The notes under the pieces were generated by a model that was not told the DNA's origin, ran no database searches, and worked only from the letters and a program-made list of their open reading frames with translations. Below are positions 1-48,236 of a DNA stretch of 48,236 nucleotides, piece after piece. The translations under genes were made by a program, and so were the position numbers. Source of the DNA: an uncultured Bacillota bacterium. GTDB taxonomy: Bacteria; Bacillota; Clostridia; Christensenellales; UBA1242. The stretch lies in contig CASFPO010000010.1 in the NCBI GenBank assembly GCA_949296805.1, positions 1 to 48,236 on the forward strand. Direction: 5' to 3'. The stretch's first letter is position 1. Each line of letters starts with the position of its first letter.

Positions 1-120
1 AGAAAGTTTTAAAAAAGGTTTTAAGTTTTAAACAGCAAAAAAGAGAAAAAAAGAAAAAAATAAGAGTTTTTTTAATCAACTTTTTTAAAAATTAATAAAA
101 AAGTTAAAAAAAGAGAAACA
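1..120. other. AT-rich gene-free left end
   Basis: This stretch is almost pure A, G and T low-complexity sequence with no credible reading frame. It contains one weak inverted repeat (AACTTTTTT at 78-86 against AAAAAAGTT at 97-105), which could be a secondary terminator for the minus-strand gene ending at 149. The opposite end of the window has a similar A/G-rich texture, so the contig may have been opened or broken in a low-complexity region. Confidence 0.5.
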
Positions 121-153
121 AAAAAAATAACAATTTAATTAAAAATTGTTATT
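121..153 (-). terminator. Intrinsic terminator of the amidoligase cassette
   Basis: An 11-bp inverted repeat (AATAACAATTT and its complement, 126-153) overlaps the stop codon at 149-151. In the minus direction it is followed by seven T. It ends the leftmost minus-strand transcript. Confidence 0.8.
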
Positions 154-787
154 CATAATAAGGGACTCTAAAATCGTAACTCGATTTATAGGAATAATAA
201 CTATCATAATGATAATAGGAATAATTAGAAAAATAGCAACCGTCTTTTTTGTAAAAATCTCCTATTGTATAAACATTATTATCTTTGTCTAAAAAGGCGA
301 ACTTTGAGTTGGTAGTGTTTTTAATTAATGTTTTAATATCTTGTCTTTTATAAAAATCACTAGATAGGTTATAAATTGGAGTAATAAAGTCTTTAATAAA
401 CTCTTGTGTATCAGTTAATTTTTCATTTCCATAATTCGCAATAATTCCATTGTGACATATTCCCAGATTTCCCGTGTCACTAATGCTCTTTAATCTTTTA
501 TCACTATTGGAAACAATAAACGGGTGTGTATTTTCTTTAGAATTAGATAGACAAGTACCAATTCTAAAGTGCATAATCAACGGGTTTTTGTATAAATCTA
601 TTTCAGTAGAAAGTCTTTTCAGTCTTTTTTCAAACTTATTAAAAGTCATATAACCCTTATTAACATTAACAAGTCCGTTTTTTAGAAACATCAACCCAGC
701 ACCATGTGGGTTATTTTCAAAGCAATTTCTTAATAACTCCATGCTGGGCAGTTTAGTATTTTTCGGTTTAACAACAATAACACACAT
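149..787 (-). CDS. Class II glutamine amidotransferase-like protein
   Basis: A 212-residue N-terminal-nucleophile amidotransferase domain. The start is placed at the ATG followed directly by Cys codon 2, because class II enzymes use an N-terminal Cys once Met is removed and because GGGGGAGA lies about 9 nt upstream; an alternative in-frame start 18 nt upstream would bury that Cys. Family-type motifs are MCVIVV (2-7), HFRIGT (73-78), NTHPF (87-90 region), CHNGIIAN (111-118) and a DTQEF segment. Glutamine hydrolysis to ammonia, or cleavage of gamma-glutamyl amides, is the known chemistry of the fold. The last 29 residues are strikingly Tyr-rich (about 12 Tyr). The gene follows the amidoligase by one base, so the two are translationally linked and probably act on the same product. 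Confidence 0.85.
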   Translation of the reverse strand: MCVIVVKPKNTKLPSMELLRNCFENNPHGAGLMFLKNGLVNVNKGYMTFNKFEKRLKRLSTEIDLYKNPLIMHFRIGTCLSNSKENTHPFIVSNSDKRLKSISDTGNLGICHNGIIANYGNEKLTDTQEFIKDFITPIYNLSSDFYKRQDIKTLIKNTTNSKFAFLDKDNNVYTIGDFYKKDGCYFSNYSYYHYDSYYSYKSSYDFRVPYYE

Positions 788-788
788 T

Positions 789-2057
789 TTAAATATCTCC
801 CCCATTTCCTTTTATATTTTGTTCAAAAAACTTAATGTCGTTATCACTACCAAATGAGTAAATGTTATCTTTAATTTTTTCTAATAAATTGTTATAAGAT
901 TTAAGTAAATCTCCTCTATCGGTTGTAATTTTACTTACATAACTTTGATTTTTAAAGTCGTTATCTTCAAACAAAAACTTATTTTGATAAATTAAGTTGT
1001 AAATATTCTTTATTTTTGCACCATTTTTCAATACGTTTTTCAAATTATTCATGTTAAAATCAATGTTTTTTATAATCAAGTTCAATTCTTTTTTAATAGT
1101 TGTCATATCACTTTCAAGCGCTTTTTCTTTCGCCTTTAGTTCTCGGTCAATATCTTTTGTTAAATCTCTAACCTTTGTGCCGTTTAATATTCCCTTTGAT
1201 TTAACATAACTTTTCAACTCTTTAAAATTATGCAAGTTAACTAATTTATCAAAAGTTATTGTATTAAAGGATAACTCATTAACAGCATAACACATATTGT
1301 AAATCAACTCGACACTAGCAATTATTGTGTCAACGTTGAGTGTACCCCTGAATAATCTGAACTCAAGTGTGTTATCATGTTGCAAGTTCAACACTTGTGT
1401 ATGGTCTTCGTTCTTAATTTCGTTTATCGCTTTAGTTGAACTAAAAAGTTTATCTTTGCTTTTTTGGTCAAGGTGGTAAAACCCGTCACTTAACCATTGA
1501 TTATAATGTCCGCTCCTCCTACGTGCGAACTCTTCAAACTCTTTCTTGTAAAACTCTAATAAAATGAATAACTTGTTTATTTTCTCGTTATCATTTTTAA
1601 TGAAATCCCTGTCAACGTGTATGTGTAGTCCACATCTCATATTGTCATGAGATGTAAAACCTCTTGCTATTAAGTAATCTGCTATTTCTTCGAACTCTTT
1701 TTTGTGTTCTAATAAATAGTTTAAGTCCATAGGTTGCGTTATTATCTCAACCCCGTTTGATAGTGACCCGTCCATCTGAAAGTACAAGTTTAAATGTTGG
1801 TATTTTCTTCTAATTTCATGACAAAGACTATCTGGGTCATATTCTCTTGCCGTGTTCTCTATTTCCCACTCCCAACCGAACGTGAACGGCAAATATTTTT
1901 GTTCTTTTCCATGTAGTGGGAAAACGCCCTCAGTGTCGTTGTAATGGTAATCTTTTATAACGCCATAGTAATCATAACAACTATCACAAAGGAAATTGTG
2001 ACCAAACACAACACCCTCTTTCTTCTTAAATTCTTCTCTACAATTCATACATATCAT
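789..2057 (-). CDS. Amidoligase (COOH-NH2 ligase) with N-terminal zinc finger
   Basis: A 422-residue protein. A four-Cys zinc-binding head (Cys3, Cys6, Cys24, Cys27) precedes a glutamine-synthetase-like amidoligase domain (Amidoligase_2 type). Recognisable motifs are GWEWEIE (61-67), DGSLSNGVEII (96-106), CGLHIHVDR (142-150) and LEFRLFRGTL (231-240), which give the Glu/His/Arg set expected for ATP and metal binding. The region from about 290 to 345 is a Lys/Glu-rich helix. Such enzymes form amide bonds between carboxylates and amines on peptides or small molecules; the substrate here is unknown. It lies between a small unknown gene and the class II amidotransferase in one minus-strand operon. 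The ribosome binding site is AAAAGGGAGTG. Confidence 0.9.
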   Translation of the reverse strand: MICMNCREEFKKKEGVVFGHNFLCDSCYDYYGVIKDYHYNDTEGVFPLHGKEQKYLPFTFGWEWEIENTAREYDPDSLCHEIRRKYQHLNLYFQMDGSLSNGVEIITQPMDLNYLLEHKKEFEEIADYLIARGFTSHDNMRCGLHIHVDRDFIKNDNEKINKLFILLEFYKKEFEEFARRRSGHYNQWLSDGFYHLDQKSKDKLFSSTKAINEIKNEDHTQVLNLQHDNTLEFRLFRGTLNVDTIIASVELIYNMCYAVNELSFNTITFDKLVNLHNFKELKSYVKSKGILNGTKVRDLTKDIDRELKAKEKALESDMTTIKKELNLIIKNIDFNMNNLKNVLKNGAKIKNIYNLIYQNKFLFEDNDFKNQSYVSKITTDRGDLLKSYNNLLEKIKDNIYSFGSDNDIKFFEQNIKGNGGDI

Positions 2058-2134
2058 ATTTTTTTCACTCCCTTTTACTATTAATTATATGTATTTTACA
2101 AGTCATAATCACAAAATGTATTCAACAACAATTT

Positions 2135-2383
2135 TTATTTTGTGCTTTCGTATATTATGTCATTAAGTTTTTCTTCACACTCTTTGAGTGTTCCAGAACA
2201 AACGTTTTCCCAGAAACTAATATCTAATCCGTACCACTCTTTAATTGTCTTATCTCCATTTAAGCAGTTATTCTTGTCCATTTTGTTCAACTGGTATTTG
2301 TCCGGGTATTCTTTCGTGTTGTATAATTCATATTCTACTCCGTCGACGTTATAAGTCTTATAATATAATTTTATGTTTCGCAT
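2135..2383 (-). CDS. Small unknown protein, first gene of amidoligase operon
   Basis: 82 residues, rich in Tyr, Lys and Asn, with no recognised domain, signal peptide or membrane segment. The start has a good site (AAGGAGATGCG) and lies just downstream of the consensus promoter at 2410-2438, so it is the first product of the transcript that also encodes the amidoligase and amidotransferase. A 77-base gap separates it from the amidoligase. By position it could be a substrate, adaptor or regulator for the cassette, but nothing in its sequence decides this. Confidence 0.7.
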   Translation of the reverse strand: MRNIKLYYKTYNVDGVEYELYNTKEYPDKYQLNKMDKNNCLNGDKTIKEWYGLDISFWENVCSGTLKECEEKLNDIIYESTK

Positions 2384-2409
2384 CTCCTTTCTTTGCTTTC
2401 ATGCCTACT

Positions 2410-2438
2410 ATTATAATATATATATTGTTATATGTCAA
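2410..2438 (-). promoter_or_regulatory. Consensus promoter for amidoligase operon
   Basis: On the minus strand, TTGACA (2433-2438) and TATAAT (2410-2415) are separated by exactly 17 nt. Both boxes match the vegetative sigma consensus perfectly. Confidence 0.9.
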
Positions 2439-2448
2439 CACATTTTAG

Positions 2449-2465
2449 GTCATATCATATATGAC
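2449..2465. promoter_or_regulatory. Dyad operator candidate 1 in divergent region
   Basis: A perfect inverted repeat, GTCATAT-CAT-ATATGAC, lies 10 bases upstream of the leftward -35 box. It shares GTCA/TGAC half-sites with the dyad at 2472-2492. Confidence 0.6.
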
Positions 2466-2471
2466 TTTTTT

Positions 2472-2492
2472 AAGTCACATTACTAGTGACTT
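2472..2492. promoter_or_regulatory. Dyad operator candidate 2 in divergent region
   Basis: An inverted repeat with 7-bp arms (AAGTCAC and GTGACTT) and a 7-base centre, 8 bases upstream of the rightward -35 box. A T-run follows in the plus direction, so a terminator reading is possible, but no gene lies upstream on that strand. Confidence 0.55.
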
Positions 2493-2500
2493 TTTATGTA

Positions 2501-2529
2501 TTGACACTTATATTTTTATTTGGTAAAAT
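2501..2529 (+). promoter_or_regulatory. Promoter of rightward early operon
   Basis: TTGACA (2501-2506), a 17-nt spacer and TAAAAT (2524-2529). The first gene begins at 2557 after a strong GGAAGGGGG site. It is back to back with the leftward promoter at 2410-2438. Confidence 0.88.
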
Positions 2530-2556
2530 GAAAGCACAAACGGAAGGGGGTTTAAT

Positions 2557-2772
2557 ATGATAGTTTTAATAAATCAAAATAACAACCGAATAACACACGA
2601 GTTTTTCGACAAAGAAGATATATTAAATTACATTGATGACCGTTTACTATACATGGCAACTGATGACCAATTAACATCTTTCGCTAAAAATAGAGATATT
2701 ACGAAGAACTTTAACAAATGGAGCATTGATAATTTAGTAGAGTATTTCTTTGCGGATTTTAGAAGAAAATAA
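2557..2772 (+). CDS. Unknown small protein, first gene of rightward operon
   Basis: 71 residues, mixed charge, ending in FFADFRRK, with no recognised domain. It is preceded by GGAAGGGGG at good spacing and by the promoter at 2501-2529. As the promoter-proximal gene of a divergent switch it is a reasonable candidate regulator or host-takeover protein, but no helix-turn-helix is evident. Confidence 0.75.
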   Translation: MIVLINQNNNRITHEFFDKEDILNYIDDRLLYMATDDQLTSFAKNRDITKNFNKWSIDNLVEYFFADFRRK

Positions 2773-2870
2773 AAAAAATATTTTAAAAAAAGCACATTTT
2801 TTTGAAAAAACGCAAAAAAATTATTAAAAAAAAGTGCAATTTTTGAAAAAAAGGAAGGAAAATATTACAA
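2773..2870 (+). other. A-rich intergenic stem-loop
   Basis: The 98-base gap is almost all A and T. GCAC at 2792-2795 can pair with GTGC about 40 bases further on, flanked by complementary T and A runs, giving a long weak hairpin. No gene is seen. It may be a leader, an attenuator or simply low-complexity spacer. Confidence 0.35.
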
Positions 2871-2954
2871 ATGATTTATGTTATTATAATTTTTTTCTTA
2901 TTAATTGATACAATAAGAGCAGGATTTGGCTATAAAAAGAAGAAAAGAAGATAA
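2871..2954 (+). CDS. 27-residue membrane micropeptide with cationic tail
   Basis: A very short frame with an excellent ribosome binding site (AAGGAAGG). Residues 2-13 are solidly hydrophobic (MIYVIIIFFLLID start), enough for one membrane segment. The C-terminus is GYKKKKRR. It sits inside the rightward operon, 22 bases before the next start. The pattern resembles small phage membrane peptides or type I toxin-like peptides; the function is unknown. Confidence 0.6.
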   Translation: MIYVIIIFFLLIDTIRAGFGYKKKKRR

Positions 2955-2975
2955 AAAGTTAAGAAAGGAGATATT

Positions 2976-3314
2976 ATGACTGATAAAGAGATACTTGCTG
3001 AACTAAAAAAGAGTTATGAATATTTGCAAGATATAAGAGAAAATGGGTGTTTTGACCATTGCAACGGGCAAATGGCAAACAATTTAGACTTATTAGACTT
3101 AACAATAAGCAACGTTGCTACAATTTACTATGATTTTTACGAAACACTAGATAAAGAAGAATTAAGAGTGCCTATACTTGAAAGGAAATTCAACGATAAA
3201 GTATATATTGCAAGAAATGTTGACGGCGACTATGAGGTCGGCAACAAACTAAATAGTATTACTTGTGGCGACACTGATTACTACTGGTACGAAGATAATG
3301 ATTTTATAGAATAA
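2976..3314 (+). CDS. Unknown early protein
   Basis: 112 residues, acidic, with no recognised family. Two Cys (about 25 and 29) and a Tyr/Asp-rich C-terminus (DTDYYWYEDNDF) stand out. The start is set by AAGGAGATATT directly upstream. It is the last gene before the repeat-flanked promoter at 3317-3378, so the operon may be subdivided here. Confidence 0.75.
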   Translation: MTDKEILAELKKSYEYLQDIRENGCFDHCNGQMANNLDLLDLTISNVATIYYDFYETLDKEELRVPILERKFNDKVYIARNVDGDYEVGNKLNSITCGDTDYYWYEDNDFIE

Positions 3315-3316
3315 AA

Positions 3317-3378
3317 TAGTTCTAGTTTCTAATAATATATGATATAATATATCAAATTGTTAGTTCTAGTTTCTAATA
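3317..3378 (+). promoter_or_regulatory. Extended -10 promoter flanked by two 18-bp direct repeats
   Basis: Two identical copies of TAGTTCTAGTTTCTAATA lie at 3317-3334 and 3361-3378. Between them is TGATATAAT (3340-3348), an extended -10 element with no good -35 box. Copy 1 covers the -35 position and copy 2 lies just past the expected start of transcription. This is the arrangement expected for an operator pair, and the same 14-mer core recurs at 6971 and 7831. Confidence 0.6.
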
Positions 3379-3395
3379 TGAAAGGGAGTGAAATT

Positions 3396-3608
3396 ATGAA
3401 AGAAAAGATTAATGAAATGGGAGTTTGCCCTTTTTGTGGGAGTGACGGCACTTTAGATTATGACTGCGTAAATAATGAGGGCGACGATATGTGTTATTAT
3501 AAATGGAAATGTATGAATTGTGGAAACGAGGGCGAAGAGTGGTATGAATTAAGATTTATAGGACATAATATAATTGACAACAATGGGGAAATTGTAGAAT
3601 TGAATTAG
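3396..3608 (+). CDS. Zinc-ribbon protein, Lar-like
   Basis: 70 residues. A CPFCG knuckle near the N-terminus and a CMNCG knuckle some 30 residues later, with an aromatic YYKWKC segment before the second, match the small phage zinc ribbons often annotated as Lar-type restriction alleviation proteins. The start is placed at the ATG after GGGAGTG; a longer frame upstream would run through the operator repeat. Restriction alleviation is an inference from the fold alone, and many such ribbons have no known role. Confidence 0.7.
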   Translation: MKEKINEMGVCPFCGSDGTLDYDCVNNEGDDMCYYKWKCMNCGNEGEEWYELRFIGHNIIDNNGEIVELN

Positions 3609-3622
3609 AGGGAGTGAATAAA

Positions 3623-4117
3623 ATGTATTATAAAAAAGTAAATAAAAAAAGTGATAAAGAAATGTTTGAATTTTTAAAAGGACATTTCACATATTACACT
3701 ATGAATAGTTGGAATAGGCAAGAAAGTATTGCTAATAATGTAAAAATATATAATATCAAAGAGTTGGATTATGACATATTAAAATATTTAGAATTAGATA
3801 ATTATGATACTATAAACGAAGTAATAGAAAACTGGGAAAGAGAACATAATGGGTATGCTGTCGGATTTAATGGTAGAAGTGGCGGGTATTTAGTTTTATA
3901 CAACGAAAATGACAACGAAAATGTATTAGACTATTATATTAGAACAAATGAAAGTTATGAAAGTCTAAAAGAAGATATAAAAGAAAGCGAATATGGCTCT
4001 ATTGAAAATTACCATTTTGAATTACTACAGCAAGTAAATTTAGTACAAGATTTTGACAAATTATGTGATAATTTAATACAAGTTTGCCTAGAATTAAAAA
4101 AGAAATGGAGCGAATAA
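3623..4117 (+). CDS. Conserved phage protein with GRSGGYLVL motif
   Basis: 164 residues. The centre carries NGYAVGFNGRSGGYLVLYN (about 91-109), a motif I recognise from uncharacterised early proteins of Gram-positive phages. It is flanked by acidic helical segments. The ATG is preferred over an in-frame GTG 9 nt upstream because that GTG lies inside the AGGGAGTG binding site. No catalytic motif is evident. Confidence 0.75.
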   Translation: MYYKKVNKKSDKEMFEFLKGHFTYYTMNSWNRQESIANNVKIYNIKELDYDILKYLELDNYDTINEVIENWEREHNGYAVGFNGRSGGYLVLYNENDNENVLDYYIRTNESYESLKEDIKESEYGSIENYHFELLQQVNLVQDFDKLCDNLIQVCLELKKKWSE

Positions 4118-4146
4118 AATGGAAAATTTGAGGAAAGGAGAAAATT

Positions 4147-4845
4147 ATGACTGAGTTAGAAAAATTAGTAGAAGATATTATAGAATATACAAGAACATGG
4201 AGCATTACTGAAACGGAATGGTATTGGAATGTTGAATGTGTTAGAAAACCTAGTAATATTAACGATAATAAAATTACTTTAAAGGAATTTGAAATAGCAA
4301 TAAGGGAAGAAATACTATACGATTTAGTTTATAAAAAAGGTAGTGATTTGCGTAAACAAATGACAAATGATTGTTGTAATTATGAAAGTGATTATGCTAT
4401 TTTTCAAAATGATAGTAAAGAATTAGAAGAAAAAGTAAAGAAGATTATTAAAGATTTTAAAGTGGAAAGACATGAAACGAAAGACTTAAAAAAAGAGGCA
4501 ATTAAAAATTTGGAAGAATTAAGAAAAAGTATTTCAAACATGGCTCATGAAGATATTTATTGTGAATTAGTTAATATAGCAGTTGACTTTGACAATAAAT
4601 CAAAAGAAAATTGGTCTTTATATAATGCTATTGAAAGATACATTGAGTGCGTTGATAATGAAGATTTTGAGTATATATCAAAAAAAGATTTTAATACCAT
4701 TGAAGATTTAATATGTTTTGTAAATGATGTTGAAGAAGCACACATTTATAAAATAAATGGGCATGGAAATTTAGAAAATGTAAATGATAGCGATTTCATT
4801 TATTGTATTGATAAATTAATAGAAATTTTAAAGGGGGAATACTAA
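4147..4845 (+). CDS. Unknown helical early protein
   Basis: 232 residues, highly charged and predicted mostly helical from its E/K/I/L pattern. Cys pairs are scattered (CC near 77-78) but form no clear zinc motif. It has its own AAGGAG site 30 bases after the previous stop and sits 2 bases before the next gene. No family recognised. Confidence 0.75.
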   Translation: MTELEKLVEDIIEYTRTWSITETEWYWNVECVRKPSNINDNKITLKEFEIAIREEILYDLVYKKGSDLRKQMTNDCCNYESDYAIFQNDSKELEEKVKKIIKDFKVERHETKDLKKEAIKNLEELRKSISNMAHEDIYCELVNIAVDFDNKSKENWSLYNAIERYIECVDNEDFEYISKKDFNTIEDLICFVNDVEEAHIYKINGHGNLENVNDSDFIYCIDKLIEILKGEY

Positions 4846-4847
4846 TT

Positions 4848-5039
4848 ATGGAAAATTTTAAAAAAATAGAATTAGAAAAAATAAATAAAAAAATAAAACA
4901 AAAAGAAAAGATAATAAAACAAATCTCAAAAGATATAAATGGCTTTGAAAAATACCAATTAATAAACGAATATATAGACTACATAGAATTAATGGGAATA
5001 AAAAATTATATTTTAAAAGAAAGTGAGAGTGATAAATAA
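4848..5039 (+). CDS. Small Lys-rich coiled-coil protein
   Basis: 63 residues. The first half is an almost uninterrupted K/I/E heptad pattern typical of a coiled coil. The stop codon shares one base with the start of the SSB-like gene (TAATG), so translation is probably coupled to it. It may be a partner of the single-strand binding protein; this is inferred from position only. Confidence 0.7.
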   Translation: MENFKKIELEKINKKIKQKEKIIKQISKDINGFEKYQLINEYIDYIELMGIKNYILKESESDK

Positions 5040-5344
5040 TGAATTTTTTTACAATAGTTGGAAGATTATGCAAAGAACCTAGACAAATAGAAAATACACG
5101 ATATTTTGAAATTGTTGTCGCAGTAAATAGACAATTTAGAAATGAATACGGGCTTTATGAAACGGACTTTATACCAGTTTTAATTGACAAAACAATGAAT
5201 AATGCTTTCATAGAATATTGTTTTAAGGGAGATATTGTTGCCGTTAAAGGAAGAGTTGAAAAAGAGGCAAACGGAGAACTTAAAATGATTGCCGAAAAAA
5301 TTACGTTTCTAGCAAAAGGAAGTGATAAACAATGCAACAATTAA
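5039..5344 (+). CDS. ssb: SSB-like single-stranded DNA-binding protein
   Basis: 101 residues with the SSB OB-fold pattern: an N-terminal NFFTIVGRLCKEP strand, IENTRYFEIVVAVNRQFRNEYGLYETDFIPVLI, then a GDIVAVKGRVE strand and a closing IAEKITFLAK strand. It stops soon after the OB fold, lacking the long linker and acidic tip of host SSBs that recruit partners. It would coat single-stranded DNA during phage replication or recombination. A second SSB-like protein is encoded at 12712-13083 in the replication module. Confidence 0.85.
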   Translation: MNFFTIVGRLCKEPRQIENTRYFEIVVAVNRQFRNEYGLYETDFIPVLIDKTMNNAFIEYCFKGDIVAVKGRVEKEANGELKMIAEKITFLAKGSDKQCNN

Positions 5345-5595
5345 CTATGCAAGATTTAAAAGAATTAATACAAGATTTAGAAAAAATGAATATTGATTTA
5401 TCTAAAATGCAAGTATATTTAGGAAATGACGAAGAATTGAACGGGGTGCATAATGCTTGGAATATAACATTATTAGACAAAAATTATAAAGGAAATGACA
5501 AAGACATAAAAGAAGATATGGACTATATTATTGACATGATAAATCAAGATTATTCAAACATTGAGTTAAAAGACAAAGGGATTTTAATATCATAA
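5332..5595 (+). CDS. Conserved small phage protein
   Basis: 87 residues, overlapping the SSB-like gene by 13 nt and using a binding site (AAAGGAAGTG) inside it. The segment LSKMQVYLGNDEELNGVHNAWNI resembles a family of uncharacterised early phage proteins with a P/V-Y-x-G-D-E-E-L-N-G core. Function unknown. Confidence 0.75.
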   Translation: MQQLTMQDLKELIQDLEKMNIDLSKMQVYLGNDEELNGVHNAWNITLLDKNYKGNDKDIKEDMDYIIDMINQDYSNIELKDKGILIS

Positions 5596-5617
5596 TAAAA
5601 TATAAAGGAGTGAGAAT

Positions 5618-5860
5618 ATGAAAATAAATGGGAAAGAAGTTATTGGCACACAGTTTGCATACGACGGTTGCCATAAGATTTACATAATAGAAGATAGAGA
5701 AGATTTAGAAAATGCAAAAGAACGTGACTATAAAATAAAAGATATTCAAGAGTTAGAAAGTATATATAACAATAGTTGTTCTTTAAAGTTTATATCTAAT
5801 TGGAAACTTACGACATTTTATGTTGCACAGGGCGAAAAAGCAAATTTTGAAAAGGAGTGA
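5618..5860 (+). CDS. Unknown small early protein
   Basis: 80 residues with a clear AAAGGAGTG site. The N-terminus (KINGKEVIGTQFAYDGCHKIYIIEDREDLENAKERDY) suggests a compact alpha/beta domain. No family recognised. It is followed after 3 bases by the last gene of the operon. Confidence 0.72.
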   Translation: MKINGKEVIGTQFAYDGCHKIYIIEDREDLENAKERDYKIKDIQELESIYNNSCSLKFISNWKLTTFYVAQGEKANFEKE

Positions 5861-5863
5861 CAA

Positions 5864-6184
5864 ATGATTTTAAATAACTGGAACATTGAAGAAATGACTG
5901 GGTATAAACCTATTACGACATTTTATTTAGATTTTTCTATTGCTGATAACTTTGGAATAAAGGCAATAAAAGATACATATAATAGAGCATTTAAGGGTTG
6001 GCGAGATAATTATAAATACTTAACTGAACTTGTCATGGTGCTTAATTGGAAAAGTTGGGAACACTATGAAAAAGACTATGAAAAATGCAAATTGTATTGT
6101 GAGTTATTTGAAAAATTAAATGACTATTGCTATGAAAATCTAAAAGGCGAAGAATTAAGTTATTTTTTTGAAACAACTGATTAA
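5864..6184 (+). CDS. Unknown early protein, last gene of rightward operon
   Basis: 106 residues, aromatic-rich (many Tyr and Trp), with no recognised motif. The binding site AAAAGGAGTG lies in the end of the preceding gene. The terminator hairpin at 6172-6199 overlaps its stop codon. The sequence LDFSIADNFGIKAIKDTYNRAFKGWRDNYKYLTEL resembles uncharacterised phage proteins but I cannot assign a role. Confidence 0.72.
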   Translation: MILNNWNIEEMTGYKPITTFYLDFSIADNFGIKAIKDTYNRAFKGWRDNYKYLTELVMVLNWKSWEHYEKDYEKCKLYCELFEKLNDYCYENLKGEELSYFFETTD

Positions 6185-6199
6185 ATCGGTTGTTTTTTT
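6172..6199 (+). terminator. Terminator of rightward operon
   Basis: A 9-bp stem (AACAACTGA with TCGGTTGTT, one G-T pair), loop TTAAA, then a run of T. It overlaps the stop of the gene ending at 6184. Confidence 0.85.
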
Positions 6200-6447
6200 G
6201 TTATAAAAAAGCACATCAATTTTAAGCACATTTTTAAGCGTTTTAAGACACTTTTGTTTTAAAAGGTATAATTATACTAAAAATATATTTTCGTTTGAAA
6301 AACCTATGCAAAAATAGTGTTTTTGGAGGTGTTTAGTACAAATTGATTTAAAACCTTAAAATAAAATTGTTTTAATCTAATAAATGTGTTGACAAATATA
6401 TTGGGTTGTGGTATCATATTTTTACAAAAAGGAAGTGAGAAAAAAGT
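6200..6447 (+). other. Leader region with TTTTAAG repeats and a hairpin before GGAGGT
   Basis: No credible gene is seen. Imperfect repeats (TTTTAAGCACA, TTTTTAAGCG, GTTTTAAGACAC) lie at 6218-6252. TATAAT at about 6268-6273 could be a -10 box with a poor AAGACA -35. A hairpin (AAAAACCTAT paired with ATAG-T-GTTTTT, 6298-6324) stands directly before GGAGGT (6325-6330), but no good start codon follows that site. The proven-looking promoter is further on, at 6389. Confidence 0.4.
6389..6417 (+). promoter_or_regulatory. Promoter of the acidic 68-residue gene
   Basis: TTGACA (6389-6394), a 17-nt spacer and TATCAT (6412-6417), 30 bases before the start at 6448. Confidence 0.82.
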
Positions 6448-6654
6448 ATGTTTGAAGATAAAAAAATAACTACCGAAAAAGCAAAAGATTTATTATATAA
6501 TCTTCAAAATGAGTTTGAAAATGAACTAGACTATGATTATCAAAGCGAATATAAGAACGAATTTTGCGACGAAGATTTTGCTATTATGCTTGAATTTTTG
6601 AAAAGGTTTGTGAATAAGGCAGAAATGCTTATTGATGAAGAACTAGAAGATTAA
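6448..6654 (+). CDS. Small acidic protein with its own promoter
   Basis: 68 residues with about 21 Asp/Glu against 8 Lys/Arg. Two helical halves surround a DYDYQSEYKNEFCDEDF stretch, and the C-terminus is IDEELED. It has a private consensus-like promoter and a GGAAGTGAG site and is not part of the operon before it. Such acidic phage proteins include DNA mimics and inhibitors of host enzymes, but no family is recognised, so this is only a possibility. It converges on the basic protein at 6675-6914. Confidence 0.7.
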   Translation: MFEDKKITTEKAKDLLYNLQNEFENELDYDYQSEYKNEFCDEDFAIMLEFLKRFVNKAEMLIDEELED

Positions 6655-6696
6655 AAAGAAAAAAGCAAGAGTGATTACCTTAATGCTCTTGCTTTT
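6655..6696 (-). terminator. Terminator between convergent genes
   Basis: An 11-bp stem (AAAAGCAAGAG with CTCTTGCTTTT) and a 14-base loop. In the minus direction it is followed by a T-rich run. It overlaps the end of the basic-protein gene and may also stop the plus-strand transcript from 6448-6654. The loop core GTGATTACCTT recurs in the hairpin at 42572-42606. Confidence 0.7.
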
Positions 6697-6914
6697 GATT
6701 TCACAGGATTTCTTTTTCTGTACTCACGAGCGTACTTTCTTTTGTATTTTCTATATTTTTCATTGTTTGCATAATATTCTCTTTGTTCTTCTGCGTATTT
6801 TTTTCTATTTCGTTTGTGTTTAGCAGTTTCTCTCGCTATTTTTTCTTCACGGTATTTTTTATTGGTTCTATAATATTTTCTACTAGCCCTTTTTTCAGCA
6901 GTTGTTGAAGCCAT
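6675..6914 (-). CDS. Very basic small protein with YYxxNxKYRxxK repeats
   Basis: 79 residues, dominated by Lys, Arg and Tyr. Two similar units, YYRTNKKYREEK (about 14-25) and YYANNEKYRKYK (about 47-58), are followed by REYRKRNPVKSKARALR. The composition suggests nucleic acid binding. Similar MASTTAEKRAS-type proteins occur as uncharacterised genes in Gram-positive phages. It has its own promoter and a GGAGAGTG site, and one copy of the TAGTTCTAGTTTCT repeat lies upstream of that promoter. Confidence 0.75.
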   Translation of the reverse strand: MASTTAEKRASRKYYRTNKKYREEKIARETAKHKRNRKKYAEEQREYYANNEKYRKYKRKYAREYRKRNPVKSKARALR

Positions 6915-6934
6915 AAAATCACTCTCCTATTTTA

Positions 6935-6963
6935 ATTATACAATAATCAATCACAATAAACAA
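6935..6963 (-). promoter_or_regulatory. Promoter of the basic-protein gene
   Basis: On the minus strand, TTGTTT (6958-6963), a 17-nt spacer and a perfect TATAAT (6935-6940). The repeat copy at 6971-6984 ends seven bases upstream of the -35 box. Confidence 0.65.
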
Positions 6964-6970
6964 CAATAAA

Positions 6971-6984
6971 TAGTTCTAGTTTCT
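6971..6984. repeat. TAGTTCTAGTTTCT repeat, copy 3
   Basis: An exact copy of the 14-mer found twice at 3317-3378 and once at 7831-7844. It spans the stop codon of the metallophosphoesterase gene and ends just upstream of the promoter at 6935-6963. Confidence 0.55.
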
Positions 6985-7914
6985 TGGTTTTAATCTTTTT
7001 ACGTATTTCTTTTCTTCAAACTGGTATAATTCTGGTACTATAGAAACAATACTACCACGTTCGCTCATGTAACAAGTAATAAGCCAAAAGCCTAATTCGT
7101 GTGGCAACCCTAATGATTTAGCATAAGGAGTGTACCCCTGTAAACTCGGAACATTAAAACAATGTATATCTCTATTTTTGAAGTATGCAGAATAATGAAA
7201 ATGCCCCTGTAATATTATCGTTGGTAAATCAGAAGTGCTTAAGGTTTCGCAATATTTTTGCAGTTTATACCCTTTTGCGTATGCGTTCCCACCACTTCCG
7301 TGCCTAAGCCTAATTTTAATCTTGCCTATATTTATGTCACCTAAATCCTGCCCTAGATATGTTAAATCTGGTCTTTGAGCCGACAAGAGTTTGCCAACAT
7401 CTACTCCACAAGTTTTGAATAATGTTTCGTCGTGATTTCCAATAATAAAATATGTTGGTATATCACTAATTGGATACTTATTTACAACATAATCTAATTG
7501 TTGAAGTCCTATTGCCTTTACTTGATAAACATGGTCTGGTCGTTTTCTTTGAAAATCTCCTTCAAATATATCTCCACTATTGGCAACAAAATCGCAATTC
7601 TCTTTTTCTGCTAGTTCATAAGCATATTCTACAAGATGTGGATTATCCCATTTGCTAGAATAATGCAAATCACTTAAAGCCAAAAACCTTATTTTGTCTT
7701 TTTTTATTGGAATTTCTATATTATTTTGGTATGAATTGTTCTTAATTTTTACAATTTCGCCATTAATATAGTCAATTAATTCACCATTTTCTTTTAAAAT
7801 ATGTATAATTCCTATAACTTCATATTCATTTAGTTCTAGTTTCTTACATATATCTTCAAAATTAAACCCTTTTTTTATTAAAAATTTGATTTTATTGATT
7901 AATTCTTTTTCCAT
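6976..7914 (-). CDS. Metallophosphoesterase with N-terminal HTH-like segment
   Basis: 312 residues. Residues 1-50 look like a small helix-turn-helix (KFLIKKGFNFEDICKKLELNEYEVIGIIHIL). From about 75 a calcineurin-like phosphoesterase follows, with the ordered metal motifs SDLHY (D82, H84), SGDIFEGD (D115), GNHDE (N160-H161-D162), a later RHGSGG, and GHFH. The chemistry is likely hydrolysis of phosphoester bonds in nucleic acids or nucleotides with two metal ions. The HTH could direct it to DNA. It lies downstream of a terminator (7929-7959) with a GGAGGAAAA site and no obvious promoter of its own. Its stop overlaps a TAGTTCTAGTTTCT repeat. Confidence 0.85.
   Translation of the reverse strand: MEKELINKIKFLIKKGFNFEDICKKLELNEYEVIGIIHILKENGELIDYINGEIVKIKNNSYQNNIEIPIKKDKIRFLALSDLHYSSKWDNPHLVEYAYELAEKENCDFVANSGDIFEGDFQRKRPDHVYQVKAIGLQQLDYVVNKYPISDIPTYFIIGNHDETLFKTCGVDVGKLLSAQRPDLTYLGQDLGDINIGKIKIRLRHGSGGNAYAKGYKLQKYCETLSTSDLPTIILQGHFHYSAYFKNRDIHCFNVPSLQGYTPYAKSLGLPHELGFWLITCYMSERGSIVSIVPELYQFEEKKYVKRLKPRN
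7831..7844. repeat. TAGTTCTAGTTTCT repeat, copy 4 (inside a gene)
   Basis: The same 14-mer, here coding for Lys-Leu-Glu-Leu-Asn in the HTH segment of the metallophosphoesterase. Because it is coding, this copy may be incidental. Confidence 0.35.
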
Positions 7915-7928
7915 TTTTCCTCCAAAAC

Positions 7929-7959
7929 AAAAAAATAGAAGGCACTAATCCTTCTATTT
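7929..7959 (-). terminator. Terminator of the receptor-binding operon
   Basis: A 10-bp stem (AAATAGAAGG with CCTTCTATTT), a 7-base loop, and a T-run in the minus direction. It overlaps the stop of the gene ending at 7954. Confidence 0.85.
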
Positions 7960-8229
7960 TACAATATCATCTGTCCAACCATTAAATATTTCTGCTTTTG
8001 CTTTTGTATAAACTTCGTTAAAAATTTTATCTTCAACTTTGTTTATTTCACAAGAAAATTGCACTTCATCTAGTATTTCTTCGTTTTCTAAATTTTCTCT
8101 TGAATTACTTAATCCAAAATAAGCAGTGGCATTATTTCCGTTTTCTAAATAAAGTCTAGTTATTTTAGCGTAAGCAGGTGTTACATTAACACCTTTTATT
8201 GTTGTTCCATTATTGTTTATTAAACCCAT
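7954..8229 (-). CDS. Small protein downstream of the receptor-binding gene
   Basis: 91 residues beginning MGLINNNGTTIKGVNVTPAYAKITRLYLENGNNATAYFGLSNSRENL. The extended beta-like pattern and its place right after the baseplate/fibre gene suggest a small baseplate or tail-tip component. This kind of gene is common next to phage tail-fibre genes, with no proven role. The start follows AAAGGAGATTATAAA; the stop is embedded in the terminator. Confidence 0.72.
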   Translation of the reverse strand: MGLINNNGTTIKGVNVTPAYAKITRLYLENGNNATAYFGLSNSRENLENEEILDEVQFSCEINKVEDKIFNEVYTKAKAEIFNGWTDDIVK

Positions 8230-8244
8230 TTTATAATCTCCTTT

Positions 8245-9888
8245 CTATATCTCATCTATCCACGTTAGTACGCCCTGAACATTTTTTAAAACTTGAGTTT
8301 TACTTGCGTCATAGCCCGTCATATTCTCATAATGCGTCTTATCTGTGTAAAGTTTTGTGCTAGGGTTATAATCAGCAGTTGGTGTGTATGAAGTTGTGTT
8401 GCTTACTCCTAACGCTTTTGCTTCGCGCGGAATTTCCCAAATTAATTTATTTATATAATAAATATTTGTTACCTCATTGGAGTCATTTACTGTTAATCGT
8501 AATTGATATTTCCAATGTTGAGCAGTAGATACTCCATAACTATGACCAGTGTTTTCTGTAAACGCACTAAAAATAAAATCTGGACCAATGGTTGGGAACT
8601 GTATAACCATAGTACAAGGTATGTATCTATTACTAGCGTATAAATAAATAGCAAATGGTTCTTTATTAAGTGTGGCTTTATATATTTTTGTCCAAGTTTC
8701 TTTTGCAGAACTAGAACTATCATTCCAAGTAACAATATAGACTGGAACTTCTCCACCACCGCCTGTTGTAGCACTTATTACATTATTTTCAATGGTAATA
8801 TTTTCCCCTGCTGTCAATTGGTCTTGTTTGTTGTTCCAAGATGTTATATTTGCTTCTGTAATCGTTTTAACATAATTTGGCACTGTTGGGTCCGTTTCAC
8901 TTGTTATAAAACCACTATCATTAGTTAAATCACTTGTTTTTGTAGGTATATTTAAACTTTCAATATCATCTTCTGTGAAATAATCGACACCCTTAACTGG
9001 TGTATATCCGTCTTGACCTTTTTCCCCAGTTTCACCTGTTTTTCCTTTAATATTAATTGGGCTAGGATTTGGCAAATCACCATCGTTTGTCCAACTAATA
9101 ATGCCTTCTTCACTTACATTGGGTATATAAGTTACGCCATTTTCTCCGTCTAATCCATTTAGTCCATTAGTACCATTTTCGCCTTTCTGACCTCTTAACT
9201 CGCCACTATCATATTTTTCTTGGAATGTTTCCCCGTCATCAAATGTTATATCATCAGCAGTATAATCTTGTTTTATTTTTAATTCATTTGAAGTTTTATT
9301 TCCTAATAATGTTACGCCATTAATCGAAGGTTGATTTGTCAAATCTTCGTAATTATCTGTTCCACCTGACCCACCTGTTCCGTCATATATTTCAACGCTT
9401 TTTTGTGTTCCGTCTTTCTTCGTTATTGTGACAGTGGCAACATCATCAATTTTTGTAACATCTATGTCTAAATTATCAACTTGGTTAAGTTTTGTATTTG
9501 CAATATCAAGCCATTCATCATAACCTGATGGTGGTTCTTCATTTGCGTTTATTGAGTTTCTAACATTCATATAGAAAACATTGCTCTTAAATATTGGTAC
9601 GTCAGTTTCCTCAATTCCTTCTGATATTACAAGTTGCATATTAATTGTTCCTTCTTTAGCAATTAAACTCTTTATTGGAAATTGGTAAGTTTCATCAACT
9701 TTGTCTAAAGTTTGCCAATATTTTTCTCCATTTTGTTCATACTCAATTCTTGCTTGACCTTCCACAAATTCGTCAACAAAAGAAAATACTAGCATTGATT
9801 GTAAATTTTCTCCGTCATTGCCTATACAAGCCTTAGTTAAGTCAACCATTCTAGTATTTTTTGAAATTTTAATTTCAATATTAATCAT
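8245..9888 (-). CDS. BppU-like baseplate/receptor-binding protein with collagen repeats
   Basis: 547 residues. The first 135 or so (INIEIKISKNTRMVDLTKACIGNDGENLQSMLVFSF...QFPIKSLIAKEGTINMQLVIS...FYMNVRNSINA) match the N-terminal baseplate-attachment domain of lactococcal-phage BppU-type proteins. A linker then leads to Gly-X-Y collagen-like runs (near 229-250 and 279-292, e.g. GETGEKGQDG), which trimerise fibre shafts. The last 160 residues are a beta-rich tip that probably binds the cell surface. The gene lies between the lysogeny module and the metallophosphoesterase, about 14.5 kb from the nearest other tail gene, and has its own promoter at 9917-9946. Confidence 0.85.
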   Translation of the reverse strand: MINIEIKISKNTRMVDLTKACIGNDGENLQSMLVFSFVDEFVEGQARIEYEQNGEKYWQTLDKVDETYQFPIKSLIAKEGTINMQLVISEGIEETDVPIFKSNVFYMNVRNSINANEEPPSGYDEWLDIANTKLNQVDNLDIDVTKIDDVATVTITKKDGTQKSVEIYDGTGGSGGTDNYEDLTNQPSINGVTLLGNKTSNELKIKQDYTADDITFDDGETFQEKYDSGELRGQKGENGTNGLNGLDGENGVTYIPNVSEEGIISWTNDGDLPNPSPINIKGKTGETGEKGQDGYTPVKGVDYFTEDDIESLNIPTKTSDLTNDSGFITSETDPTVPNYVKTITEANITSWNNKQDQLTAGENITIENNVISATTGGGGEVPVYIVTWNDSSSSAKETWTKIYKATLNKEPFAIYLYASNRYIPCTMVIQFPTIGPDFIFSAFTENTGHSYGVSTAQHWKYQLRLTVNDSNEVTNIYYINKLIWEIPREAKALGVSNTTSYTPTADYNPSTKLYTDKTHYENMTGYDASKTQVLKNVQGVLTWIDEI

Positions 9889-9910
9889 ATCAAATCAACT
9901 CCTATATCAT

Positions 9911-9938
9911 AAAAAAATTATAGCATATTGCTATAATT
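9911..9938 (-). terminator. Terminator of the lysogeny module, fused to a promoter
   Basis: A perfect 10-bp inverted repeat (AATTATAGCA with TGCTATAATT, 3-base loop, 9916-9938), followed in the minus direction by seven T. The same bases form the spacer and -10 box of the promoter at 9917-9946. Confidence 0.75.
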
Positions 9939-9946
9939 TATGTCAA
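9917..9946 (-). promoter_or_regulatory. Promoter of the receptor-binding operon, overlapping a palindrome
   Basis: On the minus strand, TTGACA (9941-9946), an 18-nt spacer and an extended -10, TGC-TATAAT (TATAAT 9917-9922). The 23-bp palindrome occupies the spacer and -10 box, so it could also be an operator. Confidence 0.7.
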
Positions 9947-9954
9947 AATGGTTT

Positions 9955-10113
9955 TTATTCTTCTTCCCAGTCAGTACCTGCACAATGCCAGTAATTCTCA
10001 TTTGGTGCATGTTCTTCCATTATTAGTATCGGTTCATCACTAGCGTCACAAATGTAATATCCTTCGCCTATGTATATACAATGTTCGCAATTAACACATG
10101 TTTTATCTTCCAT
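9955..10113 (-). CDS. 52-residue Cys-rich zinc-binding-type protein
   Basis: A short frame with five Cys and several His: CVNCEHC near the N-terminus, YYICDAS in the middle and YWHCAG near the end, with an acidic DWEEE tail. The spacing suits a small zinc knuckle. The start lies one base before the stop of the triple-HTH gene, so it is coupled to it. Small Cys-rich proteins of this style are frequent in Gram-positive phages; function unknown. Confidence 0.7.
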   Translation of the reverse strand: MEDKTCVNCEHCIYIGEGYYICDASDEPILIMEEHAPNENYWHCAGTDWEEE

Positions 10114-10114
10114 T

Positions 10115-11011
10115 TTAAATTTCCTTCTTAATTACTAAGTCAATAAGGGTTTCATATCTAGCAATTTGTTTGTTTGCTATTCTTAATTTTTCGTTTAAGT
10201 CAAGAATTATTTTTTCATAATTAATGTCTTGTGATAAATCTGTTGTTGGTTTTATGTCGCTATCAATAGTTTCAATGTTTTTTTCTTCAATTTCTCCCAT
10301 TTCTTCGATTTCTTCTGCTTTTTCTGTTTCTTCAAAATCTTTAGTTATTTCTTCAACATTTTCTTCTATCTTTTCGACACTTTCCGTTGTTTCTTCAATT
10401 ATTTGTTCTTGTTTTTTTGACTCATTAGTTTTGTCAACAAATTCTTTTAAAACCAACAATGTTTTATCATAAGCAGGGTATTTTTTTAGTAATCTTCCAA
10501 CAGTACAAGCACTTACTCTGATATTTTGTGACAACTGACTTTTTGAGATTTTATTTTCATTCATAAATCCTTCTAAATCAAAGTTTTTATACCATTCATT
10601 TATATCGTTTGAACTGTTTATTCTTATATTAAATTCATCATTTAAGTAGTAATATAACTTTGTCAAATTTTCTTTTGTTATACCATTCAAATTATTTGCC
10701 CACGAACTTACCATGCTTTGTGAAAACCCTAGTTCTTTTGCAAATTGTTTTTGGTTTGCAAAACCGAATTTTTTTATTTCTTTCTTTAAATCCAAATTTT
10801 TAAACCAAAGTTTCATTTCTGCCTCTTTAAGTTTTCTTTCGCTAGGAGTAAGTTTGTTTATTTTGCTTAAATACTCATCAACCCTACTTTTTGGCACTTC
10901 CCTTTGCCCATTCTCAACCTCTTTTATAACTTCTTCTTTCACATTTAGTTCTTTCGCTAATTCACTTCTTGTCAACCCTGCTTTAATTCTTTTCTTTTCC
11001 CATATACTCAT
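10115..11011 (-). CDS. XRE-type regulator with three HTH domains
   Basis: 298 residues. Three helix-turn-helix units follow one another: about 8-55 (GLTRSELAKELNVKEEVIKEVENG), 84-128 (NQKQFAKELGFSQSMVSSWANN) and 155-195 (ISKSQLSQNIRVSACTVGRLLKK). Then come an extremely acidic linker (about 200-258, Glu-rich) and a short C-terminal coiled coil. The first is a classical XRE domain; the others are more diverged. No repressor peptidase domain (LexA-like Ser/Lys) is present, so it is not an SOS-cleavable CI. It is the best candidate for a master regulator or partition-type DNA binder in the lysogeny module. The ATG is preferred over an upstream GTG that lies in the GGAAGTG site. Confidence 0.8.
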   Translation of the reverse strand: MSIWEKKRIKAGLTRSELAKELNVKEEVIKEVENGQREVPKSRVDEYLSKINKLTPSERKLKEAEMKLWFKNLDLKKEIKKFGFANQKQFAKELGFSQSMVSSWANNLNGITKENLTKLYYYLNDEFNIRINSSNDINEWYKNFDLEGFMNENKISKSQLSQNIRVSACTVGRLLKKYPAYDKTLLVLKEFVDKTNESKKQEQIIEETTESVEKIEENVEEITKDFEETEKAEEIEEMGEIEEKNIETIDSDIKPTTDLSQDINYEKIILDLNEKLRIANKQIARYETLIDLVIKKEI

Positions 11012-11041
11012 TTTTTTCACTTCCTTTTCTTCTAATTAGGC

Positions 11042-11305
11042 TTAAATTTTTCCACCAAATAAGCCTTTATTTTTTTTAATTTCTTTTTTTGTTTTTTCTC
11101 TATATTGTGGAAATATTATATAAGACATAACATTATCGAAAGCACCTTCTTCGTACCCTAATTTTTCCATTTTACTTCTTAGAGTAGAAACTCTTGCTTT
11201 TTCTTCAAAAGCCTTTTGATAACATTTAATTATGCTCTTTTGATGTGTCTTATTCGTTATTCCAATATAGTTAAAATAATCAATAAATTCTTTTTCTTCT
11301 ATCAT
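11042..11305 (-). CDS. Unknown small protein coupled to the RHH gene
   Basis: 87 residues, helical, ending KKEIKKNKGLFGGKI. Its start overlaps the stop of the ribbon-helix-helix gene by four bases (ATGA), which predicts coupled translation in similar amounts. No domain is recognised. In the integrase-RHH-this-XRE order it could be an excisionase-like or partition partner, but no winged-helix motif is evident. Confidence 0.72.
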   Translation of the reverse strand: MIEEKEFIDYFNYIGITNKTHQKSIIKCYQKAFEEKARVSTLRSKMEKLGYEEGAFDNVMSYIIFPQYREKTKKEIKKNKGLFGGKI

Positions 11306-11520
11306 TTTATTTCACTCTCCAAAAATTCTATGTACTTATAAATTGCGTTTCTTAAAATCGTACTTTTCGACAATTTCGTTTTTTTAGAAATGTTATCAAG
11401 TTTCTTTTGCAACTCGGCAGATACTCTAAAATTAATATTAGAGTTTTGTGTTGAACTTCTTTTTTTTCTATAAAAACTCACGCCATCTTTTCTTTGAACT
11501 TTTGAATATTCCAATTTCAT
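11302..11520 (-). CDS. Ribbon-helix-helix DNA-binding protein
   Basis: 72 residues. After a basic N-terminal arm, INFRVSAELQKKLDNISKKTKLSKSTILRNAIYKYIEFLE shows the ribbon-helix-helix pattern of Arc/CopG/ParG proteins: one beta strand, then two helices. These dimers bind tandem direct or inverted short repeats in DNA. The exact start is uncertain: the AGGGGGTGAT site lies 8 nt before an in-frame TTG but only 2 nt before the ATG used here. Its targets could be the short repeats described at 3317-3378 or at the right end; this is inference. Confidence 0.8.
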   Translation of the reverse strand: MKLEYSKVQRKDGVSFYRKKRSSTQNSNINFRVSAELQKKLDNISKKTKLSKSTILRNAIYKYIEFLESEIK

Positions 11521-11528
11521 CACCCCCT

Positions 11529-12413
11529 TTAATTAAACATAGCATTAGAAACTATGTATTCTCCTTCATTTTCTTTTCTAGTTATTTCATTGATATATCT
11601 AGTAGTTGTATTTTGAGATTTATGATGTAATATTTGCTGTATAGAATGAGTATCCAACCCATTTTGATACATTATAGTCGCACTTGTTCTTCTTGTGCTA
11701 TGTAGACTAAAACTATCGCTATCGTATCCAAATCGTTTAAAAATCTTCTTTATTTCACTCCTAACACTTGTAGTGGTTAGCCTACCATTTTTATTGTTGT
11801 TGCTCGTTGATATAAATATGCTACCTGTAGTCCTATTTCCAATATAATTTTTAATATCATTTAAAACATCATTAGAAAGTTTTACATATTCGTCCTTTTC
11901 ATCATGTTTTTTACATTGTATCCATAAGACAACCTCTCCATTATGGATTTTAATATCTTCGATGTCTGCCCTAACTAATTCAATACCTCTTATTCCAGTT
12001 GTTATTAGTAAACTAAATAAACACTTTTCTCTCAAATCAGTTAAACCATTGTATATTTTTTTTACTTCTTCTAATGATAAAACCTGCTTTTTAGGAGTGT
12101 TATTATATTTAGCACCCTTTATATCTACTGAAATATCTTCATACAAGTTATTTATCTTTAAGTATCTAAATAATCTTCTAATCGCTATCATATAAGTATT
12201 AACAGTATTACTGGAATAATTTGCTCTTAAATTATCTCTATAAGAAATTAAATCTTCTCTAGTTGGATTTTCTATGTTGTTTTCCTTTAAATATTTTGAA
12301 AAAGATAGTATGCCAACTTTATAAGCATTAAGAGTTTTTAAATCAACGTCTAAATACTTAAAAAAGTTATTACTAAATGTATCTAACTCAAATTTTTTCA
12401 CTTCTTCTATCAT
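11529..12413 (-). CDS. int: Tyrosine integrase
   Basis: 294 residues. An N-terminal SAM-like core-binding domain (about 5-95) precedes the catalytic domain. Full active-site set: Arg142 (TTGIRGIEL), a Lys in the beta-hairpin (QCKKHDEKD), His238 and Arg241 (LHSTRRT), His263/264 (ILHHKS) and the nucleophile Tyr273 (TTTRYI). It catalyses site-specific integration and excision, making the phage temperate. It is compact, with no AP2-like arm-binding domain. It is the first gene downstream of the promoter at 12450-12478. An attP core could not be identified without the host sequence. Confidence 0.95.
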   Translation of the reverse strand: MIEEVKKFELDTFSNNFFKYLDVDLKTLNAYKVGILSFSKYLKENNIENPTREDLISYRDNLRANYSSNTVNTYMIAIRRLFRYLKINNLYEDISVDIKGAKYNNTPKKQVLSLEEVKKIYNGLTDLREKCLFSLLITTGIRGIELVRADIEDIKIHNGEVVLWIQCKKHDEKDEYVKLSNDVLNDIKNYIGNRTTGSIFISTSNNNKNGRLTTTSVRSEIKKIFKRFGYDSDSFSLHSTRRTSATIMYQNGLDTHSIQQILHHKSQNTTTRYINEITRKENEGEYIVSNAMFN

Positions 12414-12449
12414 TTGTTTTTTCTCCTTTTATTTGCTCTTGTTGATATA

Positions 12450-12478
12450 ATTGTAATACACTTAACAACAAATGTCAA
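12450..12478 (-). promoter_or_regulatory. Integrase-module promoter
   Basis: On the minus strand, TTGACA (12473-12478), a 17-nt spacer and TACAAT (12450-12455). It lies immediately after the terminator of the replication module. Confidence 0.88.
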
Positions 12479-12481
12479 CAC

Positions 12482-12511
12482 AAAAAAAGAGAAAAATTAT
12501 TTTTTTTTCTC
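12482..12511 (-). terminator. Terminator of the replication module
   Basis: An 8-bp stem (GAGAAAAA with TTTTTCTC) and seven T in the minus direction. It overlaps the stop at 12497. Confidence 0.75.
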
Positions 12512-12688
12512 TTCTTTAATAAAATCAGATATTTGCTTTTCAAGTTTCTCTAAAAGTTGTTTCTTTTTTAACCTTACATTATTTTGTTCAATTATCGTTG
12601 CTATTATAGAAATTATGAAAGCACATAATATCAAAATTCCAAATAGCACCAACAATATCAAAAATATTTCTTTTAAAAAATCTAACAT
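12497..12688 (-). CDS. Small single-pass membrane protein
   Basis: 63 residues. Residues 7-33 form one long hydrophobic helix (IFLILLVLFGILILCAFIISIIATI). A Lys/Glu-rich cytoplasmic coiled-coil tail follows (KKKQLLEKLEKQISDFIKEEKKK). There is no signal-peptidase site. It is the last gene of the replication operon. A role in tethering, superinfection exclusion or signalling is possible, but nothing specific can be read. Confidence 0.75.
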   Translation of the reverse strand: MLDFLKEIFLILLVLFGILILCAFIISIIATIIEQNNVRLKKKQLLEKLEKQISDFIKEEKKK

Positions 12689-12711
12689 TTTAAATTCTCC
12701 TTTCGGTTCTT

Positions 12712-13083
12712 TTAATAGGGCAATTCTTCCATTTCGTTCTCTCTTAAATTCTGTTGGTAATCTTCTAATGCTTGTTTTGCTTCTAATTGTTTGTTTTCTA
12801 CAGTTTCAAATTCAGTAATCATAATTGAAGTTATGGGATTATATTTGTCCTTAGGATTTGGTCTTAGGTTTTCAAAACCTTTATAAATTATAATATCTGT
12901 ACAATTAGGTACTTCTACTCCTTTTTTAAAATTTACTGGTCTATACCATTCAGTAGTAGTTCCGTCATAATTGCTTTGAGATATTCTAATGTTGTAATAT
13001 GTTTTGCCGTTTAAATCTTTTCTAAAAACTCTATATCTAAAATCTGCTCTTATTTTATATCCAATTGAATGTTCTTCTTCCAT
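12712..13083 (-). CDS. Candidate phage ssDNA-binding protein with acidic tail
   Basis: 123 residues. The first 90 (RYRVFRKDLNGKTYYNIRISQSNYDGTTTEWYRPVNFKKGVEV...TDIIIYKGFENLRP) have the strand pattern of an OB fold. The protein ends EMEELPY, resembling the acidic, aromatic-ended C-terminal tip (DDDIPF type) by which SSBs bind partner proteins. It lies in the RecT/helicase operon. The alternative is an unrelated small OB protein. If correct, the phage carries two SSB-like proteins: this one with a tail and the 101-residue one at 5039-5344 without. Confidence 0.6.
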   Translation of the reverse strand: MEEEHSIGYKIRADFRYRVFRKDLNGKTYYNIRISQSNYDGTTTEWYRPVNFKKGVEVPNCTDIIIYKGFENLRPNPKDKYNPITSIMITEFETVENKQLEAKQALEDYQQNLRENEMEELPY

Positions 13084-13084
13084 A

Positions 13085-13312
13085 TTATTCTTCTAAACTA
13101 TCATAAAAAGCATTTAGCCTTTTATAATACTCCTCGTCTAATATTTTGATTTGTTCGTACATTGTGTTCCATTCTTCTTTGTTTTTGCTTTCGTATATTG
13201 ATTTTCTTTTTTTAGATAAAGCGTTTATTAGATATTCGCCATTTAAAGTAGAAACATCTTTTTTTGTTCCGTCAGAACTTACATAATATTTAATTTCTTT
13301 TTCGTTTTCCAT
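13085..13312 (-). CDS. Unknown small protein in replication operon
   Basis: 75 residues from the ATG that follows GGAGATAATA; upstream in-frame codons lack such a site. It is charged and helical (ALSKKRKSIYESKNKEEWNTMYEQIKILDEEYYKRLNAFYDSLEE), with no recognised family. The start lies inside the end of the preceding coiled-coil gene and the stop one base before the SSB-like gene. Confidence 0.7.
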   Translation of the reverse strand: MENEKEIKYYVSSDGTKKDVSTLNGEYLINALSKKRKSIYESKNKEEWNTMYEQIKILDEEYYKRLNAFYDSLEE

Positions 13313-13706
13313 TATTATCTCCTTTTTTTGTTTTTTCATTACCTTCATTTAGAAGTTCTTGCATTTCTTCTTGGAATTGTTCATAAGAAATTTGTTCAGT
13401 TTTTCCACTTTTATTAGAAAAAAACTTTGTATTTTCTAGTTCAGAATTTATCAATTCTTTTTCTAAAATAGTTATTCTTCTTCTTAACTTTGTTCTTTCT
13501 TTTCTTAAAGCATTATTACATTCTTTCTCTTGTTTTAAAAAACCTTCTAAATCAGTGCAGTCTAAATAAATTTTAGCATATTTTTCTTTGTACTCTAATA
13601 GTTTCTTTTGTGTTTCAATATATGACTGTTCAATTTGTCTTTTTCTTTCTTCAATTAATTTTCTATTATTTAATTCGATTTTATATAATTTTTTATATTT
13701 AAACAT
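13290..13706 (-). CDS. Coiled-coil protein in replication operon
   Basis: 138 residues, almost continuous heptad-like helix rich in Lys, Glu and Arg from 5 to 95, with a RKERTKLRRRITILEKE core, then a short acidic segment and a KKGDNNGKRKRN tail. The ATG is preferred over a GTG 9 nt upstream in the binding-site region. It overlaps the MBL-fold gene by 8 bases. Function unknown. Confidence 0.72.
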   Translation of the reverse strand: MFKYKKLYKIELNNRKLIEERKRQIEQSYIETQKKLLEYKEKYAKIYLDCTDLEGFLKQEKECNNALRKERTKLRRRITILEKELINSELENTKFFSNKSGKTEQISYEQFQEEMQELLNEGNEKTKKGDNNGKRKRN

Positions 13707-14358
13707 TTTTCTCACTCTCTTTCTCTATGTGTTGATGAATAAACACATATCTACTATTTTCTTTTTTATTTTTATCAAGCCAATTTAATGCTTGTAATTG
13801 GCTCAAATGTGTATCTTTAACTCTTTCAAGATATGTAAAATCACCATTTATTTTTGAATTAATTATTTTTTGGTCTATATCTTCGTCGGTATCGTAGTTT
13901 GCTTCGACAAAATACAAATCATAATGTTTTGCTGTAATATGGTCTAATGTGTTAGTGTCGGTTGCATAAAATATTTTAGATTTGTTCTTAAATTCAACAT
14001 GAATACAACAATTAGGCACATCGTGATATAAATAATCTAATTTTACATTAAATATCCCAATGTTGTACCATTTACCTAAATCAAAAGTTATTATATTTTC
14101 TTTTCTGACGCCCAAATTAATTAAATTTGACACCAAATATTTTCCTACAAGAAATTTAATGTTTGGTTTTTCGTAAGCGATTTTTTTTATGGTAGTTGGT
14201 AACAAGTGGTCTTTATGTGTGTGTGAAATAAAAATTATTTTGATTTTATTTAATTTGTTTTTTAATTTTGAATAACTAATTCCACAATCCAACATTATGT
14301 TTTCGTTTATTATAAGGCAATTACCTTTACTACCGGTTTGTATTATTTCGTATTTCAT
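13699..14358 (-). CDS. MBL-fold metallohydrolase
   Basis: 219 residues. A metallo-beta-lactamase fold with the HTHKDH zinc motif (H46, H48, D50, H51), a strand-ending LDCG (24-26), YHDVPN (His ligand), YATDTN (Asp ligand) and a late THLSQ. The family includes YycJ/WalJ-type nucleases. Genes of this type commonly accompany RecT in Gram-positive phages, and no separate RecE/YqaJ-type exonuclease is seen here, so it may supply the nuclease step for RecT annealing. Start and stop overlap the neighbours (ATGA with the methyltransferase). Confidence 0.85.
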   Translation of the reverse strand: MKYEIIQTGSKGNCLIINENIMLDCGISYSKLKNKLNKIKIIFISHTHKDHLLPTTIKKIAYEKPNIKFLVGKYLVSNLINLGVRKENIITFDLGKWYNIGIFNVKLDYLYHDVPNCCIHVEFKNKSKIFYATDTNTLDHITAKHYDLYFVEANYDTDEDIDQKIINSKINGDFTYLERVKDTHLSQLQALNWLDKNKKENSRYVFIHQHIEKESEKNV

Positions 14359-15254
14359 ATTGTAAACAAGTTATACTCATTAATAATTTCTTTTTTAACG
14401 TCTTGAAAATCTATTACTTCGCCATTTCTAATGATTTTTATATCGTAATCGTCCATTTTATATTCCAAGTATCTATTAATAGTTTCTTGGCAATAATATG
14501 GTTCTAATTCAATTCCTCTATAAATTCTATTATTTTTCATACAACTAATCATATTTGTTCCTAAACCACTAAAACAATCCAAAATGATGTCATTTTCATT
14601 AGAAAAATTATTAATTATTTCATCACATAAGACTAATGGCATTAATGCTTTATGAATAGTAGCGTATTTGTTTTGTATGTTTCTTGACACTTTGAAAACA
14701 TTACTTTTTGTACCTCTAAATTCCTCGCCAATTCTTATATGTTTTCCATTATTTTTAATATTAGTAAAAATATATATGTATTCAAAATCGCTATTAAGAA
14801 CATTAGGTTCTATTGCAGGTAAACTTGTTGTTTTTTGCCAAATAATTGTATCAACAAATTTTCGTTTCATAATACTCATATAGTCTATCAAAGATATTTT
14901 ATTTCCAGACGTATGTGCTATATTAAGAAATAAGTATTTTGAATGGTCTAATGCTAAATTAGAACTATCTAAAATTAGTTTTAAATAATCTTCTTCACTT
15001 TTAGTATCATTGTTGCTTAAATATTTTTTATTTTTATCTTCAATGTTATTTACATATTTTGTTGTTTGATACTTTGCACTTTTACCACTTTCACAATTAT
15101 TACCACCAACATTGTATGGAGGGCTAGTAAAACACAATGTTGCTTCCTCATCTTTCATGAATTTATAACTATCATCTAAGGTGCAATCACCACAAAAGAT
15201 TTTATGCTTTTTATCAAATACAATTATGTCATTCTTTTGTATGAATGCTTCCAT
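14355..15254 (-). CDS. DNA methyltransferase (N4-cytosine/N6-adenine, beta type)
   Basis: 299 residues. The catalytic motif TSPPYN (about 43-48) precedes the SAM-binding motif DCFSGLGTN (about 214-222), the order of beta-class amino-methyltransferases. SPPY is usual for N4-cytosine enzymes and some N6-adenine ones. The target-recognition part lies between, around residues 60-190. No restriction endonuclease is adjacent, so it is an orphan enzyme, probably protecting phage DNA from host restriction or marking it. It is coupled to the MBL gene by a four-base overlap. Confidence 0.88.
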   Translation of the reverse strand: MEAFIQKNDIIVFDKKHKIFCGDCTLDDSYKFMKDEEATLCFTSPPYNVGGNNCESGKSAKYQTTKYVNNIEDKNKKYLSNNDTKSEEDYLKLILDSSNLALDHSKYLFLNIAHTSGNKISLIDYMSIMKRKFVDTIIWQKTTSLPAIEPNVLNSDFEYIYIFTNIKNNGKHIRIGEEFRGTKSNVFKVSRNIQNKYATIHKALMPLVLCDEIINNFSNENDIILDCFSGLGTNMISCMKNNRIYRGIELEPYYCQETINRYLEYKMDDYDIKIIRNGEVIDFQDVKKEIINEYNLFTI

Positions 15255-15256
15255 AA

Positions 15257-16156
15257 CTATACCTCATCTAAACTTATTTTTTTAGTTTTAGCAATTTTTT
15301 CTGATTTCTTTTCTATCACATCGACATCCACAATTTCGTTTTCGTCATATTCAGGACTATCAACATACTCGTAGTCTCCATTTTCTTTAATAACAGCAGT
15401 GTCTTTTGTATATGCGTCTTGCATTTCTATACTCATTATTCCCCATTTTGATATTAATTGTCTTAATATTGTTTTAAATGCCATAGCGTCAAAGTCTTTG
15501 TACCAAAAACTGCTAAATTTCCACATATCTTTTTCTGGTATTTGCCCTGCTTGTAATTTCCTATAATCAGACAAATTAAACGCTTTTGAATATGTGTCTG
15601 CATGAATTTCCATTTCCTCTTTTGACATGTATATTTTTTTAGTAAAACCATTTAGTAATTCAAAATATCCTAAATATCCTATAGTTTTCTTTAAAATTCT
15701 TTCTGCTTCGTTTTCTATAAAGGAAAATTCAAATTTACCAGTTTCTTTATTTCTTCCTAAAAGTTCGCCTTCTTTTATTTCGATGACATCAATATCTTTG
15801 TATTGCCCACTTCTAATGGCTAATTGTATGTAACCTTTATAACCCATTTGAAAGACTGCTTCTTTTTCACCTGTTTTATTATTTGAGTATGGCACTAAAT
15901 AATATAACCCCAATTGTGGACTTGGGCTAAGATTTAATGCTTCACCCAATAACGCACCAGTTAAAATTGTTTTTGGCGAACACTCTTGCAAAGAAGGATT
16001 AATTGCCACAGCACTACTAATACTTGCTACAAATCTTTTGGCTCTTTCGCTATCGCCTAATGTATTATTAATTAAATTTTTATACATATCACTTTGAATT
16101 GCAACACTAAACTTTGGCTTTGTTGCATTTATAGAATTTTGCAATTGATTATTCAC
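15257..16156 (-). CDS. recT: RecT-family single-strand annealing recombinase
   Basis: 299 residues from a GTG start 8 nt after AAAGGAG. It has the RecT family pattern: ERAKRFVASISSAVAINPSLQECSPKTILTGALLGEALNLSPSPQLGLYYLVPY, then QMGYKGYIQLAIRSGQYKDIDVIEI and a FKTILRQLISKWGIMSIEMQDA segment. The C-terminus is acidic then Lys-rich and probably disordered. It anneals complementary single strands in phage recombination and end repair. Its neighbours DUF1351, SSB-like and MBL hydrolase form the usual recombination cluster. The first 7 nt of the gene overlap the preceding one. Confidence 0.93.
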   Translation of the reverse strand: MNNQLQNSINATKPKFSVAIQSDMYKNLINNTLGDSERAKRFVASISSAVAINPSLQECSPKTILTGALLGEALNLSPSPQLGLYYLVPYSNNKTGEKEAVFQMGYKGYIQLAIRSGQYKDIDVIEIKEGELLGRNKETGKFEFSFIENEAERILKKTIGYLGYFELLNGFTKKIYMSKEEMEIHADTYSKAFNLSDYRKLQAGQIPEKDMWKFSSFWYKDFDAMAFKTILRQLISKWGIMSIEMQDAYTKDTAVIKENGDYEYVDSPEYDENEIVDVDVIEKKSEKIAKTKKISLDEV

Positions 16157-16361
16157 TCTTTTCACTCCTTTCATCATATTCTAATATATCTCTAACCATT
16201 TTAAAAATGATGTCTAAATCAATATCTTTTTGATTTTTTAGTATTTGTTTAACCAATTTTGCAATTAAACATAAATGTTCCATAGTATGACTGTTTTTGC
16301 AATCATATTTGTATATAAAATCATCTGTATTATTTTCATAACTTGTTTCAATTTTTATCAT
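16149..16361 (-). CDS. Unknown small protein upstream of RecT
   Basis: 70 residues with a helical C-terminal half (HLCLIAKLVKQILKNQKDIDLDIIFKMVRDILEYDERSEKSE). No domain recognised. It lies between DUF1351 and RecT with an AAAGGAGATAAATATG start context. Confidence 0.7.
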   Translation of the reverse strand: MIKIETSYENNTDDFIYKYDCKNSHTMEHLCLIAKLVKQILKNQKDIDLDIIFKMVRDILEYDERSEKSE

Positions 16362-16372
16362 ATTTATCTCCT

Positions 16373-17254
16373 TTATTTAAACTTACAAATTTTTTGTTCA
16401 ATTACCATAGTTTGTAATTGTCTTTTTAATTCAATTATTTGGTCTTTATAAGCCCAAACAGTAAATGTAACTTCTAATGGCTCTTCAAAGTCAATTTCTT
16501 CATTCAATGTTTCTACTATTTCTTTAGGTGCTGTTATTTCTTCATTTAATGCACTTTCTACTTCACTTGTTATTTCCTTTGTCTTTTGTTCTAATATTTC
16601 TTCTGCTTTTTTTATATCTTGAAGTTTTTTTAATTCTTCGTGTCTTTTAACAACATCAAGTTTTGACTTTGCAAAGTCAAGAGTTCTGTTATACTCAATT
16701 CTTATTTCGTCTGCATATTCTTCTACAGAAATTAATTTCAAATCGTTTGAAATCCTTTCAACAAAAGAAATTATTTGGTCTTTAAGTGATTTCATACTTG
16801 CACTAATAGTAATGTTTAAACCAATACTTTCAAATGGAATATTCATAGATTGAAGATTGTATTTTATTGAATACTCTGTGTAGAAATCTCTTAACTCTTT
16901 TTCCTTTTTCTCTTTTTGTTCTAATTCGATTTTAGAAATTTTTTCTCCCAATATTTTACTGGCATTTTCTAATTTTAATTTTGTTGTTTCTTCATATTTT
17001 TTATTAAAATATTCATAAGGTTTCAAAATATTGTTTTTAATTTCTTTCCTTTTATCTTCTAGCGTTTTTAAAGTGTTATTTATGCAAGTTCTTTTATTTT
17101 TTACGAGTTGTTTATTATCTTCGGTACATTCTAATTCATCAAGCCCTTCTAATTCTTTGTCAACAAATTCGCCTAATAACTCTAGTTTTTCCATTATTTT
17201 AGGCAAAGTTTCAATTTTTATTATGTCATTTACATTTATTGTGCTATCTTCCAT
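16373..17254 (-). CDS. DUF1351 recombination-associated protein
   Basis: 293 residues. The region about 5-130 (LPKIMEKLELLGEFVDKELEGL...VKNKRTCINNTLKTLEDKRKEIKNNILKPYEYFNKKYEE) matches the DUF1351 phage family found next to RecT. A long coiled coil follows, then a C-terminal acidic part and a beta-rich end (VTFTVWAYKDQIIELKRQLQ). The start is the ATG after GGAGGAAGG; a longer frame upstream runs into the zinc-finger gene and is rejected. It probably supports RecT-mediated recombination, though no activity is established for the family. Confidence 0.82.
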   Translation of the reverse strand: MEDSTINVNDIIKIETLPKIMEKLELLGEFVDKELEGLDELECTEDNKQLVKNKRTCINNTLKTLEDKRKEIKNNILKPYEYFNKKYEETTKLKLENASKILGEKISKIELEQKEKKEKELRDFYTEYSIKYNLQSMNIPFESIGLNITISASMKSLKDQIISFVERISNDLKLISVEEYADEIRIEYNRTLDFAKSKLDVVKRHEELKKLQDIKKAEEILEQKTKEITSEVESALNEEITAPKEIVETLNEEIDFEEPLEVTFTVWAYKDQIIELKRQLQTMVIEQKICKFK

Positions 17255-17477
17255 AACCTTCCTCCATACAAAATTCACAAATGTTATCAATTCTAGCAAG
17301 TTCACTATTCCCCTTAAATTCATTTGAGTAAATTTGTTTGCAATTAGAACAAATAAATGAATTTTCGCTTTCAACAACTTCTGCTATCAATTTTATTTGT
17401 TCTTCATATTTGTCACAGGGTAAGTCTTTTAACTCTTTCTTTTTACTTTCATATTTATTCCAAATATTCCCACCCAT
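17244..17477 (-). CDS. Small zinc-finger protein
   Basis: 77 residues. Two CxxC pairs (FICSNCKQIY and NICEFCMEE) spaced about 24 residues apart form a treble-clef/zinc-ribbon type site in the C-terminal half. The N-terminal half is helical (KYESKKKELKDLPCDKYEEQIKLI). It overlaps the helicase gene by 23 bases and DUF1351 by 11. Possibly a helicase- or DNA-associated accessory factor. Confidence 0.75.
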   Translation of the reverse strand: MGGNIWNKYESKKKELKDLPCDKYEEQIKLIAEVVESENSFICSNCKQIYSNEFKGNSELARIDNICEFCMEEGYGR

Positions 17478-18777
17478 ACTTTTTTATTTCTCCTTTCTTG
17501 TTTAATAATCTTTTACTTTCTATTTCAAAATACAACCCAGCAAATGCGTCTTGGACACCATATTCTCTATTTTTGCATATTTCTATGACATTAGAGTATT
17601 GATAAATGGGGTTATCGTCGTGCCATTTAAACATTTCCTTAGTTTGTCTTTCAAAATCTCTATTAACTCTGTGCATAATGAACACATTGTCGGCTATATT
17701 AGTCAAATCACTACTACCAGAAATATCTATCTTCCTTAAAAATGCTGTCGATTTTCTAGGGTGGCAAACAAAATGTATATGTATATTTAATCTTTTTGCC
17801 ATTTCGCTTAATTCTGTCATGAATTTAGTTTGAATGTCATATTTTTGTTCACCATATTGTGCCAAATTCATACTCATTAGATTATCTAAAATTACAACTT
17901 TTATATCATTTCTTAACACACAACTTTCAATGCTTTGTAATATTTCCTTTGCGTCGTTTCCGTAAGAATTATCATAGACAAATAACTTATCATTTAGCCA
18001 TTTATATATTTTTTGTTTATGCACATTTGGTACATAAAAATAATTTTTCTCACTATTATACACTAAATTATTTTTTCCACAAGCATTTAATACTATCCAG
18101 TTTATTAATCTTTTGTCAGTAAGTTCTCCACTAAAAATTAAAACTTTGTAATTTTGAGAAATGCTTTCTAAAGCAATTTGATTTAGATACGTTGACTTTG
18201 CCGAAGCATTTGACCCACTCCATACACTTAACTCTCCAAGTATAAAACCCTTTATTGAATTGTCTAAATCATTACAACCTGACCTTATAAAAGTTTTTTC
18301 TTCATAAGTTAAGTCGATATCATTAATTGTCTTTATTTTGTTGTTCTGCGTATCAGAAATATTTATTAGCGACATTTTTTTCACTTTGTTTTCAAAATCC
18401 TCGTAAGAAATATTATTTTCGCTTAATTTTTTATCTAGTTCTTTTATGTAGTCAATTTTAAATTTTTTTAATATAATGTCTTGGCTTAACTTAAATTGTC
18501 TTTCCCAGTCGTTTAAATAATACATGTCGTTAGTGATAATATCTATGTATTCTTCAATTGGAAACGACGGTGTAATTCCTACCATATATGCTATATCAAC
18601 AACTTTTGTATCTTTATAAGACCTAATCATTGTTTCTAATATTTTTGAATTTGTTTTAGAGTATAAATAATTTGGTTTAATTTGCAAAAAATTTATTAAT
18701 TCATTTTTTCTAAAAAGTAAAGAAATTAGTTCTCTTTCTATTAGTGTCCTTTCTAAGTCAATGTCATTTGCACTCAT
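17455..18777 (-). CDS. DnaB-type replicative helicase
   Basis: 440 residues. A helical N-terminal domain (about 1-140) is followed by a RecA-type motor. The Walker A region reads SGSNASAKST (187-196), with Ala193 where Gly is expected before Lys194. Walker B is VVILDNLMSM, followed by the HFVCHPRKS motif and a GSSDLTNIADNVFIMHR segment typical of DnaB-family motors. It unwinds DNA at the phage fork, probably recruited by the replisome organizer encoded immediately upstream (2 bases away). No separate loader of the DnaC/DnaI type is evident. Confidence 0.88.
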   Translation of the reverse strand: MSANDIDLERTLIERELISLLFRKNELINFLQIKPNYLYSKTNSKILETMIRSYKDTKVVDIAYMVGITPSFPIEEYIDIITNDMYYLNDWERQFKLSQDIILKKFKIDYIKELDKKLSENNISYEDFENKVKKMSLINISDTQNNKIKTINDIDLTYEEKTFIRSGCNDLDNSIKGFILGELSVWSGSNASAKSTYLNQIALESISQNYKVLIFSGELTDKRLINWIVLNACGKNNLVYNSEKNYFYVPNVHKQKIYKWLNDKLFVYDNSYGNDAKEILQSIESCVLRNDIKVVILDNLMSMNLAQYGEQKYDIQTKFMTELSEMAKRLNIHIHFVCHPRKSTAFLRKIDISGSSDLTNIADNVFIMHRVNRDFERQTKEMFKWHDDNPIYQYSNVIEICKNREYGVQDAFAGLYFEIESKRLLNKKGEIKKYGWEYLE

Positions 18778-18779
18778 TG

Positions 18780-19493
18780 TTAAATATGTATAAGTCCGTT
18801 TTCATCAACATAACTTGTATCTTTTACTTCTAGTTGCTTAACTTCGACATTTTTTTCCCAAACACCAATTATTTTAAGTTTCCAATTTTTTACCTTTTTA
18901 CCTTTTGAGTCACACCAGTTGTTTGCTGAATAATAATCATAAACTTTTTGATAATCAACACCATTGTTGCGTTTTTCACAATACTCTTTTACTTCTTCTA
19001 ATGTTGGTGGAATAAATTGTTCATTTTTTTTAACCAAAGTATTGTTTTTTTTACTTTTCTTTGTGGATAATAATAATTTATTATTATTATCCATTTCTTT
19101 TATATATGTGTTTATATCTGGTATAGGTGTGACATTTTTGCATAATCCATTTGACATTTTTGCATAATCGATTTTACATTTTTGCATAATCGAATTTCCC
19201 GTGGGTGTAAGAGCATACCAGAGTGTTCTGTCGTAAGGACTTTTGTTATAATTTCCTATCTTTAATATGCCAATATTTATTAATTTTTTTAATGCTGTTT
19301 GTATTTGTCTTTCGGAAGCATAAGGAAATAATTTTCCCAATGCTTTAGAACTATTATAAGTCCAATAGCAGTTATCGTAGTAGTTTTCATTGTTTGCTTT
19401 GTTTTTTTCAATCCAAAACCAAATGTTATTTAATAAAATCGCTTCTAATAACCCTAAATTTTCAGCAATATCTACATCAAAAGAATGTTGCAT
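18780..19493 (-). CDS. Replisome organizer / replication initiator
   Basis: 237 residues. The N-terminal part (about 5-105) is a winged-helix domain (NLGLLEAILLNNIWFWIEKNK...YASERQIQTALKKLINIGILKIG...WYALT) of the phage replication-initiator type. The C-terminal segment PTLEEVKEYCEKRNNGVDYQKVYDYYSANNWCDSKGKKVKNWKLKIIGVWEKN is typical of replisome organizers. The linker DNA between the domains carries three 22-nt iterons and an AT-rich palindrome, so the origin is probably inside this gene. It would bind them and load the helicase encoded next. Confidence 0.87.
   Translation of the reverse strand: MQHSFDVDIAENLGLLEAILLNNIWFWIEKNKANNENYYDNCYWTYNSSKALGKLFPYASERQIQTALKKLINIGILKIGNYNKSPYDRTLWYALTPTGNSIMQKCKIDYAKMSNGLCKNVTPIPDINTYIKEMDNNNKLLLSTKKSKKNNTLVKKNEQFIPPTLEEVKEYCEKRNNGVDYQKVYDYYSANNWCDSKGKKVKNWKLKIIGVWEKNVEVKQLEVKDTSYVDENGLIHI
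19065..19092. repeat. AT-rich 28-bp palindrome near the iterons
   Basis: A 13-bp perfect inverted repeat with a 2-base centre, built of ATA/ATT triplets and bounded by GG and CC. It encodes Asp-Asn-Asn-Asn-Lys-Leu-Leu-Leu-Ser in the initiator. It is a plausible DNA-unwinding element beside the iterons. Confidence 0.6.
19130..19191. repeat. Three 22-nt iterons (candidate replication origin)
   Basis: TGACATTTTTGCATAATC occurs at 19130-19147 and 19152-19169, and as TTACATTTTTGCATAATC at 19174-19191, spaced exactly 22 nt. Since 22 is not a multiple of three, the repeats are read in different frames and cannot reflect a protein repeat. They lie inside the initiator gene, as in many phages whose initiator binds within its own gene. 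Confidence 0.8.
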
Positions 19494-19511
19494 AAGACCT
19501 CCTTTTACAAA

Positions 19512-19676
19512 TTAATCTTCTTTTATTTGAATTTTAGGAATTAATCTAATGTGGTCTTTAAAAAATATGACAAAAAAGTCTTTTCCGTAATCATCAACTT
19601 CTTTAGGTAAGCATATTCGCCTGTTTTCATCAATTCTTCTAATTACCTTAACTAAAATTTCCTCTTGATTTTCCAT
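19512..19676 (-). CDS. Small AbrB/SpoVT-like DNA-binding protein
   Basis: 54 residues. VKVIRRIDENRRICLPKEVDDYGKDFFVIFFKDHIRLIPK fits the swapped-hairpin pattern of AbrB-type proteins (R-x-ID-x-x-R-R-I-x-L-P-K-E). It has a very strong GGAGGTG site. As the first gene after the replication-module promoter it may autoregulate that operon. The protein is short but the domain is complete. Confidence 0.75.
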   Translation of the reverse strand: MENQEEILVKVIRRIDENRRICLPKEVDDYGKDFFVIFFKDHIRLIPKIQIKED

Positions 19677-19706
19677 TGTTCACCTCCATATCTCCCATAT
19701 AATTCC

Positions 19707-19735
19707 ATTTTATTCTATTTTTTGTAGTGTGTCAA
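19707..19735 (-). promoter_or_regulatory. Replication-module promoter
   Basis: On the minus strand, TTGACA (19730-19735), a 17-nt spacer and TAAAAT (19707-19712), about 30 bases before the AbrB-like start. Confidence 0.87.
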
Positions 19736-19813
19736 CTAAAAGAACAACATGTTTTGTAAAATATAATTGACTTAATTTAAACGCATTTTTAAGTCCTGTG
19801 ACGAACGAAATAT

Positions 19814-19838
19814 AAAAAACGACCAATTAGTCGTTTTA
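19814..19838 (-). terminator. Terminator after endolysin
   Basis: An 8-bp stem (AAAACGAC with GTCGTTTT) and a 6-base loop, followed by T in the minus direction. It ends the late transcript before the replication promoter. Confidence 0.8.
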
Positions 19839-19883
19839 TATGTTTTCATTCAAAATAGATATGTTTTTTTTATGATTTTGGCA

Positions 19884-20825
19884 CTATTTAATATAAATCT
19901 TTTCTCCTTCGTTTAGTTTTATCTTATATTTTGCTGTTTCTTTTATGTCGAAAAATTGTTTATAAGTTTCATTTTCAATTAATTCTTGTTGTAAATCTTT
20001 TATTTCTTCTTTTAATTCTTCGTTTTGCTTTGTTAATAAAGTGTTTTCATCTATTAGTTCTTGGTTTTTCTTCGTTAGTTCTTCCAATTTAGCATTTGTT
20101 TCATTATTGGTTTCTTGCTTTTCTTCTTTCAACAAAACTTCTAAATATGTATTAGCCTTATCCTGTGCTATCCATTGTCCTTCTGCTATCTTATACCACG
20201 TGTATTCACCATTCACTTTTGTTTCAGTGAAGTTATAGATGTTTCCTGTGTCAACTTGTCCTAATATAGTTTGATTTGTTCCAGCACCTGCACGAACATT
20301 TACATATTTAAGTGTCTTTACTTGGTCTTTACTTATATCTCTTACTACACTTGGTGTTATTGGTGTGTAGTATTTAACTATACTTTTATCGTCGTTGTGA
20401 ACGATTTGTCCATCAAAAACATAAGTTAGTGGTAATGGGTCAACTCTATAATTCGTTCCAGTTCCACCTTTGTATATTTCAAAATGAAGGTGGTTGCCCA
20501 GACTTTCGCCTGTCGTACCCATTGTTGCTATTCTTTGCCCCTGTTTAACTTTATCCCCCACTTTAACTAATAAACTACCTGTTTTTAAATGTGCATATAA
20601 TGTGTATTCGTTTCCACCATGATTTATTTTAATAAAGTTTCCCCAACTCTTGCCTGTTGTGTCATTATCTTTGGTAGAATATACTGTTCCGTCTGCACTG
20701 GCATATATTGGCTGATTTTTTCCTTCACAATATTTACTATTCCAACCTAAATCAAGTCCATAATGGCTACCACTTTTGAATTTTTGTGTTATAGCAATAT
20801 AATTCACTGGGTATCTGTGTATCAT
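19884..20825 (-). CDS. Endolysin: M23 peptidase plus SH3b
   Basis: 313 residues. Residues 15-135 are an M23 metallopeptidase with zinc ligands His21 and Asp25 (HYGLD), catalytic His79 (YAHL) and HLH at 112-114; it cuts cross-bridge peptides in peptidoglycan. Residues about 165-228 (LKYVNVRAGAGTNQTILGQVDTGNIYNF...WYKIAEGQWIA) are an SH3b cell-wall-binding domain. The C-terminus from about 235 is a coiled coil rich in Glu and Lys, unusual for an endolysin, that could oligomerise it. There is no signal peptide, so export depends on the holin encoded immediately upstream (one-base overlap). Confidence 0.92.
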   Translation of the reverse strand: MIHRYPVNYIAITQKFKSGSHYGLDLGWNSKYCEGKNQPIYASADGTVYSTKDNDTTGKSWGNFIKINHGGNEYTLYAHLKTGSLLVKVGDKVKQGQRIATMGTTGESLGNHLHFEIYKGGTGTNYRVDPLPLTYVFDGQIVHNDDKSIVKYYTPITPSVVRDISKDQVKTLKYVNVRAGAGTNQTILGQVDTGNIYNFTETKVNGEYTWYKIAEGQWIAQDKANTYLEVLLKEEKQETNNETNAKLEELTKKNQELIDENTLLTKQNEELKEEIKDLQQELIENETYKQFFDIKETAKYKIKLNEGEKIYIK

Positions 20826-21145
20826 TATTCATCGTTCCTTTCAAGTTCAATCACTTTTTCCATTGAACTAAATGACTTGAATATTTTATCTTCAAATGCT
20901 TTATATACTAAATCAGCACCTATCCATGTAATTAATCCAGCCCATAAACAATTTAGCCAACTTAAATCACTAAAGCATTTAGAAAATAATGTTCCAATTA
21001 TCAATGAAATTCCTAAACTTACATAAGTTATTGTTGTTTTATTTGTTATCATGCTTTCTTTTATTTTTTGAACTAATGCTGTGGTTATAATACTACTACC
21101 AATGGCAACGATTAAAACATTTTTTAATAAATCAAAATCTAACAT
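20825..21145 (-). CDS. Holin
   Basis: 106 residues. Three hydrophobic segments (about 8-25, 38-56 and 64-80) and a charged C-terminus ending SSMEKVIELERNDE. Size, topology and position directly before the endolysin identify it as the pore-forming lysis timer of the inner membrane. The binding site is AGGAGGAAAAT. Confidence 0.85.
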   Translation of the reverse strand: MLDFDLLKNVLIVAIGSSIITTALVQKIKESMITNKTTITYVSLGISLIIGTLFSKCFSDLSWLNCLWAGLITWIGADLVYKAFEDKIFKSFSSMEKVIELERNDE

Positions 21146-21162
21146 ATTTTCCTCCTATTGTA

Positions 21163-21171
21163 ATTATATCA
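21163..21171 (-). promoter_or_regulatory. Extended -10 promoter before the lysis genes
   Basis: TGATATAAT on the minus strand, downstream of a terminator and 18 bases before the holin start. There is no clear -35 box. Confidence 0.5.
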
Positions 21172-21183
21172 TAATTAGGAAAA

Positions 21184-21213
21184 TAAAAAAATAGAGTTTC
21201 TTTCAAAACTCTA
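21184..21213 (-). terminator. Terminator after tRNA-Cys
   Basis: An 8-bp stem (TAGAGTTT with AAACTCTA, 21192-21213) followed by a T-run in the minus direction. It separates the tRNA and structural genes from the lysis pair. Confidence 0.78.
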
Positions 21214-21260
21214 GTAAAAGGGGGTTATGATAATTATACCACACTTTATACATTTGTCAA

Positions 21261-21336
21261 TGGAGGTAGCGATGAGATTTGAACTCATGATATTGGTTTT
21301 GCAGACCAACTTCTTAAACCACTTGAATACGCTACC
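21261..21336 (-). tRNA. tRNA-Cys (anticodon GCA)
   Basis: A 76-nt cloverleaf with CCA encoded. The acceptor stem is GGTAGCG with CGCTACC, seven perfect pairs. The anticodon arm is TTGGT-CTGCAAA-ACCAA, so the anticodon is GCA. The T arm is ATGAG-TTCAAAT-CTCAT, and the D loop contains GTGG. The discriminator base is U73, the identity base for Cys. It lies in the late region, downstream of Cys-rich structural genes and before a terminator. Confidence 0.95.
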
Positions 21337-21338
21337 AT

Positions 21339-21364
21339 TTAAAAGGAATTTTATTTCCTTTTAA
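21339..21364 (-). other. Stem-loop directly 5' of tRNA-Cys
   Basis: A 10-bp inverted repeat (TTAAAAGGAA with TTCCTTTTAA) ends two bases before the tRNA 5' end. It lacks a T-run, so it is more likely an RNA-processing or stability element than a terminator. Confidence 0.5.
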
Positions 21365-21380
21365 CTATTGTTTTATAATA

Positions 21381-21794
21381 TTAGCAAATTTTAGTAATGT
21401 CTAACACAACGTTTGATATTACAGCAGTTGTTGTTGTACTAGTGTTTTGTAGTGTGATTATTGTAGGTAAATTAGTTGTAATAGCACAGCAATTAGGGTT
21501 CACTACTATATGTCCACTTAAAGTAATTGTTTGTGGTTCATCAGCGTTAGTATATGCTTGACCTATTAAATAGCCAATAGCAGTTCCATTTTCCATTACA
21601 GAAAATTCCATGATACCACCACCAGCAACAAGTCCGACTACTGTTGCAGTAACATCATAAATACCTGCTTTATTTATTGCAATCCCATTTCCACTTGCTT
21701 GAGTAGCACACCCTTTTTGAGCGACTACACTACCAGCATTAATAACACCAGCAGGTGCAACTATTTGACTAGATACATTTGATAAAATTGTCAT
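21381..21794 (-). CDS. Small beta-sandwich virion-type protein
   Basis: 137 residues, rich in Val, Thr, Ala and Ile, with an alternating beta pattern. GVINAGSVVAQKGCATQASGNGIAINKAGIYDVTATVVG resembles C1q/TNF-like jelly-roll proteins used as spikes or decorations. Four Cys (GCAT, NCCAI and the C-terminal KIC). It is probably a decoration or fibre-tip protein. It lies between a 39-residue gene (one-base overlap) and tRNA-Cys. Confidence 0.7.
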   Translation of the reverse strand: MTILSNVSSQIVAPAGVINAGSVVAQKGCATQASGNGIAINKAGIYDVTATVVGLVAGGGIMEFSVMENGTAIGYLIGQAYTNADEPQTITLSGHIVVNPNCCAITTNLPTIITLQNTSTTTTAVISNVVLDITKIC

Positions 21795-21913
21795 TATTTC
21801 TCGCTTCCTTTCTTTTTTTCATTTATTAATTTATAAACTTCTATTACCAATAAATCAGTTACTGTCTTAACTTCTTTAGCAATAGCCATTTTATAATGTT
21901 CTTCTAAAGTCAT
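21794..21913 (-). CDS. 39-residue helical protein
   Basis: A short frame, MTLEEHYKMAIAKEVKTVTD start, with an amphipathic helix and a KKKGSEK tail. It has a very strong AAAGGAGGAATAA site and shares one base with the next start (coupled). Small acidic/basic helical proteins of this type are common beside late genes. Function unknown. Confidence 0.65.
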   Translation of the reverse strand: MTLEEHYKMAIAKEVKTVTDLLVIEVYKLINEKKKGSEK

Positions 21914-21935
21914 TTATTCCTCCTTTAAAATAAAA

Positions 21936-21956
21936 GAGATAGATTAATTCTATCTC
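21936..21956 (-). terminator. Weak terminator-like hairpin
   Basis: An 8-bp perfect stem (GAGATAGA with TCTATCTC) with a 5-base loop, followed by TTTTATTTT in the minus direction. It lies between two small virion-type genes and may attenuate readthrough. Confidence 0.5.
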
Positions 21957-21991
21957 ATAAAATTAATCTTATAGGACTACACCATTCTCGA

Positions 21992-22516
21992 TTAAATATT
22001 ATTACAACTTGTTGGGCAAACATAAGGGTATGTTCCATATCCATAAGGATTTACTTTTGGTACTCCACATAATGCTTGAGCAATTTGTAATTGATTTACT
22101 TGTGACTGTAGAGTTTCTATTTTGTTTTGTTGTATTAAATCTCTTGTTTTAGCATTTTCAGCAACAACTGTAGCCATAACATCTTTAGTTAAAAGTTGGT
22201 TTTGGCAACAACAATTATCTATCTTGCTACCTAATTCGTATGTAGATTGACAAATCGCATTGCCGATGTTTTGGTTAATGTTTGCTTGTCCAGCAGTTAA
22301 TTCATTCAATTTGTTGTTTATTCCTGCAAAATTAAATCCTGCTGATAATTCTTCGGTAGTAGCAACATTATTTTTTCCACCAAATCCACCGAAGTTTCCT
22401 CCACCGAATAAGATAGCGAATAAGAATAAAGCCCAAATGCCATTTTCACCAAACATACCATTGTTACCACTTAAAAGTGCAACATCAGAGGCAGTTAGCA
22501 TACTTTTCCCGTCCAT
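21992..22516 (-). CDS. Virion-associated-type protein with Gly-rich hydrophobic segment
   Basis: 174 residues. Residues 26-47 hold a hydrophobic run followed by Gly/Phe repeats (ALFLFAILFGGGNFGGFGG). A helical middle (LNELTAGQANINQNIGNAI) and a coiled coil around 125-145 follow, with a Pro/Tyr/Cys-rich end. At least seven Cys, including a CCC cluster. I recognise this layout as a common uncharacterised gene near the tail/lysis region of gut Gram-positive phages. It may be a membrane-interacting virion or lysis accessory protein. Confidence 0.72.
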   Translation of the reverse strand: MDGKSMLTASDVALLSGNNGMFGENGIWALFLFAILFGGGNFGGFGGKNNVATTEELSAGFNFAGINNKLNELTAGQANINQNIGNAICQSTYELGSKIDNCCCQNQLLTKDVMATVVAENAKTRDLIQQNKIETLQSQVNQLQIAQALCGVPKVNPYGYGTYPYVCPTSCNNI

Positions 22517-22545
22517 TTTTTCACCTCACTTTCTAAATATATATA

Positions 22546-22568
22546 AATAAACATATTAAATGTTTATT
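22546..22568. repeat. Inverted repeat at the end of a small gene
   Basis: 9-bp arms (AATAAACAT with ATGTTTATT) and a 5-base loop, overlapping the stop at 22556. No T-run follows, so it is not a clear terminator. Confidence 0.4.
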
Positions 22569-22783
22569 CCAAACTTAGAGGCTTCTTGCTTTATTTGTTC
22601 AACGGTCATTCCTTTTTGTTGAGCAAGTTGTTGTATGACTTGTTCTTTATTAGGATTTCGAGCCATTTGTTGAGCCATTTGCCAAGCACTACTCATTTGT
22701 GGGTTTTGTGCGATTAGACTTTGCACCATTGCCATTGGGTTGGGTGCTTTCATTAATTGTTGAAATATTTGCATAGCGTTCAT
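22556..22783 (-). CDS. Gln/Met-rich small protein
   Basis: 75 residues, helical and extremely rich in Gln, Met and Ala (e.g. MAMVQSLIAQNPQMSSAWQM), ending in an EQIKQEASKFGINI helix. It has a clear GGAGAGGC site. It overlaps the previous gene by 95 bases in another frame. Similar Q/M-rich proteins sit near the tail genes of gut phages. Role unknown, probably virion assembly. Confidence 0.72.
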   Translation of the reverse strand: MNAMQIFQQLMKAPNPMAMVQSLIAQNPQMSSAWQMAQQMARNPNKEQVIQQLAQQKGMTVEQIKQEASKFGINI

Positions 22784-23093
22784 TATTTAGCCTCTCCTTC
22801 AATTCTTTTATTTCCTGTTCTAAATCGTTAATTTTCAAGTCCTTCTCATCCATAGGAAGTATTAATCCATAAGTAGTAGTTTGCCCCTGTGGGTCACGTA
22901 TTTTTAACTGTTTATGTGTTAAGTCAATAAATGCTGTTTTCGTAGTAATAAACTGATTTTCGGCTATTTCTCCTTCCTTTAAGAATTTAGCCATAAATAA
23001 ATCGTTTTGGGGCATTTGAGTAGTAAAAATATTGTTTATTGGTTGGTTGTTATTTGGCTCTCTGAAGCCTGTAAAATAAGGGTTATTGAACAT
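22689..23093 (-). CDS. Conserved phage protein with C-terminal coiled coil
   Basis: 134 residues. An Asn/Pro-rich N-terminus (FNNPYFTGFREPNNNQPINN) leads to a compact segment (EIAENQFITTKTAFIDLTHKQLKIRDPQGQTTTYGLILPMDEKDLKINDLEQEIKELKERL). The latter is a beta unit plus coiled coil seen in uncharacterised late proteins of Gram-positive gut phages. Its last 31 codons overlap the start of the downstream Gln/Met-rich gene. Confidence 0.72.
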   Translation of the reverse strand: MFNNPYFTGFREPNNNQPINNIFTTQMPQNDLFMAKFLKEGEIAENQFITTKTAFIDLTHKQLKIRDPQGQTTTYGLILPMDEKDLKINDLEQEIKELKERLNNERYANISTINESTQPNGNGAKSNRTKPTNE

Positions 23094-23223
23094 ATTTAAT
23101 CTTCTCCATTTCTTCTAACCTCTTTATTATTTTTTCCAATCTGTTTTTTATATCACTGACTTGAATTAAAAAAGAGTGAGTATAATGGCAATCCATACTT
23201 GTTTTAAAAGCATTTTCAACCAT
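23083..23223 (-). CDS. 46-residue helical protein
   Basis: A short frame preceded by AAAGGAGTGGG. The C-terminal half is a clear coiled coil (IKNRLEKIIKRLEEMEKIK). It overlaps the next gene by 11 bases. It probably belongs to the same late group of small structural or assembly proteins. Confidence 0.65.
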   Translation of the reverse strand: MVENAFKTSMDCHYTHSFLIQVSDIKNRLEKIIKRLEEMEKIKYVQ

Positions 23224-23334
23224 AATATCCCACTCCTTTCTGTAATCCATAGGCTATGTGATATATCTTGACTACAATACGATTATTTCATTATATGAGA
23301 ATAATAAAACGCAAAAATATCGCAAAAAAATACA
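23224..23334 (-). other. Intergenic region with TATAAT and TTTTTGCG repeats
   Basis: No gene is seen. On the minus strand a perfect TATAAT lies near 23292, without a good -35 box. The motif TTTTTGCG occurs twice around 23312-23330 and once more at about 23670. Possibly a promoter that depends on one of the adjacent HTH proteins. Confidence 0.4.
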
Positions 23335-23571
23335 CTATTTTTCAAGTGCATTTAATTTACTTTTTTCTAATTCTATATACATGTTATATAAATCTTTTAT
23401 TTTTCTGATTTCATACCCAACAGTTCTTTCGCTGATACTTAAATTCATGCTTATTTTCGTTATACTTTCTTTGTTTAAAAGCATATTTAATATTTTTATT
23501 TGTTCTTCACTTAGTCTTATTTTTAATAAGAAATCATCATAAATAACTTTAATTTTCAATTTTTCTATCAT
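23335..23571 (-). CDS. Small LuxR/sigma-region-4-like HTH protein
   Basis: 78 residues. LSEEQIKILNMLLNKESITKISMNLSISERTVGYEIRKIKDLY is the four-helix HTH of LuxR or sigma-70 region 4 type. The protein has little else, so it would act as a DNA-binding adaptor or activator. It lies among late genes with a similar protein upstream. By position it may control late transcription. Confidence 0.78.
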   Translation of the reverse strand: MIEKLKIKVIYDDFLLKIRLSEEQIKILNMLLNKESITKISMNLSISERTVGYEIRKIKDLYNMYIELEKSKLNALEK

Positions 23572-23709
23572 AGTTCACTCCTTTTTCTGTATATAATACA
23601 CACTTTTTTTTGAAATAAAATGCAAAAAAAATGAAAAAATGTGTAACATTTTCGTATTAATTTGTGTAATTTTTGCGTAAAAATCTTCAAAAAAATAAAA
23701 AATACATTT
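23572..23709 (-). other. Intergenic region with GTGTAA direct repeats
   Basis: No gene is seen. GTGTAA occurs at 23641-23646 and 23664-23669 on the plus strand, 23 bases apart, in a T/A-rich setting. TATTAT lies near the downstream start on the minus strand. It is a candidate regulatory region between the two HTH genes. Confidence 0.4.
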
Positions 23710-23925
23710 TCATATCATGTATTTTTTTGTCTTTTCGTAAATTTCTTTTCTTCTATTCTGTATTGTTCTTTCGCTATAATTATATTTTTCGCCTATTTCT
23801 TTGCATGAATAACCATTTATTAGGTCTTTTATTATTTTATGTTCGTCTTTCTTCTTATTTAAAATATTGCTTCTAATAATGTGTTTAAACAATTCTTGTT
23901 CGTAATTAAATGTGTATTGAAACAT
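23710..23925 (-). CDS. Second small HTH regulator
   Basis: 71 residues from the ATG (MFQYTF). In-frame TTG codons at 23940 and 23952 are possible alternatives, because AAGAAGTG lies nearer to them. The C-terminal HTH (EHKIIKDLINGYSCKEIGEKYNYSERTIQNRRKEIYEKTKK) is of sigma-region-4/late-activator type. Its promoter at 23971-23999 is covered by a perfect palindrome, which suggests autoregulation. Confidence 0.75.
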   Translation of the reverse strand: MFQYTFNYEQELFKHIIRSNILNKKKDEHKIIKDLINGYSCKEIGEKYNYSERTIQNRRKEIYEKTKKYMI

Positions 23926-23953
23926 TTTTGCCAAAAATATCACTTCTTTCAAT

Positions 23954-23985
23954 AAAAAAATTTGAGATATATAATATATCTCAAA
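23954..23985 (-). terminator. Terminator-like palindrome overlapping a promoter
   Basis: A perfect 25-bp palindrome with 12-bp arms (TTTGAGATATAT and its complement) around one base, followed by seven T in the minus direction. It ends transcripts from the XhlA-like gene and covers the -10 box of the next promoter. Confidence 0.75.
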
Positions 23986-23999
23986 CTTAGTTTTGTCAA
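23971..23999 (-). promoter_or_regulatory. Promoter of the small HTH gene
   Basis: On the minus strand, TTGACA (23994-23999), a 17-nt spacer and TATTAT (23971-23976). The -10 box sits at the centre of the palindrome at 23961-23985. Confidence 0.72.
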
Positions 24000-24002
24000 C
24001 AT

Positions 24003-24395
24003 TTATTTCAATATAAATCCAAGAACAAAACTTAAAATTGCCGTTATTAATGCTATTAATATTTTCATTTTCATATCATCATAGTTTCGGTTGTCTTTTA
24101 AAATTGTTCTTTCATCAAGTTTAGACGACAAGTTTTCAACGCCTTTTTCTAAATCACTTATTCTCTTATTTATATTTGCTCTTTCTTCTTCTTGCCTCGC
24201 ATTACTTCTACTTATCGCTTCTTTCCAATTGTTGGTTACGGTTTCCAAAGATTTGGTTACATTTTTTAGTTCAATTACAATAGTTGCTAAATCAGTAGTG
24301 TGTTTGTTAATTAGTTCTTGGTTTTTTTCGCTTTTTAATTCTAGTTTATTAAATCTTTCTTCTAAATTTTTAACTCGTATCTCTAGTGTTTCCAT
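24003..24395 (-). CDS. XhlA-like protein: coiled coil with C-terminal membrane anchor
   Basis: 130 residues from the ATG after AGAGGAG. Residues 5-100 are a long coiled coil, and the last 20 (ILIALITAILSFVLGFILK) form a membrane helix. This layout is that of haemolysin XhlA-type phage proteins, which assist lysis or sit at the membrane during it. It follows the tail genes and is separated from holin and endolysin by the small virion-type genes. Confidence 0.75.
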   Translation of the reverse strand: METLEIRVKNLEERFNKLELKSEKNQELINKHTTDLATIVIELKNVTKSLETVTNNWKEAISRSNARQEEERANINKRISDLEKGVENLSSKLDERTILKDNRNYDDMKMKILIALITAILSFVLGFILK

Positions 24396-24408
24396 TTTTA
24401 ATCTCCTC

Positions 24409-26430
24409 TTACGCAACCCTTTTCCAATATGCAACTACTTGATATGGTGGTACGTTACCATTATTTGGTGAACTGCTAAAATCTTCTCCTGCTTTTGACC
24501 CGCCTGTTGGAGATATTGTGTGAGTATGCCCACCATTACTCCCAGAGTATGGTGTTCTAACCTCTCTAACACTCGCTCCTGAAGCATAACTTTCATACAA
24601 ATTGCTATACCCACTTCCACTCGCATTTCGACCTAAGCCTATGTGATAGTGGCTACCGTCACCAGATATTGCGTGTGTGTGAGTTTGTAAAGACTTGCTA
24701 CCACCCGTTTTCCCTATTTCATTAAAATCTTCATCCGTAGGGTCATATCCAACAGGAAACATGCCGACCAATTCTCTTTCCCAAGTAAAACCTAAGTAAT
24801 TTGAATAGTCTGTATTTGTAAAATCAATAAAACCCCTACCTATCGGATATAATATATCAAATATATCTTCTTTATTCAAATATAACTTTCCATTTATTTG
24901 TAAGCCCTCAGCCAAAGAGTCGTCAACAACATCATTTATTGCATATTTATAACCATTAGAACTTTTAGCATAACTATCAAGTACATATCCATCTTCAATT
25001 GTAGAAGTTACATAACTTGTTTGATTAAATGGTATGTTTGTTATTCCATCTTTTAAATACACTTGAATATCATAAGATATTCCAAACTCGAAATTGGTGC
25101 TAACGCCATCGCTATATATTTTAATGTTTTCTGCTATTAAATTATCTACACTTTGACCTTCTATTGCTACTTTGACAGCACCTAATAAATCAAACCACTC
25201 GCTATATTCACTACTACTATGTTCTTTTACTCTATATTTAAACTCTGTTATAGTGTTGTTTCCATTACCAAAATTGCCATTCCATAATTTTGCTTTAAAG
25301 TTTAAATAAACTTCTTCACTAACTCCATTTTCTCTTGATGTAGTTACTTCACTTAAAATAGGCTCTTTATACTCAATTAATGGTATAGTAGCAGTTATAG
25401 AACTACTAAAATTTCTGGTATCAACAACGGAAACTTTAATGCTACTTGTGTTTACATTATTTAGTGTATAACTGGCAACATCATTTAAAACTTCCATTTC
25501 GTTTGTATCATTTACCAAAACTTTTGATAATTGTGCGTTATATTTGAATGTTGCTATAGGGCTTAATTCAATTAATAAATTTGAATACCCTTTTATATAA
25601 TTTAATCCATTAGTCAGACTTTGAATTATTGTGTTAGCCTCGCTCGTTGAAATAGAGCCTGTTATTAATGGTTGGGTGTCTTGAGTTGGTTTCATTTTTG
25701 CTGTGATACTTGCCAAAGAATAACCAATCAATTCCTCACCATTATATGTTTCTAAAGCCATATTACATTGTGTGCTATCTTCATTATATGCGAGTGAATT
25801 AAAAATGCTTTGTTGAATATCATTATATATTTCAATTATTTGCCCATTTACAGGGTTTTCAATTTCTATTGCTGTTTGTATATCAGGAAAATCAACTGTT
25901 AATTTTTCTGTAAAACTTTCTGCATACTTAGTAAAACTAATTGGCAGACCATCTTGAATATAAAATTCAGTTGGCATACCACTAAACTCACTCGCTCTAG
26001 GTATAGTTTTTAAATCAAAATTACCAGTAGAAATTGTTTTGTCTTTAGGCATATAACGGTATCCACTAGTATTTGATTTGAATGTGGCACTCATATTTAT
26101 ATTTAACGTTCCATCGTCGTTATGCTTTATATCCTCTGTATAACTTTGAACTTGTACCCAAACTCCGCTATTATTAGTTGGCAAAGATGATATTGAATTA
26201 GAAGTAGAAATTAAGCCACCATTTCTATATATATAAGTTCTAGGGCTTGTAAATTGGCTCCAACCCCAAGAATTTCCGTTTGCCCTTAAATATACTTTAT
26301 ATGTTAAATTAGAAGTGTTATTTTCTATACTCTGACTGTTTAAATATACTTCTAATTTAATTGAGTAAGCAGTGTTCGTATAACCCTGTGCAGACATACT
26401 CCCTTCAACACTTTTTATTAATTCAACCAT
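24409..26430 (-). CDS. DUF859-like tail protein with tail-collar C-terminus
   Basis: 673 residues. The N-terminal 500 or so are beta-rich (Thr/Ser/Asn-rich, fibronectin/Ig-like), as in DUF859 structural proteins of siphoviruses. The C-terminal part from about 525 (YPIGRGFIDF...GMFPVGYDP...GKTGGSKSLQTHTHAISGDGSHYHIG) resembles phage tail-collar/short-fibre receptor tips. HTHAI, HYHIG and HTHTIS can hold metal in the trimer, and it ends NVPPYQVVAYWKRVA. Likely a receptor-binding protein at the tail tip. Confidence 0.83.
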   Translation of the reverse strand: MVELIKSVEGSMSAQGYTNTAYSIKLEVYLNSQSIENNTSNLTYKVYLRANGNSWGWSQFTSPRTYIYRNGGLISTSNSISSLPTNNSGVWVQVQSYTEDIKHNDDGTLNINMSATFKSNTSGYRYMPKDKTISTGNFDLKTIPRASEFSGMPTEFYIQDGLPISFTKYAESFTEKLTVDFPDIQTAIEIENPVNGQIIEIYNDIQQSIFNSLAYNEDSTQCNMALETYNGEELIGYSLASITAKMKPTQDTQPLITGSISTSEANTIIQSLTNGLNYIKGYSNLLIELSPIATFKYNAQLSKVLVNDTNEMEVLNDVASYTLNNVNTSSIKVSVVDTRNFSSSITATIPLIEYKEPILSEVTTSRENGVSEEVYLNFKAKLWNGNFGNGNNTITEFKYRVKEHSSSEYSEWFDLLGAVKVAIEGQSVDNLIAENIKIYSDGVSTNFEFGISYDIQVYLKDGITNIPFNQTSYVTSTIEDGYVLDSYAKSSNGYKYAINDVVDDSLAEGLQINGKLYLNKEDIFDILYPIGRGFIDFTNTDYSNYLGFTWERELVGMFPVGYDPTDEDFNEIGKTGGSKSLQTHTHAISGDGSHYHIGLGRNASGSGYSNLYESYASGASVREVRTPYSGSNGGHTHTISPTGGSKAGEDFSSSPNNGNVPPYQVVAYWKRVA

Positions 26431-26440
26431 AATATGCCTC

Positions 26441-29080
26441 CTACTCTATATATCTAACATATACACCGTTAGATAATTTTTTTGTTATAAGACCATTTTG
26501 GTCTGTTTCTTCAAATTGACCTATTTTAGAAAACGTACGATATTCATTTAGATTAAATGCTATTTCCTCTTTATAATAGCCAGTTATTTCATCTTCATCA
26601 ATATACATTTTGTAGTCACCTTTTTGTATTTGCAATCCTTTATCATCGAGTTTATAATTTTGACCATAACTTTCGTTTTCGTTTAAACTCCAATCAGTAG
26701 CAGATGTTCCATATTCTAACTTTATATCGCCCATTAAGACATTCCCTGTTACAGGTATTGTTGGATATTCTCCATCAACATAATATTGTGTGTTATCAAC
26801 AGCGTTTTGATATGTATAAGGTAGCAGTTCCCACTCATCAAATGTTCCGTCTGCATTATATTTTGCATAATATATTGCGTCAGCACTTGGCTTTGCCCAA
26901 TATAAACCTTTCTTTGGTTCTGGCTCTGTTTCGCTAATCACAGAATAGCCATCACTAAATCCTAACGCTATTGGAGCATTATATAATGTTCCATATATTG
27001 ATTTAGCATTAAGACTTGGCAAACTTCTTTCAATGTAAAATATATTTTCGTTGTTCATGAATGGAGCATAATATGTCCCGTTATTGTCGAATATTTTGTT
27101 TCCAACTATCGTCCAATTCCCCTCGCTATCTTTTGTTTTTAAAACATTATTAGTTGTATCAAACCAATATGTTTGATTTGTTGGTTCTGTTTCACCATAA
27201 TACCCTGTAACCACATCTTTTTGTGTCAATATAGGGAATGTAAACTCTATTTCTTCTAAGTCGCTATTGTAACTTCTTAAAAAATCTTTTTGAATTGCAT
27301 ATATAATATTATTTAGGTTAGTCGAATTTATAATTTCATCGACATTTTCTGTGAACGCAACACTCAAATATCCATATTGTAAGTTGTTCTGCACTTTGCA
27401 AGAAAATACCAAATTTTCCATATTTGGATTTATTATCGTTGGTTTAGTTGATGTATAAGCGTCGGCAACTAATCCAACGCTTTCGTCTGTATATTTTGTG
27501 AAATTTAATGCTTTTTGTGATAAAAAGTTGAATTTTGTAAACTCGTTTTCTAGTATATATATATGGTTTGTTTGGTATCCTTCGACTAGGTCTTTCCTAG
27601 TGTAAGTAGTTTGCACCCATTCAATCCCGTCGTTTCTGTAAACAGTGCCGTTTGTATATTCTCCATTATCTTGAGTGCAATACCACCAATTGTATGGTGC
27701 GTCTAAACTTGGTGGAGTTGCCTGTTCTATATAAACAGCATTAGGTTGCCAACCCCATTGGCTTAAATCATATAGTGCTGTTCCATACAATAAATTATTT
27801 CCACTTTTGTTTATTTTTGCTTCTAATCCTTCTGCTGTTATAGATAAATTTGTAGACAAGTTATGAACATCATTTTCAATGTCTGTAATGCTAATATTTA
27901 AACCTTCTACAGAATTTTGGACTTGTGATATTTGTTCACCATTTTCATCGACCTCGCCTGAAACTAAAGTTAAGGTCGCATTTACTTGGTCTATCTCGCT
28001 CTTTACATATCTTTTTAAAGAAGAATTGTCACCCTTTAATGACACATTTTCTGTTCTTTCTTCTAATCCAATTTGCGTATCGTAATTGACCGTAATTACA
28101 CCTGTATATGTTAATGTGTAAGTAGCCAATGTCCTAGCGATTACAGGCTCTCCTTCTTGGTAGTTATCATACACCTCTAAAATATCATAGGGGTCTATTG
28201 CTGGGTTTCCAATTACTTTGCCTGTAGTGAAAGAATTGATTTCAAAGTTTTCTACTAATTGCAAAATATTATTTATGTGTTCTTGATTATTTATATATGG
28301 GTTTGAAGCATTTATAAATAAAGTATCATTATTTTTGTTACCTGCTTCAAATTTTCTAATTCCATCTTCATATACAACCCTAGTTATCTTATATGGTGTG
28401 GCGTTTGTATATTTTTCCAATAGTCTTAATGGTATTCTTTGTGTTGTCAAATTGTTTAAATAAACAAATATTAATTTCCCATCTCTATTTATTTTTGGAA
28501 TTGCACCACTTTGTTCTGCCAAATATGATATATATGTTCTTGCAGTAATAGTGTTATCATAAGTTCCAATTAAATCTGTATCGTTTAAGAATGTTGTAAC
28601 CAATGTTTCTACTCCTGCTTTTTCGCATATATCATTAAATATTTGCAGTTTAGTTGCACTTCCACCGTTATTGTCAATTAATTCTTTCCCATTATAATTA
28701 AAGTCAAACTTTGAAGCATTATCTAATAAAGAAATTGTGGTTTTGCCACTATCTGTGGTAGGAGTGTTTCGTAGTAAAAACACTCCTATAGGCACTTCTT
28801 CATACACATCATTTACCAATGTACTAATTGAAATTTTAATTGGATTTTGTATTATATTCAAATCTATGTCATGCAATATTAATGTTGCCTGTGTTGACAC
28901 AAAATTGTCTAAAGAAAAACTTTTTGAGCCTTCTGGTATAATTCTATGTTTTACAGTCAATTTTTCGCAATATATATCTGCGTCTGTTAATTCTGTGTTA
29001 TTAAACCATATTCTTAATTTATGTTTTGCGTCACCACTATATATTTGTTCTAAATAATCATTGCTAACTATGAACGCCAT
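26441..29080 (-). CDS. Baseplate hub / tail-associated (Tal-like) protein
   Basis: 879 residues. The N-terminal 370 or so (starting AFIVSNDYLEQIYSGDAKHKLRIWFNN and including TTISLLDNASKFDF and DPYDILEVYD) follow the hub fold that closes the siphovirus tail tube. A helical linker (residues about 355-430) and a long beta-rich, aromatic C-terminal half with repeated modules (e.g. YYGETEPTNQTYWFDTTNN; YWAKPSADAIYYAKYN) suggest carbohydrate-facing fibre or host-recognition domains. It lies between the distal-tail-type gene and the fibre gene, as expected. Confidence 0.83.
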   Translation of the reverse strand: MAFIVSNDYLEQIYSGDAKHKLRIWFNNTELTDADIYCEKLTVKHRIIPEGSKSFSLDNFVSTQATLILHDIDLNIIQNPIKISISTLVNDVYEEVPIGVFLLRNTPTTDSGKTTISLLDNASKFDFNYNGKELIDNNGGSATKLQIFNDICEKAGVETLVTTFLNDTDLIGTYDNTITARTYISYLAEQSGAIPKINRDGKLIFVYLNNLTTQRIPLRLLEKYTNATPYKITRVVYEDGIRKFEAGNKNNDTLFINASNPYINNQEHINNILQLVENFEINSFTTGKVIGNPAIDPYDILEVYDNYQEGEPVIARTLATYTLTYTGVITVNYDTQIGLEERTENVSLKGDNSSLKRYVKSEIDQVNATLTLVSGEVDENGEQISQVQNSVEGLNISITDIENDVHNLSTNLSITAEGLEAKINKSGNNLLYGTALYDLSQWGWQPNAVYIEQATPPSLDAPYNWWYCTQDNGEYTNGTVYRNDGIEWVQTTYTRKDLVEGYQTNHIYILENEFTKFNFLSQKALNFTKYTDESVGLVADAYTSTKPTIINPNMENLVFSCKVQNNLQYGYLSVAFTENVDEIINSTNLNNIIYAIQKDFLRSYNSDLEEIEFTFPILTQKDVVTGYYGETEPTNQTYWFDTTNNVLKTKDSEGNWTIVGNKIFDNNGTYYAPFMNNENIFYIERSLPSLNAKSIYGTLYNAPIALGFSDGYSVISETEPEPKKGLYWAKPSADAIYYAKYNADGTFDEWELLPYTYQNAVDNTQYYVDGEYPTIPVTGNVLMGDIKLEYGTSATDWSLNENESYGQNYKLDDKGLQIQKGDYKMYIDEDEITGYYKEEIAFNLNEYRTFSKIGQFEETDQNGLITKKLSNGVYVRYIE

Positions 29081-29084
29081 AAAA

Positions 29085-29462
29085 TCACTCCTCTACAAAT
29101 CCAAATGTTACATTTTGATATATATTTTTAAGTGGGTCAACAGGGTCAATGTAATATTTTGTGTATTTAGGACTACTACAATACATTTTTCTTGTTATTA
29201 TAGCCCATTCAACTTCATCGAAAAATGTGCATTGAAACCATACTGGACTTCTAAGTTGCATTAGTTGCTTCATTTCAGCACCTGTCATTGTTGCTATATT
29301 AAAATCTAATGTTTTTACATCGTGCCTTACTCTGTTTCTTATTGTATATCCTTTTGTATTTGTATATGCGTCTAAATCTACGTCGTTTTGCCCTGCGTCA
29401 TGAACAGGCGTGTATGGGAAGGCAACGCCATTTACATAAACTTTATCATATTCATAATTCAT
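29085..29462 (-). CDS. Small tail-tip/baseplate protein
   Basis: 125 residues, MNYEYDKVYVNGVAFPYTPVHDAGQ start, with a beta pattern and DFNIATMTGAEMKQLMQLRSPVWFQCTFF. This type of gene lies between tape measure and hub genes in many Gram-positive siphoviruses, where it takes the place of a distal tail protein. No enzyme motif. It is separated by 4 bases from each neighbour. Confidence 0.75.
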   Translation of the reverse strand: MNYEYDKVYVNGVAFPYTPVHDAGQNDVDLDAYTNTKGYTIRNRVRHDVKTLDFNIATMTGAEMKQLMQLRSPVWFQCTFFDEVEWAIITRKMYCSSPKYTKYYIDPVDPLKNIYQNVTFGFVEE

Positions 29463-29466
29463 AAAA

Positions 29467-32409
29467 TCAGCCTCCTATCGTAAATGGTTTCCCATTTGCT
29501 TTAGCCATATCTTGCATATTGTTTATAACGTGTCTTGCAACTTCTTCATCACCAACTTGTATTATAAATGTAGCATTATTCATACCTTTTGCACTCGCTA
29601 ATTCGCCTTTAACTAAGTCTAGCATTTGGTTTTGATTAGCGACAAAAGTTTGCCCTCCTATATGCCCTACTAATTCAGCACCACGCTCGTTTGCAACAAA
29701 TAATTGTCCTACTGGAGGTAAACCACCGTTAGCGTATCTAGGCATATATTTAAACGTAATCAATTTTTCATTGACTTTGATTTGCCCTCTAGCAAATCTT
29801 TTTACCATTTCGTCATCAACATTTACTTTTAATGTTGCTGTTGCGTCCAAACCTCTCCATGCACTTCCTAAATTTGTGAGATTATCTTGTACTGTGTCAT
29901 TTAGTTCGTCCATCAATGTCTTAAAACTTTTACGAGTACCCTGTTCAGTTTTTGTGATTAATTTTATTCCTTCCTCATATCTTCCAATCGAAACCAAATA
30001 AGCCCCCTTTTCATAATTGTCGGCTTGTTTTCTATATTTGTCTAACTTCTGGTTTAAATCTTCATAACTACTAGCCACTTCTGAATTTCCTTCTACCCAT
30101 TTTTCCTGAGTCATTCCAGCCACTTCAGATGACTTTAACATAGAAGTTTGTAGTTGTCTTTCTTGTTCATCAATTAAATTTTGTAATTCGATTTGTTGCT
30201 CTAAACTCTCTAAATATACTTCTTTATATGCTTCCTGATATGTTTGTGCCCTTAACTTTGCACAATAATTGTCTATTTCCTTTTGCAAGTCTTGGTATGA
30301 TGTTATTTTTTCACCATTTTTTGTTATTGTGTTTCCAGTTACTGTGTATTCAGTTCCCAATAAATCGTTCAAAGTTTTTATCTTTTCACTTACTAATACA
30401 GTAGAACTTATTATATTACCATTTGCGTCAATATAATCTTTTAAACTTTCTACAACTTCCCTCGCACGATTTGTTTGTGCTTCTGTAACAGCAACTTGCT
30501 CATTAGCAGTATCTTTTACTCTTTGCATACTTTCATCTAATTCGTCCAGTTTTTCTTTTAGTTTCTCACTTTCTGTTTTATTAGAAGAAAACCAAGTTAC
30601 TAGCCCTATTAAACCAGTAATTAATAATGATAAACCACCTGTTGCAATTCCACTCATAGTGACACCAAATATTGTCATAGCAGATGTTAATGTTGCAAAA
30701 ACACCTGTTGCAGTTAATGCAAATCCAATTATGGTTTGTAATGAATTAGAAAGCGTTAATCCACTATCACTAATACTATCGAAGGCACTTGTTAATACGG
30801 ATATGCCTGTTGCAGTCGTTATTAAACTTGCTATGCTTAATTTTAATTTATCAGAGGTATTTAATGTAGATTTCATATTAGATACAAGAGTTTCAAAACC
30901 ACCCTTACCAGTAACTTTGCTTAAAATTGTTCTAAAATTTTTAAAATTTGTAGTTACTGTCTTTATTATTTTTAATTTTGAAAATGCGTTAATAATATTG
31001 CTTAGGATTTTATAAAGACCTAGACCAATGAATATTTTAGCAACTGCATTTAAGTCATTATACCAACTAACAATGTTCTTTAGCGTTGTTCCAATTCCCT
31101 GATATTTAAAACTTATATCTCCTGTTAATGGGTCGATTTCCTTTGTGAAACCTAACCATTCCATTATACTATCTCTAATTCTTGTCGCTTTCATTTCTAC
31201 ATCTGTCAACTTAGAATTATATTCATCAAAAGCATCATTAAATGCGTCTAATATATCTGGGTCAATGCCACTACTAGCACCAGCAGAAGCACCACCGGAC
31301 GATGGTGTAGTTATAACATTAAGTTTATCAAAACCTCTTAATCCTGACTTTAACTTTTCTGCACTAGCACTAGCACCGTTTAAACTTTCTTCTAAATCCA
31401 ACACACTATCAACAGTTCCAGCAAAATAATCATAATCTCCAAGACTAAATCCTAATAATGAAGCAAATATGTTTATAATTTCTGTTAAAGTCATTAAAAT
31501 CGCATTTAAGTATGGCAATATTTTCCCTAATAATGGCAAAAGTAAATTACCAAGCGAACGAGCAAATCTTTCCCATTGTTCTGACAAAACCCTCGTTTGG
31601 TTGGCTGGGCTTTCAATAGTCCTACCAAAGTCATTGGTTGCTTCGCTTAATTGTTGTGTTAGTGAAACAATTGTTATTAATCTTTTTTCAGCATAAGATA
31701 AATTGCCTATATATCTATCTATTCCTAACGTATCTAGTGTTTGTTGCAAAGTAGCCATAGTAATATCTCCACCAGTTAATCCTCTTACTGGTTTTGTTTG
31801 ACCTGCCATAGCACTTTGTAACACACTACTTGCCCTTTCAATATCTGCATTGTATAAAGAAGATATATCTATTGACATTTGTGTCAATAAAGTAGATAAT
31901 TTATTACCTGTTTCTGTAGAAACTCCCATAGCATTAGCAAGTTGTCTAAAAATACCTGTTGTTCTAACTAACCAACTTTCGTCTAAACCATACATTTCTG
32001 ACAATTTATTTACAAATCTATCTGCTTCTTGATATAATCCATCAAAAGCAACTTGATATAAGTTTATATTTTCTAAGTATGAACTACTTTTATCTATATA
32101 ACTCATTATAGTAGTTGTTGTTCTTTTAATTGCATATGTATATGCAGACAGTTTTGAAACACTAAATGCTTTAGTCAATGATTTCTCCGTTTGTGTTGCT
32201 CGTTTAGTGGTTTGGTCTAACTTTTGTATTATAGTATCTAATTGCTTAGAATAATCTATAAAACCTGCGTTAGTTTGTATATTTAATGATTTGGGCATTT
32301 TTTTGATTACATTATTAATGCTTTTTAACCTAGTTTCATATTCTTCTAGTCTTTTAAGGTTTGTAATACTATTCTTTATTTTTAACGAAAGGTTTGTTTC
32401 ATTATTCAT
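29467..32409 (-). CDS. Tape measure protein
   Basis: 980 residues. A helical N-terminus, MSYIDKSSSYLENINLYQVAFDGLYQEADRFVNKLSEMYGLD and LRQLANAMG-type segments match tape measure proteins. Hydrophobic transmembrane-like stretches lie around 285-320 and 535-625 (e.g. TGLIGLVTWF), and coiled coils occupy 635-800. The C-terminus carries RYANGGLPPVGQLFVANERGAELVGHIGG, a conserved tape-measure end. It sets tail length: at the usual 1.5 angstrom per residue this would be roughly 145 nm, an estimate only. Confidence 0.93.
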   Translation of the reverse strand: MNNETNLSLKIKNSITNLKRLEEYETRLKSINNVIKKMPKSLNIQTNAGFIDYSKQLDTIIQKLDQTTKRATQTEKSLTKAFSVSKLSAYTYAIKRTTTTIMSYIDKSSSYLENINLYQVAFDGLYQEADRFVNKLSEMYGLDESWLVRTTGIFRQLANAMGVSTETGNKLSTLLTQMSIDISSLYNADIERASSVLQSAMAGQTKPVRGLTGGDITMATLQQTLDTLGIDRYIGNLSYAEKRLITIVSLTQQLSEATNDFGRTIESPANQTRVLSEQWERFARSLGNLLLPLLGKILPYLNAILMTLTEIINIFASLLGFSLGDYDYFAGTVDSVLDLEESLNGASASAEKLKSGLRGFDKLNVITTPSSGGASAGASSGIDPDILDAFNDAFDEYNSKLTDVEMKATRIRDSIMEWLGFTKEIDPLTGDISFKYQGIGTTLKNIVSWYNDLNAVAKIFIGLGLYKILSNIINAFSKLKIIKTVTTNFKNFRTILSKVTGKGGFETLVSNMKSTLNTSDKLKLSIASLITTATGISVLTSAFDSISDSGLTLSNSLQTIIGFALTATGVFATLTSAMTIFGVTMSGIATGGLSLLITGLIGLVTWFSSNKTESEKLKEKLDELDESMQRVKDTANEQVAVTEAQTNRAREVVESLKDYIDANGNIISSTVLVSEKIKTLNDLLGTEYTVTGNTITKNGEKITSYQDLQKEIDNYCAKLRAQTYQEAYKEVYLESLEQQIELQNLIDEQERQLQTSMLKSSEVAGMTQEKWVEGNSEVASSYEDLNQKLDKYRKQADNYEKGAYLVSIGRYEEGIKLITKTEQGTRKSFKTLMDELNDTVQDNLTNLGSAWRGLDATATLKVNVDDEMVKRFARGQIKVNEKLITFKYMPRYANGGLPPVGQLFVANERGAELVGHIGGQTFVANQNQMLDLVKGELASAKGMNNATFIIQVGDEEVARHVINNMQDMAKANGKPFTIGG

Positions 32410-33319
32410 TTTCTATCTCCTTTCTTTTTTAAATTTTCCAAATATCTTTGTTTTATAGTTCCAAAATAAACAAAGTCTTGTTGGAATTGTTCAAAATTTT
32501 TGATTTTATCTAATTCTTTTTGTTTCTTTTCCTTTTGTAACTCTGTAAGAGGTTTAGGCGAATATGGTTCTATCTTTGTGTGGTCTTTAGACCCTTTACA
32601 TAAACCTGCAACTATATTACCTATAAATTGTTTTAATGACATAAACAATTTACCATTTCCTTCATAATTGTATAACCCCTGCAACCAACATTTGTAGTCT
32701 AATTCCTCTAGTTCTCTTTTCTTCTTATTAATAAAAGAAGTACGGTATGAAACGAATAATTGTGGGTCATCTTTCCAAAATTCATTTGCACTCATACCGT
32801 ACTCTATTGCTTGTGGAAAAAGATAATTACAATAATATTCATAATAAGAATTATTATATTGGCTAAATATATCTTCTTCGTTTTCTAATTGTTGGTCTGG
32901 GGTTTCAAGTTTTTTTCATCTTGCCTAATATCAACACATTCCCCTAGATATTTCAAAAGTTTTTCTATTATAAATTGTGCTTTTTGTTCATCTTCAATAT
33001 ATGGATTTAACAATCCTTCAACCTGAGTAATAGTTAATTGATGGTTTGGATATAGCCAAATAAAGAATGAACGAACTAGCATTTTTCTTATAATATTTTC
33101 TTTTGTAGATATTCTATTTTCTAATTCATCATCAGAAACCGTATTTTCTAGTGGGTTATAGTTATCATCAATTTCATCGACATATTCATACAACGGCGTA
33201 TTTAATATAGCCATCGTTTGATTTATGTTACATATTTTATCTATTTGAATAAAACTATCCCTGTTCAACTCCAATGTATATTCTTTTCCATTTAATTCTA
33301 TTATTTCATTTCTTTTCAT
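32406..33319 (-). CDS. GT-type tail assembly chaperone made by -1 frameshift
   Basis: The reading frame of the G-type gene (start 33319) reaches A-AAA-AAC at 32909-32915. A -1 slip there enters an open frame that continues without a stop to 32406, giving a fusion of about 304 residues. The second part begins LETPDQQLENEEDIF and includes what could otherwise be read as a separate gene from an ATG at 32795, which lacks a good binding site. The arrangement is the conserved G/GT pair between major tail and tape measure genes; the fusion recruits tape measure during tail assembly. It overlaps the tape measure start by four bases. Confidence 0.87.
32885..33319 (-). CDS. G-type tail assembly chaperone
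   Basis: 144 residues, acidic and helical, with the pattern ELNGKEYTLELNRDSFIQIDKICNI typical of the first chaperone of siphoviruses. The normal product ends soon after the slippery site; a minority of ribosomes would make the longer GT form. The binding site is AGGAGATAATTATAATG-like. It lies directly after the major tail protein gene. Confidence 0.87.
   Translation of the reverse strand: MKRNEIIELNGKEYTLELNRDSFIQIDKICNINQTMAILNTPLYEYVDEIDDNYNPLENTVSDDELENRISTKENIIRKMLVRSFFIWLYPNHQLTITQVEGLLNPYIEDEQKAQFIIEKLLKYLGECVDIRQDEKNLKPQTNN
32909..32915 (-). promoter_or_regulatory. Programmed -1 frameshift site A-AAA-AAC
   Basis: A canonical X-XXY-YYZ heptamer, in the correct phase (GAA-AAA-AAC in the zero frame), 8 codons before the zero-frame stop. 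The -1 frame is open for 167 codons from it. Confidence 0.88.
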
Positions 33320-33342
33320 TATAATTATCTCCTATTATTTAT

Positions 33343-34068
33343 TTATTCTGCGTCTTTAACAATTACTAGAATACTTCTTTCAAATGAAGCATAACCCTCT
33401 TTAGCAACTGAAATAGTGATTATTGCACTACCACTTGTAACACCTGTTATAGTTATAGTGTTTCCAGTTGCTTGAACTGTTGCAACACCTACTGTGTCTG
33501 ATGTAGCAGACACTGTTGCGTCAGAAGGGTTTGTAGTTACATTGACAACATAAGTGCCAGTTCCTTCTATTGTGGCAGTTCCGTCTATTGAATTTGTTAT
33601 TACAGCAGTATCTTCGATTAAATCATAGCAATTATCTATATATTCATCTTTTGTACTTGGTGTAATAGTCATTTCACCCTGTTCTAGCCCACCTACATCT
33701 GTATTATTTGCTTTATAACTTATAGTTCCACTATATTTGAAACCTGTAAAGTCTGGTAAAAATCTTAAAAAGTCGCAAGTTTTTCCTTTATATGACTCCA
33801 AAATCTTAATATTATCTCTGTGCAAATAAAATGGCATTGTCTTTTGTGGGTTTTCAGTTCTACCCTCAACACTTGTTGCTTGTGGGTTACCAATAGCAGT
33901 TTTATCAAGTTGTGCTGGTGTTGAACCATTTTCACCAGTACCAGTTATAGGTAATAACAAACTATATTTACCATTTGCTTTTTTGATGTACAAACCACTG
34001 CCTGTGTGTTCGCTTAATGCTCTATCTTCGATTGAATTTAGAGCAAACATTTGTAAATTTAATTTCAT
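33343..34068 (-). CDS. Major tail tube protein with C-terminal Ig-like domain
   Basis: 241 residues beginning MKLNLQMFA, a leader seen in structural genes of Gram-positive phages. About 10-155 is the tail-tube fold (GLYIKKANGKYSLLLPITGTGENGSTPAQLDKTAIG...SYKGKTCDFLRFLPDFTGFKYSGTISYKA). From about 160 a Big2/Ig-like domain follows (YVVNVTTNPSDATVSATSD...NTITITGVTSGSAIITISVAKEGYA). Such appended domains decorate the outside of the tail tube and may bind host carbohydrate. It is expressed before the G/GT chaperones. Confidence 0.88.
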   Translation of the reverse strand: MKLNLQMFALNSIEDRALSEHTGSGLYIKKANGKYSLLLPITGTGENGSTPAQLDKTAIGNPQATSVEGRTENPQKTMPFYLHRDNIKILESYKGKTCDFLRFLPDFTGFKYSGTISYKANNTDVGGLEQGEMTITPSTKDEYIDNCYDLIEDTAVITNSIDGTATIEGTGTYVVNVTTNPSDATVSATSDTVGVATVQATGNTITITGVTSGSAIITISVAKEGYASFERSILVIVKDAE

Positions 34069-34083
34069 ATTATTAATCTCTCC

Positions 34084-34512
34084 TTATCTTCTTATAATAT
34101 TTCCTCTAGCCTTCCCTATATAGCATTGGAATTGCATTACTTGTCGCAATATACTTGTGTCAATATTAGGAACAGGCTTATTTTGGGTTTTTTTCATATT
34201 TAGTTTGTCTACAAAGTATTTTTGTGTAAGCCACACAAGTTCATCTATAATTACCTGTGAAGCAACAACAATATTTGTTCCTCTTGTTTTGTTTTTAGCA
34301 TAAAAATTTAAAGTAAAATAATATGCTTCATATTCTTCAATTTTGTCAATGGTACATTCATTCGTCGAAATATTATCACTAACAATACATGTGACTAATG
34401 GAAAGTGTGTGGAAGTATTAGTGTTATATTTAACAACTCTAGTTCCGTATTTTGAATTTGTTTCAATATATGTTTTATAATCATTGTATATATTGTCAAT
34501 TTTATCGTACAT
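34084..34512 (-). CDS. Tail terminator / completion protein
   Basis: 142 residues from the ATG after AGAAGGTT (an upstream frame start inside the previous gene is rejected). HFPLVTCIVSDNISTNECTIDKIEEYEAYYFTLNFYAKNKTRGTNIV followed by a helical stretch is the pattern of gpU-like tail terminators of Gram-positive siphoviruses. It caps the tail tube and joins it to the head. It lies between the HK97 gp10-like gene and the major tail gene, the usual position. Confidence 0.82.
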   Translation of the reverse strand: MYDKIDNIYNDYKTYIETNSKYGTRVVKYNTNTSTHFPLVTCIVSDNISTNECTIDKIEEYEAYYFTLNFYAKNKTRGTNIVVASQVIIDELVWLTQKYFVDKLNMKKTQNKPVPNIDTSILRQVMQFQCYIGKARGNIIRR

Positions 34513-34516
34513 ATAT

Positions 34517-35074
34517 CTAACCTTCTTTCTTGAAATATTCTTCAACCCATTTTTGTAAATTTTTTTCAATTTCTATTGCTGTAAATCTATATATTTCAAA
34601 CCCACCATAGCCTTCATACAAAATGCCACTGCTACCAAAAACATTCTTTGGTAAATACCATTTTTCTCCTCTTCTGTGTTTGGAATGACTTGGTGGTTTA
34701 TATTGAACTGTATTATATACTCCAACACCATACTCAAATGCCAAACCTAAATTAAATTCACCATTATCATATCCACTAGTGTCAAACGGAAGTATATTAT
34801 ACTTATCGGCAGGTATTCTTGCGTCATTGTATATTTCAAATCCATTTCTTATATCTCTAATATGATTACCATTTATATAAGTTTCAATATCATTGTCATT
34901 TGAAGTGCCACCTTTAAGTCTTAAAGATATTACATTTTGTAAAGTCGCCCAGCATTTTTCTTTTAAAAACGCTTGAAATTTCAAATCACCAACAGATAAT
35001 TGAAATTTACTTATAAATTGAATATATTTTTCAAAATCTTCAATTCCTTCAAAATTGAATGTTGATTTTAGCAC
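34517..35074 (-). CDS. HK97 gp10-like head-tail connection protein
   Basis: 185 residues from a GTG start after AAAAGGAAG. An N-terminal helix (GIEDFEKYIQFISKFQL) and basic/aromatic segments (YKPPSHSKHRRGEKWYLPKN, FTAIEIEKNLQKWVEEYFKK at the end) fit the HK97 gp10 family, which acts at the head-tail joint. Its place between head connectors and tail terminator supports this. Confidence 0.8.
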   Translation of the reverse strand: MLKSTFNFEGIEDFEKYIQFISKFQLSVGDLKFQAFLKEKCWATLQNVISLRLKGGTSNDNDIETYINGNHIRDIRNGFEIYNDARIPADKYNILPFDTSGYDNGEFNLGLAFEYGVGVYNTVQYKPPSHSKHRRGEKWYLPKNVFGSSGILYEGYGGFEIYRFTAIEIEKNLQKWVEEYFKKEG

Positions 35075-35233
35075 TTATTTTTCTTCCTTTTCTTTTTCCG
35101 TATAGTTTTTTAATCTTGATGTATAACTAGTGTTATCTTTATTTTCGCCAGCAATTACAAAATCACCTGTATTTATGAAGTCACTAGCCAAAGACTTTTT
35201 AACTTCTTTTATAACACCTGTTTTTTTATACAT
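35075..35233 (-). CDS. 52-residue protein in head-tail cluster
   Basis: A short frame overlapping the previous gene by 8 bases (MYKKTGVIKEVKKSLASDFI start) and ending one base before the next start. It has a two-strand-plus-helix look and a Lys/Glu-rich tail. Small genes are often present at this point of head-tail clusters (neck or bridging peptides). No family assigned. Confidence 0.65.
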   Translation of the reverse strand: MYKKTGVIKEVKKSLASDFINTGDFVIAGENKDNTSYTSRLKNYTEKEKEEK

Positions 35234-35645
35234 TATCTTCGTAGTTTCCATAGTTTTCCTCCTTTATAATTTCCTCAAATAAAACCATTATTTTCGTATT
35301 TTGCTCTTTACAAGTTTTCACTACATAATTTGCATTATCACCATTTACCAGTTCTCCTTTTGGATTTGCACCATACAAATATGCTAAGTCAAACTCTTTA
35401 ATCGTGCCTCTTTCGGTATAATTTATAAAACATCTTACTATTTTACTTTTAGTTTCACCGTATTCAGCAATATAAGCCTCTAGGCTATTCCCTACTAATG
35501 GTTGATAATTTTTCATACCATAGAAAAATGGTTTATCGTAAGTAACTATTTCATTGTTGTAGTCATCTATTTCAACACTCTTTTTTTTTGCAATATAAAT
35601 GCTTTTATTTGCATTAGAAATTGTATCAAAAGGGGCATTAAACAT
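35226..35645 (-). CDS. Head-tail connector/completion protein
   Basis: 139 residues from the ATG after GAGGGTGATA; a longer frame is rejected because that start lies in the upstream gene with no site. It is beta-rich, with YDKPFFYGMKNYQPLVGNSLEAYIAEYGETKSKIVRCFIN and a compact end. By order it corresponds to the head-closure gene of siphoviruses. Assignment rests mainly on position. Confidence 0.65.
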   Translation of the reverse strand: MFNAPFDTISNANKSIYIAKKKSVEIDDYNNEIVTYDKPFFYGMKNYQPLVGNSLEAYIAEYGETKSKIVRCFINYTERGTIKEFDLAYLYGANPKGELVNGDNANYVVKTCKEQNTKIMVLFEEIIKEENYGNYEDNV

Positions 35646-36009
35646 TAGTATCACCCTCGCTTTCATCTTCTACAATTATATATCCAACCATAGGTTCAAT
35701 TTCACCTCTTAGTTCGTAAGATATATAACTGCTATCTCTAGTCCAAGAAAGACCATTTTCAGCGTAAGATTTCATACCTACTGTTCCAATGCCCCTATAG
35801 ATTTCTTCACAACATCTTAATTGCCAATTATTGTATTTTTTTGGCAATTCTAAACTCGTATAGTCTTGATAAGGAAACCTTAAAGATAGTGCAATATGTT
35901 TGCTATCATCTAATAAGTTTGATAATACTTGCAAATATGTTTCATAATTGCCAAAGATTTTCTCATCATAAGCAATTCTTTTTTTTAATAAATTTATTTG
36001 GCTATCCAT
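35638..36009 (-). CDS. Head-tail adaptor (gp6-like)
   Basis: 123 residues. LPKKYNNWQLRCCEEIYRGIGTVGMKSYAENGLSWTRDSSYISYELRGEIEP resembles the C-terminal half of small adaptor proteins that dock under the portal. They have four to five helices and an ENG-x-S/T-RT segment. It lies directly downstream of the major capsid gene, as usual. Confidence 0.78.
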   Translation of the reverse strand: MDSQINLLKKRIAYDEKIFGNYETYLQVLSNLLDDSKHIALSLRFPYQDYTSLELPKKYNNWQLRCCEEIYRGIGTVGMKSYAENGLSWTRDSSYISYELRGEIEPMVGYIIVEDESEGDTNV

Positions 36010-36028
36010 AAGACCTCCTATTTTAAAA

Positions 36029-37183
36029 CTAACCTCTTGAAATTATACGAGCAACTGGTATTAATTTATCATCAACATAAACCTTAGTTGGAGTTGAAGC
36101 GTCATTTGCTAATTCCCAGTTTGCACCATTTTCAAAGTCTGTATTTTCTGGTGAAACTTTTGTAGTTGTTTTATAAGAAATATATGTAGGAACTATCATT
36201 TCTCTAATTCTTGAAATAAGTTCTGTTTTACCACCTTTTTCTTTTGCACTACGTACAATTTCATTTGGTGTAACAACACCTAAATTTTCATATTCAAAGA
36301 AACCTTTTTTGAATACATAAGAAACATATTTAGTAACAGCAACTACATAATCATTAGCAACAACATCAGCAGGGTAGAAATCTCCTTTTTTAACATCTGC
36401 TAGGTTTATATCGCCTTCGCCAGTTGCACCACTTGCTTTAACTAATAAAGCACCTTCGTCAGCCTCTGTTGCTTCTTCATATCCATTTAATACAGGCATA
36501 TCATCATCAACAATAACTAATCTTCCGTTAAATGTTCCTATAGTTAAATCTCTTTCAATTCCTTCGCTATCAGTGTACTTTAAGAAATTAATTAAATTTA
36601 AACCTTCTAAATTAGTAGAAACAAGACTGTGAGTGAACATAACATCTAAGTTTTGCTTTTTATCTCCTAGTGCTTTTTGACTTGCTCTATTTAAAGTATC
36701 TGCTTGAAGGTTTCCTGCTTCTTCGTAAGTGTGTTTTTCTACGAAAGCACCATTTACTCCACCAGTCATGCTAAATATACCTTTTAATATTGACAAAGTG
36801 GTTTTTTGTCTTTCTCCATCCCAATAATCTTTAACTTCTTGAGCCTCTGCTTTAAAGTTTGTACCAGTTATTTCGCTAGTAAAATCATATTCTCCCCAAA
36901 TATTTGCTCTACCATAGCATATTTTAGTTTGCATATAAGTAGGTCTTTCGTTTCCATCGCCAATATCAGTGTTACCATCATAGTTCACTGGTGTTCCACC
37001 AATTCTTCCTTTAATTGGTTCTGTAACAAAATATCCACCTGCTTGTTCGCTCATTTTAGAACGATATTTATTTACATTTGTAAATAGTCCATTTTTAATT
37101 AATGAATTTTCTTTTGTACTTGGTAAAGTTTTCATATACTTTTCAAATACATTTTCATTAAAAATTTTATCTCTAAATTTCAT
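36029..37183 (-). CDS. Major capsid protein
   Basis: 384 residues. A helical N-arm (1-50) precedes GGYFVTEPIKGRIGGTPVNYDGNTDI and an AWSDGE-like EVKDYWDGERQKTTLSILKGIF spine helix. The later part (ADVKKGDFYPADVVANDYVVAVTKYVSYVFKKGFFEYENLGVV) and the C-terminus end in a P-domain-like strand. Length, HK97-like layout and placement after scaffold and portal identify it. No N-terminal delta domain cleavage signal or fused protease is seen; a separate scaffold gene lies upstream. Confidence 0.88.
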   Translation of the reverse strand: MKFRDKIFNENVFEKYMKTLPSTKENSLIKNGLFTNVNKYRSKMSEQAGGYFVTEPIKGRIGGTPVNYDGNTDIGDGNERPTYMQTKICYGRANIWGEYDFTSEITGTNFKAEAQEVKDYWDGERQKTTLSILKGIFSMTGGVNGAFVEKHTYEEAGNLQADTLNRASQKALGDKKQNLDVMFTHSLVSTNLEGLNLINFLKYTDSEGIERDLTIGTFNGRLVIVDDDMPVLNGYEEATEADEGALLVKASGATGEGDINLADVKKGDFYPADVVANDYVVAVTKYVSYVFKKGFFEYENLGVVTPNEIVRSAKEKGGKTELISRIREMIVPTYISYKTTTKVSPENTDFENGANWELANDASTPTKVYVDDKLIPVARIISRG

Positions 37184-37201
37184 ATTTTTTCTCCTTTTCT
37201 A

Positions 37202-37777
37202 TTATAGTTTTTCAAATTCTTCTGGGTGTTCATTCATAAACTTTTCTTGTTCCTCAGCAGTCATTTCTGAGAACTTTTCAAAAGTCATAACATCCTCGTT
37301 TTGCTTAACATTTGATAAAGTAGGCGAAATATCCAAAGTAGATAAGTCCTCTTTTGTTTTTTTCGCAACGCTTTCTTTTAAACTAGAAAGAGTTTCTTTC
37401 ATCTTTGTTGCTAATGCAATAGTAACATCAGTGTCCTCAACAACTAATTGAGAAATTAATTTATCATCTAAATCTTCTCCAGCAAGTATTTCTTTTGCCT
37501 TTGCAGTATTTACGATTATTCTTGATTGAGCCAAATTTTTGTCTATTTCTTTTTGCTTTTCAGCGATTTTTTCTTGTTCAGACATATTTGCCTTCTCTAT
37601 TTCGTCGAGTTTGCTTTTAATTTCATCATAGTCGTTTTTCTTTTCCAATTCTCCTTTTAGTAAATTAATTTCATCATCTTTCTTCTTTGATATAGAATGA
37701 AATGTTGATAGGAAATTTGTTATTTGTTCCTCTGTTGCCCCTTCACCTAAAATTTTTCTTGCTTCATCTCTTGTCAT
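37202..37777 (-). CDS. Capsid scaffold protein
   Basis: 191 residues. Almost entirely acidic helix and coiled coil, with an MTRDEARKILGEGATEEQITNFL head and a C-terminal TFEKFSEMTAEEQEKFMNEHPEEFEKL that probably binds capsid protein. This composition is standard for siphovirus scaffolds (GP20/DUF4355 kind). It is expressed just before the major capsid protein. Confidence 0.85.
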   Translation of the reverse strand: MTRDEARKILGEGATEEQITNFLSTFHSISKKKDDEINLLKGELEKKNDYDEIKSKLDEIEKANMSEQEKIAEKQKEIDKNLAQSRIIVNTAKAKEILAGEDLDDKLISQLVVEDTDVTIALATKMKETLSSLKESVAKKTKEDLSTLDISPTLSNVKQNEDVMTFEKFSEMTAEEQEKFMNEHPEEFEKL

Positions 37778-37845
37778 CTATTTATCTCCTCCTTAACGAA
37801 TAGTTTTTAACGTAAAACTAACAAAACATAAGAGATTATATATTT

Positions 37846-37867
37846 ACATTTGATAATGCCCAAATGT
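37846..37867 (-). other. Stem-loop between tRNA-like element and scaffold gene
   Basis: A 7-bp inverted repeat (ACATTTG with CAAATGT, 8-base loop). Between it and the scaffold start the minus strand carries TATAAT with only a weak -35 box, a possible internal promoter. Confidence 0.4.
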
Positions 37868-37881
37868 TAAAGCCGATTTGT

Positions 37882-37956
37882 TGGTCAAGGCTAATGGATT
37901 TGCACCACTTTCTTTGGGTTTGGAGCCCAATGTTTTTCTAATTAAACTAAGCCAAG
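37882..37956 (-). tRNA. Degenerate tRNA-Trp-like element (anticodon CCA)
   Basis: A 75-nt cloverleaf can be drawn on the minus strand. The anticodon arm is TTGGG-CTCCAAA-CCCAA (anticodon CCA), the T arm AGTGG-TGCAAAT-CCATT and the D arm GTTT-AATTAGAA-AAAC, and 3' CCA is encoded. The acceptor stem (CTTGGCT with AGCCTTG) has two adjacent U-U mismatches at 2:71 and 3:70. The D loop lacks GG, T55 is G, and the discriminator is A instead of the G usual for bacterial tRNA-Trp. It is a decayed tRNA, an unusual tRNA, or a tRNA-like processing element in the portal-scaffold gap. Confidence 0.6.
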
Positions 37957-37966
37957 ATTAAGAGCA

Positions 37967-39481
37967 TTATTGCTCTTGATTTTGTAATTGTTCTGTGTCT
38001 TGAATTGTATTGTCTTGTTGCAAATTGTTGTTTCTCATAGACAATTCGTTTGATATTTCTTGTTGCTGTTTAATATATTCTTCTTGAAGTTTAGTTACAG
38101 CAACAGGGTCTGAGAATAAACCTATTACAGCGTTTGCAATTTGCGGTGGTATTTTTGCTGTAGCCAAATTTATTAAAGCCTGTGTTTTAACCAACAGATT
38201 ATCGTTTAAATCTCTGCTAAACTTAATATCTATATCACTAATTTTTAGATTTTTTATTTCACTGTCTTTAGCGTTTTTACATATTCTAAGTATTACTTTT
38301 AGTGAATTTCTATCGCATTTTTTAAATGCTTTTTCTTCGTTGGCAACCCTTATACTAGCACTAGTAAAACCCTGCCCCGTAAGCATGGCTTTGCCAGTTT
38401 CTGCATTACTAAATTCCCCACTCTGATTTGCTTGTGGAACACTTAAAATACTATGTAACGCACTTATTTTTCTTAAATAATATATTTGTGTGTCTAAAGA
38501 CTTTAGTCTGCTTTGTAGTAATTCGACACTTGCCTTTTTATTGTCAGTAGACTTTATAGAAACAGCACCATATTCTTTTATAGCGTCCATTCCCTCTTTA
38601 TTTATTTCAGCATTTGTGAAAACCATAATAGAGTTTACGAAACTTTCTATGTCATCTTTATCCAAATTTTCAACATAATTAATGTCGTCAAATATATCTT
38701 TACCTATTTCTAATAAACTCATTCTTTGTCTATTCAAATAATATTCTGTAATGTTATGTATATTGTGAATTAATGGTTTTCTGTCAATTATTCTCAATTT
38801 ACCAAGTTTATTATCAATCCTATAAAGTGCGTTTCTAGTATAAACAGTGTATTCATCGTAATATTTGTTGACCAATTCTTTTTTGTTAGTTTCTGGGTTA
38901 ATTTCTTGAACTATATATTTTTTACTTGTTTCTACAAATGATAACAGTTGCTCTTTATTAATTGAACTAGAATACACAACTTCGGTATTTAAAACGCTTA
39001 AATTTCTCAAATCAAAAGGTGCCTCATCATCTTCACTTATTGGGCTTCCCCAGACATATCTAAAACCTCTACCAACAGTAAAAACATCTTCATATATATC
39101 TAAGTCTAATTGGTCTTTGTCCTCATAATTTACATAATTGTTCAAAGAAGTTATTTCTTCGTTAGCAACATCGTCTAGTGGGGCATATTGAATAGGTTTC
39201 CCTAACAAAAAGGATTTTTTCCAATCTTGAAAAGCCCACGCCCAATTTTCTACACCTGTGTTATTTATATCAGTTCTTGTTAGTTTGACTTTATTTTTTA
39301 TATCTTGGTCGCCATATAAATATGCGATTAAATATTTGCTTTCGGTTTTATTTATTTCGTGTATATCAATACTGTTTTCCAAAATATCCAATACTTTGCT
39401 TTCGATTTCTTCTTTAGTACCACTTAATAGTTGTTTTTCTGTGTAATTTGCGTATATAGTAGTTCTACCAAAAGTTCGCAT
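37967..39481 (-). CDS. Portal protein (SPP1 gp6-like)
   Basis: 504 residues. It shows the portal pattern of long helices and an alpha/beta wing, with segments such as ENWAWAFQDWKKSFLLGKPIQY, DIYEDVFTVGRGFRYVWGSPIS, IIDRKPLIHNIHNITEYYLN and the stem helix around 330-380 (SGEFSNAETGKAMLTGQGF). The C-terminus is a Gln/Asn-rich tail. It forms the dodecameric DNA channel at the capsid vertex and docks the terminase. It has its own promoter at 39525-39553. Confidence 0.9.
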   Translation of the reverse strand: MRTFGRTTIYANYTEKQLLSGTKEEIESKVLDILENSIDIHEINKTESKYLIAYLYGDQDIKNKVKLTRTDINNTGVENWAWAFQDWKKSFLLGKPIQYAPLDDVANEEITSLNNYVNYEDKDQLDLDIYEDVFTVGRGFRYVWGSPISEDDEAPFDLRNLSVLNTEVVYSSSINKEQLLSFVETSKKYIVQEINPETNKKELVNKYYDEYTVYTRNALYRIDNKLGKLRIIDRKPLIHNIHNITEYYLNRQRMSLLEIGKDIFDDINYVENLDKDDIESFVNSIMVFTNAEINKEGMDAIKEYGAVSIKSTDNKKASVELLQSRLKSLDTQIYYLRKISALHSILSVPQANQSGEFSNAETGKAMLTGQGFTSASIRVANEEKAFKKCDRNSLKVILRICKNAKDSEIKNLKISDIDIKFSRDLNDNLLVKTQALINLATAKIPPQIANAVIGLFSDPVAVTKLQEEYIKQQQEISNELSMRNNNLQQDNTIQDTEQLQNQEQ

Positions 39482-39524
39482 ATATCACAACTCCTCTATT
39501 TAGTCAATACCCTTCTACAATAAA

Positions 39525-39553
39525 ACTATACGATATTTCAAAATTAAAGTCAA
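39525..39553 (-). promoter_or_regulatory. Promoter upstream of portal
   Basis: On the minus strand, TTGACT (39548-39553), a 17-nt spacer and TATAGT (39525-39530). It lies in the 82-base gap after the terminase gene, so head genes can be expressed separately from terminase. Confidence 0.75.
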
Positions 39554-39563
39554 CACAAATGTT

Positions 39564-41342
39564 TTAAAAGTATTGTCTGACAAAAGGTAAAGGTTCAGCC
39601 TTTTGAATTATTGCGTTTTCATTTATTATTTCACTAGAGAACATAGCACAACTATCTGGTGCGTCATCATTAGTGTTTGTTCCACCATTGTTGTATGTTG
39701 TTAAGTTATCCATAAACTTGCCCATATCGGTATTTATGCCATACATACCTTTTTTAGGAAAAACCAGTTGTTTTTTAATAGAACCTTTTTCGTACTCAAT
39801 TCTTGCTGGTTTAGGTACAGTATTATACTTTTCTATAATTTCACAAAATCTAGCATTTTTACTTTCTAACCTATCGTTTATAGCCTTAGATAATTCGCTA
39901 GTTACATTACTTTCAATAGCAATTTTAACTATATGATGTTCGATAATCTTATTGACTATTTCATCATACATATCCTTTGTTGCTTCTCTAGTAAATATTA
40001 CATCTTTCAAATAATAGTCAAATACGTTATCGTTTTGTACTTTTTTAAATATAGGCATAGCAAAAAAGTCTTTTCCACTCTTTCTAGTAGCGTCAATTAC
40101 AGCGTACGCACCTTCATATTCGGTTTGTGGTATCGTTTCATAAGTTCTTAATCTATGATAACTAAAGAACAAACTTTCTGGGTCTGTTGGTATTTGTTGA
40201 AAGTTAGTTTGAAACAAATAATCTTCTATTGCATTTTTATCTTCTAATATTTTTTCGGTGCTTCTAAGTTCTGGGCATACACTTTCGCCAGTTTCATAGT
40301 CCAAAGCAGGTACTTGAATTATAGCGACACTTTCATCTTCGCTTATTAAAGTATATGGATATTTAGGGTGTTTTTTAAATTTGTGCATTGATTTTACCCA
40401 TGCAATTACTCTTGCAATAAAATCATCACTAGACCACAATGTTCCAGTAATTACTATTTTGTGATATTTTGCCTCTTGTATAAACCTTTTTTTCCAAACA
40501 GTTTGGAAATCATTAAAATATTGGTCGTTTGTGTTTTTATTCATCGCTTCTTTATAATCCGGGTATAAATCATCAATATGTATTCTTTTACTAGCCCTTT
40601 GTCCAACAACATTTGAATTTGTAGTTGTTGCGTTATAACTAGCCATAAGATTACAATTTTTAAGTTTCCATTCCCCATCCGTTTCTTTTAAGAAAAAGTT
40701 TTTATCTTTAGGGTCATATGCTAGATGTGGGAAAACTTCACCAAATTCAGGGCTTTTTATTTCGTTTATAACAGTTCTACTACCACCTTTTACAACAGAG
40801 TCGTTGGAACACAAAGATAGAATAGACCCTTTATCATCTATTCCAAAACCCCAAGCCTCGCTTATCTTTTCTGGATATGTCTTTCCGTATCCGGAAGGCA
40901 TATTTGCTATTAGCATTTCAAATTTTGGGTTTAACTCTATTTCTTGTAAATAGTGTATATATCCCTGTAATATTTTATATCTTACTGCAAAGAATTTTTC
41001 GTCATCGTTCCACTCTCTGTAAATCATATAGTGTTCTAATGAAACTCTTGCCCCCAATTTATACGAATACTTCAATATTTCATCATAAATTTTATAGTGG
41101 GTTTTGTCGCCGTCTATTTTTATCAATAAATCAACTAGGGGAATAAATCGTTTAATTACCATTTCGCCACATTTTTGCGTGTTTTTTTCAAAATTTTTAA
41201 ACAAAACATACAAATCTTTTATTGTGTCAAATGCTTCTGTAATAGTCATCTTTTTTCCGTAACTAAATCTATAATTATTTTCCAAAATTTTCAAAGTTTT
41301 ATCTATTGCGTTGTATAATTGCTTGTCTTTTTTGTCCATCAT
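39564..41342 (-). CDS. terL: Terminase large subunit
   Basis: 592 residues. The N-terminal ATPase has Walker A NMPSGYGKT (about 147-155) and Walker B RIHIDDLYP (Asp257/258), followed by an ITGTLW coupling motif near 298. The C-terminal RNase H-like nuclease has IDATRKSGKD (Asp417), AIESN and DDAPDS acidic residues. It cuts and pumps DNA into the head through the portal. The N-terminal 130 residues are a helical extension. It follows the small-subunit gene by 18 bases. Confidence 0.95.
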   Translation of the reverse strand: MMDKKDKQLYNAIDKTLKILENNYRFSYGKKMTITEAFDTIKDLYVLFKNFEKNTQKCGEMVIKRFIPLVDLLIKIDGDKTHYKIYDEILKYSYKLGARVSLEHYMIYREWNDDEKFFAVRYKILQGYIHYLQEIELNPKFEMLIANMPSGYGKTYPEKISEAWGFGIDDKGSILSLCSNDSVVKGGSRTVINEIKSPEFGEVFPHLAYDPKDKNFFLKETDGEWKLKNCNLMASYNATTTNSNVVGQRASKRIHIDDLYPDYKEAMNKNTNDQYFNDFQTVWKKRFIQEAKYHKIVITGTLWSSDDFIARVIAWVKSMHKFKKHPKYPYTLISEDESVAIIQVPALDYETGESVCPELRSTEKILEDKNAIEDYLFQTNFQQIPTDPESLFFSYHRLRTYETIPQTEYEGAYAVIDATRKSGKDFFAMPIFKKVQNDNVFDYYLKDVIFTREATKDMYDEIVNKIIEHHIVKIAIESNVTSELSKAINDRLESKNARFCEIIEKYNTVPKPARIEYEKGSIKKQLVFPKKGMYGINTDMGKFMDNLTTYNNGGTNTNDDAPDSCAMFSSEIINENAIIQKAEPLPFVRQYF

Positions 41343-41360
41343 ATTATTTCACCACACAAA

Positions 41361-42041
41361 TCATTTTTTATTTGCAAAATATTTATATTTATTAATTCTT
41401 TTGTTTATTTTTTCCATATCTGGCTCTTCGATTATATTTATGTTTACATTTGGTTGTTGTTTTTCTACCATTTCATTTTGCGACCTTAATTTGAACATGG
41501 TACTACGTTCTTTAACCATGCCCATTTGACCCATAGTTGTATTTTCATCGCCTATTTGGTCATATATTTTTTCCACAATAATTCTCATATTTAAGTCTGT
41601 ACTATTTTTATAAGACCTAAGAGTGTTCAATGTAATTCCCGCCATTTTACAAAAGGAAATTAATGAACTAGGATAAAATCCAATTAATTCATTTACTTTA
41701 GATAAGACTTCACAATAATAATCAAATACCATTCCTAATTTTTCTGCATTATACATTGGTTCATGGCTTGATATTGGCGTAATTGGTTTAAAAAAGTAAT
41801 TCATTATAATTATTGGATTGATAGAAACCTGATATTCAGTAGGATTTCCGTTATTATCCCAATTCACAGGTACCTTTGCTTTTTCCCTATAATCAATCAT
41901 GTCTTTAACTAATTCTTTTTTTCTTTCTTCTATGTCCGAAAACATATCTTCAATTTTATTATTTACATAAAATTCTTCTAATTTTCTTAATTCAATTTGG
42001 TTTTTTTTCATTATTTCTTCGTTTTTTTTGGCATTAGTCAT
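41361..42041 (-). CDS. terS: Terminase small subunit-like protein
   Basis: 226 residues. A helical N-terminal region (1-70), an HTH-like segment LISFCKMAGITLNTLRSYKNS (about 130-150), a helix that may oligomerise (VEKIYDQIGDENT) and a basic C-terminal tail (KINKRINKYKYFANKK). Placement directly before the large subunit supports packaging-site recognition. The sequence is longer than most small subunits and the family is not certain. Confidence 0.78.
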   Translation of the reverse strand: MTNAKKNEEIMKKNQIELRKLEEFYVNNKIEDMFSDIEERKKELVKDMIDYREKAKVPVNWDNNGNPTEYQVSINPIIIMNYFFKPITPISSHEPMYNAEKLGMVFDYYCEVLSKVNELIGFYPSSLISFCKMAGITLNTLRSYKNSTDLNMRIIVEKIYDQIGDENTTMGQMGMVKERSTMFKLRSQNEMVEKQQPNVNINIIEEPDMEKINKRINKYKYFANKK

Positions 42042-42065
42042 TTATACCCTCCATATAATAAAAAA

Positions 42066-42101
42066 TTAGCATAATTTGACTAAAAAATCAAACTATGCTA
42101 A
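42066..42101. terminator. Long inverted repeat upstream of terminase genes
   Basis: 14-bp arms with one mismatch (TTAGCATAATTTGA with TCAAACTATGCTAA). On the minus strand it is followed by a T-run, so it acts as a terminator upstream of the small terminase gene; in the plus direction it lies before RusA. It could also be a recognition site for terminase. Confidence 0.7.
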
Positions 42102-42129
42102 TCTCATATTGACAAAAAGAGGAGGTAAT

Positions 42130-42510
42130 ATGTTAAAAATACTAATTCCAATACCACCGAAAACGAAGAAAAATTCACAACAAATAATAATTGTGAAAGG
42201 CAGACCAATGATTTTTCCAAGCAAAGCATACAAGAAGTATGAAAATGCGTGTGGCAAATATATGCCAAATCTAAGGCAACCGAAACCATATATAACTCAA
42301 CCTGTTAATGTAAAATGCCTGTATTATATGGACACAAGAAGAAGGTGTGATTTAAACAACCTATTAGAAGCAACTACAGACATGCTTGTTCATTACGGAA
42401 TACTAGAAGATGATAATTACAAAATAGTTGCCTCACACGATGGAAGTAGAGTTTATTATGATAAGCAATACCCAAGAACAGAAATATATATAGAAAAATT
42501 TGAAGAATAA
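42130..42510 (+). CDS. rusA: RusA-like Holliday junction resolvase
   Basis: 126 residues from the ATG after GAGGAGGTAAT. PIPPKTKKNSQQIIIVKGRPMIFPSKAYKKYENACGKYM is the RusA N-terminal pattern. YYMDTRRRCDLNNLLEATTDMLVHYGILEDDNYKIVASHDG carries the catalytic aspartates (MDTRRRCDLNN and the later ILEDD). It resolves branched DNA before packaging. It is the only plus-strand gene in the right two-thirds of the window, bounded by terminators on both sides and placed next to terminase. Confidence 0.92.
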   Translation: MLKILIPIPPKTKKNSQQIIIVKGRPMIFPSKAYKKYENACGKYMPNLRQPKPYITQPVNVKCLYYMDTRRRCDLNNLLEATTDMLVHYGILEDDNYKIVASHDGSRVYYDKQYPRTEIYIEKFEE

Positions 42511-42533
42511 AAAAGCACGATTTGTGCTTTTTT
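42511..42533. terminator. Bidirectional terminator after RusA
   Basis: An 8-bp stem (AAAAGCAC with GTGCTTTT) and a 5-base loop, with A and T runs on the two sides, so it can work in either direction. Confidence 0.85.
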
Positions 42534-42571
42534 AAAATGATAGAAGCAAATAAAAATGAAAAATAAAAAAT

Positions 42572-42606
42572 AATTATCAAAGGCGAAGTGATTACCTTTG
42601 ATAATT
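42572..42606 (-). terminator. Terminator of right early operon
   Basis: A 12-bp perfect stem (AATTATCAAAGG with CCTTTGATAATT) and an 11-base loop, followed in the minus direction by a T-rich run. Its loop contains GTGATTACCTT, shared with the hairpin at 6655-6696. Confidence 0.82.
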
Positions 42607-42813
42607 AGATTTTATCACACTATATTTTTATTTTCAATCTTATTTTTAGAAAACAAAACATATATGAAATCAATATAAAATAAATTAACTCACAATGAAC
42701 TAATTAATATATTTAACTTAAAGATTGCATATATGTTAAATGAAAGGAGGTAATGCCGACAAACAACTTTACCCAAACTAATAATACAACATATTTTCTT
42801 GAATTTCAAGTAA
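42607..42813. other. Gene-poor region with a possible plus-strand hydrophobic micropeptide
   Basis: Between the terminator and the last minus-strand gene there is no convincing gene. On the plus strand an AAAGGAGG lies at 42744-42751, followed at only 2 bases by ATG at 42753; the frame encodes 33 residues with a hydrophobic centre (FLEFQVIIFYFCFLRCL) and runs antisense into the gene at 42814-42993. The site-to-start spacing is too short for confident calling. Confidence 0.35.
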
Positions 42814-42993
42814 TTATTTTTTATTTTTGTTTTTTACGTTGTTTAAATTCTTAAAAAACAAAAACTTTTTATATGCTTCATCTTGTTGTTTCCTTAATTC
42901 TTTTGCTTTTTCCATATTATTCACTTGACTAGCAAGTTTTCTTAATTTATCGCTTTTTATATTTTCTTCTCTTACTTTATTTGTTAATTTCAT
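42814..42993 (-). CDS. 59-residue Lys-rich helical protein
   Basis: A short frame with AAGGTGATAAT upstream. It is a single long basic helix (KVREENIKSDKLRKLASQVN, then a QQDEAYKKFLFF middle and KNKNKK end). It is the last gene of the right early operon. No family recognised. Confidence 0.65.
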   Translation of the reverse strand: MKLTNKVREENIKSDKLRKLASQVNNMEKAKELRKQQDEAYKKFLFFKNLNNVKNKNKK

Positions 42994-43008
42994 TTTAAAT
43001 TATCACCT

Positions 43009-43164
43009 TCAATAGTTTTTGTTTTTTGTTGATTTATTAAGAAAGATGTTCAATTCCTCTATTTCTTTACTATTCATTCCCAATTTTTTTAAAATAATCA
43101 ACAATAAAATCTGGTTATGTGCCAAAAGCCTATTATTTTCCGTTATTATTTGCTTTATGTCCAT
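43009..43164 (-). CDS. 51-residue helical protein
   Basis: A short frame starting MDIKQIITENNRLLAHNQIL, two amphipathic helices, basic end. The site GAAGGTGAG precedes it. It lies between two other small early genes. Function unknown. Confidence 0.65.
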   Translation of the reverse strand: MDIKQIITENNRLLAHNQILLLIILKKLGMNSKEIEELNIFLNKSTKNKNY

Positions 43165-43170
43165 TTTATC

Positions 43171-43329
43171 TCACCTTCTTTTAATATCTTCAATAAGTTT
43201 TAATACGTCTATGCAGAGTTGTATTAATTCTTCTTTTTTTATTTTTATAATTTTATCGTTGCCAGACTTATTTTCAAAGTTTTCTCTTATTTTCAATTTT
43301 AATAATTCTTCAATAGCAATTCCGTTCAT
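43171..43329 (-). CDS. 52-residue helical protein
   Basis: A short frame (MNGIAIEELLKLKIRENFEN start) with AAGGAGGAAAA upstream, overlapping the previous gene by four bases. Helical and charged, with one Cys. Function unknown. Confidence 0.65.
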   Translation of the reverse strand: MNGIAIEELLKLKIRENFENKSGNDKIIKIKKEELIQLCIDVLKLIEDIKRR

Positions 43330-43703
43330 TTTTCCTCCTTTTTATTAATATAATCTATTACTTCATTTAATTTATTTATTATCACAACTTGGGGTGCTGA
43401 TAAGGTATAACGATAATCACTTCCGTTTCCCCATTTACCAATCACTTTGTTATCTTTGATTTTTAATTTTTCTATTATAGGTTTATTTTCTTCTAGTATT
43501 TCTACTTTATCCTTTAAACAGTCAAGAAAATTTAGATTAATGGAAAAATAATCTTGAAATCGCCGATAATCTTTCCTATCTTCTATGTATTCGTTTTCTT
43601 CTAAATTATATTTCCAAATTATGTTTTCATACTTTATCTTTTTAGGTGCTTTGCCATCTTTTACTAATTCTAATAATTCATAAATAGTTATAAATTTATT
43701 CAT
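43326..43703 (-). CDS. Conserved-type early phage protein
   Basis: 125 residues from the ATG after AAAGGTGGTAAAT. The N-terminus TIYELLELVKDGKAPKKIKYENIIWKYN is a pattern I recognise from uncharacterised early proteins of Gram-positive phages: a small helix-hairpin unit followed by DIS-like strands. The C-terminus is helical (VIINKLNEVIDYINKKEEK). Function unknown. Confidence 0.75.
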   Translation of the reverse strand: MNKFITIYELLELVKDGKAPKKIKYENIIWKYNLEENEYIEDRKDYRRFQDYFSINLNFLDCLKDKVEILEENKPIIEKLKIKDNKVIGKWGNGSDYRYTLSAPQVVIINKLNEVIDYINKKEEK

Positions 43704-43705
43704 AT

Positions 43706-43972
43706 TTACCACCTTTCATTAAATTCTTTCATTCTATCATCAATATATCTATTTTCTTCTATATTTCTAAATTTAATCTCTTGTATTTTTCTTTCGTTGT
43801 CTTCTATAATACTTTTTGCTTTTAATACCTCTTTTTTATTTTCAATAGCATTAATTCTACTTTCTAAAATTAATATTTCTCTAAAAATAGCACTTAATTT
43901 TCTTTCTACTCTTGTTCTATATTCAGTTGTTCTTTCCTTTTCTAATTTTAATGTTTCTATATCTTTTTCCAT
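43706..43972 (-). CDS. Coiled-coil early protein
   Basis: 88 residues, continuous charged helix (EKDIETLKLEKERTTEYRTRVERKLSAIFREILILESRINAIENKKEVLKAKS). It has a GGAGGAAAAATAA site. No known family. It might be an oligomeric scaffold or host-factor binder. Confidence 0.72.
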   Translation of the reverse strand: MEKDIETLKLEKERTTEYRTRVERKLSAIFREILILESRINAIENKKEVLKAKSIIEDNERKIQEIKFRNIEENRYIDDRMKEFNERW

Positions 43973-44018
43973 TTATTTTTCCTCCTTTTTTTAACAAACT
44001 GTATATATTAGTTTCATA

Positions 44019-44198
44019 TTATTTATTCTCCTCCTCAAATAATTCATCAGTAGTATCTATCAACATATTTATAAATTCTTCTATTTCTTCTTTTGTTTTA
44101 AATTTATTCCAATTAATATTAAATATTTTTGTTTGTTTTTCTTCCATAATCTCTTTAGCCCATTTGAATTGTTGAGAATTATAATCTATCTTGTTCAT
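44019..44198 (-). CDS. 59-residue acidic helical protein
   Basis: A short frame starting MNKIDYNSQQFKWAKEIMEE and ending DTTDELFEEENK. The site GGGAAGAAT lies upstream, inside the end of the RNA ligase region. Function unknown. Confidence 0.65.
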   Translation of the reverse strand: MNKIDYNSQQFKWAKEIMEEKQTKIFNINWNKFKTKEEIEEFINMLIDTTDELFEEENK

Positions 44199-44203
44199 AT
44201 TAG

Positions 44204-44824
44204 TTATTCTTCCCTATCAAAATGTTCCTTTAATTTGCCGTTTTTCATTCTTACGTATTTAGTAATAATATTTTTATAATTTACTATAAAACCTTCAACA
44301 TTCCTATTAACCTTGGTACAATATTTTTCATATATACTATCTAAATGTTCTTTATTAGGTAAGACATTTATTTCTGCTACTTCAGGTACTATTCCTATAC
44401 ATTTAGGTAATTCTTGACTTTGAAAAGGATATATAAATAAACTATGTTCGTAAATCAAATTATATAAATTAAAATCATCATCAATATTTGCTTTTGCAAA
44501 CATATACCATCTCTTATCAAATTCATCAACGGAATATTTTAAACACCCCATTCCTAACCATTCTCCACATATAGCACTTCCTTCGTATAAATCATTTAAA
44601 AAATCTTTATTATCATTTAACCATTGATATAATCCCTTATACAATTTATCTTTAACTTCTTCTAATTCGGTTATTTTAAATATATTACTTCTTTGAGCAA
44701 TATATATTTCTTCATTTTTCTTAAAAAATACTAAATTACTACCGTCTAATTTTTCAGTAATATATATTTTATCTCCTCTACAACTAACTCTTTCAGTTTT
44801 AGGGTATATTTCTTTTTTTATCAT
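44204..44824 (-). CDS. RNA ligase (nucleotidyltransferase superfamily)
   Basis: 206 residues. The adenylation motif EKLDGSN has nucleophile Lys25. Later motifs are CGEWLGMG (motif III-like), NVEGFIVNY (motif IV) and TKYVRMKNGK (motif V). The enzyme would adenylate and seal 5'-phosphate and 3'-OH RNA ends, as T4 Rnl2-type ligases do, for instance on tRNA cut by host anticodon nucleases. It is compact, lacking an extended C-terminal domain, and no polynucleotide kinase gene is seen beside it. Its start is overlapped by 26 bases by the upstream small gene. Confidence 0.88.
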   Translation of the reverse strand: MIKKEIYPKTERVSCRGDKIYITEKLDGSNLVFFKKNEEIYIAQRSNIFKITELEEVKDKLYKGLYQWLNDNKDFLNDLYEGSAICGEWLGMGCLKYSVDEFDKRWYMFAKANIDDDFNLYNLIYEHSLFIYPFQSQELPKCIGIVPEVAEINVLPNKEHLDSIYEKYCTKVNRNVEGFIVNYKNIITKYVRMKNGKLKEHFDREE

Positions 44825-44954
44825 ATCTATTCTCCTTTATTAAAAATTTTTTTAAAAATTCATCCGTTGTTTCTTTTATTATCTTTTCAGTTTCTTCTTT
44901 TCCCAAATATTTCTCACATATTTTAACTAATTTTTCTAATAAAATATCTTTCAT
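44799..44954 (-). CDS. 51-residue helical protein before RNA ligase
   Basis: A short frame with a strong GGAGGTAAAGA site (MKDILLEKLVKICEKYLGKE start), a helical and charged domain. It ends inside the RNA ligase coding sequence, so it is coupled to it. Function unknown. Confidence 0.65.
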   Translation of the reverse strand: MKDILLEKLVKICEKYLGKEETEKIIKETTDEFLKKFLIKENRYDKKRNIP

Positions 44955-45415
44955 TCTTTACCTCCTGTTATTTCTTTATATTTTAATAAATTATGTTTAT
45001 GAGTTTCTAAAGCCATTCTTTGTAAAGGTTGGTAAACATTATTTTCTTCAAGTCTTTTTATTTCGTCTTCTAAATACTCTATAAACTCTTTTTGTTGATT
45101 TTTCATAGTATAATACCTTCTATATATTTCTTCTGCGTCTGGCATTATTCCAGCATAATCTCTATTAGGATTTTTCTTTTTATCTTCTTCATCATATTCT
45201 TTATCAAATTTACTTATTAAGTTTCTTTTTTGCCTTAATCCTACTATAAATTCTAATTCTTCTAGTTGTTTCTTTAACTCTTCATTTTCTTCAACATTTG
45301 CTTTTAAAAGTATTTCATATGTTTGTAAACTTCCTTTTAGTTGTTGGTTTTCTTTCACTATTTCACAATTTGTAAACTCGTTTTTACATAATGTTTTTCT
45401 TCCATTTTCATTCAT
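44951..45415 (-). CDS. Coiled-coil early protein
   Basis: 154 residues. Two long coiled-coil stretches (about 20-70 and 98-125) surround a Asp/Lys-rich loop (KEYDEEDKKKNPNRDYAGIMPDAEEIYRRYY). No catalytic motif. The start has a GGAGTGATAAGTA context, inside the stop region of the Cys-cluster gene. Confidence 0.7.
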   Translation of the reverse strand: MNENGRKTLCKNEFTNCEIVKENQQLKGSLQTYEILLKANVEENEELKKQLEELEFIVGLRQKRNLISKFDKEYDEEDKKKNPNRDYAGIMPDAEEIYRRYYTMKNQQKEFIEYLEDEIKRLEENNVYQPLQRMALETHKHNLLKYKEITGGKE

Positions 45416-45421
45416 TACTTA

Positions 45422-45847
45422 TCACTCCATTATCTTTTTATTTTCTCTGTCATAAATATCCATGTGTAGCATTTCTTTTACCCAAATTGCCCCCTTATTA
45501 TCCCCAAAAAATAATTGCCTCATACTTCTTGGAAGTCTGACTTTGTTTATAAGTTCCCTATTTTTTAGTGCTTCTTGTGCTGATTTATTGCATTTATAAA
45601 CTCTACATATATCTGGTCTAACTTCATATATCATACACCTCTTGTTGGTATTATCCCTAAAAGGACATGTATTGTCATAATCAACTAATACACATCTAGC
45701 ATTTGGCTTTATTTTATGCTTTTTTAAATATCTTTCTATTCTTTTTATTTCTTGTCTTGATAAATGTAAAATGTCACCACAACACTCTCCACAATTAGAA
45801 CACTCGCCATTATTAGTAAAATCTGTGATTTCAATAAATTTTTTCAC
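45422..45847 (-). CDS. YkgJ-like Cys-cluster protein
   Basis: 141 residues from a GTG start. It contains CSNCGECC (about 18-25), then LVDYDNTCPFRDNTNKRCMIYEVRPDICRVYKC. This is the CxxCxxCC-type metal (Fe-S or zinc) cluster of the YkgJ family, found in bacteria and phages. Its function is not established; metal or redox chemistry is assumed. The C-terminal part is basic and ends DIYDRENKKIME. Confidence 0.8.
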   Translation of the reverse strand: MKKFIEITDFTNNGECSNCGECCGDILHLSRQEIKRIERYLKKHKIKPNARCVLVDYDNTCPFRDNTNKRCMIYEVRPDICRVYKCNKSAQEALKNRELINKVRLPRSMRQLFFGDNKGAIWVKEMLHMDIYDRENKKIME

Positions 45848-45864
45848 TTCACATCACTTCTTTC

Positions 45865-46194
45865 TCAATTATTTATATTAATTCGCTCAAAAATTTCTAA
45901 TAACTTAGGGATTTGAATGGCAAACCAATCTGTCATTTCTTCGTTTTTTGCCCAATCGCTGTTATCCCATAATCCACTTTCATACATAAAAGCGTGTATT
46001 ATTTCGTGCCTTAACACCTTATTTGAATAGTATTGCAAATCTTCTATGCTCTTTTCATCTTTCTCAAATTTAGCAACCACGATTTCTTTTATACTTATAT
46101 CCGTATAACCGTCGCATATTGATAATTTTGGATAGTCTTTTTCTAAAGCACTTAACACAACATTGTATTCAGTGCCCAATATGTTCAATTTCAT
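45865..46194 (-). CDS. HExxH metallopeptidase-like protein
   Basis: 109 residues. LRHEIIHAFMYESGL (His63, Glu64, His67) is a zincin motif, and EEMTDWFAIQIPKL supplies the third ligand region. The N-terminal half is a beta sheet (LGTEYNVVLSALEKDYPKL...DGYTDISIKEIVVAKF). Small phage proteins of this kind are related to SprT/ImmA-like metallopeptidases. The substrate is unknown; cleaving a host or phage regulator is possible. It is coupled to the MazG-like gene by four bases. Confidence 0.8.
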   Translation of the reverse strand: MKLNILGTEYNVVLSALEKDYPKLSICDGYTDISIKEIVVAKFEKDEKSIEDLQYYSNKVLRHEIIHAFMYESGLWDNSDWAKNEEMTDWFAIQIPKLLEIFERININN

Positions 46195-46505
46195 ATATTT
46201 CTGTTTTCTATCCTTTCTAATTGTCTATTTATTTTGTTTTCTAGTGTTTCTACTATCTCTTCGCTTTTAATATCGTAATAATGTCTAAATTGTTCTAACA
46301 TAACATAGCAATCTGCTATTTCTTCTGCTATATGTTTTTTACAACTATCAACATGTATTCTACTGCACCCTATATTCTCACATGCTTCTTTTTGTGCTAT
46401 ATATTGGAATATTGCTTCGTTCAATTCCCACACTTCACTTTGAAAGTGTTTTAATTGTGGAATTACACCATAAGTATTTATTATTTTTAATAATTTTTCT
46501 TTCAT
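46191..46505 (-). CDS. MazG-like nucleotide pyrophosphohydrolase
   Basis: 104 residues. An all-helical pattern with SEVWELNEAIFQY (ExxE) and HIAEEIADCYVMLEQFRHYY (ExxxD) motifs, the divalent metal ligands of the MazG/dUTPase-like fold. It would hydrolyse NTPs or dNTPs, in phages sometimes to restrain host starvation signalling or to clean nucleotide pools. It follows an operon-mate by one base. Confidence 0.82.
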   Translation of the reverse strand: MKEKLLKIINTYGVIPQLKHFQSEVWELNEAIFQYIAQKEACENIGCSRIHVDSCKKHIAEEIADCYVMLEQFRHYYDIKSEEIVETLENKINRQLERIENRNI

Positions 46506-46781
46506 TTATTCTCCTTTATTATCTAATATTTGTATAATTTCTTTTAAATCATTTTCATCTAGCATGTAATCTGTTTCATTAGAATATCTAATTACTTTTA
46601 ATTCTAAATGTTCTTTTGATTTATTTATAATATCTTCTTTTTGTTGTAGTCGCTCTTTTAATTGTTTATTTTCTTTTTCAAGATTACTAATATACTTAAA
46701 TATAATTGCACCATCTAATCTTTCGTTTATAAAATTATCAAAATCATCTGCTATCATTTTTTTGATTTCTTCTTTATTCAT
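46506..46781 (-). CDS. Helical early protein
   Basis: 91 residues. A coiled coil around 30-60 (NLEKENKQLKERLQQKEDIINKSKEHLE) and an acidic end. It shares one base with the preceding gene. No family recognised. Confidence 0.68.
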   Translation of the reverse strand: MNKEEIKKMIADDFDNFINERLDGAIIFKYISNLEKENKQLKERLQQKEDIINKSKEHLELKVIRYSNETDYMLDENDLKEIIQILDNKGE

Positions 46782-47098
46782 TACTTATCACTCTTTTCTG
46801 CTAACCATTTTTCTACATATTCTATCGCTTTTTTATGCCCTAGTCTTGCTTCTTCTTCAGTAGTATATCTTTCTTGGTAATATTCAAATGGGTTTTCTTC
46901 ACTGTGCCTTCCTTCAAATGTATCGCCTTTTATAAATATCATTGTTTCATAATATAAAGGTGGTAGCGTTTCATCAAATTGATGATTTATGCCTAAATCT
47001 ACCGTGGATACTACATATTTTCCGACTTCGGTTTTTAAATCAAATCTTGTTTCCCAATTAAATCCTTTTCTAAATCCAAACCGTTCTAAATCTTTCAT
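46781..47098 (-). CDS. Conserved-type early phage protein
   Basis: 105 residues from the ATG after AAGGAGTGAAT (a GTG two codons earlier is less likely). YVVSTVDLGINHQFDETLPPLYYETMIFI is a pattern seen in uncharacterised early proteins of Gram-positive phages. The C-terminal part (TTEEEARLGHKKAIEYVEKWL) is helical. Function unknown. Confidence 0.72.
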   Translation of the reverse strand: MKDLERFGFRKGFNWETRFDLKTEVGKYVVSTVDLGINHQFDETLPPLYYETMIFIKGDTFEGRHSEENPFEYYQERYTTEEEARLGHKKAIEYVEKWLAEKSDK

Positions 47099-47100
47099 AT

Positions 47101-47391
47101 TCACTCCTTCTCTATTTTAGATAATATTTCTAAATATCTTAATCTTGAGTTTTCATATAAATTTAATTCTTCTCCATATGGTTTTGGTCTACTTTTGTTT
47201 ATTAAGTTATCAATGTGTTCTATTTTCCCTTTTATATAAGATATTAGTTCTTCTTTCTCTCTCAATAATATATCTCGCTCATCTGCTATCTTCATTATTG
47301 CGTCAAATAGTTTCCTTTCATCTTTTTCTAACCCTTCAACGCTCTTTTTATTCATGTTCCTTAACGCCTCTATAATTTCTTCCTCTGCCAC
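47101..47391 (-). CDS. Unknown early helical protein
   Basis: 96 residues if translation starts at the GTG that follows CAGGGTGAT; a later ATG (after AAC) is also possible. Helical, charged, with KDERDILLREKEELISYIKGKIEH-like heptads. No family recognised. Confidence 0.6.
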   Translation of the reverse strand: MAEEEIIEALRNMNKKSVEGLEKDERKLFDAIMKIADERDILLREKEELISYIKGKIEHIDNLINKSRPKPYGEELNLYENSRLRYLEILSKIEKE

Positions 47392-47487
47392 TATTATCAC
47401 CCTGCTTTCTCTGTTATTTTATGACTTTTAAAAAATGTCTGATTTGTAATATAATAATCAAAATTAATTTTGTTATTTTTTTCTATA

Positions 47488-47841
47488 TCATCGCCATCCT
47501 AACTCTTTACATTGCTGTTGTATCGCTTGTAATTCTTCTACTGACAAATTTTGACAACCAATTTTTACAATTTCTCCATCTTCTTCGCATATTATGTCGT
47601 CTTTTACAATTTTTGCTTCTACTTCGACAAGCGATAGGTTTACCTCTGCACCAAGAAGGTCAATAAACTCTATATACAAAAATTTTATTTTCCCAGTTTC
47701 TTTTACTTCCTCCTCGATTTCCTCCCATGTGTCGTAAAACTTATATAATTTCCTATAAATCTTTTTGATTGATAAAAAACCTTCGACTTCTTCATATCCT
47801 AATTCTTTGAACATCTCTTTCGCTGTCATCTCTTTTTTCAC
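47488..47841 (-). CDS. First gene of right early operon, unknown
   Basis: 117 residues. KEMTAKEMFKELGYEEVEGFLSIKKIYRKLYKFYDTWEEIEEEV at the start, a beta segment in the middle (FLYIEFIDLLGAEVNLSLVEVEAKIV) and a helical end. The first 40 residues resemble the small helical N-terminal domain found in early proteins of Gram-positive phages; the function is unknown. It is 18 bases after the -10 box of the promoter at 47859-47887. Confidence 0.72.
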   Translation of the reverse strand: MKKEMTAKEMFKELGYEEVEGFLSIKKIYRKLYKFYDTWEEIEEEVKETGKIKFLYIEFIDLLGAEVNLSLVEVEAKIVKDDIICEEDGEIVKIGCQNLSVEELQAIQQQCKELGWR

Positions 47842-47858
47842 TTCCTTTACTATGTCCT

Positions 47859-47887
47859 ATTATATCCCATAACTTTGCACCTGTCAA
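47859..47887 (-). promoter_or_regulatory. Consensus promoter of right early operon
   Basis: On the minus strand, TTGACA (47882-47887), a 17-nt spacer and TATAAT (47859-47864). Both boxes are perfect. It drives the genes from 47841 down to 42814. Confidence 0.92.
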
Positions 47888-48236
47888 TTTTTTTGTGCGA
47901 TATCTGTGAGGGGGTAATCCTAGCCCATATTTAATCACACAATGGGGGGTGGGTAATAGTCAACTTTCATTATTGATTAATATTAAAAGTTAAATCAAAA
48001 ACATTAAGTGTTAAATCTTAAATGTTAAAAGATGTTGTTTTTTCACTCTTTGTTTTTTTAAAAAGATGCACATAAAATTGAAAAAACTAATTACTTTCTT
48101 TTCTCGCCCTTTATAGTATACTACATACTATGATTTATTACATACTATGATAGAAAACTATACTATGTAATTAACCTATACTAATATAATATATATTATT
48201 ACATACTAAAAGAAAAAAAAAGAAAAAAGAAAAAAA
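47888..48236. other. Gene-free repeat-rich right end
   Basis: No gene is seen. The left part holds G-rich runs unusual for this DNA: GGGGG at 47910-47914, GGGGGG at 47944-47949 and GGG at 47951-47953, with GGGTAAT twice (47912 and 47951) and a CCCAT/ATGGG inverted pair. Then GTTAAATC occurs at 47989 and 48010. The end carries TACATACTATGAT at 48122-48134 and 48139-48151, an inverted TACATAGTAT-like copy near 48160-48170 and TACATACTA at 48200-48208. It may hold an origin, a partition site, a packaging site or operators. Confidence 0.6.

Follow-up and report, generated by a model that had tools for sequence, protein, structure and literature searches.

What does a temperate phage gain from an amide-forming enzyme and a glutaminase encoded side by side, and do the two genes specify two activities or a single enzyme? 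The question is raised by a small minus-strand operon (149-2383) of the window, the whole stretch of 48,236 nucleotides analysed, which comes from an uncultured Bacillota bacterium of the gut; no 16S was found in its bin. The first-pass annotation had described this operon as an amidoligase gene, a class II amidotransferase gene and a third gene under a consensus promoter, away from the structural genes. All three open reading frames were found in place (Table 1), both enzyme families are supported, and the cassette does lie apart from the structural genes.

Table 1. Positions of the cassette genes, of the regions within their products and of the neighbouring promoter-like sites
Feature	Position	Strand	Remarks
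Class II (Ntn) glutaminase subunit	149..787	-	212 aa, starts Met-Cys; predicted Cys2 nucleophile, R75/T78/H88, N113-G114, D126
Amidoligase_2 (glutamine-synthetase/GCS fold) subunit	789..2057	-	422 aa
N-terminal zinc-type head of amidoligase	1977..2051	-	C3xxC6 ... C24xxC27, read from translation
Amidoligase catalytic core	1275..1883	-	GxExE 61-65, DGS 96-98, E104, GxHxH 143-147, R180, N224, TxExR 230-234
Amidoligase C-terminal extension, predicted long-helix	810..1172	-	residues 296-416; confidence low in part
82-aa ORF that opens the operon	2135..2383	-	no conservation with the cassette
Sigma-70-type promoter-like site	2410..2438	-	12/12 match, TTGACA-17-TATAAT, ahead of the operon
Divergent promoter-like site	2501..2529	+	11/12 match; upstream of small plus-strand genes

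The promoter-like site ahead of the operon matches the consensus at every position, as had been claimed; such sites, as a class, occur at chance level in this A+T-rich region (24 found against 20.9 expected). The 82-aa ORF gave no significant match in Pfam, PHROG and other family scans, and no relative was found among the ORFs of 241 surveyed loci (phmmer, E 0.1). The three-gene arrangement was right as to the ORFs, but the third gene is outside the conserved module. The cassette had no match in PADLOC.

The amidoligase scored above the Pfam cut-off for Amidoligase_2 (PF12224; 29.7 bits against 22, E 7.5e-7), reached 30.7 bits to the same family in the scan of its own genome and matched phrog_16683 at 3e-39. 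The expected motifs were retained on alignment to homologues: in the ligases of 174 pairs D96 was conserved in 173, E104 and H145 in 172 each, E232 in 170 and R234 in 169, H147 (155) and T230 (149) being less strict. GxExE (G61-E63-E65) occurred in 174 of 174, partly by construction, the rows of the 174-row alignments having been picked by the M1-C2 and GxExE motifs; in the unpicked set it was present in 235 of 240. The core of the AlphaFold2 model was mostly at pLDDT 87-98, with a lower stretch at 181-220. The best Foldseek match was YbdK (1r8g, 4.4e-5), followed by GS, Dop and PafA, with TM-scores of only about 0.3. The product is, by prediction, a glutamine-synthetase-fold amidoligase with a four-cysteine head.

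The cysteines of this head (C3/C6/C24/C27) are of the zinc type, in line with the zinc-binding head proposed earlier. Among pairs with a core identity of 55-70%, the head matched in 109 of 158, and close amidoligase cores can differ in this region, which holds tandem zinc-type repeats or none. Since the heads without cysteines could be decayed versions of that repeat, we claim only that the heads are fast-changing.

For the glutaminase the profile search expected by the first-pass annotation failed with Pfam: GATase_4 gave 10.5 bits against a cut-off of 23 (E 0.28), and this family was matched at E 1e-3 by only 19 of 78 aligned glutaminase members. Support came from a profile of 11 homologues, which reached PurF and GlmS chains (1ao0, 3e-9), and from modelling. 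Against this, profiles built from the nearer homologues alone (A3 and A5) reached no solved chain at 1e-3, the best for A3 being PurF at 0.033. The AlphaFold2 model had a pLDDT of 93 and matched GlmS/GFAT best in Foldseek, with the glutaminase domain of GlmS (1xff) at 3.9e-6 and a TMq of about 0.5. Residues of the glutamine site were nearly invariant in the 174 pairs (R75, N113, G114 and D126 in 174; T78 in 173); we take the Arg, Thr and Asp residues and the oxyanion Asn-Gly of the window protein to correspond to the numbered GlmS sites. M1-C2 was found in 174 of 174 aligned glutaminases, again partly by construction; among all model hits, unpicked, 220 of 230 glutaminases had M/V/L-Cys at the domain start. 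Three genome glutaminases (L246, L266 and L279) start without Cys, and none of them is accompanied by an amidoligase. These results support the prediction of a class II glutaminase with an N-terminal Cys as the product of 149-787.

In order to survey the pairing, four locus sets were assembled. The viral loci fetched by glutaminase were the best 80 of 281, and the query (A3) consisted of five closer sequences, all taken from loci with the pair, a choice that may have biased the set towards paired forms. The single query P0002 gave no match against viral_contigs, and the broad alignment A1 was rejected as a scanning query for being too divergent. Across the order (396 genomes) most A1 matches were proteins whose open frames ran to about 600 aa. 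They were assigned to GlmS by their length and by the GlmS match of the family rather than by a family search, and 25 of these loci served as controls.

Amidoligase was present in 78 of these best 80 viral loci, the two unpaired ones (L099 and L111) lying no more than 1.4 kb from the end of their contigs. It was upstream of the glutaminase in all 77 same-strand pairs (median gap, 40), 56 of which had no intervening gene of at least 55 aa. An amidoligase lay within 1.5 kb of the glutaminase in 64 of 80 viral loci versus 0 of 25 GlmS-type controls. With the four sets pooled, and some contigs counted twice, the order amidoligase-glutaminase held in 206 of 211 cases. Among viral loci fetched by amidoligase, the glutaminase was absent from 11 of 80. 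Of 70 genome loci, 55 had both genes, whereas 14 had a glutaminase but no amidoligase in the flanking sequence, several of them with ample flank. The glutaminase is therefore not always tied to the ligase, and the argument for its dependency is weakened. The distance matrices of the two proteins correlated (r 0.60, reached by 0 of 500 permutations), a value that co-inheritance alone could yield. One 681-aa ORF with both domains (L250) was not accepted as proof of fusion: it would place the Cys inside the protein, its linker seems to be out of frame, and an assembly frameshift is possible.

The survey strongly supports the claimed linkage of glutamine-synthetase-like amidoligases with glutamine amidotransferases. 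The neighbour survey called for earlier recovered the pair in fixed order, but found no third enzyme recurring among the 140 neighbours scanned out of 164. The predicted folds, the conserved active sites, the ordered viral pairing and the lack of a recurrent third enzyme point to one two-subunit glutamine-dependent amidotransferase, carried by a temperate phage and modifying a host or phage molecule; we give this reading a probability of about 0.47. The small Ntn subunit would bind L-glutamine and release ammonia by means of its N-terminal Cys. The glutamine-synthetase-fold subunit would activate a carboxylate with ATP and then form the amide from the ammonia of the glutaminase, and its head may help to pick the target. 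The phage would express the pair from its own promoter in the non-structural slot. The altered molecule could be a cell-wall precursor, a protein or a nucleic acid, of host or phage, and the probable gain would be against rivals or defences.

MurT-GatD, in which a ligase and a glutaminase work as one amidotransferase, offers a precedent for the pair, although its folds, Mur-ligase-type and class I glutaminase, are unlike those of the window. To our knowledge, no enzyme of glutamine-synthetase fold has been characterised that is supplied by a class II glutaminase. That the pair is a new architecture of this kind, with a dedicated class II glutaminase and heads directing amidation to protein or nucleic acid, spread by phages as a counter-defence or takeover module, we regard as unlikely.

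The first-pass annotation left open whether the amidotransferase feeds or undoes amide bonds. We rate feeding higher because most viral pairs lack a recurrent third enzyme and keep a fixed order; undoing is possible, but rated lower. The glutaminase would in that case act as a hydrolase or transferase that reverses or edits the amidoligase product. YafJ/EgtC/DUG3-type enzymes can hydrolyse gamma-glutamyl bonds, and the glutamine-type pocket of the glutaminase is intact. The HPF-HNG stretch of a family member (query L004) aligns with the GATase-type chain 3mdn, and a cyclotransferase-type domain is fused to the glutaminase at three loci (two by Pfam, one by motif). In available excerpts of PMC5498523, a glutaminase of this kind is grouped with the genes for degradation. 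Such fusions are rare, however (3 of 220 scored), and a pair that did no more than make and undo a bond would be futile, yet exactly one ligase and one glutaminase were found in 70 of the 80 viral loci. Gamma-glutamyl editing seems improbable.

The linkage itself is already in print (Iyer 2009, as cited in PMC10580990, PMC5498523 and PMC11318856, seen as excerpts); the form described here is a minimal two-gene variant with a zinc-type head. The predicted peptidoglycan modification cassette of phiEco32, LUZ24, RIO-1 and PSA-HP1 (Iyer 2009 and Hardies 2013, as cited elsewhere), placed in an early or replication-linked region by excerpts of PMC3890496 and PMC5498523, likewise has an amidoligase and a glutamine amidotransferase, but adds a second ligase, an ATP-grasp enzyme and a cyclotransferase. 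By analogy, the pair may alter peptidoglycan precursors, through an amide or a gamma-glutamyl linkage, and so block superinfection or lytic enzymes. Being a proposal about the substrate, it can hold alongside that of a two-subunit amidotransferase. A peptidoglycan role has been proposed repeatedly, as a prediction, for the richer cassettes (excerpts of PMC5498523, PMC11945000, PMC10580990 and PMC11318856), and in phage HP1 the predicted modification genes are expressed immediately, according to the part of PMC7082346 available. In the host bin a single cluster encodes three Mur-ligase-type domains and MurT_C found no match; the bin may therefore lack amidation by MurT/GatD, the ligase and glutaminase described in excerpts of PMC3267633. 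Against this role, the operon holds none of the three additional enzymes, its only other gene being the unmatched 82-aa ORF; the scan of 140 neighbours turned up no recurring cell-wall gene; and tandem zinc-type heads would seem superfluous for small cell-wall precursors. We consider a cell-wall substrate possible but rather doubtful.

Two-gene forms also occur in other phages. In Methylophilales phage MEP402 the glutaminase gene begins inside the amidoligase gene; the ligase was called by our model (19.6 bits to PF12224, below the cut-off), and the phage differs from the window in a longer glutaminase C-terminus and a marine host. The pair in MEP402 and MEP401 is noted in excerpts of PMC10580990. 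Mycobacteriophage Marvin (JF704100) has adjacent genes in the same order as the window: our model identifies gp105 as an amidoligase (E 1.4e-61), with four CxxC motifs, and gp106 as a Met-Cys glutaminase (E 6.9e-36). Phage and host differ from those of the window, and the annotation calls each of the two products a glutamine amidotransferase domain protein. For Marvin a metabolite role has been suggested, as quoted in the excerpted PMC10580990, and the pair could make a small secondary metabolite or antimetabolite; the 140 neighbours scanned showed no other recurring family for biosynthesis, export or resistance, and we judge this very unlikely.

The pair is common in phages, its glutaminase side being largely missed by Pfam, and in the published excerpts its substrate is still a guess. 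The minimal form removes the ambiguity of a seven-gene cluster and makes a small target for biochemistry; in the cultured phage Marvin the substrate question could be answered directly.

The window also encodes an RNA ligase, and RlaP and KptA lie near the amidoligase of a C. difficile phage; a link to RNA repair was considered and rejected, no such family recurring among the 140 scanned neighbours.

The cassette recurs widely, in many unrelated phages. In the closest phage found (terminase 80%) it sits in the same slot, and in a sister contig (67%) neither gene was seen. The glutaminase and ligase trees disagree on the nearest relative of the window (L052 versus L132, respectively), and transfer strictly as a unit is therefore not claimed. 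Among the four archaeal-labelled loci considered for their bearing on the peptidoglycan idea, with identities judged by eye from protein starts, no amidoligase was present in the flanks of the plasmid-like L253 or of L278, a Methanobrevibacter locus amid apparent housekeeping genes; L272 and L281 carry the pair, yet resemble bacterial podoviruses in archaeal bins.

The window comprises the whole of contig C10 (48,236 bases, 28.6% G+C), from a bin of 1.12 Mb that is 97% complete. The sequence is that of a tailed, temperate phage, which in addition to the features listed below has genes for tail proteins, the major head protein, the portal and the terminase. An end repeat was sought in the contig and none was found.

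Coordinates of the cassette operon and of selected phage genes
Feature	Coordinates	Strand	Location
Glutaminase, 212 aa	149-787	-	operon
Amidoligase, 422 aa	789-2057	-	operon
82-aa ORF	2135-2383	-	operon
Repressor-like regulator	10115-11020
Integrase	11529-12413
RecT	15257-16177
DnaB-like helicase	17455-18777
Endolysin, peptidase-type	19884-20825
Holin-like	20825-21145

The cassette operon lies at the left end of the window, with small plus-strand genes diverging from it. It is preceded by a TTGACA-17-TATAAT sequence (2438..2410) matching at 12 of 12 positions; since promoter-like sites as a class were at chance level in the region (24 found, 20.9 expected), the promoter claim is carried by this full match. 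No terminator-like site was found 3' of the operon. The 82-aa gene, which the first-pass annotation had counted as a third member, had no relative among 241 loci and drops out of the conserved set.

The amidoligase matched Amidoligase_2 as had been proposed (29.7 bits; cut-off 22) and phrog_16683 at 3e-39, while some related ligases (L050, L299) were unrecognised by Pfam. Residues G61, E63, E65, D96, G102, E104, G143 and H145 were invariant in a 70-row alignment, of which all rows except the window's were selected by GxExE. The core of the AlphaFold2 model was confident, and Foldseek ranked YbdK, glutamine synthetases and the Pup enzymes Dop and PafA at the top, with TM-scores near 0.3.

The head of the amidoligase, C3xxC6...C24xxC27, suits a single zinc site. 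For the closest phage relative, C4/C7/H27/C30 were read by eye, the automatic alignment leaving the second half unpaired. Among 211 paired amidoligases, 127 had one or more CxxC motifs ahead of the core and 85 had four or more; 80 had none and 4 were unscored. Amidoligases of loci L147 and L153, compared with those of L178, L175 and L200, have cores about 60-65% identical, with N-termini either CxxC-rich or of similar length without CxxC. The CxxC-less heads may represent this repeat in a zinc-less form. The zinc-type heads, which change fast, hint at a macromolecular target, although degeneration may account for some of the non-zinc heads.

The class II assignment of the glutaminase stood by homologue profile and predicted structure and failed with Pfam (GATase_4, E 0.28). 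GATase_4 matched 19 of 78 aligned family members at E 1e-3, and NCBIfam gave a GlmS subfamily at 2.9e-4, far below the model cut-off. A profile of 11 diverse homologues retrieved PurF (1ao0, 3e-9) and GlmS chains; with profiles from closer relatives nothing passed 1e-3 among solved chains. The predicted structure (pLDDT 93) found the GlmS glutaminase domain. In 174 paired glutaminases, for which Met1-Cys2 was an entry condition, G31, H73, R75, N113, G114 and D126 were identical throughout, T78 was kept in 173 and H88 in 170; among unpicked model hits, 220 of 230 started with M/V/L-Cys. The Arg-Thr-His spacing, 75-78-88, is the same as that of GlmS, 73-76-86.

The survey of viral loci was performed in IMG/VR with a five-sequence glutaminase alignment whose members all came from loci holding the pair, a possible bias. 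Glutaminase relatives were encoded by 281 of 316 pattern-matched stretches. An amidoligase was present in 78 of the best 80 of these 281, and in the two exceptions the contig ends at the locus (L099) or 1.4 kb away (L111). By gene model, 70 loci held one of each gene, seven two ligases and one glutaminase, one two of each, and two the glutaminase only. The amidoligase was upstream in 77/77 same-strand pairs, within 100 bases in 42 and with no intervening gene in 56. It lay within 1.5 kb of the glutaminase in 64/80 loci, versus 0/25 GlmS-type loci. The cassette is a real, conserved two-enzyme phage module.

The window glutaminase itself found seven phage records; all six that were fetched had an amidoligase-model match nearby, five of these ligases being part of that model. 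Pfam placed three over the cut-off (L003, L005, L006) and one below (L004), did not match L007, and L009 fell outside the scan. With the amidoligase as query, a glutaminase was present in 69 of the best 80 of 321 relatives and absent from 11, including L137-L143. The 70 genome loci comprised 55 with both genes, 14 with glutaminase only and one with amidoligase only. Some of the 14 were at contig ends (L213, L245, L265) and others had ample flank, so that the tie is looser in these genome loci. Also among the 14, L246, L266 and L279, from bacterial bins, lack the N-terminal nucleophile Cys as well as a flanking amidoligase, and are possibly decayed copies.

With all sets taken together, some contigs recurring between them, 206 of 211 same-strand pairs had the ligase ahead of the glutaminase. 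Among the five that did not, L250:4717-6762 is a single 681-aa frame with both domains and an internal Met-Cys, which could be either a fusion or an assembly frameshift. A stand-alone Met-Cys family glutaminase was seen amid apparent housekeeping genes in Methanobrevibacter sp. 87.7 (L278:3022-3681); archaea of this type have pseudomurein.

A scan of 140 of 164 close same-strand viral neighbours (70-450 aa) found SSB (3), DUF3846 (2), helix-turn-helix proteins and a single ArdA, ArdC-N, Lar and ADP-ribosylglycohydrolase, and no recurrent third enzyme. This, together with the N-terminal Cys, the intact glutamine site and, in viral loci, a place nearly always behind a ligase, leads us to expect an ammonia-supplying subunit: the glutaminase would release ammonia for the partner ligase, a reading to which we give a probability of about 0.47. 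That it instead performs gamma-glutamyl editing seems less likely; in its favour are a YafJ-like stretch in family member L004, rare cyclotransferase-type fusions (motif in 3 of 220 scored glutaminases, two confirmed by Pfam) and a published statement (PMC5498523) that counts such a glutaminase among degradation genes.

A related large terminase was found in 12 viral contigs, and the pair was looked for in seven of them. In G441 (49,455 bases), whose terminase is 80% identical, the pair occupies the same slot as in the window; nearby are homologues of window genes 5864-6184, 5332-5595 and 6675-6914 as well as of the integrase and the repressor. Identity to the window's proteins is 32-35% for the ligase and 42-44% for the glutaminase. 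Neither gene was matched in G442 (52,755 bases; terminase 67%), which may be a fragment, or in five shorter fragments. In trees of the 174 pairs, window and G441 were not sisters, and the trees disagreed on the window's nearest partner: L052 for the glutaminase (support 0.82), L132 for the ligase (0.88). The flanks of both share little with the window. Hence the pair genes change fast and pass from phage to phage.

Among 101 genomes, the ligase was matched only in the window's own and in G047, of the same genus; Amidoligase_2 occurred in 1/61 genomes (the own one) and 0/14 controls. The pair therefore looks phage-borne rather than a host trait. Three Mur-ligase-type domains lie in a single cluster of the host bin, which gave no MurT_C match; the host thus probably makes peptidoglycan and may lack the MurT-GatD amidation pair.

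In the passages cited, the linkage is credited to Iyer et al. 2009; RIO1-like phages are given a seven-gene 'peptidoglycan modification cassette', with phiEco32, LUZ24, PaP3 and others named (PMC5498523); UFV-P2 is tabulated with ligase, glutaminase, ATP-grasp and AIG2 (PMC3890496); the genes are placed in MEP401, MEP402 and >30 marine viral genomes (PMC10580990) and their expression in phage HP1 is immediate (PMC7082346). A superinfection or cell-wall idea is repeated (PMC11318856, PMC11945000), and nitrogen metabolism is argued from growth experiments with one phage that carries genes of this sort (PMC10945688). No biochemical test of the enzymes appeared in these passages or, by title, in the open-licence literature searched.

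The window pair is a minimal, zinc-headed form of these linked genes. In mycobacteriophage Marvin, gp105-gp106 share this two-gene, zinc-headed form, gp105 with four CxxC motifs and gp106 being the glutaminase. Larger versions, which include a gene annotated as ATP-grasp or D-Ala-D-Ala-ligase-type, occur in Stenotrophomonas and Rhizobium isolate phages. The annotation of Marvin gp105 (L303:2560-3921) calls it a glutamine amidotransferase domain protein; by model it is an amidoligase (E 1.4e-61). The interest of the pair lies in its wide distribution, its poor annotation and the possibility of direct tests in cultured phages.

The window also encodes an RNA ligase (44204-44824, minus strand; PF09414, E 2e-11), 75% identical to a homologue in G442, and phage-borne tRNA-Cys (GCA) and tRNA-Trp (CCA) at 21261-21336 and 37882-37956 (-), the tRNA-Trp being flanked by the portal gene and gene 37202-37777. 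In Clostridioides phage AR1086-1 (L002:4668-6857), where no glutaminase was found by model, an RlaP-type RNA repair gene comes after the amidoligase, and KptA lies some 4 kb upstream; relatives occur on three C. difficile plasmid records.
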